Origin: Catenaria anguillulae PL171
Taxonomy: Eukaryota; Blastocladiomycota; Blastocladiomycetes; Blastocladiales; Catenariaceae
Length of the DNA: 64,000 nt
Reading direction: 5' to 3'
Assembly (NCBI GenBank): GCA_002102555.1
Contig: MCFL01000012.1
Span: forward strand, 372,001-436,000
The translations under genes and the position numbers were made by a program. Positions 1 to 64,000 of the stretch are shown here, one piece after another. Numbering within the stretch: position 1 is the stretch's first letter; every line of letters starts with the position of its first letter. The notes below the pieces were generated by a model. The model was not told where the DNA came from, ran no database searches, and worked only from the letters and a program-made list of their open reading frames with translations.

Positions 1-557
1 AAAGATGCAGTCGGTTGTCATTACACAGCCGCAGGATCGCAACATTCACAACTTTATTTTCGGTGGCTATCTTATGCGCCAGGCGTTTGAGGTGGCCTAC
101 ACGACCGCATCTGTGTTTTGCAAAGGACATCCCGTGTTTTTGGCCATGGACGACATCTGGTTCCGGTACGCCATTGACACCTCACCTCGCTCTGGCCGTG
201 TACACACACATGCTCTCTTGGCTCACACTTGCCCATGTATCACATAGCAAACCCGTCCCCATCGGCTCGATCCTGCGCTTTGACTCACGCGTGGTCTACT
301 CCCGTGCGCCAACAAACACGTCGTTCCAAGTCATGGTGACTGCCGAGGTGATTGATATCAAGACAGGCACGCGCGACACAACCAATGTGTTCCACTACAC
401 GTTTGGCCTCGACAAGGCAAAGAACTCGCACCAGTTGCCCCAAGTGTTGCCGCGAACATACGAAGAGTCCATGAACTACTTGGAGGGCAAGCGCAAGTGG
501 GAGCTCGGATTGGAGATGGCCAAGGAAAACCATTCAAAGCTGTTGAACCTCTGGTAA
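1..557 (+). CDS. Acyl-CoA thioesterase, ACOT9-like, 3' end only
   Basis: This is the C-terminal hotdog domain of an acyl-CoA thioesterase of the ACOT9 type, which hydrolyses acyl-CoA to free acid and CoA, usually in mitochondria. The window opens inside the gene. The first exon reads through the family motif HNFIFGGYLMRQAFE and ends at 165. An 82-base intron (166-247, GTACGC..ATAG) restores the frame as DDIWFRKPVPIGSIL, which matches the hotdog beta strand following the central helix. The second exon runs to the stop at 557 and ends in a lysine- and glutamate-rich tail. The gene is convergent with the tomosyn gene, about 120 bases away. The upstream hotdog copy and any targeting peptide lie outside the window. 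Assignment to the ACOT9 branch rests on recalled family motifs. Confidence 0.85.
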   Translation, partial: RCSRLSLHSRRIATFTTLFSVAILCARRLRWPTRPHLCFAKDIPCFWPWTTSGSGTPLTPHLALAVYTHMLSWLTLAHVSHSKPVPIGSILRFDSRVVYSRAPTNTSFQVMVTAEVIDIKTGTRDTTNVFHYTFGLDKAKNSHQLPQVLPRTYEESMNYLEGKRKWELGLEMAKENHSKLLNLW

Positions 558-678
558 TTGTCGAGAGTTCTTGCTGGGGCCAAATGGGATTGGTGAAGGC
601 GTTCACAGTTGTCTTATCTTTACTTGATGTTTATTTGCTCCATGACATATACATTACTACCCACTCTGCTCGTATCAG

Positions 679-3600
679 TCAAAAGTGATACCATTTCTTC
701 TTTTCCTCTGCCTCGCGAATCTGCTTTGCCATCTTTGCAAACTGACTCGTCCCTTCACTCAACTGCGAGAACTTTTGTTCCAGCACATCGAGCTTTTCGC
801 CCCTCTTTTTCAAGGCGTCCATGGCCTGATGCGCCGCCGCATTCGCGCCCACACTTGCCTGATCCACCACACCAAAGGCATCATTGAGCTGCTTGGCCAA
901 AGCCGCATCCTGGGCCGACATCCCGTCTGCACCCGTTGTGGTTGCCGACACGCCCGCGTCACTCGTACCGAATGGCAGATAGGACAGCAAGCTGCCCAGC
1001 ACCGACGTGGGCTGCGTCGGCCGCGGCGGCAGTGGGACAAGTGGAACTATTTTGGTTGTAGACGCAGGCACCAACATGCCATCCATCTCGGCCTCCTCCC
1101 CCTTTCTCGCCCCACCACCACTCGTCTCGGCTGCTGCAGGCCGAGGAAAGTGCAGCCTCGGGTGTACGGCCCAGCTCGTATCTTTGCGGCAACCAAGCAC
1201 GTGCACGCGATTGTCACCCTCGACGTGCAACAGATGAGCGTCGAGTGTCGTGGCCACACGGTCCTTATCGAGTGCCTTGACGCCGTGCGACATGTCGGCG
1301 ACAAATTCAAGGTACGGGTACGTTAGAATCACGACGGCAATCTCGGTCACAACCATGATTTGCATTTCGGGCGTGTCGTCGTCCGAGGCGGCATTGGGCG
1401 AGCGGCGGCGTGAGCCAAGCAGGTTGGATTGGGACGCTGTCGGTGTTGTGGGGTCGTTAAGCGATTGGACTCTGACAATGTGGCCTGTTGGAGAACAAAA
1501 AAGCGTCAGAGCAGGCATAAATTTGTGTGCGTATGATGTTGAATCGTACCATGCCGCTCCAAATTGGGTTTCCACGAATGTAGCTTCTGGTAATCGTCCA
1601 TATCCAAAACCCGAATCGAGTCTCGAGTCACCACGACCATTGTAGGCTCATCCAACATGGGATGCAACTCCTTTTCCACTTGCAATATCCCTTTCGGCTT
1701 GAGCAGCGGTCGGCTCCCCTTGCCCTCCCCCGAGGCAAGCGGCACAAGTCTGGGCTTGCCGTGCTCCTCGCCATCCTGCATCTCGCTTGGGCTTTGAGAC
1801 AAGTTCCTCCTCAGCGTCGCCACATGCATCCTGGCCGCAGCCTCATACGCCTCGGCATCTGGAATCAGCACCACATCCAACACGGGCACGTCGCCCTTGT
1901 CCCGCAAGCACGTCTGCAGCTCAATCGTCTCGTCCTCGAGCGCATACACAAACACGTGGCCCGAACACCCAATCAAGAGCCGGAGCGTATCGTCCATGCC
2001 GCGATGCCACTTGACGCATGTTGGCTTGCAATTTGTTTCGTCGTCCATGCCCTCGGGATCCGTCGACACGAGCCGCGACCGCGAAAGCAGCCTGTTGCCT
2101 GCCTTTTTGGCTTGCTCGGCCGCCATTTCGCGCGCAATTTCGTCGCAAATGGGTGCCAGTTCGAGCTGAGTCACGTGCACCTCCGAGTGTGTGTCAAATA
2201 CATCCACGGTCCCGTCGGCCGTCATGACGGCAAGCATGCCGTCAAAGAGTGCCGCGTGTTGGGTGCGCGTCGGGCGCTTTGGAATCATGATGCGGTAGGG
2301 CAAAAAGATTCGGTCGCGGAACGCATGAAACTGGGTGCGGGTGAGTGCGAGCGGGATCCATGTCGAGACATCGGTCGCCGACGTGTGCAGAGCGGGCTTG
2401 ATGGCTGGGAGCGGCGTGCCGCTGCCGTCACCGTCATCGTCACCAGCGCGGTCGCCTGAATCAGTCGCAGTGGCCGCAGAACGTTCGGGACTTGCCGACC
2501 GTGGCATGCTCGTTGCATCGTCTTTTCCCACCATGATTCTCCCATCCACGTCCAGCTCGTCCAAACTCCTGACTCTGACCCTCTTGCCCTCAGCTTCTGC
2601 GCCGGCCACCATATACTTGCGACACAGCATCTCGACCAGCATGCCATTCTCACACCCGACCACCATCCTCGGCACCTTCCAATCGACCACGGCCCACGCC
2701 AACTTCAACCCAACATGCCACTCTGCCAACATGGTCGGATCCTCGACAATCGCCCTGGGCAAATGATCAATAATCACGGCCTTGATGAGCTCAAACGGAA
2801 CAAACAGGCCCGGCAGCTTTGTGGGCGGACTCGATGTCAAATCAAGCACGTGCACTCCCGACTCGGTGATGAGCGTTGCGAGCGCATGTTCAGGCACCCT
2901 GGTCCCGGGGGCAATGGTCTCGGGATGGCACCGCGCCCACCCGAGCGGGACTTGGCTCGTCAGTGTGTTGCATTGCCCTTGCAAGTCCATGATGTCGTTC
3001 ATGGCGTCCGGGTGCACGTATTGGTGCGAGACAGATTTCACGTGGCCCATGGTGCCGAGGGCCAGTGTGATGGGCAAGGTGAATTGGCGGACATGGCCGC
3101 CGGGCCCGGCGGGGGCCGTCGACACGTCGTAGGCGATTGCATCGCCCAGGTCGGACAGGGTGATGACAGCCCGCGGGTTGGTCGGAATCCAAGGAAGTGA
3201 GGAGAGAACGAGAAAGTCGGAGACGAGGCCAAACACGGGCGAATGTCGAATGACGTGGACGACGGGTGGGCGCGACGTGATGGATTTGGCTGAGCGCGGG
3301 TAGTCGAGGCGTACAATGGTGTGATCCGACAGCCCGCCGCCAACGTAGATGACGGCGCGCTCGCCCTCGAGTGACCAGACAAGTTTGAAAACGGGGCAAG
3401 CCATGTCGAATTCGGGGCCAGGCGATCCGTCGGGTTGATCCGACGGCACTTGAAAGACGCCCGTGGGCGTAGCACTTGAGCTGCCCAGTGTCCAAACAGC
3501 GATCCATCCATTGTCGTATCCCACACAAAACTGAGATCCGTCAGGGTGCCAGGCTGCTGATGTTGCGTGTGTGGGGCTTGTGTTGGCCGGCGTGAATGTG

Positions 3601-4388
3601 GGCCAATTCACACTTGTCGGCTTAAAGTGCACTTTGCGCGTTGGCAAGTCCCACACGACCAAGCTGCCGTCATAGTACACAATGAGCAGCAAGTTTGGCT
3701 GATACGGGTGCGTGCCAAGCGCCACCACAGGGACCATGGGCAGCGCCGCCTGCGACGAGATCAGGTACGACGACATCCACCGCTTGTCGATTGAAAACAC
3801 GGCCGTGCGCCCGTTGGTGCATCCAATGTACAGCCAGGGCGAGCCGGGCGCACCAAGTTCGAGCGTCAGCGCTTGGCCCTCGTGAATGCGCGCGTGGTGG
3901 ACGCACTCGCCAGTGGACAAATCAAAGACGATGATGCGGTTGACCGTGTCGATGCATGCAAGTGTGGCGGTGCCTGATTGAAGGACCATGGCTTTGGGCT
4001 CGGCGACCAAGCCGTCCATGGAAGTCTTCATGAGTATACCCTTGGAGGAAATGGGAGAGTTGCCACCCGAGCTTGATCGCGCTGATTTGGCAACACCCAC
4101 CGGTGAGGTTGAATTGGAAGCCGGGACATCTGGGTGCGGTAAAGAGACGCAGGATTCGAGGTTGTCGCGGCCAAGGATATGGATGGTGCCCGATCGTGTG
4201 CCGACAGCAAGTATGCCAAGGACCGGGTCGTATGCAGAGCATGTTGTCGCGCCTGCGAGACCAGTGGACGAGAGTGGTGTAATGTTGAAATGCGGATGAT
4301 TGGAGAAGAAGTGTTCAACCTCAGTCTCTTCGTCCACACGCGACACGGAGTTGGAGATGACTTTGGTGATACGTTTGAGGCCTTTCAT
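679..4388 (-). CDS. Tomosyn / Lgl / Sro7-family WD40 protein with C-terminal R-SNARE motif
   Basis: Two exons, 4388-1550 and 1484-679, join across a 65-base intron (GTACGA..AACAG) to give about 1,214 residues. The N-terminal 900 or so residues form the WD40 beta-propellers of the Lgl/tomosyn/Sro7 family, starting with a basic segment (MKGLKRITKVISNSVSR) and a first blade containing VLGILAVGTRSGTIHILG. The last 75 residues form an amphipathic R-SNARE-like helix with an arginine (KKRGEKLDVLEQK) at the zero-layer position. The protein ends in KKWYHF, close to the conserved animal tomosyn terminus. Tomosyns bind syntaxin/SNAP-25 t-SNAREs and regulate exocytosis. Yeast Sro7/Sro77 lack the SNARE tail, so this copy keeps the ancestral architecture. 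An acidic, low-complexity loop lies between blades (around 2400-2500). Confidence 0.88.
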
Positions 4389-5200
4389 GATGTGCTCGAG
4401 TCGATATTGGCTGTATCAGGTGCAGCTAGTACATTGCTTTGGGTTTCAAACCATGTTCTTCCCGTTGAATTCCGGCTTCGGTATATCGCGACAAGGGATC
4501 GATATCGACGCTGCGGACATACTTGTGTAGGTATGTACTCCCTTCGACCTTTGCTCGTAAATGCAAACATGCGCACGCATGCATGCAAGTTTCTGCGTCC
4601 AGGAAAACATTGCCGACTGCGCATTGACCGATATTCGAGTCTCATCTCACGACCTCCCCGTTGATGATATCCATAAGAGCAATCGCACAGAATCGTCGCG
4701 TCCGACTCTGCGCCACGCCCTGGCCACATGGACGCGTTTGGAGTCGCAATTTTGCATCTACGCCCACGTGAGGTGTTGCTATGGACGGATTGCTTGCTTG
4801 TGTTGGAGCGAGTATAAAGCGAACCCTGTCCATCCCGCCCACCCTCCTTCTGCTTGCTACTTTGTCTTACACGAATAACCAGCACGCCTTAATTGGTTGT
4901 AGTCCCCGATGCGGTTGGGCGACGACCCCAGACAGCGATGCAAGACTGCATACTCACTCCCGTGTAAAACACTCGGCCGGATCTTTCGGGGTTTGATGGC
5001 GGAGCACCAAAAAGGAGGACATGACACTTTCATGGGGTTCCCGTATTGGATTTTCTTGATTGAATTTCAACGGTCGGGAATCACCGCCTGCTGCTTTATT
5101 TTGACATCATTATGTACCTTTGCTGCCCCTGACTGGCAAGACACGCAGTCAAACGACGATGTATACATGACAGTTCAAGTTCTTTGAAATACCACCAAAC
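4389..5200. other. Intergenic, divergent promoter region
   Basis: 812 bases separate the tomosyn start and the start of a small plus-strand gene. Open frames here are short and mutually overlapping with no family resemblance. No RNA gene recognised. Confidence 0.5.
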
Positions 5201-5781
5201 ATGATGCAATCCCCTCTGGAACAATCGCCCACGAGTGCGACGCCCACATCTCCGTCGCCGTCTGTAGCGCCCGGGACCCGCCCACCCATGCCGGCCCGCT
5301 CCCAGCTTGCTGTACCCGGCACACGACCATCACAATCATCGGCTCGATCATCTCCATCCACCTCGTCCAAACTTGCCAAATCCATGACCAAGCTCGGCAC
5401 GGCTGTGTACGCCGACGGCATGCACGAGCTGGCAGATGCACACACGCTGGCTCTTGCATCGGGAACGCAGCTGGTTCATTGCTTGGTGCGGTTAACCGTC
5501 GCAATGAGCAGTGACGTGCATGAGGCTGACCAGACATGTCGGGATCACGGCGTCGACATTCACAGGCTACGCTCAAGGCCATTGAGGCAAAGGTGGGCAC
5601 GGCGCACGACACGGTCACGGATGTACATGACACATTGACGGCCGTGTGCAAAGCTGGGCAGTTGAGGATGGCGGCGGTGGCGTTGAGGAGGGCCGTCGAC
5701 AAGTGCGATTCGGCATCTGTTGTTCTTGTTGCTGGCAGTGATGGCGGTGGTGGACGGGCGTTGGAAGGGAGCAGCAGGTAA
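5201..5781 (+). CDS. Small helical protein, unassigned (possibly BLOC-1/BORC-like)
   Basis: I do not recognise this protein. A 50-base intron (5516-5565, GTGCAT..CACAG) joins two frames into about 176 residues. Residues 1-55 are Ser/Pro/Thr-rich and probably disordered. From KLAKSMTKLGTAVYADGMHE onward the protein is a continuous amphipathic helix with heptad-like spacing, followed by a Gly-rich tail. Size and helix layout resemble subunits of the lysosome-positioning BORC/BLOC-1 complexes, but no diagnostic motif supports that, so it is only a suggestion. The start is the first of two adjacent ATG codons. Intron length and frame agreement favour a real gene. Confidence 0.5.
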
Positions 5782-6157
5782 AGATGAAAACCTCTTGATT
5801 TCCTTGTATTTCATATGACGGTCAACGTTGTGTCGTTGGGGGAAAGAGAGACCAAGGAATGAAAAGGAGGGGAGAGAAGGAGAGTATGGACATGAGACAA
5901 GACGGAGGAGGTAGGGAGAAAGAAAGTTATGCACAGCGGCCAGGCCAGTCTGCTCGAGACAGCCCGCCGGTTAGGAGAAAGGGGAACAACAAACAACAAA
6001 GGGGAAGACAACGACTCGCCCGCGATGAGGCACGTCACACTCACCATCTCAATCACGACACTAACGAAATATGAACACTCCTTGCACGCTCTTGACCACC
6101 CAAAATGAAGGGGTGACAACAATCAACGGTCACCCTTGTGTAAAGTAAAGTCACGAC
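5782..6157. other. Intergenic between convergent genes
   Basis: 376 bases, purine-rich on the plus strand around 5850-6010. It probably holds the two 3' untranslated regions. Nothing else seen. Confidence 0.5.
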
Positions 6158-6686
6158 TTAGAATCCCTGGCGGGGCTGGAAGAGCTGGTGCGTCTTGCCC
6201 AAATCCAAATTGGTTCCACGGCGCGCCGCGCTCGACTTGCGCCTGGCAGACCCGTTGTCGAGGGCCTTGCGCTGAGCAATCGTGTGCTCCAAGTCGCGGA
6301 AGTGGTCGTTGCGGCGCGTGTCGTGCATGAACTTGTGGGCGGCTTCCTTGCCCAGAATGTCTTGGATGGCGGCCATGAGGCGGCGCACCTCGGCCTCGTT
6401 TTCTTCGCGGGTTGGGCTGGCCGGGGGTGAGTCAGTGCCGCTATGAGGGAAGAGGGAGGGCACGTAGAACGCGTCGGGTTAGGTTAGTTCTCAGAGGTTC
6501 TGAGGAAATGGAATGGGATCCATCCAGCCATCGACGCGTGGACGGGACGAGCGGGACGAGACGAGAGACACGGGAGATGGCGTACTTGTGCTTGCGGTGG
6601 CGCTCAGCGGCAGTCAGTGAGGGTTTCCGGCGGCGGCCACCAACGTTGGTAGCAGGGGCGGCGGGAAGGTGCTCGAGATGGAACAT
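6158..6686 (-). CDS. Small basic helical protein, function unknown
   Basis: Unrecognised. Exons 6686-6586 and 6440-6158 join across an intron (GTACGC..CATAG) to give 127 residues. The first exon encodes a basic stretch (GGRRRKPSLTAAERHRKH). The second encodes a predicted helix (REENEAEVRRLMAAIQDIL, then EAAHKFMHDTRRNDHFRDLE) and a basic C-terminus ending in LFQPRQGF. The splice restores a clean frame, which supports a real gene. An additional 5' exon cannot be excluded. The protein has no membrane segment and no signal peptide. Composition suggests a nuclear or complex-associated helical protein (inference only). Confidence 0.5.
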
Positions 6687-7607
6687 GATGGGTCAATGAT
6701 TTTGATATATCGGGGAATGATTTGGTGTCAAGTAGGTTGTAGCGATTGCAAGACGGGAGAGGATAGGGGTGGGCACCGGCTGGACTTTATACGTTGAACG
6801 TTGTCTTGGTCTGGGTAACGTTATTCAAAGGCAGTGGCGAGCGAAAACCGAAATGCAAGAGGGATTGTTCTTGGTTGAGTCAAGTGACCCGTCCTCGACA
6901 GCTGAGCCTCCCCCACTGACTTTCGTATCCGTCATTAGCATCCCTGCAATTAGGTACCACTGCAACCCATCATCCCACACAACAACGACACGATAATCCT
7001 CACGCACAAGATACCCAGGGATTTACGCAACCACCAATATCATTCTGATGGGACAGTCACGCCGCCGTCCCGCCAGCTCATCTTGCCATGTGTGTAAGTA
7101 GATCGTATGAGGCCGCCAGTCCGCCATGAGGCGCGACTTCGTTCATTCATGAAAGGAAGGTTTGGAAAATGGGAGACGCGTCCTCAGAGTGAGGCTCATC
7201 ATGTCAGCTGATGCTTTTGGGTCATTCGTCGGCCATTTTGCACGGGTTTCCGCTATTTCAATGCCTGGCGCGCTGCTTTTCATGCCAAAAATTCCGAATG
7301 GTTTTTCACTTTGAGCGATTCCTCATGCGGACACCTTCATTGGTAAATAGTGGAGCTTGCGGTCCTTGCGTACCCAGATGTTGGCGCAGGGAATGCTCTT
7401 TTCCATATATTGGGCAGCGAATCGTTGATGATTCAAGAGGGATATGGCGAACGGAACTGAATAGGGAGGAAGTAGTAAATGTACAAGGACTGACAACGAC
7501 CTGAAACAAAGTGCATGTCACAGCAAACCGCCAAGTTGTCCATATCAGCTTGACCCTTTACGCGACATGGCCGGCGCAGCTGTTTCCTGAAACGCCCTCA
7601 GTGCCCT
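6687..7607. other. Intergenic, 921 bases
   Basis: AT-richer than its surroundings. It holds the presumed promoter of the gene ending at 6158 and the 3' flank of the gene ending at 7608. Open frames are short and show no conserved motif. Confidence 0.45.
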
Positions 7608-8189
7608 TCATTCCCCGGCAAGCACCCAGTCGCCGCCAGCAATCTTCTCGCCTTGCTCGTCCGTCTCGAGGTACATGTAGTCGTGGATGCCACGCCAGAA
7701 ATAGACCAAGAAAGTCTTGCCCGCCTGTTGTTGTTGCTGTTGCGCGTCGCCTGAAATGAACGGACCGGGCGCACCAGCGTGAGCTTGCTGGGCAATGACT
7801 GACATGACACACATCAGAAACATGTAGCATGGCAGAGGCGTCGAAGTGAGACATGATCGTTTGTGTGCCGGATGCCGCAAGATGAGACGTGCGCAAAGGA
7901 ACGGACCTTGCTCGACCGTGCCGCGACCGCCAACAAGTGACTGCACGGCCTCCTTGGAGGGCAACACGAGATCGGGCGGGCCCATGGCCTCAAACACGTC
8001 CTGAGCCGGCGTGCCGGGGCGGCCCAGCGCTTGTAGGAGCGTGGTCATGGCCGTGTGTTTTTCATTGCCGAACGAGTCGACGGCAGGGTTCCAGTCGGGA
8101 GCACCGGCGAAGCGCGAAGGTGCGGCGCGTAAGGTTTTGAACGTGATGGACGCGGATTGGACATCCGAGGCAGAGGGTGCGGCAGACAT
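7608..8189 (-). CDS. Conserved-looking small protein with C-terminal FLVYFWRGIHDYMYLE motif
   Basis: No function assigned. The chosen start is the ATG at 8189 (MSAAPSASDVQSASITFK). A 123-base in-frame intron (7784-7906, GTCCGT..CAAG) is the best reading, because the retained sequence would insert an unrelated Cys- and Met-rich stretch. The spliced product is 152 residues. The middle reads NEKHTAMTTLLQALGRPGT, then a Gln run, then the aromatic stretch KTFLVYFWRGIHDYMYLE and a short Glu/Gly/Trp tail. I associate the VYFWRG.HDY pattern with an uncharacterised conserved eukaryotic family, but I cannot name it. The protein has no transmembrane helix and is likely soluble. Confidence 0.6.
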   Translation of the reverse strand: MSAAPSASDVQSASITFKTLRAAPSRFAGAPDWNPAVDSFGNEKHTAMTTLLQALGRPGTPAQDVFEAMGPPDLVLPSKEAVQSLVGGRGTVEQGPFLCARLILRHPAHKRSCLTSTPLPCYMFLMCVMSVIAQQAHAGAPGPFISGDAQQQQQQAGKTFLVYFWRGIHDYMYLETDEQGEKIAGGDWVLAGE

Positions 8190-8581
8190 TGTGTCGGTGG
8201 GGAGATAATTGGATTTGTTACCTATGTGTGTGCAGATTACATGGATCATGGATTGACAAAGGCCGAGGGACTGAGTCAAGACTCAAGAGAGAAGAGGGAA
8301 GAGCGGCCATGGGAACACAGTGCCTTTTATGCTCATCGTCCTCGGTTCGCACGGCATGCCTGATCCTGCCGGCTGTGCCACCGGCCTTGGCACCCAGGTC
8401 GGAACGACACTGCGTGAACGTTTCGTAGACCGAGTGCCGAACGAGAGAAGAACTCTTCTCGAAGCCGCATGCACGTGACGTGGCTTGGTCCGTCCCCAAC
8501 TCCTGTGTCGCACGCGCCTGATGCTCATGGCGCTCATCGACTATACCTTATCGCTTTCGCTCTTCAAAGTAGTCAAGGATA
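8190..8581. promoter_or_regulatory. Shared divergent promoter region
   Basis: 392 bases between two divergent starts (8189 minus, 8582 plus). It must contain both promoters. I see no unambiguous TATA box or repeated element. Confidence 0.35.
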
Positions 8582-9490
8582 ATGTCATGCACATGTAAGC
8601 ACACACCGCACTTGCAACAATCTGTTCGCCGGCCATCATGTACGATGCCATGTATCAAGTTAAATACGACCTGCCGCCCGCCTTGACAGACAGAATCCAA
8701 CAACTGACTCCCGTGACTGTCGCTCTTGTTCTCTCCCGTCAACATCTTTGCTCCCAGCATCACTGCCAAATGACCATGTCACCAAGTACCACGCTCGCAC
8801 CTTCGGCCTTCCCCGCCGCATTTGCCTCCCGCCGCCCATTGCTACCATCTCGCGCATCGAAAAGTTTTCCTCGGCACACCGCCTCCATTCACCACACCTG
8901 ACGGACGAGGAAAATGCGCAAATCTTTGGCAAGTGTAACCACGTCAATTTCCACGGACACAATTACACATGTATGTCCTTGCCTCTCCTCATCCACACGC
9001 GTGTGTCGGGTATGCTGTCCGAGGGGAGCTTCGGAATTTTGTTGACCAGCTCTGGCATTTGCAGTGCAAGTCGATGTAAGAGGACCCATTGACCCACGCA
9101 CTGGAATGGTCGTCAACATCACCGACCTCAAGAAATGCATTCAAGATTCAGTCATGTCGCTCGTCGACCACCGCAATTTGGACTTGGACGTGCCGTACTT
9201 TGCGCAAGGGATTCCGAGGTGCGTCGTTACTCTCCTCTGCCTTCAGCTCCACTTCGCCTCTCGCCACGGAGCTCACGCTCTGCCCGGACGTGTGTGAGTA
9301 GCACGACCGAAAATCTTGCCGTCTTTGTGTACCGGACCCTCGCCAAGCACTACCGAAATACGTTGGTGCCACTGGCGATGGATTGAACCGACCACGGCTT
9401 GTCAAGGTGACGCTATGGGAGACGGACAAGAACATTGTCGAGTATTCTGAGGATTGGGGATCCAGCCGTAGCAGGAGGTGCTGTCGATAA
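8582..9490 (+). CDS. PTS: 6-pyruvoyl-tetrahydropterin synthase
   Basis: Converts dihydroneopterin triphosphate to 6-pyruvoyl-tetrahydropterin in tetrahydrobiopterin synthesis. Exons: 8582-8594, 8758-8970, 9065-9218, 9299-9365 and 9407-9490. The zinc and catalytic set is visible: SAHRLHS, FGKC, HVNFHGHNY, DHRNLD, then SSTTENLAVFVY and LWETDKNIVEYSED. The family frame has no ATG of its own. A 13-base first exon (MSCT) with a strong GTAAGC donor reads in frame into exon 2, and I infer this start. The last intron would be only 41 bases (GTGCCA..CAAG), so a frameshift is an alternative. The protein is slightly longer than the human enzyme at its N-terminus. The pathway is patchy in fungi. Confidence 0.88.
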
Positions 9491-9626
9491 TGGGGTTCCA
9501 AATGGGAACGGCGAGCTGACACAGTAGCCTTAACCTTGATTCCGTTTTCCCAACATGTACCTACTTTCAATTGATACACGCAACTGACTTTTCATCGACT
9601 GTCTGGTGCAACTTGTCACAACGGTC

Positions 9627-10920
9627 CTATCGCTGAACCTGCAGCAGCCCAATCTCCATGAGGACTTGCACCTTGGCCATGAGCTGTGGATTCCTTGATG
9701 CCTGATCCATGAATCTACACGAAGAAGCCGTTCCTCTTTCCCAGTCAAAACGATTGCAACCAATGGGAAGACTACGACGTGAGAAGGAAACGTACAGCCC
9801 CAGCTCAACACCGCCTCCACCGCGTCGCATCCCATCCAAGAACCGTTGAATTTGCGGATCCATGAGTGCTTCGCGCACTCGGGCATCGCTTTGCAAGCGC
9901 TCAACAAGTGCGCGTTCGTGAGGGGGCAAGTCGCTGTGCTGGCTGGTGCCGGGCGGCGACGTCGACTGGATGGTCTTTTTTGTGGCAATGGGCGTCAGCT
10001 CAGCCTTGCTCGGGCCTGCGGGTTTGAACTTTGCATTTGCTGGCACCTCGTCGTCGTCCAACTCTTCAATCTTTGGCCGACTCGACGCTTTCTGCTGCTG
10101 TTTTTCGTCCGGTGCGGAAGACCCCGATGCAGATGATGATGCTGGGGCATTCTTCTCCAACTCGTTGCCCATCAATCCTGTCACGCGCTGCATTCCCTTC
10201 CAATACTTATCCGCCCGAGGATTGGTCCTGGGATCATATTTTTTTGTGCTGCCACGGGATCTTTTTCGACAAGTGCCAAAAACTCGGCAAATCCGGGGTC
10301 GTCAAAGATGGAGCGTAGGTGTGCGTCCGAGTCGATGGTGCCGAGCAGCGAGGGGTGACATAGACTGTGAACCGAGAAAAGAGAAACCTCAGCAGGTGGG
10401 AAAAAGTCGAAGTATCAACCAGAGTGAATTCGACGTACGGTTGGGATCCATTTGGCCCTTTGCTGCTTCCTTCAATGCCTCCTGCACATCGGAAAACACG
10501 ATGGGTCGCCTTTCCTTGATCGCGCTTTGGCACCTCCAGTACCGGCACAGCGAATCCCTCTCTCCCGGTACGCCGCTTTTTTCCCACTGCTACCGCTGTC
10601 TACTGTTCAAAAACCCACGCTTCATGCCCGCCAATCCACCAGAGCTCACCGCCTTCGCTTTCGGCTTGTCTGTCACCGCAGCAGCGGCCGCAGCGCAGGC
10701 CGTGGCCGATCCGCCAACGTGGTCGCATCCACATTTCGGTTGGCCTTGCGTTGGCGCTCGCGCTCGAGCCGGGCGTGCACTGCGTGCTTGAGCTGTGTGG
10801 CCGATGCACGCTTGGATGCGAGCTCGCAGACGCGTCCTCAAGGGGCGGCGGCAGGTCGTCGTGTGACTCGTCGCCTTCGTCGTCTTCGGCGGACACGCGT
10901 TGGGATCAGAGGCCACGCTA
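9627..10920 (-). CDS. STI1/heat-shock-chaperonin-binding repeat protein (5' part uncertain)
   Basis: The C-terminal half is well supported. An exon ending at 9796 and a last exon 9714-9627 join (GTACGT..TGTAG) to give LGLFMDQASRNPQLMAKVQ. Two DP/STI1-like helical repeats are visible: SIFDDPGFAEFLALVEKDP, and DARVREALMDPQIQRFLDGM followed by NPQLMAKVQVLMEIGLLQ. They are separated by an acidic Lys/Glu linker. Such repeats bind Hsp70/Hsp90 clients or proteasomal partners. Frames change at a T7 run (10239-10245), where eight bases would keep one frame. Upstream (10400-10920), plausible pieces (FSDVQEALKEAAKGQMDPN, GGLAGMKRGFLN, LKHAVHARLERERQRKANRN) lie in different frames, so the 5' exons and start are not resolved. 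The exact family is not identified. Confidence 0.55.
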
Positions 10921-11360
10921 AAGGTGCTTTTGGACGTGGAAGGAGGCTCAGGCACTGGTGGGGCCACGCCAGTCAAAGAACGGGCTGGGTTGGACGCTGG
11001 CGAGGAGAGTGGGAAACAGAACGTGAGCGAGAAGTGATCAACATTGGCGAGTTCAGCCGACGAAAGCTGCCGCCCGCCGGCAGCGCAACACAGCGTACTG
11101 GTTAGCATGGTATTGTATTGGCAAGTTGCTTCAAGTCTGCATGTGCCGTGATCTTGCGTACATCCCGTTTTGAACTAAGGAACATGAAGATGATGCGCAT
11201 TATGGCCAATTGATCTGGCCAACACATTTCATGTGGTCTGGCCGATCCTCTTGCAAAACGTTTTGCGTAAATAGATGGCAATCCAGGAGAAAAGAGGAAA
11301 TGATTCAGGAAGTAACATTTATCGTCTTGGTATGTACAATTACAAAAAAGGTCTTCAGCT

Positions 11361-14237
11361 TCACGTCTCCCGAATCAACGGATGCCCCAACAAGCCCGCT
11401 GCCGTCGCCCGCCGTCTTGGATCCCACTCCAAACACTTTTCCACCAAATCCAAACACAGCGGATCCACCTGCCGACCTGGCACAATTGTGAAAGAAGCGG
11501 ATGATGGTTTGGAATCATGGGAAACAGCGGCTCCAAGAACTTGTACTTCAAGTACCTGGGCGTCCGTGCCCATGACGTACCCGTGCGTTGATGAGGGGAC
11601 GAGGGCGGCGATACGGAAGCGGCCGAGGACGCCGGCGGTGTCGTGTGCGGGCCATTTGTGGCGGCGGCGGCGGCGGCGGGCATGTGCGAAGATATGTGCC
11701 GCACGGAATGAACAGGCGACGGATGGGCAGTGGTGACCGGTGTTGCTGCCGTGCTTGGACTGGCCGACGTCGCCGCCGATGAGGGAATGGTCATGGACCA
11801 TACGAGCGGCGAAGGTGAAGGCATCGATGTGCTTGTTTGCGATGTGGGCAATGGAGGGATCGGGCTCGTCGGGGACGGCGGAAACACGGTCGCACTCGCC
11901 CGGCGTGGGGCCGGAACCTCCTCCGGTGCAGTCGCTGCGGCGGTTGACGCACCCGGCGCCACATGGTCCACAGGTCCGTTGAACGGATTTGTCAGCTCGT
12001 CCAGAGGCGTCACCAGCCCCTCTGGTGGAGCACTTTCCACGACCACTGCATCGCGCGCCGCGTATCGGTATTGCGGGCCGCCAAACATGGACTGTCGGTT
12101 ACCCAGCAACGCGCCAAACCCGCCTTCAATGGTTTGGCCTTGGTTGGGCACCATGAGATTGACTGGTCCGCTGATAGAGACCGGTGCCGAAGTCGGATTG
12201 GCTGGCGACGAGGCCGTGGTGGATGTCGACAGTGAAGCCGAAGCGAGGGGTGGGGATGTCGCAAGCGAGGGATCGCGCGGGCCGTAGCTTGAGATGAAGT
12301 CGAGGAGTCGACGAAGACGAGATTGTGTGGAGTTGGAGGGATGTTGATGCGCGCGTAATTGCCCTGAGTCATCTCAGTTGGTCAATGGGGACAGACAAGG
12401 GGACGAGCTGGCACGCTCCGTGAATAAACTCGTACCAGGATGAAATACAACGACCACACGTTATCCACCTCAGTAAACGGTGGTTTTGCCAGCAGCATTT
12501 CGTAAATGACACACCCGAGCGACCAAATGTCTTGCGCGCCGCGAATTTCCATGGTTTGGTTTCCGCCCACGATTTCGGGGGCCATGTACGACGGTGTGCC
12601 CACGACGCGTGCGTCGTGGATCTTTCGGCAGCACATGCCGTGAATCTTTGATGACGAGAAATCGGTAATCTTGAGCGTATCGCGGACGAGCATGATATTG
12701 GCCGGTTTCTAAATGCGTGAGAATTTGGATGAGTACAACACAGCAGTAAAGGTGGACCCACAGACGCATGTACGCACCACATCGCGGTGAACTATACCAT
12801 GGCTGGCCAAAAAGTCGAGAGCACTCACCAACTGCCGAATCCAGCGCCGTAACCGGTCGAGGTCGTGCAGTGGGCCGTTGGATTTGATCCAATCCGACAG
12901 GGTGCCCCCGTCACAATACTCCATAAACAGAAAGCAGCTATTAGACGGTCAGAGTTAGTACCGAGCAAGCAAGAGCAAAATTAAAAGGACCCGTCGCACT
13001 CTTCGTCGAAAATGTGCGACCCGAAATACGTGAGCACGTTTGGGTGATCGGCGAGCGACATGGCGGCAATGAGCTTGCCAAAGTTTTTGCGGTTGAGGTG
13101 CGGATTGGCCGATGGCAAGTGCAGATGCTTGACAGCAATAGTCACCGCGTGCGCCGGTGGTGGCGGCTTGATTGTCCCTCGATACACCAAACCTACAGGC
13201 CAAAATGTAAGCAGGTCCGCTGCCAACGCAAGAACCAACAGAACACAGAAAGCCAATCGTACCCATGGCACCTTGCCCAATCAACTCGTCCAAATGATAT
13301 GTCAAGTTATCGCCCAAATCCGTCTCCTCGTCCTCTCCATCCCCATACTCTTCATCCTCATACTCATATCTCCTCATCCTGCTCGCTATCTGAAAGCGCC
13401 GACATCTGCGACTCGACCAGCCCGGCCCCCTGCCTAACTCGCGGTCCAAGTCACTCATGGACGATGCCCGCCGCGACCCAGCCAACCAATTATCCCGCTC
13501 GTCGACGGGACTAAAGCGCTCGAAAAACCCATACGTTCTCGGCAAATGCGCGCGCAACCAACTGGTTGTTGCCGATTCCTGACCTCCCGAAGTGACAGAC
13601 CCACCAGGCGATGGAGGTAATGGTGGAATGGATGACGAAGAGGATGTGGGTGATTCCAAAAGCGACCCGCCGCTTGGACGCCGTTTTTTTGGCGCGCCGC
13701 CGCCACCCACTGTGAGCATGGACGGTGATCCGCCCGCCTTGCTTGGCGACGGCGACCGTGTGCGCGACCTTGATCGCCGACTACTTGCCGCACCCGACGT
13801 GGCCGCAACTTCAGGCCGCGATGACGAATTTGACCTGCGGGACCGCGTCGACCGCGTGGGACTCTTTGGCCCCACCTCGCCGGTCCCAGACACATCCAAG
13901 GCGTCGCTAGAATCCTGCTGCTTGTAAATGTACCGCGACTTGAGGTCGCTCGCGCCGGCTTGCAAGAGCAGTCGCCGGTACCGCAGCTGGCCTGCGCGCC
14001 GCCGCTCGTTCGGATGGTACATGTGCAGGATAGTTTGAGCATGGCCGCAGTGAAGATGATGGACATGCGGTCGCGCTCGGCCTTGCGTTCGGGGCGTTCG
14101 GCCGCACCCGAGGCGGAGCGCGTGGATTCTTCGTCGAGAAGACGCAGTTTTTGGAGGAGGACGCCTGACATGGCTGCGTCAATGGTGGGAATGTTGAGCT
14201 TGGGTGCCGAGAATGTCTTGCGAATGCGTGGTATGCC
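11361..14237 (-). CDS. MEKK/STE11-like Ser/Thr protein kinase with DFS motif
   Basis: The N-terminal ~300 residues are Arg/Ser/Pro-rich, preceded by a helical segment (LLQKLRLLDEES; RRLLLQAGASDLKSRYIY). The kinase domain is split by at least four introns. It shows the glycine loop GQGAMG spliced to LVYRG, lysine in IAVKHLHL, FLFMEYCDGGTLSDW, HRD in IVHRDVKPANIML (donor GTGCGT at 12777), then ITDFSSSKIHG, GTPSYMAPEIVGG and DIWSLGCVIYEMLLAKPPF. DFG is DFS: the metal-binding Asp is kept, the Gly lost. Subdomain XI (CLDLVEKCLEWDPRRRATA) follows only after about 270 Ser/Pro/Thr-rich residues, an unusual insertion. Frames change near 14030 and 12300, and also near 11550. The first exon begins after an acceptor near 14237, so the true start may lie further upstream. 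Confidence 0.75.
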
Positions 14238-15164
14238 TATGGACGCGGAAAGCCAGGCAGGCAGAGTCTGGGAGTAAGGGAATTCGATTCACATTAAGTT
14301 ACTGGCGTATTGCGGAAAGTATTCGGCTCAGTTTACATTGTCAGCAGGAGGTGGATTTGTTGATCCGGCAAGCTCCCATCCGCATCCGCATTTGGGGGAA
14401 GCGGACATGTTTGCTTTGCACCCGTGGCGTTCTGGAAGCCACCTTCTTGCCTTCATGGTATGGCATGGGCATGTCGACCGCCGATCCACCGATCCTAACT
14501 TGACGCACCACTCACGCCCGCTCCCAACTTCGGTTAGGCCAGAGCGGAGCCAAGAGTTTGTTCGTTTATATACGTGATGTACGGTATATATTTTCCGCTG
14601 ACCAGCTCGGAAACTGAGCGATGCCCACCCTTACTGCCGATTGGTGCCAGGCGCCGGCCGCAGCATAGCTTATAGCCATGCAACTCTCGCATGGTGGTCC
14701 TTACCCAGCTCAGGCATCGGCCGTGGCCTGGGCGGTCCACGAAGTAGAGTTAGTCAATGGAAATGGGTAAAAAAAAAGACAAGAACTGAAGTGGAATGCA
14801 TTTAGGAACGGATCAAGACAAGAAACAAACAAAGAGATGACATCGAAATCACACATCAAACATATACACACACACGCACACCCGTGAGGCAACGCCAGCA
14901 AAGGCAAAACGGGTACTGAGCGAGCGTGTGAATGGATTGGCAAAAAAGGAAACACAGGAATCAAATCGACATCGATCAAGGGTGCGAAGGGAATCTCGAC
15001 AAGGACTGGGCAGTAGTGATAGGTTTTCAGGGGGGGGGGGGTGTATCGATCGAAAGGATGGTACGAGCCTGGACGCGAAGGCAAAGGAACACATGGGGCA
15101 AGGGGTGGGGCGGGGGATAGGGATCAATCAATCATATACACAATGCTTAACAATTCTCTGGCAT
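14238..15164. other. Intergenic, 927 bases, with a G12 run
   Basis: No supported gene. A homopolymer of 12 G lies at 15030-15041, and an A-rich stretch lies near 14768-14780. It probably contains the promoter of the kinase and the 3' region of the next gene. Confidence 0.45.
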
Positions 15165-15261
15165 CTACCACCCGCCGGCGGATCGACCATATCGATCGCG
15201 ACTGCGGTGCTCACCGCTGGACTGTGCCGCTGCCGTATACTCCTGATTCCTGCTCCTCATC

Positions 15262-15293
<32 letters not shown>

Positions 15294-17779
15294 GCCAGAG
15301 TACCCGGCACTCGCCGCCCACGCCGTGGACGCCAGAGGCGGTGGCGACATACCCCTCACGACCGTGCCCGTCCCGGGCGCAGACTCGTTGGATCCATGCG
15401 GACTTGGAAGTGCCGACGACGCGGACGCGGACGCCGTTGCTGAACCTGAGGCGGCCATGTGATACGCGGGCGGCGGAGGCGGTGGTGGCGGCGACATGTA
15501 CCCGTGAGTGTACCCGTGGCCACCGCCCTGGCTCGACGATGGCGATGCGGGGCTCATGGGCGCCTGCAGCGACGACGGCTCATACTGCGCGTGCGTCTGG
15601 GGCGGCTGGTACCTCGGGTACACGCGCATCGACGGCTTGCGCGGCCGCCGGCGCCGATACGGCGAGTCCACCACTTCTGCTTGGCCCCACGGCAGCGCGT
15701 CAATCAAGGCCGACGTCGTTGTGCTGTTGGTTGTTGAAGCCGTCGACGCGGCCGATGGTGGGCGCATGGGTGGCAGGGTCGTTGGTGTTGGCGGCGCGTC
15801 GTACTGCAAGTGCTGCGGGAATGGCAGTGGTGCCGTGGTCCAGACCGTCAGCGGGGCAAACCGAAGCTGGTGCATGGTGGACGCGGGCGCGCCGAGCGTG
15901 GTGGTGTCGTCAAACACGGGCATGGCCGCGGGCGAGCCAAACTCGTGCTCGTCATCTTGGAGGGGGTCGTGTGCCGAGGTGGGAGCGGCGAGTGGTGAGG
16001 GGGTGATTACCGACTCGGTATCCGACGCGACGAGCGTCGGCACAACGTGGCGCTCAAACAAGGCATTGATGTTTGGCCCTGGAGCGCTTGGCAAAGGGGC
16101 TGCGGCAAACAAGTCCGAGGGCGGAGGAATCACGTCATCCGAGCGCGTGGGTGACAATGATGGGTAGGGCGCGACCGACCGCGGGTGGCGTCACGGGCAA
16201 CTTGTGGTCCTCGGCATCGGAAACGTCGTTGACGACACGTGTTGGGGAAATCATTTAAAACGCCCATTGGTGGTGACAGACCAGACACCTCACCCTCTTC
16301 AAGGTTGCGCACTTGGATCACGCGCTGGCCGTACCGCACATTGTACGCGTCATCATCGTTGAGGTCGTCCGAGCCATGGTCTTCTTGGTCGGAATCGTCA
16401 TCTTGGTGCGGGTTGGCGGGCGGAGGCGCGAATGCCGATCCGGAAGCGACGACGTGTCGTCATCCTCGTCCTCGTCCGTCAAGAGCCGATCCTCGGGCTG
16501 CGGCATTGGCGACTGGAATGCAGACATGGGCAGAGAGCTGGCGGGGAGAGCGGCAGACGCGACAATGGCGTGGTCATCATCATCTTCATCGAGAACTGCA
16601 TCTGCGGCCGTGAGCATGGCTTGCAGCTCATCTTCGGGAACGGCCGACAAGAATGCAAACAAGTCTGGGTCGGGAACGGCCGATGCTGTCGGCTGAAGAG
16701 CAGGGTACAAATCGGCGGCTGTCGACAAGAGCGCGTCGACCAATGCTTGATCGGCGGCCGAGGGCTCGGACAAGTGTTGCGTGGGCACCGAGCCGGACGA
16801 AAACATGTCAGCAATCAACTGGTCGACATTGGTTGCAGCTGCACACCCTGTGCCAGAGGCAGAACTCGTAGCTGCAGGGGTCGAGGCCAGCGGTGGCGAC
16901 GTTGGCGTGCCGAGCGGCGTTGACCGTGGTGAGTGGAGGAAGGCGTCGACATGACAGATGTGGACATGGCTCCTTTGTGTTGGTGTTGAGTTTGAGCAAG
17001 TTCGAGACTATGCTGGGCAGGCAAGACTGCGGCGGCAACATGAGTGGGGTGCACAGACGGCAACAGCAGTGAGTCATCGAGGTCACAAAGCAATGCAGGA
17101 TCGAAATGGAGTGCATCAAGAGCGTCATGATTGGCAGAAGCGGAAAGCAAGGGCGAGGGAGAGAGTGGGCAAGACGAAGATGGGGACGAACAAGAAAAGG
17201 AACGTTGTACCGACCCAAGTCCAAGTGCATTGGTAGCAACACCGTCACGACAATGACGACGACCGTCCGCCTCAAGTTGGAGCTCAAGGGAATTGGCGTC
17301 GCCACTGCAGTGACCATGAAGGCCATCAATAGCAAGCAGCAGCAGCAGTGCATTCGGTGGTGCATCACCGGCAACAACAGCAGGAGCATCATCGGCATCC
17401 ACGTCCATGCCATGCTCATCGTCATCCACGTCAATGTCAACGTCATCATCATCATTGCCGACTGCATCATGATCCACATCAAGATCCTTGGAGGCGTCGG
17501 TCGCCGTGGCGACGACCATCGCGGTGCGTGCAAAAGCACCAATCGAGGAGGATGACATGGGCAATGTCAAGGGCGCATGGCGGCCATCAGGCGACGACGG
17601 CGTGCCGAACGAGTTCGTCATCATTGGCGATCCGGGCATTTGCACGGACTCGGGCAACGACAAATGCACACCTTGGCCTTGCATTGCACAACTTGCTGAA
17701 CACTGGGACGACCAGCGGCAGCGACGGAGCCAGCGTCTTGAGCAGCAACAACATCTTGATGATGAGGAGACATGATCAT
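15165..17779 (-). CDS. Large low-complexity Ser/Pro/Asp/Gln-rich protein, unassigned
   Basis: Unrecognised. The probable start is the ATG at 17779 (MIMSPHHQDVVAAQ) and the stop is at 15165. The coding signal changes frame at about 17690, 16930, 16330 and 16180, so the model is approximate at roughly 850 residues. Segments in order: Ser/Thr/Ala region with a long Asp run (around 17390-17470); an Ala/Asp/Glu region with ALVDALLSTAADLYPAL and DDDDHAIVASAALPASS; an acidic patch ending in RYGQRVIQVRNLEEGE; then a Pro/Ser region with a basic cluster SPYRRRRPRKPSMRVYPRY; a Pro run; and a Gln run near the C-terminus. The pattern (acidic patches, Q and P tracts, one basic cluster) suggests a transcriptional regulator, but no DNA-binding fold is visible. 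Confidence 0.5.
15261..15293 (-). repeat. Polyglutamine-coding CAG/CAA repeat
   Basis: Interrupted CAG/CAA triplets on the minus strand encode eleven consecutive Gln near the C-terminus of the low-complexity protein. The mixed codons argue for selection on the peptide rather than pure microsatellite slippage. Confidence 0.85.
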
Positions 17780-18919
17780 GCTTGGGTGGTCTTGGTGGTC
17801 AAGTTCTTGTTGGGAGGGAGGAGGCAAAGTCAACGGGCAAGAGGCTGAGCCCTGGGAACTGGAACCGGACAGAGAACAGCAGCGAGGGCCGAGCAAGGGG
17901 TGGCCAAAGGGGGAGCAGTCGCAGGGATAGGGTACCTTAAACTGTGACTTTGGCTGGGCGGCTGTAGAGGCGGGCTCGGAGCGGCAATCAAGGTCGGGTT
18001 GGTATTGGTAGCAGAAGAGGTAGCAGCGAGAAGGGCAGAGGCAAAACACTTGAAGTCGAACGTGAGAAGGAATCGAGAGGCGAAAAGTGCTTTGGGGCAG
18101 CGGGCATGGTTTCCGGTTGGAGTTGCGTGCGATGTGGATGGGATAGGCCTTTCTTGGTCTTGGTTGGTTGTGGTCGAGGTCACACGCGCAGTCGTTACTT
18201 ATTCAAACAAGTGCGCAAGTGAAGAGGAGCAAGCAATGACAGACTCAAGGAAGGAGGTGTGGAGGTTGGTGAATACCGACAATGATGTGGTTCGATGATA
18301 AGCTGGTGTGACTGGAAGGGGGAGCAGCAGACAGTGTGTCGGGTAGGGGGGGGGGTTGCTGGGGATTTATTGGTTGTGGAGTGGTGGGTGGGAACGAGGA
18401 CGGGTAAAGAGAATGTATGTGGAGAAGGCGAGCGAGGCGAGTACACGCATGCGACGGCAGGGCGGGTGGTGATTGGGTGGGCTCAAAACTTTTGGTGGGA
18501 CAAATGCGACCGGAGAACTCCGTGAAATTCAGGGGAATCCCGAAGCGGTGGCTGATGAACGCGTTCCGTGTGACAAGCGAATTAACGCGTCGGATCGCCG
18601 AATCGTGGTCCTGCTCGGGATTTCCGATCGGCGGACCAACGACAACGACCACTTCGGATCGGACTTTGGCCTGGTCGCCAACAACTCTGACTGACCCACC
18701 AGTGACAGCAGAAAGTAGTCCATCGTTGACGATTGTACCTCACGGCACATGTACCTATGCAATTTTCTAACTCTGCCTGAAGACGCAACGCCCTCCCGGA
18801 CCTCCGACTATCTCTTGTCCGATTTGCTCACCGTGACGAGTTGAACTCCCCAACTGCTGCCATCGCTGTTCGTTTACAGACCAGGCTACACTTGGCTTCC
18901 ACGAGTCCATACCACCATC
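17780..18919. other. Intergenic, 1,140 bases, with a G10 run
   Basis: It lies between a minus-strand gene and the plus-strand complex I gene and so holds both promoters. A minus-strand frame at 17830-18183 (Thr/Pro/Ala-rich) could be extra 5' coding sequence of the low-complexity gene but has no support. A run of 10 G lies at 18346-18355. Confidence 0.4.
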
Positions 18920-19878
18920 ATGCTTGCCAACCTCGCCTCCCGCCTCGTGGCTCGCACCGCCCGTCGTGCGGCCACCTTTTCCACCTCGTCGATTGCCTCC
19001 TCGGACAAGCTCTTTGTGGTATGGATGGCCAAGTATCTGCCATTTTCGACCTCACCAACAACTGACGACACACTTTCGATCGATATTGACGACAATCATT
19101 CGTATAGCACCGCAACACACCCGAAAACAACACTGATGTTCCCTTCAAGTTCACCCCGGAAAACCTCAAGCGCGCCGAGGAAATCATCGCAAAGTACCCG
19201 CCCCAGTACAAGAAAGGCGCCATCATGCCCCTTCTCGACTTGGGCCAGCGCCAGCACGGCTTCACGTCCATCTCGGTCATGAATGAGGTTGCTCGGTTGC
19301 TCGAGTCCCCGCCCATGCGTGTGTACGAGGTGGCCACTTTTTACACCATGTTCAACCGGTACATGCTTGCTTCTCTCTAGTTCACCCCTCTATTTTATAA
19401 CTTCTCACTGGGTTTATCCGTATCACCATTCCCTCTCACGATCCGCATCCGCACTCCAAACCCCAAAATTCCCTCTCTCTCCCTCTCCTAAATCAGCGAC
19501 CCGATCGGCAAGCACTTCATCCAAGTGTGCACCACTACTCCTTGTGAACTTTGCGGTGCCTCAACCATCGTGAAAACCATTGAGCAACACCTCGGCATCA
19601 AGCTCGGCCAAACCACCAACGACAAGCTCTTTACGCTGGTCGAGGTGGAGTGCGCAGGCGCGTGCGTCAATGCCCCCGTCATGGCCATCAACGACGACTA
19701 TACGAGGACTTGACGCCCGAGTCGACAAAGAAGATTTTGGATACCATCAAGGCTGGTGGTGTGCCCAAGGCCGGCCCGCAGAGTGCCAGGAAAGGATGCG
19801 AGCCGCATGGCGGCGCCACGACGTTGCTGGAGGAGCCGACCGGGCCCGGGGTTTGGCCTCCAGGCTGCCTTGCAATAA
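18920..19878 (+). CDS. NDUFV2: NADH:ubiquinone oxidoreductase 24-kDa subunit
   Basis: Peripheral-arm subunit of mitochondrial complex I carrying the N1a [2Fe-2S] cluster. Exons 18920-19018, 19108-19358 and 19497-19878 splice cleanly (GTATGG..GTATAG; GTACAT..ATCAG). The N-terminus is a typical matrix presequence ([20 protein letters not shown]). The core reads [39 protein letters not shown] and the cluster cysteines [10 protein letters not shown] and [11 protein letters not shown]. Two single-base anomalies occur in the last exon. One base is missing near 19700 (TATAC where TATTAC restores [11 protein letters not shown]). One G is extra in the GGGG at 19848-19851; removing it gives the family terminus [11 protein letters not shown] and the stop at 19876-19878. 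Both look like sequence errors. Confidence 0.93.
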
Positions 19879-20185
19879 TCGCGTAAGAGGGACGGCTGGT
19901 TTCCGGTTTTTGCCGCGTTGCTTTTCGTTTGTTTTCCCCCCCTTGTTTCTTGGTTCATCTACCCACAGTATACACGTTTCATAACAGGAACTCTTTGTGC
20001 TCTCCGAGGCGTTTAGTGTAGCCCTCGGTTCGGTCGTCAGCCCAGGAGCCTGGACGCTGTGCTGGAACCTGCGGCTGACAAGATTGATATATTGTTGTTG
20101 ATCCATCTCCTTACGCGCAACGTGTTCCACCACCAGCCAAACATATGAGAGCAGGCAATCAACGACAAAGCTTGAGCAACCAACA
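19879..20185. other. Intergenic between NDUFV2 and IFT144
   Basis: 307 bases. It should hold the NDUFV2 3' UTR and the promoter of the IFT144 gene. No motif recognised. Confidence 0.4.
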
Positions 20186-23100
20186 ATGAAGGTGCAATTG
20201 AATCGATTCCATGTGCATCCTCGCCTGGTCCGCTTAATTGACCTCATGACGCATCCCACTCACAGCGCGTCCACTTGATCGACGCCAAAACGCTCGGCGG
20301 GCTCCACCGGTCGCCCTCGACCGAAAACCTCAAACCCAAAGACATTGCGACGGGATCCACTTCACCCCTTGTCGCGTGGCAGCCGATTCCAAACGGCGGA
20401 CCGCAATACCTCGCCGCCGTCGCGCACTCGAGCTACGCACTGCGTATCCACGATCGGCACGGCCAGCTCGTCGATGTCATCAACCTGACGGCCGCGTGCA
20501 CAGCGCTCGCATGGTCCCCGACGGGACGTACTTGGCGGTCGGGCAGGGCGGCCAGGGCGGGCTCGTGCTTTGGCATGCTGGGACAAAGGCAGACAAGGTT
20601 GTCGAAGCAAGCGGCATTCGCGGGTCACATGTGTGGCGTGGTCCAAGTCTGGCACCATGGTTGCTGCAGGCACGGGCAAGGGCAATCTGCTCTTGTACAC
20701 GCCCGGTACAAGCAAGGCGCTTCCGATTGTCGGCAAACACGACCGCGCCATCACGGCAATGGCGTGGACCAAGAACGATCAGCTTGTGTGCATTTCAGAC
20801 GACAAGTCCATATCCATTTCTTCGGCAGAAGGCGATGCCGTGCATGTTGCGCCGCTCAAGGCACAGCCAAAGCATCTAAGGTTGGTTGTCATGCACATGG
20901 ATGCTCCAAAGGCGGCCAATGGTGCGACTACGAAACCACATTTGGTTGCAGTGACCACATTGGATCAAGGCAAGTCGCTGTACTTGCATTCGGTCACGGC
21001 GCCCGCGGCGACGCCACCGATCGAGTTGGCCATGCAGCCAAAATATGGGCCTGTGATTGCATATGCACCATTGGTGGCAAACGAAATCCCGACCAAGGGT
21101 GGGAAAGGCGGCGGGTCGGCGGGATCGCTCAACATCATTGGCACAGCGGCGGACCGGCACGCGCTCTGGCCGTAGCATGTGCTCAGGGATACGTCCTTGT
21201 CATTTCTCTGCTCCCCGAGTCGCTTGGTCAAGAAGTCGCGGGTCTGCGCGCATTCAAGTCTGGGTTTACGGCCGTCGCAATGCATCCCGAGGATGCGTCC
21301 ATGGGACTGTCATAGCAATGGCATGCGATACGCTCGTCAAGACGGTCGATGTTGCCCAGAGCCCGGATTTGCGGGACATTATGGCGACATTAGCGTGGGA
21401 GATGAACGAGACCGGTGGCAAACCGGGAGGTGGGGATTTGGCAGCAACATCGACAAGTGCCGTAGTGGATCGGTTGGTGTGGTCACCCGATAGGAGGTTT
21501 TTGACGGCATGTCAAGGGTACGAACAATAGCAGGAACCTTGCTTGTCTAGTGTTTAGTCACAAGTCACGCACGACTGACCTCACATTGCGTGGAAATGTG
21601 CAGTGGGAACGTGCTGTCATTTGTGTCGTCGGCTACATCCTTGTCAACGAGCAATGGCGACGTTGTAGTACGTTAGATCGCCTTTATCCTTTCAGCGAAG
21701 CGTCAGTTCTCAATGTTCATTCCTGTATCTGTAGGCAACTGTTACTGGGCTTACAGAAGTCGCCGTTGGCGACAGCAGCTCACAGTTGCAGGTGAGCCCC
21801 AGCAAATGGTTCTCAGCAAGACTCATGTATGCACCTTTTCTTTCTTTGCCTTGGTGTGCCTTGGACCCGTTTTCCTTCTATCTCACGCCACGACAATGTC
21901 CCTAGCTCGCAATTGGATACAATTCCACCTCCGTGGCCATTTACAGCCTCGCCACCTTGACACTCATCAAATCCTTCACAGCCTCTGGCCCATCATCTCT
22001 TTGGACATGCACCCACAGTAATTTATGTGTGCACCGCCAAGGACCTCCAAGTCGTGTCACTCACAGCTCCCAACTCGCCCAAAGACCCGCCCACGTCCCT
22101 TCCTCGCCCGTCTTTATTCACTGCCAAGCACCCGCAATTGCTGTTTGCAACCTACAGCACACAGGTTTCCATTTACGCCCCGCCCAGCACAAAGTGCATG
22201 GACTATGCAATCGGCCACCCAATCTCGCAACTCATTGCCAGCCCAGCCGCACCGTGGATAGTCGTCGACACAGGCTCGGCCGAGGGTGCCCAGTTTGTCA
22301 ATGTGTCAGCCGACCAAAGCATTCCGGTTCCCAAGGGCGTGGGCAATCAATTCATGTTTGACTCGGAGATACCCGCACTGTTTTATGCGTGGCACGACGA
22401 CAATGGTGGCGGCGCTAATGGCGGAGGTGGAGCGTCCGAGTCGTTGCTGACGACGCTAGCCTACGTCCCACACACGCTCACGGGTCCGCCGGGCGTCGTT
22501 CAAGTGTGCTCCGTCCGATTCCGTCCGGGTGGGTCCCCGTGCAGGTATCGCGCGGGACAGTTGCGTGTATGACGACACGGCATCAGGTGCGGGGTCCAAG
22601 CTATTGACGTTTTCCGCGCGCGACGGTTCCTTGATTGCAAACTACTATGCGGGCGAAACGGCAAAGGTACTCCAAGGCGTGACCAAGCTGCGCCCGCCGG
22701 GTCGTGGCGCGCAACTGCAGACATGGCGCGCAGGCAAGTCATGCAGCTGGTGGACGCCGCGCTCGGGTGCTTGGATCTCGGTACAGCGGCCGACGTGCTT
22801 GACTTGATTGGCGACACGCCCGCGGCCATGTACCTCCGGTCGTGTGCGCGGGATGTGGAGGCCAATGTGCTCCGAGGTCATGTGCTCGTGTACCTTGGCG
22901 AAGTCACGGGCGCACAGGAAATGTACTTGGCGAGCCGGATGCCCAGGCTGGCGCTCGACTTGAGGCGCGATTTGTGCCAGTGGGAGCAGGCGCTGGCGCT
23001 GGCGAGCAAGGTGGCGCCCGCCGAGGAGCATGCCGTGTCGAGGGCATATGCTGCGAGTTTGGAGGCGGACGCAAGGTATGCGGATGCGCTCGTCATGTAT

Positions 23101-25164
23101 CAACGAGCCAGGGAAGGCGTGCAGCCTGGATCGAGCAAGGAGAGAGAGTGCCTATTTGGAATTGCGAGGATGAAGTTGAGGGTCGGGGACTTGAAGGCGA
23201 TTCGGATGGTTCTAGAGATGAATGATTTGGGATTGATGGCAGAGTGTGGGCAAATTTTGGAGGAGCTTCGCGAGTTTGGTGAGGCCGGCGGGTTGTTTGA
23301 AGGAGCAGGACGGTGGGAACGAGCCGCCAGCAACTACATCAAGGGTACGCTGCTGAAGCTGCATCAGTGGGGCCGGCCGTGCTTGGCGAATTGACCCGAT
23401 TGTTTGCGTTTGTTTCATTCAAAGCAAAAAATGTCAAGAAGCTCGAATCCATCATGCCCAAAGTATCTTCACCAGCCCTACTCTCAGAGTATGGCACCTT
23501 GCTCGAGTCTATCAACCAGCAAGACGCCGCCCTTGCTGCCTACACCCAGGCGCGCGACGCTCCTAACGCTGTTCGCCTTCTCCTCGGTCTTTCGCGTATC
23601 GATGAAGCTGTTGCCCTTGTCCGCTCAACGCGCTCACGCGATGCTGCCCGGCTCGTTGCCGACTTTTTCGTGCGGATGGGCGACACAAAGGCAGTGATTG
23701 AGTTTTACGTCCTGGCCGACATGCGAATTGAAGCGCAGCAGCGTGCTCGCGACGCTGGCATTCTCAACGTGTACATGGACTTGCTGGGCAGTGACGCGAC
23801 AACGGAAGACTGGATGGCGGCGGCTGTGTACTACGAGCAGCGCCGGGACGGTGTCAAGGCGGGCGAATACTACATGCGTGCTGGTCATTTTGAGGCGGCA
23901 GTCGCTCATCTGCTGCGTTCAGCGTCGTCGGACGGAATGTCGAGCGACCAGCAGCGAGCAGCGCTGGATTTGGCAATAGAGTGTGTGGGCAAGGCCAAGA
24001 GTGATGCATTAACGCACGAGGTTGTGGCACACCTCATGTCGGGTGGTACGGCCGCGAGGGATCCAAGGACCATCTTTAGGCTGTACATGAGCCTGGGACA
24101 GGTACGGGAAGCGGCAAGAACGGCTGTTGTGATTTCCCGAGACGAGTGGGCAGCAGGCAATTATCGACCGGCAAGGGACGTCTTGTGGGAAACGACAAAC
24201 GAGCTCCGCAAGAACAAGTATCATGTTCCGGCCCAGATGAGGCACATGTTGATGCTTTTGCACAGCTATGTGTTGGTCAAGGTGCAGTTTGGCACATTTT
24301 GTTTTAACATCGACGATGTTTGACCTATCGTACTTGCATTTTTCAGATTCTCATTCGAAATGACGACCATTTGGGCGGTGCGAGGATGTTGACACGTGTT
24401 TCAAAAAGCATCTCGAGGTTCCCAGCTCGTACGGCTTTCGCGAAATAGGTCAACTTGTTTGGTTGGAACCATGCTGATGATTTGCTTCACACGTGCAGAT
24501 GTCGTTCCAATCCTTACATCGACCGTGCTCGAATGCCTCCGTGTCGGTCGCAAGGCAAGTGCGGCCGAGTTTGCCGCCATGTTGATGCGACCAGAAAACC
24601 GCTCACGCGTTGACGCCAAGTACAAGAAAAAGATTGAATCGCTCGTCCGGTACGCCCGCTTGTTCCATTTACAATTGCTCGAGTGGTTGCGATAAGCTTA
24701 CTCTGTTTTCATCCTGATCGGCCGGTAGAAAACAGCAAGAAGACGACAAGGATCCACCCGAGGACCAGTCGCCATGTCCATACTGCAGTGCATCATTGTC
24801 TGTCACTGAGCTTGACTGCCCATCATGCCGTAACACCCTCCCATTTTGTGTTGCATCGGTACTTCATGTCAACTTTCATGCTTGATGAAGCATGTTCCTG
24901 AGCTCACACCTCTCGTTCCTTTGACAGGGCTGCCACTTGACCTCAGGCGATTGGTCTCAATGCCCGCAATGCAAAGCACCTGGTCTCCTTACGGCTATGC
25001 GAAACATCGCAAGTTCAAAGTCACCAGAATGCCCAATGTGCGCGGCTCCTTGGTCAGTCGATGGTCTTTCGCCAGTCCACGACACTGTCGCGGCGCTTGC
25101 AGCGTGGACTGGCGATGGCAACGCCGAAACAGAACCGACTTCACAGCAGCAGGGCCCAGAATGA
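20186..25164 (+). CDS. WDR19: Intraflagellar transport protein IFT144 (IFT-A subunit)
   Basis: IFT-A core subunit for retrograde transport in cilia and flagella. The start is a six-base exon (ATG AAG, 20186-20191) spliced (GTGCAA..CACAG) to 20266, giving [14 protein letters not shown], like the vertebrate MKR start. Order: WD40 region ([54 protein letters not shown]), TPR-like solenoid ([79 protein letters not shown]), and a C-terminal zinc ribbon ([40 protein letters not shown]). Several introns occur, including the last (donor GTACTT near 24861, ending at 24928). Frames jump by one base near 20516-20519 (CCCC), 20605, 21145 and 21303-21305 (GGG), and in the exons near 22500-22720. Splitting into several genes is not supported, because homology to WDR19 is colinear. 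Confidence 0.93.
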
Positions 25165-25696
25165 CGCCGACAATGTCTTGGATTGTTCTCTTCTAAATGC
25201 ATTTTATCACTGCTCAACGCCAAAAGCACATTTGCGGCTTGTTGCTATACACACCTTTATCTCCCTAGTAGCCCGCGGGGATGTCTTGAGTCGTAAATCG
25301 AGTCATGCAGCTGAGCGTTGACCACCGAATTCCAGTCATCGATCAAAATCAACTTGGCTGAGTGCATTTGACGAAGAAGATTTATGAAGCAGAGGAACAT
25401 GAAAGCACAGCCATCTTGTCTCACCAATCTGGTTCTCGCGTTTCACTGGCTAATTGCTACCCTGTTCCAACACTTGCGACCTGGTATTAGTGTTGTACCG
25501 TTCACAGCGCCGATGACCTGGCTTTCTCCCCGAATGAATGTCCATGAGATGACTCTTCACCCTTAGACTCATTTCAGGGTCCGCGCATTCAAATAATTCT
25601 CACAGCCCCGCCCGTCTCAATAACTTCATGGTTGTCGTTGCAACATCAATCTCCATGTTTCTCCCCCTCGGCATCGTCTGAAGCAACGGTCTCATC
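25165..25696. other. Intergenic, 532 bases
   Basis: Between IFT144 and the first LOR paralogue, same strand. No supported gene or RNA. It presumably contains the LOR promoter. Confidence 0.4.
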
Positions 25697-26320
25697 ATGG
25701 GCTCCGGCACATCGAAATACGCCAATTGCCAACTCACGTCCTACCTGGCCAACCCTTTGGTCGTCTTTGGACCGGAGCACGTCCATTACGGAACCGAGCC
25801 CATCCAGTACGAAATCGGCAACTTTATCCGCACACGAACCGGTCAGGTCATTTACGACATTGACCGACACATCAACGGGACCGACTGGTATATTGCCATA
25901 TCGGATGTATCCGGTCATGCAACTTGCACCCTGAAGGTGCAAATGGGAGGGCTGTTTTCCGAAACCTTTCCCGTTTTCCATGGAACTGGCGAGACCAAGG
26001 AGCGTGCCATGAAAGTGACCGGGTCCAAGGGCACCAACAAGTACAAGATGGAGATCAAGCTGGCCTCCGGCGATGTTTTGGTTGCGAAAGTCGAAGCGTT
26101 TGCCAGCACTGGCGGAGTTGTGCACGTGTTCTCGGGTCACCCGAAAGACGGCGGATTTCTCATTGCACAGTCAAGTTTGGGAGCATCGATGAAGACAACT
26201 ATTGCCCCTGGTGTCGATGTGCCTGCAGTGGCCATGATTTGCGTTTTGGCACACGAGATTATCGCAGCTGCTCGCCGAATGAATGCTCGCTCGACCCGAG
26301 TGGTTCGGGTGCGGCATTAG
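25697..26320 (+). CDS. LURP-one-related (LOR/DUF567) protein, paralogue 1, predicted myristoylated
   Basis: A single intact 207-residue frame. The fold family is LURP-one-related, a 12-stranded barrel around a C-terminal hydrophobic helix, related to Tubby and phospholipid scramblase. The N-terminus MGSGTSK fits the N-myristoylation consensus (Gly2, Ser6, Lys7). Next comes QLTSYLANPLVVFGPEHVHY, then alternating beta strands (GQVIYDIDRHINGTDWYIAI; TCTLKVQMGG; KMEIKLASGDVLVAKVEA; VVHVFSGHPKDGGFLIAQSS). It ends with the barrel helix APGVDVPAVAMICVLAHEII and a basic tail. The function in fungi is unknown. The family is thought to bind lipid or regulate membrane processes. Three paralogues lie in the same window. 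Confidence 0.8.
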   Translation: MGSGTSKYANCQLTSYLANPLVVFGPEHVHYGTEPIQYEIGNFIRTRTGQVIYDIDRHINGTDWYIAISDVSGHATCTLKVQMGGLFSETFPVFHGTGETKERAMKVTGSKGTNKYKMEIKLASGDVLVAKVEAFASTGGVVHVFSGHPKDGGFLIAQSSLGASMKTTIAPGVDVPAVAMICVLAHEIIAAARRMNARSTRVVRVRH

Positions 26321-26762
26321 AGCAGTTTACCATGGGTGGGTTGAAATACATCGTGGGAATTGTTTATCACTGATCTTTAACTACAATGAACATGACTTGT
26401 TCTTGTCAATCTGTCTCTCGCTGTGCTCTCCTTTGATGAATCACGACACATGAGCCCCTTTGACTGTCTCACGCAAGAACGCTCCTTGACTCAACGATCA
26501 CGGTCCACCGCCGCCATGCTTCACCTGCGCGCCCATCAGTCCATCGAATGCTTCAATAGGCATGCTTTTCAATCGTAAAAGAGTTTTGGGACAAGCAACC
26601 TGGCAAAAATGAACCTTCATTCCATGAAACGCTGAGATAAGACCACCGGCAACCCTTGCACCTCATTGCTGTCCGTTCCCACGTTCCTTGTACAGTCACT
26701 GTAGCACCACCTCCCTGTCCTACTTCGCCAAATTCAACAACAAATCCCAAGCACTTGCTACC
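26321..26762. other. Intergenic between tandem LOR paralogues
   Basis: 442 bases holding the 3' end of paralogue 1 and the promoter of paralogue 2. No gene supported. Confidence 0.4.
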
Positions 26763-27417
26763 ATGGGTAACTCCATCTCCAAATCCAAGTTTGCCAAGCA
26801 GCCCATCACCGACTACTTTGCCACCCACCCGCTCGTCATCATTGACCCAATGCACGTCTCGCCCCGGCGGGTGGACCAATCCGTCTCGAAATCACAAACA
26901 CAGTGCGTGATGCCTCGACAGGTCGCGCCGTGTACGAAATCGACCATGAATACGGCTTGACAACCTGGCACACGGCCATTCGCAACCCAAACACGGGCGA
27001 ATGGCTGTGCGTGGCCAAAGCCAAGCGTTCGCTGCTCCGGGGCATTGACTTGTATGCGTTCACGGGCCCGAATTTGGCCGACAGGCAGTACGATTACCAA
27101 GTCATGGATATTGTGGCGGCCAATGGAGGTGGCATAATGCCGGTGACCAAGCTTGCGGTCAAGACAACAACGGGCTACGACCTGCTGGTCAAGACGACGT
27201 ACTATGACCGGGAAGACGTCATGGCGGAAATCTCGTGGCGCATCCCGAGTTGGGCGGGTTGGTGATTGCGAGGGCCAGCATGGCGGTTGGGCTCGAACGC
27301 CGAGGCCGAGGTGCGGCAGGGGTCGATGTGTGCGCGGTTGCACTGTTGTTGCACATGGCCAACCAGGTTGTCCTTCGGGTCTTTGAAGCAAGGAACAAGG
27401 GTGGATACCATGGTTAA
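26763..27417 (+). CDS. LURP-one-related protein, paralogue 2, predicted myristoylated
   Basis: Tandem relative of the preceding gene, same strand. It starts MGNSISKSKFAKQPITDYF (Gly2, Ser6, Lys7 again) followed by HPLVIIDPMHV. The frame shifts once at the CCCC run at 26862-26865. Five C would read through to PAGGPIRLEITNTVRDASTG, which fits the paralogues. The body continues as RAVYEIDHEYGLTTWHTAI, then strands to about 27235. A second shift near there leads into HPELGGLVIARASMAVGLE and the C-terminal helix GVDVCAVALLLHMANQVV, with the stop at 27417. The order of elements matches paralogues 1 and 3. Two sequence errors are likelier than a pseudogene, since the frame is otherwise open throughout. 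Confidence 0.7.
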
Positions 27418-27624
27418 AGGTCGCGAGGCCACAGTCAATCGCCGGCGTTTTCGGCGGTGGGCGTTGGGTGCGCAGCTGAGGAGTGTAACGGCGTGGAAAG
27501 CAAGAGTTAAGAAGGAAAAGGTTGGGCCACCGTACAGAGTGGGGTGACTGATGCGGCCCGGAAAAAAAAAGAGAAGACAAAAACTCGTATACATTATAGA
27601 GGAATCCATCAATACACACAACGC

Positions 27625-30280
27625 TCACTCCAAAATCCAAAAAAGTACGATATAGGATTCAAAAAAACCTTGAGAGATCTGGCGTAGCATACCTGGCCGC
27701 CCCACCCCTTCCCCAGTCGCTCCTCTCCACAGTCCTTGATAAACCAGGAGCAAGTCGATGCTGGGCACAACGAGCAACGGAACCATGCTTGGCCGACCGT
27801 GTGCCACTGGAATGGATACCTTGTTTGTGTGAGTGCGCGCCACAGCAATTCGCCTGCTTCAAGTGTCAGCGGGTCGCCAAACATGATGGCCGATCGGCAT
27901 GCAATGGAATGAAGCATGTGCAAAACGGGCGGTGGCGGTGTGGATGTTTGAATCAGAGTCGATTCGTGTGGTTCGGCAAGGAGGGCGAAAATGAGATCAG
28001 TAATGCTGGATGGGTCACGAGCAAGGCGGGATGTGACAAGTGTTGGAATCGCGCGAACAAAAATCGAGGATGGAGCTGGACAAGTCTCGTCCGCCTGTGC
28101 TTGGACCTCCTCTTCTTCAGCCCAAATACCCCACCGCATCAACCATTCGCGCCGCTCTCGAAACACCCTCGCCACGTGCACTGGCACATCCCCCATGACC
28201 AGCACCTCGGCTAAAGGTGTCATGGCCAATCCACCATGCTCATTAATCTCGCGGTCCGCCTGTGCAAGCAGCTCTTCCAATCGAACACGCTCGTCGGCAG
28301 CATGTTGGTCAACAGCAATCAGAGCGTGGCGCGATCGGCCATGGTGACCGAGACCAGAATGAATTTGCTGTCGACTTGGGCAATCACGCGGGAGCGAAAG
28401 GGTCGGCAATGTCGGAGCGTGAGAGAGGCATATCTCGTGGGCGGGTCGAGTGTCCGAGAATGGAGAGCGGGTGGCTACTTGACGCGCGACGCGGAAAAAG
28501 CGCGAGGACAAAGTGGATGTGTGTTGGGACGAGGCATGTGAGACGACAGATTCAATCGCAAGGCGAGTCGCCTGAAGACTGGAAGCAGTGGTCGACGCTG
28601 CCGAGGTCTTTGACACTGTGGAAGATGCCGTGGAGCCGTCTCGTGATGGTGTCGACCGTGGACGGGATTCTCGCGAGCGAGGCGAGTACAAAGAGTGGGA
28701 TGCGCTCGCTGATGATGCGGAAGAGTCGTGTCGGGCAGGCGATGTCGCAAACACCGAGTTTCCAGTTCGAGGATCAATGAAAACGGATGCGAGCTGGGTG
28801 AACCCGGGCGGTGGTCCGTCGTCCAAGCGACCTCCGCTTGCGCTTCGGCCAAGTCTGCGAATGGATGAGCGAGATCGGCCGGCAGATTCGCAGATGGTTC
28901 CGGAAGACTGAGCCTTTCGAAGCGGAAGGCGAGGTGGTTGAAAGAATGTCGTGCTACACGAGTGTGGACGAGAGGAGGTATCTGACAAGGTGAAAGAATG
29001 TGGGTATGCGGTCAAGGGAGAAGTTGAAGGGCGGCTTGCTGCCATTGATGGAGCCGAGTTTGGCGGAGATGGGTTGAGTTGAGTGTCGAGTGAAGAGGAA
29101 ATGATGAGCCGAAGGCGAGTCTAACAGAGTACGAAGCAAAATGGTCATTGAATGAATGGGAAATGCCAGACGGCGAGATGAAATGCTGTGCGTACGATAT
29201 CAAGTGAAATCTCGCGTGAGCAACGAATGAGGCAGATGAAGCCAAAATCGACTGCCTGGAAGCGAGATTCGAGAAGCCTGACAAGAATGGTATGAAGTGG
29301 AGCGTCCAAGCACGGTTCTCGGTTGACGAAGGCCAATCCTTGTGGGAATCGGGTATTGAACCACCATCCCGAGATGGCAATGGGTGAAAAGGGGTTGGAA
29401 ATGGTTGTAGCGAAGGAATGACACTTGTCCTGATGAATTGTAGTGACTGGAATCGGTCAGCTGTTGATACGGAACTCACCAATGGCTTTGATACGTACAG
29501 GAGGAACCGCAGACGCCCCTGACAAGTGTCGTAGGGTGTCGATTGATGTTGGACAAGGTGGGACAGTAACCACTAGCTTTTGAGTCCGGCAATCATGCAG
29601 CGAGAAGGCGACAGTTGGATAGGCGACGGCAATGCGCTCGATGAATGAGCGCGCTTGCTGAAGAATATCGCGAGGTTGCCACATGTTGCGACGAACTGGC
29701 ACATTGAAGAACATGTCGGAGCAATGACGGTCGTGCCAGACGGGCCTGGCTGCTCAGTTGCTGAGAAGGACAATGGGTGATTCATTGGTTCTGGCACGGC
29801 AGGACGACTGGCTAATGGGAATGATGTTGCAAAGGTTCGGCGACTACGCACACTTGACGATTCATGCTTGGACGAGACTTGGACCAGAGCGACAGTTGTC
29901 AGCGCTGCAAATGCCTGTCCGCGGTAACCGTGGTATCGGGGATACGATGGCGGTCTCGCGGCAGCAGAATCGACCTGGTGGGCAGGCGGCGACTTTGACG
30001 AGTGAGAGGACATGCCCAGAAGCGGCAGGTCGGCAGGCAAGATGCCGATGCCATTGTCGGTGACGGACAGCCACAGAGCTGCCGGGTGGAGGGCGGCTTG
30101 GATGATGGTGGCGCCAGCATCGAGTGAGTTGTAGACGAGCTGGGCCAGCACTTGATCCACGGATGAGAGCACCACCGTGGCCCACACTTGGGCCGCCACC
30201 TTTTCGTCCAGTCGGCGTATTCGCTGGTGCCCATGAGCCTGGGCCTGCGGGGGCGGTGCTGAATGATGGGCGGACGCCAT
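27625..30280 (-). CDS. MLH3: MutL homologue MLH3 (DNA mismatch repair / meiotic recombination)
   Basis: GHKL-ATPase MutL protein. The N-terminal domain contains IRRLDEKVAAQVWATVVLSS, LVYNSLDAGA (motif I), VTDNGIGILPADL (motif II), YRGQAFAALTTVA (motif III) and SGTTVIAP, then DMFFNVPVRRNMWQPRD, with the MLH3-like LPVRR context. A Ser/Arg-rich linker follows (about 28400-29300). The C-terminal domain has VDSKFILVSVTMADRATL, the endonuclease motif VDQHAADERVRLEELL, ACRSAIMFGDPL, and CAHGRPSMVPL, which resembles MLH3. Frames change by one base at about 28310 (before the DQHA motif) and about 27803 (before AHGRPS), and at several points in the linker, where introns are also likely. Start ATG at 30280. 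MLH3 pairs with MLH1 as a nickase in meiotic crossover resolution. Confidence 0.82.
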
Positions 30281-30439
30281 TGGCCGGATGTTTTACTGCG
30301 GATTGCGTTTGATTGGATCAATCGGGATCATTGAGAACTTTGAATGTGATGGTAAAAAAAATGAACAAGTTTTGACGTGAATGCATCCTCACCCGAGTCA
30401 ATCCATCGATCGATGTAACATAATATGTTTTAATACATC

Positions 30440-32768
30440 ATGGATCCGCCATCATCATCATCACCCTCCCCATCAAGCCTCGCCGTTGTCCAGCAGCAAC
30501 TGGCCGCCGCCCTCGACACGCCGTTCCTGCGTGCCGCGTCGGCCGCCGATCGGGACGCCCAGCGCCGCCTCGCCGCCTCGCTCCTCGCACTGGATCAATG
30601 GCTCGGGCCCAACGGCACTGTCCCGGACCCGACAGACCTCGGCCGCGCCCTGCAAGATGCAGAGTTTGAGGCGTACGACCACTTGCTCGACAGGCAGACT
30701 CGCTCGTCAAGCACATTGACACGGTCGCCGATAATGTGCAATCCATTCGCTCGACCGTTGACACCATGGCCGCCGACCTCGAGGCTGCCCGTGGTCCCAC
30801 GGCTCAGTTTGTACGTGTTGCCGCCGAGCAGCAAGCTGTGATCGATTCCGTGAGCGCAGAGCAGGCACAGGTTACTGCCTTTCTCGCCGAGTACACATTG
30901 ACGCCTTCCGAGACAGCACTGCTCTCGTCGCCCTCATCCGACCTGAACCCCGAGTTCTTTGCTGCGTTCGACCGGGCGGCAAAGATTGAGCAAATGACCA
31001 AATCCTCGCTCGATTATCCCAACTCGCCGCTCAGCAGGGACATTGTGTCGACCATGTCCAGCCTGCTGGAGACCGCCCACGATCGGCTGTACGCCTGGCT
31101 GCAGTCTCGCCTTTCGCTGTTCATGACGTTGTCGCCGGACATTCCCATTTCCATGTCCATGGCTGTTACGCGGTTGGCGCGTGGTCGACCAGTGCTGTTG
31201 GATTCCATTTTGGACGATGCCGCCACGCACCGCCGGACGGCCATTTCCCGGTGGTTTGCAGACTCGATGGTGTCCTTGTCGAGCTCCAACATGGCCATTG
31301 GCGCCCCCTCGTCATCATCTTCCACGGGGAGTGGCGGGCTCGGATCGACTTCTCCGCGGAATGCAGGGTCGCGGCGCGGTTCGCTTGCTGGCGGATCGAC
31401 ATCGCTGGCCGCAGACGACGCCGAGCGTCAGGTCGCCGATGTCTATGCGTGGGTGCATCAAGTGATTGCTGCCGAATTTGCGCTTTGGTTGATGGAGGTC
31501 GGGCCCGATGGGGCGATTCCGCGGTCCAAGGCTGTAGGGCTTGTAGACGTGGCCATTGAGAGTGTGTGCAGGTCTGTGTTTGGGAGGGTGGAAACCATTG
31601 TTGCAAAAGCGTCGATTGCGGGCACAACGGCCATGGCAGGCGGTGTGGGTGGCGTATCGGGAATGCTGGGAGCAGACGTGGTGGCCCCATACCGCGTTTA
31701 CCATGTGTTGGGCGTGAATCGACAAGTTCTCCTCAAGTCTTTACCCGCAACGTCATCGATTGTCAACACCACGCAAGAGTACGCACTTGATTGTTTCCAT
31801 GTGCTTGGCCTTGACCGGTTCTGATTCGTGCCTGATGTCCTGCCAGACTCCAAGCGTTTGCCCTTCGTCAATTCCGTGACGCGCTCGACAACCAAGGCCA
31901 ACTGCTTCGCACATCCTACGATCCAATCGACACCTCGACCCTCGTACCGACATCGAACGTGTCACGTACCGCAGCGGCACTTCAAGCTGTTGCAAGCACC
32001 CGTGCCCGATACATTCGCCGAACCAGCACTGCCCCCACCTCGCCCAAACTCGATCCTGCCACTGAGGACTATGAGGACGACACGGATGTGAGCGATGGCC
32101 GGATTCGGTCCAACACCCGCCCTACGGCGTCCACGGAACGCATGGAGCTTCGAGCCATTCTGGACATGCTTATCGACCCCTGTGTCCAGTCGTGTGTCGT
32201 TGCCGCAAGTAGCTCAACCATTTCGCGTGCAGCCGGCGCCGTGTTTGCCATTAATTGTTTGCGTGTGCTCAAGGAGGCAGTCAAGGATTTGTCAGCGGAC
32301 AAGGCAGCAGCGCTCGAGAGCCAGATTGAGATTTATCTCGATTCTCTTGTTACGGAATATGTATGGGCTCCACACTTGACTTTGCTTGCGCATTTGTCTT
32401 TTGTTGTTTCTCACCTTGCTCGTTTCCAGTATTCCGCGTTCATTTCGCACACGGGCCTGCGCACCATTTTCGACGCCCTCGACCACGACGCCAACAAGGC
32501 CCTCAACATAGACCCATCCGAACTTCAATCCGCATTGCTGCGGTTGGATGCAGTGCTCATGACGGGCGCGCCGCACTTGGACTTGTCGCACGATCTTGCG
32601 CGACTGTCGACCTCGGCGCTCGCCAAGCGTGTGGTTACTCTGGGAACGGCCTTATTTACACAGTCGTATGCAAAGTTGCACGCCGAGGTGGCCAAGGATG
32701 AGCGGGGTGTGTTTGCTGGTGTGGTGATGAGGAGTGTGACCGAGGTCGAGTCGTTGTTGAGGGTGTGA
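30440..32768 (+). CDS. COG6: Conserved oligomeric Golgi complex subunit 6
   Basis: Lobe-B subunit of the COG tether for retrograde vesicles at the Golgi. Exons 30440-31778, 31847-32360 and 32430-32768 (introns GTACGC..GCCAG and GTATGG..TCCAG) give about 720 residues. Recognisable COG6 stretches are the N-terminal helix IDTVADNVQSIRSTVDTM, EYTLTPSETALLSS with NPEFFAAFDRAAKIEQM, TAHDRLYAWLQSRLSL, VYAWVHQVIAAEFALWL, ELRAILDMLIDPCVQSC and the C-terminal ALAKRVVTLGTALFTQSYAK. One frame change is needed near 30690 (DHLLDRQ to SLVKHIDTV). A Ser/Gly-rich insertion lies near 31310-31400. The gene is divergent from MLH3 with about 160 bases between starts. Confidence 0.87.
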
Positions 32769-32775
32769 CTGATCC

Positions 32776-33261
32776 TTGTCACTCCCTCGCTCAGTCGCTG
32801 TCTTGTGTGGTGCCATATATCAGAAAGCAACGAGGTTCATTTTGCGTGACAGTTTCATTGCATATGTACACCAAAGCAAAAGCCGTGTCTCAGGTGGCCG
32901 AACTAAGCGTGTCACTGCGCTCTCCCCGACACGAAACCGTTGGCCTCGTCTCCTTCGTAGATCCACCATTCCCGAGCGGTGCTGGGCGCCAAGATTTAAA
33001 GCACAGGTCGACTGTTGCGCATCAATCGCAAACACACTCGCGAAGCGCGTTCATCCATTTGATGCAGGAGAGAGGGAAGAGGTGTGGGGAGAGCACTCGG
33101 CGGAGAAGGAGCATGATGAGTGGCAGGCAAGGGTAAGGATCGTGAAGGAGGCATTGGAAGCGGTGAGGTCTGAGGCCACAAGGCTGCGGAAGGAGCTTGG
33201 GTTTGGTCCTGATGATGTTGATTCTGGATGTAGTTATCTCTCACTCTTCGTTCACTCTTGA
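32776..33261 (+). CDS. Doubtful small ORF with C-terminal coiled coil
   Basis: An open frame of 161 residues begins eight bases after the COG6 stop. The first half (basic, Cys-containing) has no recognisable features and may be non-coding. The second half, from HPFDAGEREEVWGEHSAEKE through WQARVRIVKEALEAVRSEAT to RLRKELG, is a plausible coiled coil. It could be the last exon of a small gene, or chance. No family recognised. Confidence 0.25.
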   Translation: MSLPRSVAVLCGAIYQKATRFILRDSFIAYVHQSKSRVSGGRTKRVTALSPTRNRWPRLLRRSTIPERCWAPRFKAQVDCCASIANTLAKRVHPFDAGEREEVWGEHSAEKEHDEWQARVRIVKEALEAVRSEATRLRKELGFGPDDVDSGCSYLSLFVHS

Positions 33262-33559
33262 CAACCCTTGTCGTTGATTTCGAAACATTGCCGACTCCCG
33301 ACTATGCTTTCACCATAGTTTCCTTTCGACATGTATCCTCAGTGTATCGTAAGGCATTATGTCAACCCATGCGCCTCAATGAATATCGTGAGACACTGCC
33401 ATGACCTGCCTGCTTGATCAGGGTCTGACTCTAGATTCAACGAATTTCACACCCAATGTTTTTGTATTTGTATTCATTTTGTACTTTTTTTTTTGTCCGA
33501 TATGTCAGAGTGAAACCAAGTACAACACAACAAACAAAACATTCGATGCTGAAAGCAAC

Positions 33560-34903
33560 TTACCGACGACTGATGAACTTGACAAACTCACTCAAATCCA
33601 CCACATAACTCGCGACGTGCGAATCGTCCTCCATCGCGGGGCAACTCGCAAACACATCGAGTGCCTTGATAGCCAACCGAGTGGCCACATCGTCCTTGGG
33701 CACAGACACTACAAACTTATCGCCAACCTCGTGCTTGGAGCTGCTAAACACAAACCCAGACGCCGACCCGGCCGCCTGCACCTTGTACTTGTTGGCCAAA
33801 TCGAGTGCAATCACTTGCAACATGTGCTCGACCATGCCGGGGACATGTGCAACTGAGAGCGACGCTGCCTCATCAGTGTCGTGGAAGGCAAGGTGGACGT
33901 GGTGTTGGAGGTGCGCGAGCCGTGGCGACTTGTAATCGGTCACCACGGTCGTGATGCGCGCGTGACCAATCTGGTACTCGTCGCCCGCGTGCGCGTGGGC
34001 CATGCCGGGTTGCAAGCCTGGGAGCAGCGGCTGGAGCGACGGCCGGCGGCGCTTGGACTTGAGCGCGTCGTCGGCGTCGGATGACCGGCGCGCGCACGTG
34101 CCTGTGGCGCACTCGTAGCGCGGCGGCGGTGGCGGGAGACGTGAAGGGTCAACCGCGTCAAGTGCCTCGTCTTGGTCTTGGGCAGCGTCGTGTTGGCTGT
34201 CGGCCGGATGGGTTTCCGGGAGCAAGTCGTTGGTCGTGAGATCGTCGAGATTGTTGAGTGCGTCTTGGATCGAAGAGTGGGGCGAGTTGGGCAGGATCGA
34301 GGCCAAGGACCGGACTGTGGATGCCGCCGAGGACGACGGCGTGGTGTCGAATGCGTCGCCGCCGACAAGGTACGAGGATGCCATTGATTCCTCTTCTTGG
34401 GACTGGCGGTTGGTGCGGACACGAAGCGCAAGTGGGTGGCTAGGACGGCCGGCCAGCGAGTCCCACTCGTCCACGGCCAAGTTGACGGCGCGAACAGACG
34501 ATTTGAGGGTGCGAACACGACGCGTTGCTGCATCTGACAGCGAGCTCGAACCAACAGCAACAGTTGCTGGGAACTTGAGCAGGGACTTGTATGCATCCAA
34601 GAGTGCGGGCTCGGAGCGGATCTTTGCAAGCTTGGCCACCACGAAGATGGAGTTTCGAGGAGCTGGGATCGAGCGCGGCGCGAAGACTACGCCAGTACTA
34701 CCGTGGGTGCCCATACCTTGCCATTGGGCGGCGACAGCAGCAATTCGTTCGGAGCGGCGGCGTTCTTGGTCAAGGTCGACAGCGTCCACCATGGTGGCCG
34801 GCGTGACTGGTGAGGTTGAAAGATCGTTGGCGGCAGGCGCCGAGTAGGCGGGAAGGGAGACGGCAGATGGCATCTTGAAGTAGGTATAGGGGCTTTGGAT
34901 CAC
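33560..34903 (-). CDS. 447-residue orphan protein, intact single exon
   Basis: An uninterrupted frame of 447 residues, one of the few large ones here without a frame change. An alternative start, MPSAVSLPAYSAPAANDL, lies ten codons in. The N-terminal third has a helical stretch (DAVDLDQERRRSERIAAVAA) and a segment AKIRSEPALLDAYKSLLKFP. The centre is acidic and Ser/Pro-rich with PSRLPPPPPRYEC and a basic KSKRRRPS site. The C-terminal ~170 residues look folded: QIGHARITTVVTDYKSPRLA, HHVHLAFHDTDEAASLSVAH, MLQVIALDLANKYKVQAAGS, HEVGDKFVVSVPKDDVATRL. No membrane segment or catalytic motif is visible and I cannot place it in a family. Confidence 0.65.
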   Translation of the reverse strand: MIQSPYTYFKMPSAVSLPAYSAPAANDLSTSPVTPATMVDAVDLDQERRRSERIAAVAAQWQGMGTHGSTGVVFAPRSIPAPRNSIFVVAKLAKIRSEPALLDAYKSLLKFPATVAVGSSSLSDAATRRVRTLKSSVRAVNLAVDEWDSLAGRPSHPLALRVRTNRQSQEEESMASSYLVGGDAFDTTPSSSAASTVRSLASILPNSPHSSIQDALNNLDDLTTNDLLPETHPADSQHDAAQDQDEALDAVDPSRLPPPPPRYECATGTCARRSSDADDALKSKRRRPSLQPLLPGLQPGMAHAHAGDEYQIGHARITTVVTDYKSPRLAHLQHHVHLAFHDTDEAASLSVAHVPGMVEHMLQVIALDLANKYKVQAAGSASGFVFSSSKHEVGDKFVVSVPKDDVATRLAIKALDVFASCPAMEDDSHVASYVVDLSEFVKFISRR

Positions 34904-36105
34904 GGGGTGAAGTCGAGGGTTGATGATCTGATACAGGGTAACTAACTGTGGGTTGAGAGGAGGCGAGCGGGATTGATGCAGTCTTATACCATCGACATTG
35001 ACATTGACGTGGATGTCGAGGGTATCATAGTATCCATCGATACCATCTCTCCCTCATTTTCGGGTGCTCTGCCGGCAATCATCCGACCATTGGTCAAGCT
35101 GCGAAGTCAATCGAATGTGACCGATTGTTAATAGCCACATTGGCAACACCAAAAATACAAGGGCAAGGGGGCTGCGCCGCGAGGAGTGCGTGCAAACGTG
35201 CGCACATGACGTGGAAAAGAACAGGCGGCCGGGTCCATCGGGCCAACCTTCGGGAGTCCCTAGATTTACGGTCATTGTTGCTTGCTGCATGGATTGCGCT
35301 GCCTGTTTTGGATTTAGGACGCAGGAAGTGAGGGCACCGCTGAGGTGAGCCGCCGTTGGATTGCCCGGAGTGCGTCAAGTCAAGTTCATCGTTGTTGAGT
35401 GGTGCGCTGGCCACATCAAGCTTTCGGCGCGGCGTGCGAGAGAAGGTGTGAAAAAACGGGCGAAAGCCACAGCACAAACATCACTGCACATGGACTAGCC
35501 GCGCGAGACGACAGTGACTCAACCAGCTGTTCCCATCCAGATCTAGAGGCAGTCGACAGACTCAGTGAGTCAATCATGTCGATGCGTCTTGTCCAGTCGG
35601 TTGATGCACAAGCAGCAGAGCGAGCGATGAGTCTGTGGGCATGACGACAGCTGCAGAGTACTGTCTGCCGTGACGCTTCAAGCGGCTGCCCGGCACTCAA
35701 CCATGCATGTGGCCGTGGCGGAAATGTGCTCGCGGCCGAATGGCAGCACTGCCCATGGATTGATTAGGTTTTGGCTTTTGGCATTTCCTGATCAGAATGG
35801 AGCTAACGATGGAGCTAAGGGTGCAAGATGCTTGCTGCTGGCTCTCGCATGACTCCTGATCTATGTCTCTGCGAATGACAGCGACGACTTCCCGTCGTTC
35901 CAGTTGCCAGTTGTGGTCGTGATGCGTTCCTCGCCACAACCAGGTTCCCGTTCCTGATTTGCCGCATGCAAACTGGCTTGGTGACGGCGGCGATAAAAGT
36001 GCTGGTCATCCTCTGTCCAACCAAGACTTGTCCGCACATCCATATCCATGTAGTACTGTGACCCTATCCGCTCGCCAAGTCAACCAACCAAAGGCATCCA
36101 TCACT
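34904..36105. other. Intergenic, 1,202 bases
   Basis: Between divergently transcribed genes (orphan minus, LOR paralogue 3 plus). Only short overlapping frames without motifs. Two promoters expected. Confidence 0.45.
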
Positions 36106-36765
36106 ATGGGCTCTGGTCTGTCCAAGTACGAGTCATACCAGCTCACAAGCTACGCAGGCAACCCGCTCGCCATTATCGACCACGCATTTGTGCACCCCGG
36201 CCCGGACCCGCTGCAAGTGACCATTGACCCGGAAGCCAGTTTCTCGGGGCACGACTTTACCATCACCGATGCCGCCACCAACACAATCCTGTACCACGCC
36301 GAGGGCCGTGCCGTGTCCGCATCGGGCAAAATCACGCTGCTCGACCCGCAAGGGTATGCAATCTGCAACATGAAGGCCGACGCCTGGTCGTCCAACTTGG
36401 GAAAGTACACAGTGTTTCGCGGAGCGAGTTCGGGCCAGGGCGAAAACGAGGGCGTCGCCATGACGCTCAAGGCCAGGGAAAACGCAACAAATTTTGAGCT
36501 GGAGGTCAAGACGGGCACGGGCGATGTGCTGTATGTCAAGACGTCGACGACGAATCATGCCATTTATGTGTTTAGCGGGCATCCAAAGGCTGGCCGGTAT
36601 TTGGTGGCGAGGTCGGGGATCAAGTGGTCACGCAAGATGCGGGCCGAGGTGGCGCCGGGCGTGGATGCTCTGGCAGTCGTGTGCTTGTTGATCTTGGCGG
36701 ATGCAGTGAGGGAGGATATCAAGGCGAGGGAGAGGCGGAGGAGGAAGAATCATCATCACTCTTGA
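36106..36765 (+). CDS. LURP-one-related protein, paralogue 3, predicted myristoylated
   Basis: An intact 219-residue frame from the ATG at 36106. The N-terminus MGSGLSKYESYQLTSYAGNP carries Gly2/Ser6/Lys7 and the family segment ending in a PLAIIDHAFV strand. Strands continue with HDFTITDAATNTILYHAEG, KITLLDPQGYAICNMKADAW, KYTVFRGASSG, FELEVKTGTGDVLYVKTST, AIYVFSGHPKAGRYLVARSG. The barrel helix is APGVDALAVVCLLILADAV, followed by a strongly basic tail (IKARERRRRKNHHHS). Of the four copies it is closest to paralogue 4 at the N-terminus (SKYESY). The basic tail plus a myristate would favour membrane association (inference). Confidence 0.82.
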   Translation: MGSGLSKYESYQLTSYAGNPLAIIDHAFVHPGPDPLQVTIDPEASFSGHDFTITDAATNTILYHAEGRAVSASGKITLLDPQGYAICNMKADAWSSNLGKYTVFRGASSGQGENEGVAMTLKARENATNFELEVKTGTGDVLYVKTSTTNHAIYVFSGHPKAGRYLVARSGIKWSRKMRAEVAPGVDALAVVCLLILADAVREDIKARERRRRKNHHHS

Positions 36766-36885
36766 TACGTGTAGCTTCACTAGATACAACTCCGAAGTTT
36801 ATGAAAACAACAAACAAGACAGGGTGTGTTTATATGTATGTAAAAAAAATCTAAACAGGATGAAGATGCTCACCAACACCGGCCT

Positions 36886-39684
36886 TCATCTGCCCATCCT
36901 CTCCTTTGCAATCACCCCAACAAGCACCACACACGCCAAGGTCGACCCGACCGCAACTGCCTGCACCAACCCAGGCACCGTCGCGCCAATCCAATCCACG
37001 ACCCTCTCTCTCCACGGCGCCCTGGGCACGGGAATCGTCCGCCACCCCAAATCCTTTTCCAACCTGGCCAACTTGCCCCTGGTCGTTGGCGGATACCGCG
37101 CACGGTCGTCCTTTCGCCTCGCCAACGCATTGCGCGGGGCAAACACTTGAGGCTGCGCAATCGAAAACAAATCAAACAATGCCCTGGCCGCCGGCGCGCC
37201 CGCCGCCAACGTCCTGGCCACATGTTCGTTGACGCGAAACGGACTCAAAGTGTTGTTAATCACGACGCACCGCGCAAACTGTGGGGCAAACTTGTCGCGC
37301 TTGCGCGTGAAATGATACAACACGCCAAACGGCTGGCGCACGCGCACAAACGCCAGCATTTCGCGCTTACTCAGCGCCAGTACGGGCAAGATGGGCCCCT
37401 GGCCCGGCTCGGTGAGCAGCGGCGACCCAGAGTCGCACACGACCACGGTCGGATGGACCACGAGCGAGTCGTCGTACCATCGGCCACCAGCGACCACGCC
37501 GCCGCGGGGTGGACGGTGTGGTTTGCGGACGCGCGGCGTGGGTCGCGACGCGTCGTGGGCGGGCGCCGGCGCGTGCGTGTGCGTGTGCGCGTGTGCAAGG
37601 TGGGCGCTGAGCAATGGCGAATGGAATGCCGTGTCGTCATCCATGTCGGGATCACCCAGGTCATGGGCGCCATTGAGATCGTCATCCGCAACCGCCGTGG
37701 CGACCGTCATGGACGATTCGCCGGCGCCGTCCACCTCGAGCCGTGAGTGCGCAACCAAGTCCGTATGCTCAATCAAGAGCGCCTTGACCTGATCGAGGAC
37801 CAGTGGGTCGGGCAGCCGCGAGTACTCGTCCTTGAAGAAGGGGTTGGTCACAAACATGTCGTCAATGGCCTTGCACAGCTCCTCGACCATCCTGGCTTTG
37901 AGCTTGGGCAGCGTGATCACATACGACGGCTTGTACGGCCACATGCCCGCCGATGTGAATGCCGCCTCCACAATGCGCTTGGCAGCCAACGGAACAATGT
38001 CTGGATCGTCGACGATGCAGGGGGATTTCAGCACGGGATCGTGTTTGGAGGCAATACCCATACTACCTGCCTTGAGGCACGGTTCCGGGTTCCAAATGTC
38101 GGCACTCCACACGAAATCCACGAGTGGGGATACGTAAAAGATCGAATCTTGATGCCGTGCCATTGTCGTCGAGCGTCAGCGGCAGCAACTGGCGCAGCAA
38201 GGCATGCAGGGCGGGCGAGCGTGGGTTTGGGCACAGCAAGACGGCGTTGCCTGCGGCAAGTGCGGCGGCCAGCGGACAAGTGCGTGCATGAGTGGGTATT
38301 CGCAGGACGAAAGCACTTGTACAATACCGCGCGGGGCCGCGAGGGTGGCGATTGTTGGCGAGTAGACTGATAGGTACAACAGGTCAAGAGGTGGGGTGAG
38401 AGTTGAGTTGTCCATACACGCCATAAGAAAAAAAAAAAAAAGGGGCGTACAGAATCCAGTTTCGAGATGCTGCTTACCAACCCACTGGTCCATTTCGTCC
38501 ATCATCATGGCCACTTGGGTCTCTGCCGTTTTGATCTCAAACAAGGCCTCGCGCGAACAATGGCCATCGAGAATCAGGGCCTCCATCCAGCGATCGCGAT
38601 GAATGCTAATGGCATGACCAACTGCCCGAACTTGCGACTTGCGCCATGCCAGCGAGCCAATACGGCCTTCGACGTATGCGGCCTTCAACACTTGTGCGGC
38701 CTCTTGCGCGGCGGCCTCGTCGAGCGTCGGGCCAGCGTTGGCAATGGTGGCCGAGGCAGGGAGATTGTGTGCGGCGCCGCCACCCCCGCCAGAAAAGAAC
38801 GAGTCCCGGACCACGTGAGGGTTATTGGTATCGTCGTCGTCGTCCGAGACAATGAGCGGCGAGGCGCCAATGTAGTGCATGTGCGAGCGATGGTGCGAGG
38901 CGGTCGAGTGGACAGAATGGGCCGATCCGAGACCTGGGGTCACGGTGCGATGCTGCTGCTTGCCACCGGATTGAGGCGTGGGCAAGCCCGAATGGGTGGG
39001 CAATGGAGGTGCGTGGGCGTGACTTTGGCCGTGGACATGGCTATTTGGCGGGCGGGGCGTGGGCGTGGGTGTATTGCGGACGAGCGAGTTGTTGTCGTCA
39101 TGTTGGTTGTCGTTGTCGTCATTGGTAGTGAAAGTCAAGGTATCGGGTGCCAGAGGAGGCAGGTAATCCAAATCGATTTCACTGGAAGCGGCAGACGACG
39201 ATATGCCGCCGCTGCTGGAGGCGGCCGGGGGCGGGTAGGACCGCGGATTGAGGCCCATGACGAGCGGCAGGTCGGCCGAGTCGAGGACGTCGTCGTTGTT
39301 GAAGTGAAAGTCGGGCATCAAGAGCGAGGCACGGCGGGGCGGCGGGAGGTGGTCGATGGGGAAGTCGGCAAAGGAATCGACAAGGGTGGCCGATGAGGAG
39401 AATGGCGAGGCCGAGGGAGGGGCAGACGTCGAGTTGTGGTTGGTGCTGGTGGAGGCCGGGCGCAGCCGAGGAATGTCTGCCGGTTTCGAGTGGGCGGTGG
39501 GGGGTAGTGCAGGTGCCCAGGTAGTCGAAGAAGGCGGCGACTGGGACCGATACCGTGAAGCCTTGGTCGTTGTCTGGCGGGATGAGGGGGAGGGCTGCTG
39601 AGCGGCCGACAACATGCTCGCAAATGGACGGGACGGGACGGGATGGAATGGAATGGAAAGATTCAAGAGTGGAGAATCAGTCAA
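36886..39684 (-). CDS. ALDH3-like aldehyde dehydrogenase pseudoenzyme with long disordered N-terminus and C-terminal TM segment
   Basis: Exons 39684-38478 and 38366-36886 join (GTAAGC..ATCAG) as QWVVYSPTIATLAAPRG. The first ~310 residues are Ser/Pro/His-rich with Asp and Gly runs. The ALDH domain then follows: VLKAAYVEGRIGSLAWRKSQ; IVQVLSSCEYPLMHALV; LAAALAAGNAVLLCPN; KSPCIVDDPDIVPLAAKRI; GPILPVLALSKREMLAFVRV; CVVINNTLSPFRVNEHVA. The catalytic Cys segment, GQxC.AP.Y in ALDH3, reads SAGMWPYKPSYV with no Cys. The segment holding the general-base Glu reads SKHDPVLKSP with no Glu. A terminal hydrophobic helix (VGSTLACVVLVGVIA) resembles the fatty-aldehyde dehydrogenase tail anchor. Two frame changes (about 38272 and 38165) interrupt conserved sequence. 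The fold is clear, and dehydrogenase activity is unlikely. Confidence 0.78.
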
Positions 39685-39929
39685 ATCAATTGCATCGAGT
39701 GATGAGTTGCATTATTCATACAGTCCATGACAATTTAAGCTATAAAGAAATGTATAGAAATGTGTATAGCAACTATTTGTTTGAGGTTGCAGAGTCACAT
39801 ATTGTTAACATTGCCGCCACGCCACTGAGGATAACCCGCCAAATCGTCAAGTGCCCACATGTCTCGCGTTGGTTGGGTGGTGCCATGCCACCGTACCGGT
39901 GCCCAGATCGTAACGAGACTCAAGTTGGA

Positions 39930-40345
39930 TCAGCCAAACAGACTGCACTTCTTGAAGGCATCGCCCACCTCACTGCGCCGGTATGGCCGCGTCGCCAGCG
40001 CCGTCAACACATTCTCTGGCTGCTCCCGCCACACCACATGGTCCAACCCGCGCTCGTCCAGTCTGGCGGCGAGTGCTTGCAGCTGCGACTCGTTTTTGAG
40101 CTGGTAAACAACCTTGGTCATGCTGGCCAAGTTGGCGGGCGCAGTGTAGGCGAGCGTGCTTGGGTGGTCCTTGAAAGTCCACAGCGCACTAGTGGCTGCA
40201 TGGGCCCCCTGGGCAATCACGCTGCCAGTGGCCACGAGTTGGGCGGTTTGAGCAGGTCGCGCCGGACCACGATGAACATGGTGAGTGGCTCCACAATGGG
40301 AAGGACTGCTGCTGTAGCTGCTGTCGCTGCTGTCGGGGAAGCCAT
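39930..40345 (-). CDS. PTRHD1: PTRHD1-type peptidyl-tRNA hydrolase 2 family protein
   Basis: A Pth2-fold protein of about 138 residues. The family body is clear: GSVIAQGAHAATSALWTFKD, ASMTKVVYQLKNESQLQALA, GLDHVVWREQPENVLTALAT, then RPYRRSEVGDAFKKCSLFG. The REQPEN and RPY signatures fit PTRHD1 rather than the classical Pth2. The N-terminus lies in the adjacent frame: the ATG at 40345 gives MASPTAATAATAAVLPIVEP, then MFIVVRRDLLKPPNSWPL. One missing base near 40225 would connect these (CTGGC read as CTGGGC gives WPLGSVIAQ). I therefore reject the alternative start at 40475 on the same frame as the C-terminus, which adds unrelated hydrophobic sequence. The role is likely cytosolic hydrolysis of peptidyl-tRNA or N-terminal protein quality control. 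Confidence 0.82.
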
Positions 40346-40685
40346 GGTGAATCAGAGGAAGGAACGCCAGATTTACAATTAAAAGTATCACACAAATACA
40401 TAGTCCCCCATCGTCTACAGCCCGTCTCCACAGACACACGCCACTCAGAAGGCAGACGGATCGACGGCCTTTCATGCCTTTTCCAACTACGCCGATCGCT
40501 CCACATTCCTTTCTTTGAATGGTCGCATCTACATATTACGTCGGATGGCAACCAGCCACGTTGAATCTTCCATGCAAAAAGCAAAATTCACCCCGGGCAT
40601 TCCAGTCCTGATCTCGTGATTGATCGCCTTCCTCCCTTTACCGATTCGATTCACCGTCAGCCCTGGCCTGCATCTGCAATCTGCC
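40346..40685. promoter_or_regulatory. Divergent promoter region of PTRHD1 and NCBP1
   Basis: 340 bases between two outward-facing starts. No motif recognised with confidence. Confidence 0.3.
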
Positions 40686-43576
40686 ATGTCCACATCTTCC
40701 TATCAACAGCCGTTCGGTCAGTCACTCCTTCTACTTTCTCCTGCATTCAGCACTTTCTCTTCTCAATCTCCTCAATCACTCGCTGGCTCACTCTGATCCC
40801 TCCCGAAAAGTAACAGACTCCCGCCCAAAGTTCCAGCGCCGCCCCGGCGGCCAAGGACCCAACGGCTCGCTCGGGTACGCCCGTGCCCACCGCCAAGCAC
40901 TTGACCCGCTCGTGGAAGAGGCCGCAAACTCGCCTCGCTCATCACCGTTGCCGGCGACAAACCCAACAGGCCCTCAACCTCATCAAGGACCTTGCCCTCG
41001 TCATTGTCCGCGACTGGCACCGCCTCTCCGAGACCATCATCACCACCTTTGTCGGGTGCTGTGCCGAGTTTGCCCACAAGCCCCATGTGTACGCTTGCCT
41101 GCTGAGTTCGGTCGCCGTGCACGACCGCACGTGGCCGTGGCGCTGGTAGATGCACTTAAAGTCCACTACGAGGCCGCCCTGCAAGCCGATCGCGTCGCAC
41201 ACTTGCGGTCCATGGCTCGCGTCATGGGCATGGCGGCCGATTTGGGTGTGCTTGCTCCGGCATCGCTCGTTGACTCGCTGCTGCTGCCGCTCGCGTCACT
41301 CTTGTCCGACGGCACGCTCGACAACCGTCGGGACGTGTACGTGACGGTGATCACGGCCGCCGTCATGTTTGCGCCCACGGCACTTGCTCCATACCGTGCC
41401 GTGCTCCTTGGGCCCGTGGTCGCTTACGCTCAGCAACGTGCCGCAGACCCGACCGCGTGGCTGTGCTGCACGCCGTGCGCCCGCTCGACCCGGCCGTGGC
41501 ACTTCAAGACACTATCGACCAGCAAGATTGGCTTGTCGATTATGTGACGAGCGTCGTCAACTTGTTTCCACTCGATGGCCTGGTGCCCGCCACGCCCGTC
41601 CGCTTGCCGCCTGGATCCGCGACTTTGCCTATCCGCCGCCTTCTTCGTCCACCACATCCTCGGGACCTACCGCCGAAACGGCGCCGCGCCACGACCCCTT
41701 GCCGCTCCCACAACTCGACTTGGCGTCCGTCGCACCCACTCGTGCGCTCTCGCACTTTGACGCGCCGCCCTTGACGTCGTTCCGGATCCTCCCCGACACC
41801 ATGACCACTTGCCCGGATTCCCCGCCAACCACACCTACACCACGACCGAATTCATCCCGGCCGTCCCGCACTCTGGGTCCATTGAGCGACTCGTGTGCAC
41901 CGACATGGTCAACGACTTGCTCATCAACATCCAATTCAACCACAAGGCCGGCGTCCGCACACTGCTCGACCTCAAGCTCATGTTTGCCGCGGGCACCTTT
42001 GTGCTCGACGCAGACGAGGCCCTAGTTGTGGGCGACAACCAAGGCGTGCACCCGACGCGCCCAGAGTTCCAGTACGAGCAACTGGTCATGGAGCTTGTGC
42101 TCACGAGCTTGATCCGGTTGCCTGCCCCGCAAGCACGGCCCGTGTTTTACACGGACGTGATCATGGGCCTGTGCCGCGTGACACCCAAGCCGGCGGCACA
42201 AGCCTCGGCAAGTGCTTGCACGCGCTGTTTGGCCGGCTCGAGCACACCGATGTGGATTGCCTTGTGCGGCTGGTTGACTTGTTTTCGCATCACGTTAGCA
42301 ACTTTTCGTTCGGGTGGCGGTGGCCAGAGTGGGCGTTTGTGCTGCGCGATTCGCCGTTTGCCGTCCAGTTGGTCGCCGACCAAGGCGGTGATGCACATGT
42401 TTTGGGTAAGCGCCGCGGGTTTTTGCACGCGGTCCTCGAGCGCATCACGCGCTTGGCCTATTTCGGGCGCATCAAGCAAGTGTTGCCGGCCGAGTATCAC
42501 GCAACCTACAACAAGATGGAACCGCAAGTGCTGGGCGAGTACGCGACGCCAGAGTTGGCAGACATGGCTGCCGCCTTCACACCTTGTTGCAGTCGCGTGC
42601 GGCGCACGACCAAGTCATGGCATTGGCCACCACCCAGCTCGGCGGCATGACGGACGCAGGCATGGATCCGTCAACGGCCATTCCGCTTGTTCGTCGCGCG
42701 TTTGTCACGGCGCTGCTCACGTATGGCGAGACCATGAGTCACAAGGTCAATGTGCTTGAACGCTATGTGCCCGTGCTCAAGGACCTGGCACCCGCACAAG
42801 ATGCAAGTGCAAGGGTCGATTTGGTCGATGTGGTACACCGCGTGTTTCGCCGAAACAGGCAGTGCTTGTTGATTATCCTCGACAAGTTGTTGCAGCACAG
42901 GCTGGTGGTGCCCGAGCAGGGCATGCAGTGGTTGGCACAGGCCGGGCAAGTTTACGAGGAGCGCCGCGCCAGAGCAGAGGCACGCAGAGTGGAGCGTGCG
43001 AAAAAGGCTGTCAGCGAGGACATGGATGTTGTGCCTGCGCAAGGCGCCGACGCCGACGTCGACGCCCAGGCGGCGCCGGTGGATGGTGAAGGCACGGCAG
43101 CCGCGGCGGATTTCGACGAGGACGAGGATTTCGATGAGGACGAGCTGAGTCCCTTGTTTGTGCTCGAGATTCTGTGCCTGTTTGTGAAAAAGGCGCTGTA
43201 CCGTGTGGATGCGCTCGAGGAAAAGGTGGCACAGGTGACGGGAATGACGGATGCTGACGGCGCGCCCAGTGCCATTCCCGAGGCACAAGTGGCCATTTTG
43301 CAGACAAACCTCGAAAAGGCCCAATGCGAAAAGAACGATTTGTTTGTGCGCATGGTCGAGTACTTGCTGGCACGGGCTATGGCCGAGGGGAATGGTCCGA
43401 GGACCCAGTATTCGAGCTGGCCGTTGGGGTCCTTGTTGACGCTCTTGCGCATGTACGTTGCCGACATTCCGCCCCAGGTCAGGGAGCAAGTCGTCGAGTT
43501 GGTCAGGGGCCAGCCCGACGAGGTCGTCAGCGACACCATGAAGGCAACGTTCGTTGCTGTGTTTGCGCTTGAGTAG
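40686..43576 (+). CDS. NCBP1: Nuclear cap-binding protein subunit 1 (CBP80)
   Basis: Large subunit of the nuclear cap-binding complex, a three-MIF4G-domain helical repeat protein that binds CBP20 and m7G-capped RNA. Exon 1 (40686-40716) is spliced (GTCAGT..AACAG) to 40817. Family landmarks in order: QQALNLIKDLALVIVRDWHR, VYACLLSSVAVHDRT, VDALKVHYEAALQADRVAHL, NRRDVYVTVITAAVMFAP, IERLVCTDMVNDLLINIQFN, the hallmark VDLFSHHVSNFSFGWRWPEW, VLERITRLAYFGRIKQVLP, RRNRQCLLIILDKLLQHRLV, VLEILCLFVKKALYRVD and QTNLEKAQCEKNDLFVRMVE. An acidic Asp/Glu insertion lies around 43045-43145. Frames change by one base near 40930 (AAA), 40962 (CCC), 41133, and between about 41440 and 41850. The rest is open. Confidence 0.88.
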
Positions 43577-43786
43577 CCTGCGTGATCGGCTTTTTTTTTT
43601 CCCCTTGCTTTTTGTTATAATTCTTTTGTTTTTCGTGTTTGTGCATTTTGAATCCGAAAAGTCGCAGCTCCCAGTCCTCCGTGTTGTACCCCCCGCAAAA
43701 GTCTCAGCTAATGATTCCTATTAATTTATAACAAGTACACGTTTGTCATGTAATACAAAAAAGCGATTGTGTTGTTGCCTTGGACA

Positions 43787-46344
43787 TTACCGTTCGGCCT
43801 CCTTGACGGCCTCCAACATGCCTGAAAGCACCTCATACGAATCGGTATCCTCAAAATCACGCTTGATGCGGCCCATCAACCCACGAACAACCAGCTTGCT
43901 CTGGTACGCCCAATCTTTGCAAGCGACCTCTTGCTCATGACCCCCTTGCTGTGCAGGCTCCTCGGCCGTCCGATCGCCCAAGTCCTGGTACGCCTCAATC
44001 AGGACCTTGGCGGCCTCCACCGCTGCCTTGACCTGCGCTTCCTCCTCGTACGTGTCACGGGCTATGGCGCGGAACGCACGCACATGAGCCTCGATGGCGG
44101 CCCGCGGGTACCCACGCAACATTTCAAAGTTGGCGGCCGCCAACCACACGTCGCGCATGACGGTGGGCTCGACGGCGCCACCGGGCGCAGCAGCCGTCCC
44201 CGTGCACAAGGCCATGAGCTTGGCGAGCCTAGCCACACGCTCGGGCACGGGCTTGTCCAAGTGCAGCTGCATGACGGACCGCACAAGCAAGTTGAGCACC
44301 TCCACGTCGACGGCCTCACGTCGCACATTGACGTCGGCATGTGCCGAACGCACTTCGACGACACGTTGCATGGCGCGCATGGCCTCGTCGAGAGCGCCCA
44401 AGTCCATGGCCAAGTACATGTAGTTTGTCCACATCTTCCACGAATCGTACTTTGCCTTGACGCCTTGGGCGAGTGCCTGGAACGCTTCGGGCTTCTTGCC
44501 CTGCTTGATGAGCACGGTCGCGAGATTGTTCCAAGCCTCGGCATTTTGATGGTCCATGGACGTGCATCGCGCGAACGCGACCTGGGCGGCATCCCAGTTG
44601 GAGCATTGCAGGGCAGCACACCCGCAAATGAACCAGGCGTCGTCAAACAGCGGGTTGATGGCCAGGGCGCGCTGGTAGCACTCGACCGATTGCACATATT
44701 CGTTGGTCTTGAAGTAGACTTGGCCAAGCGACCGCATGGCGCGCGCAAACCGGTGGCCAGAGACCTCCCACGATTCCCAGTACAGGCTCACGTCGCCGTG
44801 GCGAATGTCGCCCAGCAAGCACAGGTACTTTGGCTTGAGTGCAGCGTCGCACGATTCCAGCTGCGCCAGCACTACTTTTTCGGCTTGGTCCTTGCGCTCC
44901 GTCACGAGGTAGCACACGGCCACCTTTTCCCACAGCTCGAGGCGCTCGTAAATCTCGAGTGCCGATCGGAGCAGGCCCAAGTTGAGCATGGCTTCGGCGA
45001 GCTCGGTTTCCAGTGACCAGTGCGTGGGCGATTGCAGGGCAAACAGCCAGTGAAGACGTGTCGAGGCCGGGGTCGGCTCAGAAGCGCTGGTGATTTGGTC
45101 GACGAGCGTTTGCAGTTGAAGCATGGCGCGCTCGACGGTGCGTGACTTTGCCGATTCGAGACGCGACCGCCACAGGAGGGCAAGCGAGTGGACAGAGAAG
45201 TTGTTTGGGTTTTCGAGCAGGCGGCGGATATAGGGTTGAAGTTGCTCGGTCGTAATGGCGTCGTGTGGGTTGGTTTGCTTGATGTGTTGGCTATGAATGG
45301 GTAAGGATGAGCTGGTTGCGCACAGGAGAGAGGGAGCGAAAACGCAGTATGTACGTACCATTGAGCAAGCAAAATACACTGATCCAAGACCTTGAGATTC
45401 TGCGTCGCCTGACCGTCTCGCCCTCCAACGCAACCTTGTCCAACAAGGTTTCGTCATTCAACTGCAAATCCTTGTTGGCCAACGCTTGCTGGGGCTGCTG
45501 CTTCTCTTCACTGTCGTCGCCAGGGGTAAACTTGGACTCGGCAAGCACCACCAACTGGGTCAAACTGTTTTGCTGAAACTTTGTGCGCTTGCCCAACAGG
45601 CCAGACACTTCAAACTCGAATCCACTGGCTTGCGCTGCCTTGCCCAAGTGCCCCAAGGCATCGCGGTCGTCCTTGTACAGCTGGTACACGAGCGTCATTT
45701 CCAGTTCCCAGAGCGCCAGCAAGTCGCCACCCACGCCGGCCGCCCACGCATGAGCACGACGCAATCCGTCAAGTGCGGCTGTGCGCACTGATGCGGCCGG
45801 GTTATCGAGAAGCAGTTGCCGGATGCGCTGCGAGCGAGCGTGCCACCAGGCAAGCTTGGCTGCAACGCCTCGTTTGCGTCTGCAGCAGAAGCAGGCGCAG
45901 ACAAGAAAAGGCGAGTGCGAGAAGCATGGGCATGCGCGCCATGTGGTAGGCAACCTCGCCATCGGCCGTGAGCAGTGTTTGGGCAACGAGCTGGCCGGGG
46001 ACCGCAGTGAGGCCCGCGGGCAAGTTGGCTGCGGCCAGCGTGGCATTGTCGATCAGTGGGCCCGTCAGGTTGAGCTGCGTGAAGAGAAGTAAGGCTGGGA
46101 CGGTCACGGCAAGCGCCAGGTCGGCCGAGCGGATGGCGGCGACGGCAGCGTCCATTGCAGCCGTCAGATCGGCGGCCGTGGAGGTGGCGGTCAATCCAGA
46201 AAGGGCGGCGGCGGCGGCGGGGCATGTGCCGGTCGGGGACAGGAGCGCCGCGAGTGTGGTGAGATAGTCGTCGACTACATCCTGCTCTTGGGCGGGGGCT
46301 GAGAGCAAGAGCGGATGGAAGGCGTCCGGGCTGGCGGCAGTCAT
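43787..46344 (-). CDS. TTC27: TPR protein TTC27 (yeast Emw1-like)
   Basis: Exons 46344-45359 and 45290-43787 join (GTACGT..TCATAG) as LLAQCQHIKQTNPHDAITTE. Landmarks of TTC27: LDQCILLAQ, LQPYIRRLLENPNNFSVHSL, RSRLESAKSRTVERAMLQLQ, then TPR helices (LGLLRSALEIYERLELWEKV; LKPKYLCLLGDIRHG; SLGQVYFKTNEYVQSVECYQ; LFDDAWFICGCAALQCSNWD; NAEAWNNLATVLIKQGKKPE; WKMWTNYMYLAMDLGALDEA). Yeast Emw1 is essential and linked to cell-wall integrity; the human protein is linked to ribosome and small-RNP assembly. The N-terminal 180 residues are Ala/Leu-rich. Two single-base frame changes occur (about 45885 and 45402). The promoter side holds a T27 run at 46455-46481. Confidence 0.86.
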
Positions 46345-47225
46345 GGTGGTGATTGTCTATTGTTCAATAGGACGAGCATGCATTGATGGATTCCCAACCC
46401 CTTTGTGTGCCTTGAGAGTTGGATAGACCCAAAGAGAAGGCCACCGAACACCAATTTTTTTTTTTTTTTTTTTTTTTTTTTGTTGGAGTCAGGAGTGTGA
46501 TGCGTCGATCCGTTTTTCTTTCGTCAGCTGCCTCAGTCAGCATTTTTTTCAGTTGCTGTTCGTTCGTGTTCTCATGTTTTCGCCAGCCTGTAGCCGACGG
46601 CCAAGCGTACAGAATCATTGGGCGCACTGCACCGGCCAGCAAAGGGCCGATGGGCCTGCGTTCTCGATCAGGACTTGATACCGCGGCCAGGCGGTGCTCA
46701 ACGGCGCTGCAGCCGGAGGTGGGCCACGCTCAGCAATGGGACTGGATGCATGGGAACTGAGTGCAATGCAGGGTTAAGAAGGGGCTGTGAGCCACGGCAG
46801 GTGAGGAGCTTCATTTGCAGCTGATGCAGAAAATGAGGTCAAGGGTGACAGAGGAAAGGGGGGGACTGGACGGACAAGAACAGAACAGAACAGAAGGACC
46901 AAACAACGAAAACATCGGAACGAAATGAGCATGTGCAAAGCAAGAATCACAACAACAACCGGATTGAGAAAGGAAAAGAATCAGACCAAGAAACGAGGGA
47001 CAAGGCGAGAAGAGCACTAACAGTTGCAGAAAACAAGAGACGAGAAGAGAAGAGAAAACAACCAAGTGACCGGGAAAAACAGACAAACACTCGTGTGAGA
47101 AACGGCAACAAAAAAAAACGGCAGGTGTGGGAACAGGACAAGGGCAAAAGCCGAGGAAAAAGAGGACGGCGCAAGAAACGAAAAAGAACAACAAAGGCGA
47201 GACTCAGAGACAGGTTTGCCGCAGC
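46345..47225. other. Intergenic, 881 bases, strand-skewed
   Basis: It lies between the TTC27 start and the CCR4 stop. The plus strand at 46850-47215 is strongly A/G-rich (Lys/Arg/Glu codons in one frame, Phe/Leu/Ser in the other). I treat this as low-complexity 3' UTR or spacer rather than coding. Confidence 0.5.
46455..46481. repeat. T27 homopolymer
   Basis: 27 consecutive T on the plus strand, about 110 bases upstream of the TTC27 start. It could be a nucleosome-excluding poly(dA:dT) promoter tract or a retroposed poly(A) tail. Only the run itself is observed. Confidence 0.95.
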
Positions 47226-49752
47226 TTACTTGCACACACGGAACTCGGCCAGCAGCGGAATGTGACTGGAGTGATGCAACAACAAACGAGTCAGTCAGCT
47301 TCAACACGATAACAAGATATGCGTCCATTCAAGAAAAAGAAAACGTACTCGGAGGGAAAGTGCGCATTCGGAAACCCAACGCTCTTCTTGGTATACGCCT
47401 TGTCGACCCCACCCAACAACCCAATCACACTCAACGCATTGTTGGTATACCAGACGTAATCAATCACGCCGACGAAATTGGGCGTAAAGTTGGTAAATGC
47501 CACCTTGGAATCGGCATACGCCGACTTGAGCGACATGCGATGCGACAAGCCATCCTTGGTGTAGTTGCCGTAATTGTAGGCCTGGAAATCTTCGTGTGCC
47601 TTGTCGACGCGCCCCGTGCGCAGCAGCTCATACACGCCCGAATCGGGAGTCGAGTTGAAGTCGCCGCAAATCAGCACGGGCAGCTGGCCCGAGCTAGGGG
47701 CATTGGCCCCAGTTGGCAAGCTGGACCCGGCAGATCCCGTGGCCGAATCGAGCGCCGCAAGCTCGCGCGTGTACTTGCCGCACACGAGCTCGAGCTGCTC
47801 CATCAACATGGCCACTTGCACAAGCTTGACATCCCTGTACGTCGGGTCCCAATGAATGTGGCAATTGGCCACGAGAATGTGCGAACGCGTCTCAACATTT
47901 TGCAGCAATGCCAGTACCGCGACATTGTCCTTGGTCATGAGCCGATTGTACACATCCTCGGTCTTTTTGAAGTCGGGCTTTTGCAGGGCCATCTGATTAA
48001 ACTCGATGACTTGCTGGTCCACAAGCGTGTACTTTGCCGTGCGGAAAAACGTGGCGCACCCATCCACCGACTTGCGCTCCCAATCCGACATTGTGCGTGC
48101 GCGCGTCTTTGGCCAAAACACGCTCTCGTACCCGCCCAGGTCGCGCAACTGTGGCTGGAAAAACGAGTCGTACACTTGCATCTCGACTTCTTGTAGGCAC
48201 ACAATGTCGGCAGAGTAGAGCAGGATTTCTTGCAGGATGGCGTCTGACCGGTACGGCCATTCCAGCGCCCAGGATGGCGTGTACCCGTACATTTTCGGGT
48301 TGGCCAACTTTTCCGACAGGATGTTGTAAGAAAACACGGAACACGTTTCCGACTGCCCAGACGTTGGCGGTTGCGTCTCGAGAATGATCCATTCACGCTC
48401 GGGTGGCTGCGGTGGAACTGTCCATGTTTGCGAGTGAGTATGCATGCAACACCAACAGAACGCAACAACGGAAGCACCAACAGCAAAAAAACGCACCAGG
48501 AGCATGATCGCGAAGATACGCGACCAACGCGCTTGTCCCCTCTTCCTGCACAATCTTCATGAGATTGGCCTGGATCGGGTTGCCCTCGACACCCAAGCTC
48601 TCGAGTTGGTACAAGTTGCCAATTTCCCACGGCAATGTGGCCAGCTGATTGTCAAACAAGTACAAGCACTGCAAATTGACCAACATGCCGACCTCGCTCG
48701 GGACACTGGAAAGCCGATTGCCCGACACGTCCAAGAGCACGAGCGACCTTAGCTTTTCAATGGCGGGAGGCAAGCTGGTCAGCTGGTTGTGGTTGAGGTA
48801 CAGCATGGTCAAGAACGTGTAGTTGAAGATGGCGGGCGAAACGTTGCGAATGTTGAGGCCGCCAATGTCGAGGATGGTCCAGGACGACGTTGGCCCCGGT
48901 GGCGCGGACGTGGACGGGTTTGGCGCGGCCGCCGATGTCATGGACCCGGATGAGGCGGTGCCGTCGGCATCGTTCGATTCTGTATCGCGTGCAGCAGCTG
49001 CGGCAGCCGCAGCGGCGGCCGCGGCCGCGGCGCGTGCGGCAGGCGACGAGTTTGGACGGGGCGCGGGCGCGTTGGGATCAAATTGGTTGGTGAGCGGAGT
49101 GGATCCCAGGCTGCGTGCCAGTTGTGCTGCGGTGCGTGCCCTATCAATAATTCGGGGAGAGTACATTCGGACAAGTGAGAATCAATCAAGAATCACTGGC
49201 ACAGAGCAACATGGCATGATCGGACCGTTGATGCGGCGCGGCCGAATTCCGCGAAGTTGTGTGCATCTGGACCAGAATCTGATGCGCGGGACTGATTGGA
49301 TTTGCAATCGGTGGAAGTGCCGTTTGCTGTTGCTGCTGTTGCGCGGCGGCCGCGGCGGCCGCGGCCGCTTGAAATGCGGCCGCATGCGATGACGCAGAGG
49401 ATCCATTGACCTGCGCTGCTTGCTGCTGCAGCTGTTGTTGTTGCTGTTGCGACATGCCCGGTGGCGGCGCTTGTCCCTGCTGACCTTGCCCCTGTCCCTG
49501 CTGCTGCTGACTCGACATCTGGAACAAGGGCTGGAACACGGGATTCATGCCCATGCCGGGTGGTCCTGCGCCATTTGATCCCACGCCACCGCCACTGCCA
49601 CTGCCGGGCGATCCAGCATGCTGGTGCGAGTGGAGGTGATGGTGCGAGGGAGTCAGGGGTGGGCCCTTGCCGTACATGGCTGCAGCGGCAGATGACCACG
49701 AAACAGGCCCGCCGCCCGGGTCCTTGTCGGAACCGTCGGTGCCAGCAAACAT
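47226..49752 (-). CDS. CCR4: CCR4 mRNA deadenylase (LRR plus exonuclease domain)
   Basis: Catalytic subunit of the CCR4-NOT deadenylase. Four exons (49752-49226, 49140-48497, 48417-47349, 47265-47226) join in perfect frame to give 759 residues with no frame change. Donors are GTCCGA, GTGCGT and GTACGT. The N-terminus is Gln/Pro/Gly/Ala-rich with poly-Gln and poly-Ala tracts, followed by PHQRARTAAQLARSLG. Leucine-rich repeats, which contact CAF1, follow: LYLNHNQLTSLPPAIEKL; VLLDVSGNRLSSVPSEVG; LYLFDNQLATLPWEIGNL. The nuclease domain starts PPEREWI and has catalytic SYNILSE, CLQEVEMQVY, CGDFNSTPDSG, FVGVIDYVWY and, from the last small exon, DHIPLLAEF. The final exon encodes only 13 codons including the stop, but supplies the catalytic His. 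Confidence 0.93.
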
Positions 49753-51017
49753 GGTCGCTGGATGTGAATATGGATGGTGAGGTTGGCGCGAGTCGGACGG
49801 TTCAGTGGCGCTTTGGTGATATGGTGGTTGCGAACGCAGGCGAGTGGTCGAGAGTCGGTTGGTCGGTTGTTTGGCTGATGAAGAACGAATGCGGAGACGA
49901 ACAGGCGAGTCGAGTCGCTGGACTGAAGCAGCAGTTCAAATGAACAAGAGCGTTGGCGACGGCAGAGAAGAGCAAGATTGCATGGAGCAACAACGGTTAT
50001 GATACATGGGCATGAGCGTGGGCAACGGCGGGATTCATGGCATGCAGCATAAGAACATGGGCGGCTATGCGAGAATTGAATCGTTGAATCGCAGAATCGT
50101 TGAACCGCTGATGTTTGTTGAGCGTTTGGGTCTATGTACAATCGAAAAGAGTCAATGAACATGGCATCCGTCGTGGCATCGTTGTTTCCGGATGTCCACT
50201 GCGAGGTCGCGGCCGACGCAGCAGCTGGAAGGCCGCCGCGGAGGCGTAGCTGGTGAAGGTGCCGAGGTGTGTCGCACCTGGGAAACGAAATCAAGGGCGA
50301 TTACATGGAAAACATGAAACTTGAGCAGAAGCAAGCAATTGCAGCGAGTGCCTGATGTCCTTGGTGTCGTTTTCTGTTGTGTCCGTGTGAAGAATGAAGA
50401 CGTCATTTCCTGTCCGGAGTGTGCGCAAACGACAAACCGCGGATTGATCGGGATGCTTCTCTCATTGTCGTGTTGGCGATGCGAATGCGATGAGGTGCCG
50501 CCAACTCACTCAATCATTTGACTGCCTCATGTTGACGAGGACTGCCCGGCTGACATCCTTGAGCAGACAGTCTGTGCGTGCCCGCCTTTTCCAGCCGAGT
50601 TCAGTGCCTCTCGCTCACAATTTGATAGCAGTTGAAACGATGGACTGTTTCTTGAATTGATGAAGAGCGTGACTCATCCGTCTCAGCCGTCGAGAGTCGA
50701 GAGGCGGATGGACAGAGATAGGTATGCAGGACGACAATGATGGGCAAGGCAACATCGTGGATTTCAGAATGTTGGAAACACGACAAGATCAACGACAACC
50801 AACAGACAAACAAAGAAAAGATGAGGGCAAGCTTGAAGGTATGATGGGAACACTTTTTTTTTCTTCCTTGAAACAAGTGGGGCGACCAAGCGACCGGATG
50901 CGAGCATTGGAGAGGAGAGATGCTTGAACAAACCGAAGGCGCGCGGCGAAGGACAGACGGGTGGCGACCGACGACACCAACGTGGAAAAAAAAAAAGAGA
51001 TGCGGCGGCTGGGTCAC
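49753..51017. other. Intergenic, 1,265 bases
   Basis: Upstream of CCR4 and downstream of profilin (both minus strand). No conserved frame on either strand. A long CCR4 5' leader is possible. Confidence 0.45.
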
Positions 51018-51684
51018 TCACTGGTTGAAAGGAAAAAATAGCACAAAAATGGTCAATCCCTATCCCTCATTGAAACCATTGCCCAAGAGCAGCATGCAGC
51101 GTACGTAGTTGACGGAAATAAGGTAATCGGCCAGCGACTCGACAACCTTGGTGGCCTCACCGGGCTGCGTCGACTGATCGTACAGGCCAATGAGCAGGGC
51201 TTGCTTGGTCTTTACGGCCACCAACCCACCCGATCCGAGCTTGGCGTAAATGGACCGGTCGTCGCACTTGAGGGCAATGTACTTTTGGTTGGCGATGCGG
51301 AGGCCGTTGGCGCGAATGCCCGAGGGGTCCCTGAAGGCTTGGAGGAGAGCTTCAAGCTCAGTTGGCTGGACCTGTATGTAATGAGAATGTGGCACAAATC
51401 GGCACAGCGTGAGCAAAACCGTCCACTCGTCGTGCGTGTCGTCCGTGTGAAGTGAAGCGGGGGGTGAGGGCGGCGAGGAACGCGTGTGTTGAGAGCTTGT
51501 TGCCCAAGCCAAGGCAAGACAAGACAAGATGGCGGGGTGCCGAAGCAGGAAGCAGGGGGATGCATGTACGTACGGCAAAGTCGGGGGAGGTGGCCCAGGT
51601 GGACTTGTCATGGCCAAAGATGGCGCCCTTGACAATCTTCTTGGTGCCAACGAGGTTGGAATCGACGTAGGTTTGCCACGACAT
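51018..51684 (-). CDS. PFY1: Profilin
   Basis: Actin-monomer- and poly-proline-binding protein. Exons 51684-51574, 51371-51105 and a last exon holding only the stop codon (51020-51018) give exactly 126 residues, the length of yeast profilin. Start MSWQTYVDSNLVGT and end EATKVVESLADYLISVNY are both diagnostic. The middle has DDRSIYAKLGSGGLVAVKT. Donors are GTACGT and GTACGC; acceptors TACAG and ACCAG. Without the second splice the frame would run on for 14 residues past the family terminus. The stop-only exon is therefore preferred, with moderate certainty. Confidence 0.92.
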
Positions 51685-52138
51685 GGTTGCGAGTGGAGGG
51701 GTGCTGATGTTTTTGGGGGGCTGCGTGGAGGATCGGATCGGATGGGTCGATTGCGCAGAATGTCGTCGTCGTCTGGTGGAGACCGTGTCGTCGAAGATAT
51801 TCTTGGTGGTTGCCAGGATGGCACTGTGTAGACGCGCGCGTGTAGTAAATATACCTTTATTTAAAATTTGGGCGGTCTGCTGATTTGTGGCGTTCTTTGC
51901 TTGGTTGACTTGCTTGGCTTGACTTGGTTTGCGTTTGCTTCTCTTCGCTTTGCTTTGCGTGTTGTGCGAGATCGAGAAGGCAGGGCTGATCGTTGATCGG
52001 ATCGGAACGACGCGGCACACAAGTCGCATCAGATCGGGAGACCATGTCGATCCGGTTCTTTTTTGGTCCATATTGGCAGAGATGTCAACGAAATGAAAAC
52101 AACGTCCAATGGCAATTGACGGGAATTGAACACACAAC
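51685..52138. promoter_or_regulatory. Divergent promoter region of profilin and mitochondrial uS11
   Basis: 454 bases between outward-facing genes. Recurrent TTGCTT/CTTGGTT-type pyrimidine tracts lie at 51895-51960 on the plus strand. No defined promoter element is assigned. Confidence 0.3.
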
Positions 52139-52919
52139 ATGAATGCAGCCATGTCTTCGCTCAACTTCCTACGCAATTCCCTGCAATCCGCCGCCGCCTC
52201 GGCCTCCATGGCGGGTAGCGCCCGATCGGCTGCCCTGTTGCGCCCTCTCGCAGTCGCTCGCCGGTCCCAATCCACAGCCACCAACCCAGGCTCTCCCTCC
52301 CGTCACTCCAGAGACACAGGGCCGCACTGGCACCTTTGGAACGGGCTTGGGCATCTTTTCCGACGCAGGCGCTGCTGCCAATGCGTCGACGGCCCCTACT
52401 GCCCTGGGCACCGAACAGTCGGCCACCTCCGCATCGTCGCCAAACCCAAGCTACCAACCCGCTGGCCAAACCAACTTGGCCTTTGCCGCTCCGGACGCCG
52501 GCTTCCAGTCAACCGCGGCCTACATGAACAAGACCCCGCAGCAGTACCAGGCAAACGCCATCGACTATTACGTGCTGCACGTGCAGGCGTCCTTCAACAA
52601 CACCCTCGTCACCATCACCAACCATCAGGGCGATGCCGTCGCCATGTCGTCGGGCGGCAAGGCGGGCTTCAAAAAGGCCAACCGTGCCGGCTACGAGCCC
52701 GCGTACCAGGCCACCCGCCAGGTTCTCACAAAGCTCGAGACAAAGCTCGGCGATACCGCCCACACGTTTGGGTTGCACGTCAAGCTCAAGGGATTTGGAC
52801 CAGGTAGGGACGCGGCTTGGAAATGTGTGTTGGCCATGGGTGGAGGGTCAAGGCGGTCGAGGATGTCACCCCTGTGGCTCATGGTGGGTGCCGGCCCAGG
52901 AAGGCAAGGCGGTTGTAGT
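52139..52919 (+). CDS. MRPS11: Mitochondrial small-subunit ribosomal protein uS11
   Basis: Component of the mitoribosome 30S-like platform, binding the 3' domain of 12S/15S rRNA. The N-terminus is a matrix presequence (MNAAMSSLNFLRNSL, then AARSAALLRPLAVARR-type basic sequence). The uS11 core reads YYVLHVQASFNNTLVTITNH, AMSSGGKAGFKKANRAGYEP, AYQATRQVLTKLE, HVKLKGFGPGRDAAWKCVL. The C-terminal VKAVEDVTPVAHGGCRPRKA plus RRL and the stop at 52917-52919 lie one frame over. So one frame change is needed near 52845, and another near 52280 before QALPPVTPETQGRTGTFGTG. Between presequence and core is a mitochondria-specific Ala/Ser/Pro extension of about 100 residues. Confidence 0.87.
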
Positions 52920-53101
52920 CTCTTCTTGTTGTCGCTCCCTATTTCCATAGCAATGTGTGTCTGTTTGCTCCATGTATTTCCTTTAGTCATACACCACTTA
53001 CCTCTATACTCACGTCTCTTGTCTCAGCTTCTCATTCGTTTCTCATTTTCTGTACACACATCCGGCTGATCCGCTTCATCCTCCACTACATCGTCCATGC
53101 T

Positions 53102-53770
53102 TCATGCAGTGACGCTGAACTTTCTCTCCTCAATCCTCACAAACTCAACCAACAGCAGTAACGCAACCATGGCCGCCCGATCCACACCCACACTCAGTTG
53201 CGCCTCCATCTTGCCCGACGATTTAATGCTCGACTTTGCAATCAAGTACCCGCTTCTGGGTTCCTTCCCTCCTTGTCCAGTTGCGGGTATCCGCTAAACA
53301 CATAAATCATGTTGCCGCGCTTGGTCGTCTTGACCCACACCACCTCTCCCGAGCCCTTGATGGTGACTTGTAACTCGAGCTCGCCCTTGATTGCCCGCAC
53401 TTGACGGCCATGGCCTCGCCAGGCTTCCGAGCTCCCCGTGGTAGATGGTGTACTTGCGCGAGACATGGATCGAGTCACACGCAAACGTGCACACGGGCTT
53501 GCCACCCTGTGCCGAATCGAGCACGGTCACCGTGGCCCTGTCCACCTCGCCGCGGCCAAAGTTGGTGCGCGTCGTGTACAGTAGGTTGTCGGCGCTGCTG
53601 CCCGTGTGGATCTTCCATTCACCTGTCGACAACAACCGCGTGTCTGGGACCAGCGTCAGGTGCAGCGGCTTGAGCCCGTCGTGGACGTAGGCGGCGTCGA
53701 GGATGGCAAACGGGTTGGACGCATATGACACGAGCGAATAACTTTCGTACTTGGAGAGGTCGGCGCCCAT
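53102..53770 (-). CDS. LURP-one-related protein, paralogue 4, predicted myristoylated
   Basis: Fourth copy, opposite strand. It starts MGADLSKYESYSLVSYASNP (Gly2/Ser6/Lys7) followed by FAILDAAYVHDG, then strands GEWKIHTGSSADNLLYTTR, DRATVTVLDSAQGGKPVCTF and VSRKYTIYHGE. Frames change at about 53425 and 53390. The sequence resumes in VRAIKGELELQVTIKGSGEV, VWVKTTKRGNMIYVFSGYP, and after another shift (near 53265) GYLIAKSSIKSSGKMEAQLS. It ends with the barrel helix VGVDRAAMVALLLLVEFV and a stop at 53104-53102. Three single-base changes exceed the count in the other copies. This one could be decaying, but the full-length colinear match to paralogue 3 argues for sequence errors. Confidence 0.68.
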
Positions 53771-54829
53771 TGTTGAAAGATTTGTCGTTGTATGCGGATG
53801 AGGGGTGGCTCGAAAAGACCAATTGGTCGAACTGTGCGAGAAGGTTGGAGAAGGCCTCTTGCCGCCATTTTATATCCATATTGGGTATGTACATCAAACC
53901 AACTTCGAATGACTTCGAGAAGGACACTGGCACACCAACGGGCTCGATTGCCTGGCGTTCGAGTTGACGAATCTTCAAGTTGGACGAAATCAATGCACGC
54001 AACTGATCGATGCGTTACAGGTAGGGACGACAGTAGACAGGCGCTGCACTCCATCAAGAGATATGCATGGAGGCAAATGCATCGATCTGTTGCAATGCCA
54101 CATGGCGCCAGATACTGCCTGATCTGCCTCACGTTGTTACAGTGAGATTTGTGTGAAGCTGGACATGATCCGGACACACATCAGTCCGTGAAGAAACTAC
54201 AAGGAACTCCACCAACTCATTGTTTCCCACATGAGAAATGGTGGGAACGATCAGCCATGCCGAATCTTTCTAAAATCGTCTACCGCTGCCACCCTCTATG
54301 TGATCGTTCGTGCGAGACTGCTGGTTGGCCGACGTGGACATGATGGCGACGCGACAAGGATCACGTCTTGTCACATGTCAACACACAACAAGAAACGGAA
54401 TCGATCATTCATCAAAACCGAGCTGTTTTCTCGCCCACTTACAATTGCTCTCTGATGCCTGTCGTTCTCGAAATCACAATGTAGACTGAGGCCTCTCATT
54501 GCTATCAAGGATCTGCTCTCGAGCTTTGTTTGCACGACCGGACAGACGACTTTTTCGTCCTTGTACTGCTTTTCCGCAGGCCAATTTTCAATTGCACCGT
54601 GGCCTGACAGGATATATGAGCCTGGACACATTCTTTCCTATGACAGGAGCAAGTCGGGATATGCATCCCGGTTCAATTGCTGGTTTAGTGTAAATGATTC
54701 CTGGCTACAAGCCATCAGTTTTATGTACCATCGCTGCATTTAACGAACACCTATAGAGAGATGGGCGTCAACAACTGCGCACTGAAAACATCCGAAATGC
54801 CCTAACTCCTACCCGTTCCCACTGTTTCT
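53771..54829. other. Intergenic, 1,059 bases
   Basis: Between two minus-strand genes. Only short frames, none with family resemblance. Confidence 0.45.
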
Positions 54830-57800
54830 CTAGTCCCTCGACTCGGAAACCTTGTCGCTTTCCAGCAACGGTTTCGCAGACGACTCCTGCTTGTCCAACC
54901 TGCGCCCAGCCGTTCCACCCCGTGACGCCGGCAACCGCGACGCCGCCTCGGCGGCAACATCCGAATCGGATACCCCTGCTTGTGCCTTGACTGACGTGAC
55001 CAATTTGCCCCCAACGGCGGTAGAGACAAACAGTTGGCCCGCAGACGTGGCGACCGTGGTGGAGCTTTGCATGGTGCTGCCGTCGTCCGCCTCCTCCTCG
55101 GTCGTTGGCGACATGGCTGCACTTGCAACGAGCAAGGGGACTGTGCGCTGGCCAGTGACATTCGTATCGATTGCACCCACTTTCTTGACGCCCAAAAGCG
55201 ACACATTGGGCGCTTGTGCTGAAGTGCCAGTAGGCATGGTCGATGAGCGAGCGCGCTGAATGGACGTGCTGACCACCAGCGGAATGAGCCCAGATCCATT
55301 CCCACCTGCACCAACGGCGCCAGGCCCGGACTCTCGTCTGATGGTATTGACGGTTGAAGGCACCGCGAGCATCACACTGCCCGCATTTGGGATGTTGTTT
55401 GAAGACAGCATCCCATTCTTACTTGCCTGAGCCGACCCCTTTTGTGAACTCTCCTCCTCGAGCTGATCCTTGAGCAGCACCACATCCTCAACGTCGCCAA
55501 ACCACTGATACATTTTGAGCACGGTCCCAATGCGCGACTCTGACCAGGCCTCGGGTCGCAACCGGCTGGGCAGTTTGGACATCTTTTTGTCCGTGGCACC
55601 GCCACCGGTTTGGCCTCGTTGCGCGACAAACGCGGCAAGCTCGGCACGGCGGCGAGCAACAAGGACTTTCCAGGCAACGTACCAGGGGAGCATCAAGAGT
55701 GGAAGTGAGAGGAAAATGCCCATGACAATGACACGCACAAGCCCAAGGTATTCCGATTCAGACTTGTGCGCCGAGTTTTGGACCATGGCGTTGGCGCACA
55801 GTAGAACTGTGATCAACGATAAACATGCGTGAGTGAGACATTTCTTTTCCTGGTTGGAGTTCAAGAAGATATGAAAAGGAAACGCACGCATCGATACATA
55901 TGTAAAGAACCTGAAGTTGTTCTCAAACCGCGACGCCAGCGGCTTGATGTACCACTGCTCAATGACAAATGCCCACAGGACAATGATCACGAGCAGCAAA
56001 TTGATGAGATACTCGGTCGTGGAATCCTTGGGCACCACCGTGGAAATCAACGTGATGATGGCCGTTTTGCACATGTCAATGATTCCCCAATACGGATACG
56101 CAATCTTGTACGTGCAGTAAAAGACACCCCACCGGGCAAGCATATTCAAGTCACGCAGCTTCTTGTCGCGGTTCAATGCTTGCAACTTGCGATACACGAG
56201 CACAGGCACAATGGCCAGCCAAATGACGAGCACAATGACTGCATACAGAAACGCCGGGACGTGTTGACCGACCAAGCATTGAACGTCTGGGGCTTCGACA
56301 AGGAACCGGCCGCGTGATCCGATTGTGCGGCAGTTGAGCAGGCTCATGGCCCCACCGACAATCGGCATGAATGTGAGGTTGAACATGATGGTGTATCGAG
56401 GCAGGAAAAAGAACCTCAGTGACGGCGAGGACCTCAAATCCTTGGGGACAAGGCGCTTGAAGCGCGACAGCGATGGGATCAGCTTGTGGAGGCGGTTCAT
56501 GGCCACAGCGATTGCATGGTACAATGCGAGGACGCCGATAAAGCAAAAGGGGGTGATGGCCTTCATAATGACCCGGTCCAAATTGGACAGGTTGGCGAGA
56601 CAAGTTCCGCGAGGGACGATGGGTGAGAGCAGCGCGTTGGAGTCGAAGGTGAGGATTTTCAGGACAACAATGCGCGCGACTAATTTGACAGTCGACAACT
56701 GTCAGGCAATGTCGGAAAGATTAAATGAAAGAAAGAGTTGATAAGAGCGGACCATCGTCTTGGTTGAGCAAGAAACTCGCCAATTGGTAAAATAGAAGCT
56801 GGATATTGGCACGAGTGATTAGTGTGTTCTTTGCCTCTGGTTCAAGCGGATACTGGAAACGTACAAAGTCGGACATGAAGACCGACTCATCCTGGTTGCA
56901 GATAACCACAAACACTGCCACGAATACCAGCGCAGCAAGCACTGGCACCGACAATAATCCATTGCTGCTTTCGGACTTGCAATCTGCGCATATCCCATTC
57001 CATTGTGCGTATCCATCCACCGCGCATGTGTTGCACAGGATGCCCGTCCGGTCGGCCGGGCAAGTCGCGTTGCGCGAGCACGAGCCTTGCGGGCAACAGT
57101 TCCCACCCTGACACTGGTAAAACTTTGGGTCGGTCATGCTGCTCATCGTGTCAAACCAATACCCCTGCTCAGTCAGGAGCTCTTCGCCGCCGGGGCATAC
57201 CCCGCCAACAGGACAGGGAAGACATTTCCCATCTGGAACTAGGTTGAAAGAACCAGGCGAGCATGTGCTGCACGTCCAAAACAGGCCCGTGAATCTCGCT
57301 TCTTGGCCTTGGAGGCAAACTGGTCGAACGCGATACACCTTTGGCAGCATGTAGTCCCACTTAGTTGGAGAGGATTGGAGCCAGGTGCACGCCGCTTGGT
57401 AGGCCGTCTGGTTGTGGAAAAACATGTCTGCTAGCATGTCGTTCATGTCCGATTCGTCAATGCGAAGCTTGGTCAGGAACTCGTAGGCCACTGGTGCAGA
57501 CTTTTCCAGGCGGGTGCTGACGAAACGCTTGACAAAAGTTTTCCCTGAGAGCAATCATTGAAAGTAGGCAAACTGATTTCGCAGTTTGGATGAGAGAGGA
57601 TCGGACAACAAACCATAGCCACACGGCCTGGTGCCATCAAAGTCCAGCTGAGCTTGACATTTTGCCGAATACTCTGGCAATGACATTTGTTCCAATGTCA
57701 TGTTGGCGATGCGACTCATGACCGCACTTGGTCGATGCATGTACTGCATGACATGGATTGCGCTGACATGGTCAGCTCGCGTCCAGGACAAGTTCAACGT

Positions 57801-58842
57801 GCCAGCGGGTAGAAAAAAAAAAAAATCAAACCCCGATCCAAGGCCGCCTCACTGTATATGCTGAAATCAAGTGGTTAAATAGGTTGCGCTCAATTGGCCA
57901 ATCCACCTCGACCACGTCCATGTGTAATCCCAGCGCGTGCACAATAGGTGTTTCAAAAGACGCCCAGTAACTTGAGTTTGGGGATACAAGAACCCCTCGC
58001 AGCCCGCCTCCGCTCGATACAGTCAGTGTATCATGCAAACACGTTGTCAAATTGTACTGTGGAGAGGACGGCGTGCACGCCGGGACCCCGAGTCGCTGGC
58101 GAACAAGTTCATCCGTCGTGGGAAGTCGCGGGACCGCATCGATGGTTGGTGCATATGCAGCATTGAAGAGCCGTGCATGAATTGGCTGCTTGAGCGCCAT
58201 GTACGATTTGTAGTCTGGATTGTAGTCGGTGACATAGGACGGCATGTACCAGTCAATGGAGCCCAGGTAGCCCAAGAGCGCTTCATTCACGCCTTTTACG
58301 GTGACGACAGTGGATCCAGAGTACTCGTCCCAGTTTTCTAAATCGCCGTCCATGGCACCGGCCTCGATCCATGTCCGTGTCGAATTCCATGACAAGTCTT
58401 GACCACTGAGCTGATTGGCGAGTAGGTTGGCGGTCTCGACGGACAAAAAATTGACCTTGACACCGAGTTTTTCCGTGAGTAGTATGTAAGCGAGCAGGTT
58501 GGTAATGTGATTCGAGTCCCAATTGAACACCATGAGGGTGACATTGAGCGACGCATCGAGTTGGGCGTCTGTGAGCCCATCGGGAAAGCATTTGTGTGAT
58601 CTGTCGAGTGGGAGCGGTGGGGAAGGCGGATCTTGACGCTTTTTCAGAGCACCTGGCACTTGAGTCGAGTGGCCAAGCAGAGGATGCCCATGTCGGTGTC
58701 GGTACCCAGGCTGAGTACGCGACCCAGCTACTTGGGCTGGCTGCACCAAGGCCGCGATGGACGCGAGCAGGATAGCAGCAAGGACCAGCAGCTTGGTTCC
58801 AAACTTGCACCTCATGGTGTTGGCGTGCATGATGGAATACAT
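54830..58842 (-). CDS. Multi-TM membrane protein with glycine-betaine-binding-protein-like (OpuAC) ectodomain and Cys-rich domain
   Basis: One gene of about 1,290 residues read colinearly through several exons. A signal peptide (LLVLAAILLASIAALVQPA) precedes a type-2 periplasmic-binding domain of the OpuAC/glycine-betaine class: NVTLMVFNWDSNHITNLLAY; NWDEYSGSTVVTV; LGSIDWYMPSYVTDYNPDYK; and the C-lobe SAPVAYEFLTKLRIDESDMN with YQAACTWLQSSPTKW. A juxtamembrane Cys-rich segment follows (FWTCSTCSPGSFNLVPDGKC; CPVGGVCPGG; GILCNTCAVDGYAQWNGICA). Then come about 9 hydrophobic helices (VPVLAALVFVAVFVVI; AFLYAVIVLVIWLAIVPVLV; YLINLLLVIIVLWAFVIE; VIVMGIFLSLPLLMLPWYVA) and a ~230-residue Ser/Thr-rich cytosolic tail. 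Introns lie near 57840, 56710 and 55840. Frames near 57560 need small corrections. Likely a plasma-membrane receptor or sensor (inference); no ABC ATPase is present. Confidence 0.75.
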
Positions 58843-60984
58843 GTGACGTTATTGCTTTATGTCACCATTGCCCACATCGTTTACCATATTGGATTTCAAC
58901 AATTTTGTTCACGTTTCGATGAGTAATGTAGACATCGTTTGACGAGCCGAGGCTTTCCATGTACGTTGGTCGCGAAAGAGCGGGCCACAAGCAGGTAAAT
59001 ACTCGGAATTATTAACACATGGAGCCCAAAGACCACATGCAAAGACCACCAATTCCAAAGCCCACAGCCTGCCTTGACGTTGGTGTCACAATCGCAAGCT
59101 CACTTCGCGTGATTGAGACTGACGCGAACAAAGCAAGACTGTGACAGGGCGCCGATGATATATTGTGTTACTTTGGCGCTGCGCTAGCGGCTGAGCGCAT
59201 TCAGGACGATTAATTGGAGCCTGTCAACAAGTCGACTGCGGACGAGTCATTCTCCCAAATAGCGATGTCTGGTGGCGGAAGCGCAATGGGAACTATGTGA
59301 TGCTGCTCTGGCGACAGGGGCACGCTTGACATTCTTACCCCTCCTCCTCCCTCCAGAACGGGCCGGAGGCAATGAGCAAGTCTCCAAGTTCTCGGAATCC
59401 TAGAGCGACTGCTCGAAAATCGGGCCAACTCGTCATGTAACTTATTGTCCGAGCAAGGTTGCCCTCTCGATTACCAACGCTTGAGGGATCCAATGCCGAG
59501 TGACCAACACAATTTCGTATGCCGCTCTTTGCCAGTCAGCAGAGACGATTTCTGCTTTGGGTGGAGAGAAGAGAGGAGTAAAGAACAAACATTTTGAATG
59601 TATCGGAGGTCTTGGACGGATAAGAAATATGAACTGAGACCTTGAGGGATCAGAACGGACGACAAAAAGCAGGACAATTGATTGCACTGCTTGGGGGGGG
59701 GGACCTTGGAGGCGAGCGCGATAAGCGTTTGGAAACTGACAATGAACTTGGTGTGTGATCCACGATGTCAAATGGAGCGGTGAGGGTCGCTAGAGCTGCG
59801 GCTCCGCTCAAAATCCGCCTGAACCTTGGCAGCACAGACTCGTCTAATCCCTGGGAGCGCCAACAAAACAGACTGCTTGGCTTGAAAGCGATTAGAGCAA
59901 CCGAGAGGAATTGCGTACCAATGGGTGTGTTGACATGCCATGCCGTTCACGTCTGGTTGCGGGTCATCGGCTTCTTGCTGAGCACGACGATATGCTGGTA
60001 ATCGAAGTACGGGCCCCATATACCTTGTGCAACAGGTCGTCGAACTTGACCGCGTTGTTATGGTTCATGAGCGAGTCGGCAAAACAATAAATCTGCTCGT
60101 AATCTGCTCGTTTCCGCCCCTCACTCAGCAGATTGCGAGTCCTCAGGGAAGAGCTCGTCGGCAACTGCGCTACGCAGCATCAAGCCGCCATTGCATGAGA
60201 GGGTCGCAATGCCCAAGTCCAAGAGTGTGTTGATGCTGAGAAATAATGCCAAGGCCAGACATGGCAAGAAACAGGACGCAGCCCTCGTCTCCAAGCGATT
60301 TGATGCGCTCGAAAAGGACGAGTTTGGTCACCACTGGCTGGGGCAGCAGTTCGCGGCGTATTGGCGCTATCAGCAGGAGCACCTCGGTCATGTCTGCGTT
60401 GTTACGACAGAACCGTGTCCGGATCGCTCACGGCCTTGCATAAAGCAGAAGAACGTGACGGAACCGCGAAACAGGGCGGCTGCTCGATCCAAGAGAGGCG
60501 CTGAAATCCGGGTTGAGGACAATGGGTCGGACGCCAGCGTACGAATGATGTGTGCAAGGTCGTCGTTGGGAGTGGCTCAACAACCGCACGGCGCGAGCAG
60601 TACGCTAGGAGGGAGCGCACGAGCAGGAGAAGTAGGCGTGAGCAGGGCCGAGCAAACAATCTTGCCGTACCGGTGATGCTCGGACAAACCCGTAAGGCCA
60701 GGCCTAAAGCAGGGAAGATGGGCGTGGACGACAGCATGGTCACGGTCGGTGGCGGAATCGTCGCCCGACAGGTCACTGTCGTCCATGGGATAAGTCTGCG
60801 CGGTTGAGTGAAAGATGGGCAGATGATCCCTGAGGAGGCCGTGTCGCCGTCTTGAGCGGGGCAACTGGAACTGAATGTATTGTCAATCGGTTGCATTGTT
60901 TAGACACTACAGAATTGCACACACAGATCTTGCCAAAAACAAAGAAAAAGAACACAAAACACTATACTGTCAACAATATGAGAT
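58843..60984. other. Gene-poor interval, 2,142 bases
   Basis: The longest stretch without a supported gene. Weak frames (minus 60170-60391; plus 60191-60676) overlap and show no family motif. Two short minus frames around 59770-60160 might be exon or element remnants, but I cannot identify them. A G10 run lies at 59693-59702. No tRNA box B found by eye. Confidence 0.45.
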
Positions 60985-63900
60985 TCACGCAAACCGCGCA
61001 GCCTCCACAATCTTCTCAGCACCAAGCTTCTTCAGCTCTTCCGCCGCCTCCTTGCCGCTGGCTGCCTCCACCGCCAAATGCTGCTTGCCATCCACGCTCC
61101 ACACATGCGCACTCACCTTCCACTTGTTGTTGCTGTCCTCGCCCGGCACCGCTCCACATTGACGGCCACTGGCACTTGACACCCGCCCTGAATGTCACGC
61201 AAAAACGTGCGCTCATGGTCACATGCCGCCCTCGTCTCTTGATCCTCGGCCAACTGCACGAGCCGTTGCGTACCCCAATCGCGGGCACGCACTTGCACGC
61301 CAATGGCGCCTTGCGACACGGCAGGCACCATGACTTGTGGATCAATCGGTGCAATGTGCACGTCGCGCAACACGTCCTTGGCATTGGGTAAACGCACCAG
61401 CCCGGCAGCCGCAAGCACGAGCGCATCGTACTTGACCCTGCTTGTCTCGTGCACGCCCAACAGCTTGGCGATCCGCGTGTTGAGGTTGCCACGGACATCC
61501 ACAATGTGCAAGTCGGGGCGCGCGGCCGCAAGTTGGGCGCGGCGGCGCAACGACGACGTACCAACGGTTGCGCCCTTTGGCAGATCGGCAAGCGACTTGA
61601 ATTTGTTGGCTGCTGCACTCACAAGCGCATCGCGCTTGTCCTCGCGCTTGAGCACGGCGCCCAGGGCCAGGTCGGCAGGCATGACGGTTTCGAGATCCTT
61701 GAGCGAGTGCTGGACCAAGCTCACGTCCCCATGCATGAGCGCCACCTCCAACTCTTTGGTAAACAAGCCTTTGTCGCCAATCTTTGCAAGCGCCACATCC
61801 AGGATCTTGTCGCCCTTTGTGGCCACGCCAGAAATGCGGAACCGATGAAGCGCCTGTGGGGCAAACGCCTGCTCGGGATCAAACTTGCGCTCCTTGGGAT
61901 GCTGCTGCGCTTGCTCGAGTGCATCGTGGACAATATGCGCTTGCGCCATGGCGAGCGGCGAGTTGCGCGACCCGATCGTGATGCTTTGCGCCTCCTCCAC
62001 AAAGGCGCGCACGTGCTCGGGGTCCATGTCGAGCTTGGTGCCGTGGCCCAAGTTGACAATGTACCGATGCTTGCCAAACGCCGAGATCATGGCGCGCACC
62101 TTGGCACGGATGTTTTCGGGCGACTCGTACATGACGTCGGGCTCGAGGTTACCCTGCAGCGTCACATAAGGCCCTGCGGCCTCGCGCTGCTCGGCAGGAA
62201 TCCCCGCCCAATCAATCGACACGGCATCGTACAAGGTTGTTTCGGCAATGGTGCGCGTGGCGAAATTGGCGCCGCGTGGAAACACCGTCATGGGGACGTG
62301 CGGGTGCTTTGCCTTGACGCCCTGTGCAATCTTGCGCAAATACGGCAACGCAAACTCGTAGAAATCCTGAGGTCCCAAATCCACGGCATTTGATTCAAAC
62401 ACTTGAACCACGTCTGCGCCCGCATCCACTTGCTTGCAAAGGTAGTCAATGGCCACGGAAGTGCACTTGCCCAGCAACAAGTGTGCCCAGTCCGGGTGCA
62501 TGTGCAGCCACTTTTTCGCCAAATCTTTGCCAATCATGTACGCCATGAGTGTCCAAGGTGCCCCGCAAAAGCCAACAAGTGCCTTGTCGCTGTCAAGCTG
62601 CGCGCGCGTCAGCTTGAGCGCATCGTAAACGTGCTGCAGGACGGCCGGCTGGTACGCCAGCTTTTCGATATCCTCGAGCGTGCGAATCGGGTGCGGGAAA
62701 AAGGGGCCGGGTTCATGATGAGCTCCATGCCCAGGGCTTGCGGAATGGTCATGATATCGGAAAAGATGATGGCGCAATCCACATTGTACCGCCACACGGG
62801 CTGCAGGGTGATTTCGGTGGCAATCTTTGGATCGGCCGTCATGTCGAGAAAGTTGAGGTCGCCCTTGACTTGTCGGTACTCTGGCAAGTACCTGCCAGCT
62901 TGCCGGTGCAGCCACACGGGCGGGCGTGGCACGCTAACGCCACGCAGAGCTTGCACAAATAGCGGTTCAATGTACTTGAAGCGCGGGGCGTGCATGGCGG
63001 CCGCCATGGACCGCGCACGGCGCGGGATGGCGGTCGGGTCGAGGTACCACGAGGCCGTGGGTTCGGCAATCACGGCAGGGAAACTCGCCGTGGTCGGGGG
63101 AAGGCACACGAGCGGCAGTGACGCTGACGTGTAGAGGGCAAGGGCCAGGTGGCCAGACCGCACATGGACCCAGTCGAGTTCGGGTTGTGTCAGAGTCGCG
63201 GGGGCACGCGGGGGGAGGTCATGCGAGAGTGTCGCGAAAGTGTCGGTTGAGGCAGCATTGTCCAAGTGACGCTTGATGGTCGACATGTAGGTCGCAAACA
63301 GGCCCAAGACGAGCTTGTGCGCAGGGACGGGCGAGTTGGCGGGCAGCGTGCACGTCAATCCGCCAATGCCGCGGTATCCAGTGCCGTTGGCAGACCGGAA
63401 GGCATTGTCGGCGGCCTGCTTGACGGTCGAGTAATCCAACTTGACCGACTGGCACAGGGCGTGAATGGCAGAGTGCCAATCAAAGGCGTCGTCCTCGTTA
63501 AGGAAGTAAGGCAGGAGCTCGGCCTCGAGCAACACGTGGCCCTTTGGGGCGAGGGTCCACGAGATGCGGACGGCGGACGCGAGCTTGTTGGTCGGGTAGG
63601 CGACGAGGTGGCGGGCAGAATCGAGGCGGACAAGCACGAGGCGGTCAAAGAGGCCCGGCACGACGTGGGTGAGGTCGGTGATGGACGAGTTGATTTGATC
63701 GGGCTGGACCATGGGTTGGGGTTGCGGGTTGGCTGTCCCAGCCGATGAGGAGCGCTGGTCATGGCCCACCACGGCGTCGAGGACGGCGGTGGCGAGGGCG
63801 TTGGCAATGGATTGGTCGGTGTCCATGGTGGTTTTGGTTTTGGTATTGGTTTTGGTTGTGGTTGTGGTGGGTGGATCGGGCAAAGCCGGAGCGGGCAGAA

Positions 63901-63994
63901 GGTCGACGAGGAGGAGGGAGGCGCCAGCAACAAGCAGCTTGAGGGCAGTCGCAGTCAGCGTCGCAAATGGGACAATGTTGGGTAATATCAACAT
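60985..63994 (-). CDS. Fused haem enzyme: unknown N-terminal region, uroporphyrinogen decarboxylase, hydroxymethylbilane synthase
   Basis: One reading direction of about 970-1,000 residues. The likely start is ATG 63826 (MDTDQSIANALATAVLDAVV); ATG 63994 would add a hydrophobic stretch. About 280 residues of unidentified sequence precede UROD, which has its active-site set: PPVWLHRQAGRYLPEYRQ, CAIIFSDIM, GFCGAPWTLMAYMI, FESNAVDLGPQDFYEFALPY, NLGHGTKLDMDPEHV. Immediately after EHVRAFVEEAQ the same frame continues as SITIGSRNSPLAMAQAHIV, the start of HMBS, then GVATKGDKILDVALAKIGDK, LFTKELEVALMHGDVSLVQH, GTSSLRRRAQLAA and the dipyrromethane-cofactor Cys in IQGGCQVPVAVNV. One missing G near 62711 interrupts UROD (NPGPFFPHPIRTLED). 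A frame change near 61150 leads to the terminal GEDSNNKWKVSAHVWSVDGK and the stop at 60985. No intron or stop lies between the two enzymes. Confidence 0.85.
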
Positions 63995-64000
63995 ACAAGT

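Follow-up and report, generated by a model that had tools for sequence, protein, structure and literature searches.

Whether two enzymes of the heme pathway, UROD and HMBS, are carried by one polypeptide in reverse pathway order is the question raised by a minus-strand locus of the zoosporic fungus Catenaria anguillulae PL171. The window is the whole stretch analysed, 64,000 nt long, and corresponds to positions 372001-436000 of contig C24 (557 kb) in an assembly of 41.07 Mb and 457 contigs. We consider it probable that the locus is one minus-strand protein-coding gene, running from 63826 to 60985 and encoding about 945 residues, in which a CPOX-derived pseudoenzyme domain is followed by UROD and HMBS (Table 1). 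The three parts are homologous to CPOX, UROD and HMBS and follow one another in this order, and the reading frame is continuous at both domain joins. The order along the chain, CPOX-like domain, UROD and HMBS, is the reverse of the pathway order. The sequence-only reading had proposed this reversal for UROD and HMBS, and it is extended by the CPOX-like domain before UROD, which had been overlooked.

Table 1. Parts of the proposed gene, in window coordinates and in the order of translation
Feature	Position	Strand	Basis or remark
Probable start codon	63824..63826	-	ACCATGG context
Divergent CPOX-like domain, ~270 residues	63008..63826	-	Coding-like codon usage throughout, frame a
PF01218-matched part of CPOX-like domain	63356..63523	-	Profile 125-181/295, 29.7-30.1 bits
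UROD N-terminal part	62708..62962	-	Profile 5-89, frame shared with CPOX-like domain; RQAGRYLPEYR and FSDIM
Frame break 1, inside UROD	62699..62725	-	Profile 89 to 91, near-gapless; no intron candidate
UROD remainder	61986..62711	-	Profile 91-344; Tyr, Ser and NLGHG His motifs
UROD-HMBS junction, single codon between Pfam matches	61983..61985	-	PF01208 and PF01379 profile matches
HMBS domains 1-2	61275..61982	-	PF01379 1-203; frame shared with UROD remainder
Frame break 2, inside HMBS C-terminal domain	61150..61185	-	At or just past cofactor-Cys motif GGCQVP
HMBS C-terminal domain, rest	60985..61149	-	Third frame; stop codon 60985-60987
59-nt GTGAGT..CAG stretch	61058..61116	-	Splicing would mend break 2; taken as coding rather than as intron

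UROD, HMBS and the junction between them

Of the three minus-strand frames, a stays open from a point above 64000 down to 62609 (ORF 63994-62612) and c between 62933 and 61113, and the end of the gene, up to the stop codon at 60985, falls in frame b. The stretch upstream of the probable start (64000-63827) is not clearly coding-like by codon-usage score, and the upstream neighbour, a gene for ribosomal protein L11, is read divergently and begins at C24:436324, some 500 bases away from the start proposed here. Elsewhere in the window, the minus strand at 56724-57554 weakly matches OpuAC (E = 1.8e-5), a glycine betaine binding domain of bacterial type, here in a fungal genome.

The UROD profile (346 positions) is matched in two frames, over positions 5-89 in one and 91-344 in the other. 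Each piece is above the PF01208 cut-off; taken singly, they score 107.6 and 230.9 bits with TIGR01464, short of its cut-off of 302.95 bits. HMBS scores above its cut-offs, with 234.1 bits versus 22.1 in the PF01379/PF03900 test and 255.7 bits versus 164 for the TIGR00212 equivalog. The UROD and HMBS motifs named in the sequence-only reading are present in the translated sequence. RQAGR, FSDI, AYM, FES and NLGHG align with the UROD chains of the PDB at the Arg pair, Asp, Tyr, Ser and His, which we take to be the active-site residues, and HMBS contains the cofactor-Cys motif GGCQVP.

A Pfam profile search places UROD and HMBS in a single open frame of 600 aa, with UROD at residues 69-310 (PF01208, profile 91-344/346, E = 9.8e-76) and HMBS at residues 312-547 (PF01379, profile 1-203/207, E = 1.2e-68). 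At the DNA level, the UROD match ends at 61986 and the HMBS match starts at 61982, leaving one codon between them. A codon-usage score was trained on five stop-free matches elsewhere in the genome (CPOX, FECH, ALAS, ALAD and PPOX) and not on this locus. It shows the same frame across the junction (60-base windows starting 62060-61910), and the frame is also unbroken at the join of the CPOX-like domain and UROD (windows starting 63080-62975). The earlier proposal that the end of UROD runs into the start of HMBS in one frame is thus borne out by Pfam matches one codon apart and by continuous codon bias.

These data also bear on the possibility that two or three adjacent genes merely look fused and are translated separately through internal starts or a missed intron. 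In favour of this, UROD would have a normal N-terminus if it started at the good-context ATG at 63007. However, the in-frame ATGs that flank the junction most closely, with none between them, are those at 62027, which lies within UROD, and 61949, which is codon 12 of the HMBS match and beyond its first conserved motif. Outside UROD, HMBS therefore lacks an ATG of its own. Given this lack and the spacing of one codon between the domains, no stop codon, untranslated region or intron would fit, and we regard separate genes as very unlikely. A mis-assembly that joined unrelated UROD and HMBS loci appears slightly more improbable again. The assembly does hold redundant and inverted copies, but a random join would rarely be in frame and exactly at both domain ends with unbroken coding bias, and UROD and HMBS are each a single locus.

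The two frame breaks

The single open frame proposed earlier for 60985-63826 does not stand, since the frame is broken at about 62710 in UROD and at about 61150-61185 in HMBS. The codon-usage score (60-base windows) favours frame a as far as the window starting at 62740, frame c from the one at 62725 and frame b from the one at 61185, and each break is of the shift class expected from a one-base indel. PF03900, the HMBS C-terminal domain, is matched over profile positions 3-25 (32.1 bits) in the sequence as assembled and over 3-72 of 74 (41.8 bits) when break 2 is read through. The third-frame tail alone matched no family, gave no HMBS among the PDB rows and did not align to locus L016, and a shorter XX-joined tail piece of 60 residues matched no family. 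Because the tail alone matches nothing, its identity is drawn from the read-through PF03900 match together with the codon bias.

Introns were considered at both positions. At break 1, no GT-AG intron of 40-300 nt in the right phase was found with a donor at 62690-62760 and an acceptor at 62500-62720, and an intron was rejected within these limits. At break 2, 70 combinations were obtained, of which the one with the best donor is the 59-nt GTGAGT..CAG stretch (61116-61058). Splicing it out leaves a PF03900 match of 3-25 with 33.3 bits, versus the match of 3-72 when it is read as coding; the stretch contains no CTRAY motif, frame b is preferred across it, and this candidate was rejected as well.

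Programmed -1 frameshifting would yield a short and a full-length product, and a slippery heptamer, CCCTTTT (62705-62699), lies in the right phase exactly at break 1. The stability of the downstream RNA, however, does not exceed that of shuffled sequences (z = 0.18 and 0.32), in-frame heptamers of the loose pattern also occur elsewhere in the locus, in CPOX and in FECH, and no such heptamer is listed at break 2. Programmed frameshifting is thus not supported by the RNA stability and the heptamer survey, and we give it hardly any credence.

The likeliest explanation is that both breaks are sequencing or assembly indels in a working gene, because one-base indels are the main kind of difference among near-identical copies of another locus in this assembly. 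Three copies of a rhodopsin-guanylyl cyclase locus (L011, L012 and L013), compared pairwise over 3.2-3.4 kb, show 23, 15 and 25 gaps, including 20, 12 and 19 one-base gaps, versus 19, 9 and 17 mismatches. One rhodopsin-guanylyl cyclase locus of the assembly encodes a cyclase domain that shares 186 of 187 residues with PDB chain 6sir, which we take to be a Catenaria anguillulae protein. According to passages of PMC9616733, rhodopsin-cyclase fusions occur in Blastocladiomycota, Sanchytriomycota and Chytridiomycota. Frame-split loci are also found elsewhere, including two of the three rhodopsin-cyclase loci, a chaperonin locus on C189 (its last piece below the cut-off) and a second ALAS copy (C417:76109-77239), which is broken into four pieces that adjoin or overlap in different frames, one of them with an internal stop. 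Two errors in 2.8 kb are nevertheless not automatic, because the UROS and FECH copy pairs show few indels, with three gaps per pair, one of them of one base, over 1.1 kb and 2.5 kb, and C24 may be better polished than the small contigs.

Alternatively, the breaks could be real mutations in a decaying fusion, with a working UROD and HMBS missing from the assembly or with a fungus that imports heme. Both breaks fall inside conserved domains, and by our own count on the alignments the loop at break 1 lacks about two residues compared with human UROD. Against this, the matched pieces are free of in-frame stops, the codon bias is intact on either side of each break, both enzymes score high, and the remaining pathway is present. 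We therefore consider decay of the fusion unlikely.

The CPOX-like domain

About 270 residues precede UROD in frame a, with no stop between them, and their codon-usage score is 0.23-0.51 in frame a and negative in the other two frames. The region matches PF01218 over profile positions 125-181 only, with E = 3.4e-7 and 29.7-30.1 bits, which is below the curated cut-off of 31.8; it also matches NF003727 (E = 4.4e-6). An hhalign comparison with five CPOX sequences gives E = 1.3e-5 and a probability of 80.8%, with 23% identity over 111 columns. With an HMM built from the five CPOX sequences, the domain scores 16.7 bits, a value reached by none of 20,000 shuffled sequences (6,545 reported, best 8.0). 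Among the 427 ORFs of at least 80 codons in the window, the CPOX-like ORF ranks first with 15.6 bits, and the next has 6.8 bits. The 27 ORFs of locus L004 served as the positive control for this HMM, and the true CPOX scores 400.4 bits. In a search of PDB sequences, human CPOX is second (E = 0.073), after an unrelated leptin-receptor row (E = 0.034). Both structure models are of low confidence; that of the CPOX-like domain matches CPOX folds, with an unrelated chain nearly as high. Because the model is poor and its alignment is CPOX-based, these fold matches support the assignment only circularly.

The domain resembles true CPOX (HemF/HEM13) over the 111 profile columns, but inspection of its sequence found neither the DRG motif nor the GGG-DLTP motif. 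Reference 154 of PMC7242693 names Asp400 and Arg401 in its title as residues examined in human CPOX, and counting on the 2aex alignment confirmed the numbering and placed both residues in DRG. When the hhalign anchor (RSGHL/RRGRY) is extended by eye without gaps, the Asp400-Arg401 site is occupied by Ala-Ser, whereas MAFFT alignments place Val-Arg there. The Asp is thus lost in every alignment and the Arg in the hhalign-based reading only. By alignment, no place was found in the domain for Arg262 of CPOX. Because GGG-DLTP and DRG are absent and the Asp is lost in all alignments, the CPOX-like domain is probably a pseudoenzyme.

Heme pathway and proposed function

In six-frame, exon-wise profile searches of the 41.07 Mb, UROD and HMBS each have one locus at E <= 0.001, both at the position described here, and no match to a separate second UROD or HMBS was found in this assembly, which may be incomplete. 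Outside the window, we found ALAS (C19), ALAD (C432), UROS (C432), CPOX (C323), PPOX (C268) and FECH (C334 and C141), and the CPOX on C323 is intact and full-length (profile 1-295/295, E = 1.9e-119). Since the only UROD and HMBS found are at this locus and the other enzymes are encoded elsewhere, a working heme pathway needs this locus. Two UROS copies (L006 and L007, C432:9475-10236 and 53-703) are inverted relative to each other close to one end of the contig and are 98.3% identical over 1,126 columns. The ferrochelatase copies on C141 and C334 (L008 and L009) are 99.2% identical over 2.5 kb, and they perhaps represent two haplotypes.

A passage of PMC7242693 describes UROD as acting as a homodimer. 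Provided that both UROD and HMBS work as enzymes and that UROD forms its usual dimer, each dimer would bear two copies of HMBS and two of the CPOX-like domain. The most likely gain would be a fixed 1:1 supply and the co-location of the middle steps of the pathway, and the CPOX-like domain, having apparently lost catalysis, would probably serve folding, dimerisation or docking. Direct hand-over would require docking of UROS, because this enzyme, which acts between HMBS and UROD, is encoded elsewhere (C432). Without hand-over, hydroxymethylbilane would close spontaneously to uroporphyrinogen I, which is also a substrate of UROD. Dosage coupling and co-location would be the safest reading, and docking of CPOX the bold one. 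In the latter, the CPOX-like domain would be a retired CPOX kept as a dock that pairs with the separate active CPOX; the chain would hold HMBS and UROD and recruit CPOX and perhaps UROS, forming a four-step heme assembly in which porphyrinogens are passed on unreleased and series I by-products are limited. We put this forward tentatively and think it rather unlikely.

Fusions around unstable porphyrinogens serve as evidence for substrate hand-over, and a chain in reverse order that skips an intermediate enzyme and carries an apparently dead CPOX offers a direct test of co-location versus dosage versus docking. It would also test how the cell limits spontaneous uroporphyrinogen I between HMBS and UROD. 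Pentafunctional AROM is a fungal multifunctional chain whose domains are active enzymes; the chain described here shares with it the fungal habit of fusing the enzymes of one pathway, but one of its domains looks inactive and the order is reversed. CysG-type fusions belong, to our knowledge, to the siroheme branch and contain no UROD, HMBS or CPOX domains. CysG and other siroheme/uroporphyrinogen fusions, as presented in passages of PMC7242693, have several tetrapyrrole enzymes per chain, as here. Table 3 of PMC4921024 lists an HMBS-UROS fusion (porphobilinogen deaminase/uroporphyrinogen-III synthase) and UROS-methyltransferase fusions. The bacterial HMBS-UROS (HemC-HemD) fusions likewise combine HMBS with another enzyme around uroporphyrinogen, but they join consecutive steps, whereas here UROS is skipped and encoded elsewhere and HMBS is C-terminal. 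No UROD-HMBS or CPOX-UROD fusion appeared in the titles and abstract starts searched, a coverage that lacks most subscription papers; this absence is weak evidence of novelty, and an annotated relative may exist.

Two further observations were made on other loci. Two adjacent ORFs of locus L010 (5264-6148 and 7947-8786) contain near-identical stretches (SFSPHPKYPKHVEWLCPNAAGNG...) and apparently represent a tandem duplication. In addition, 12 contigs of a viral collection (L017-L028, 9 to 177 kb) carry CPOX/HemF frames that include the DRG motif, possibly a phage-borne heme gene or cellular contamination.
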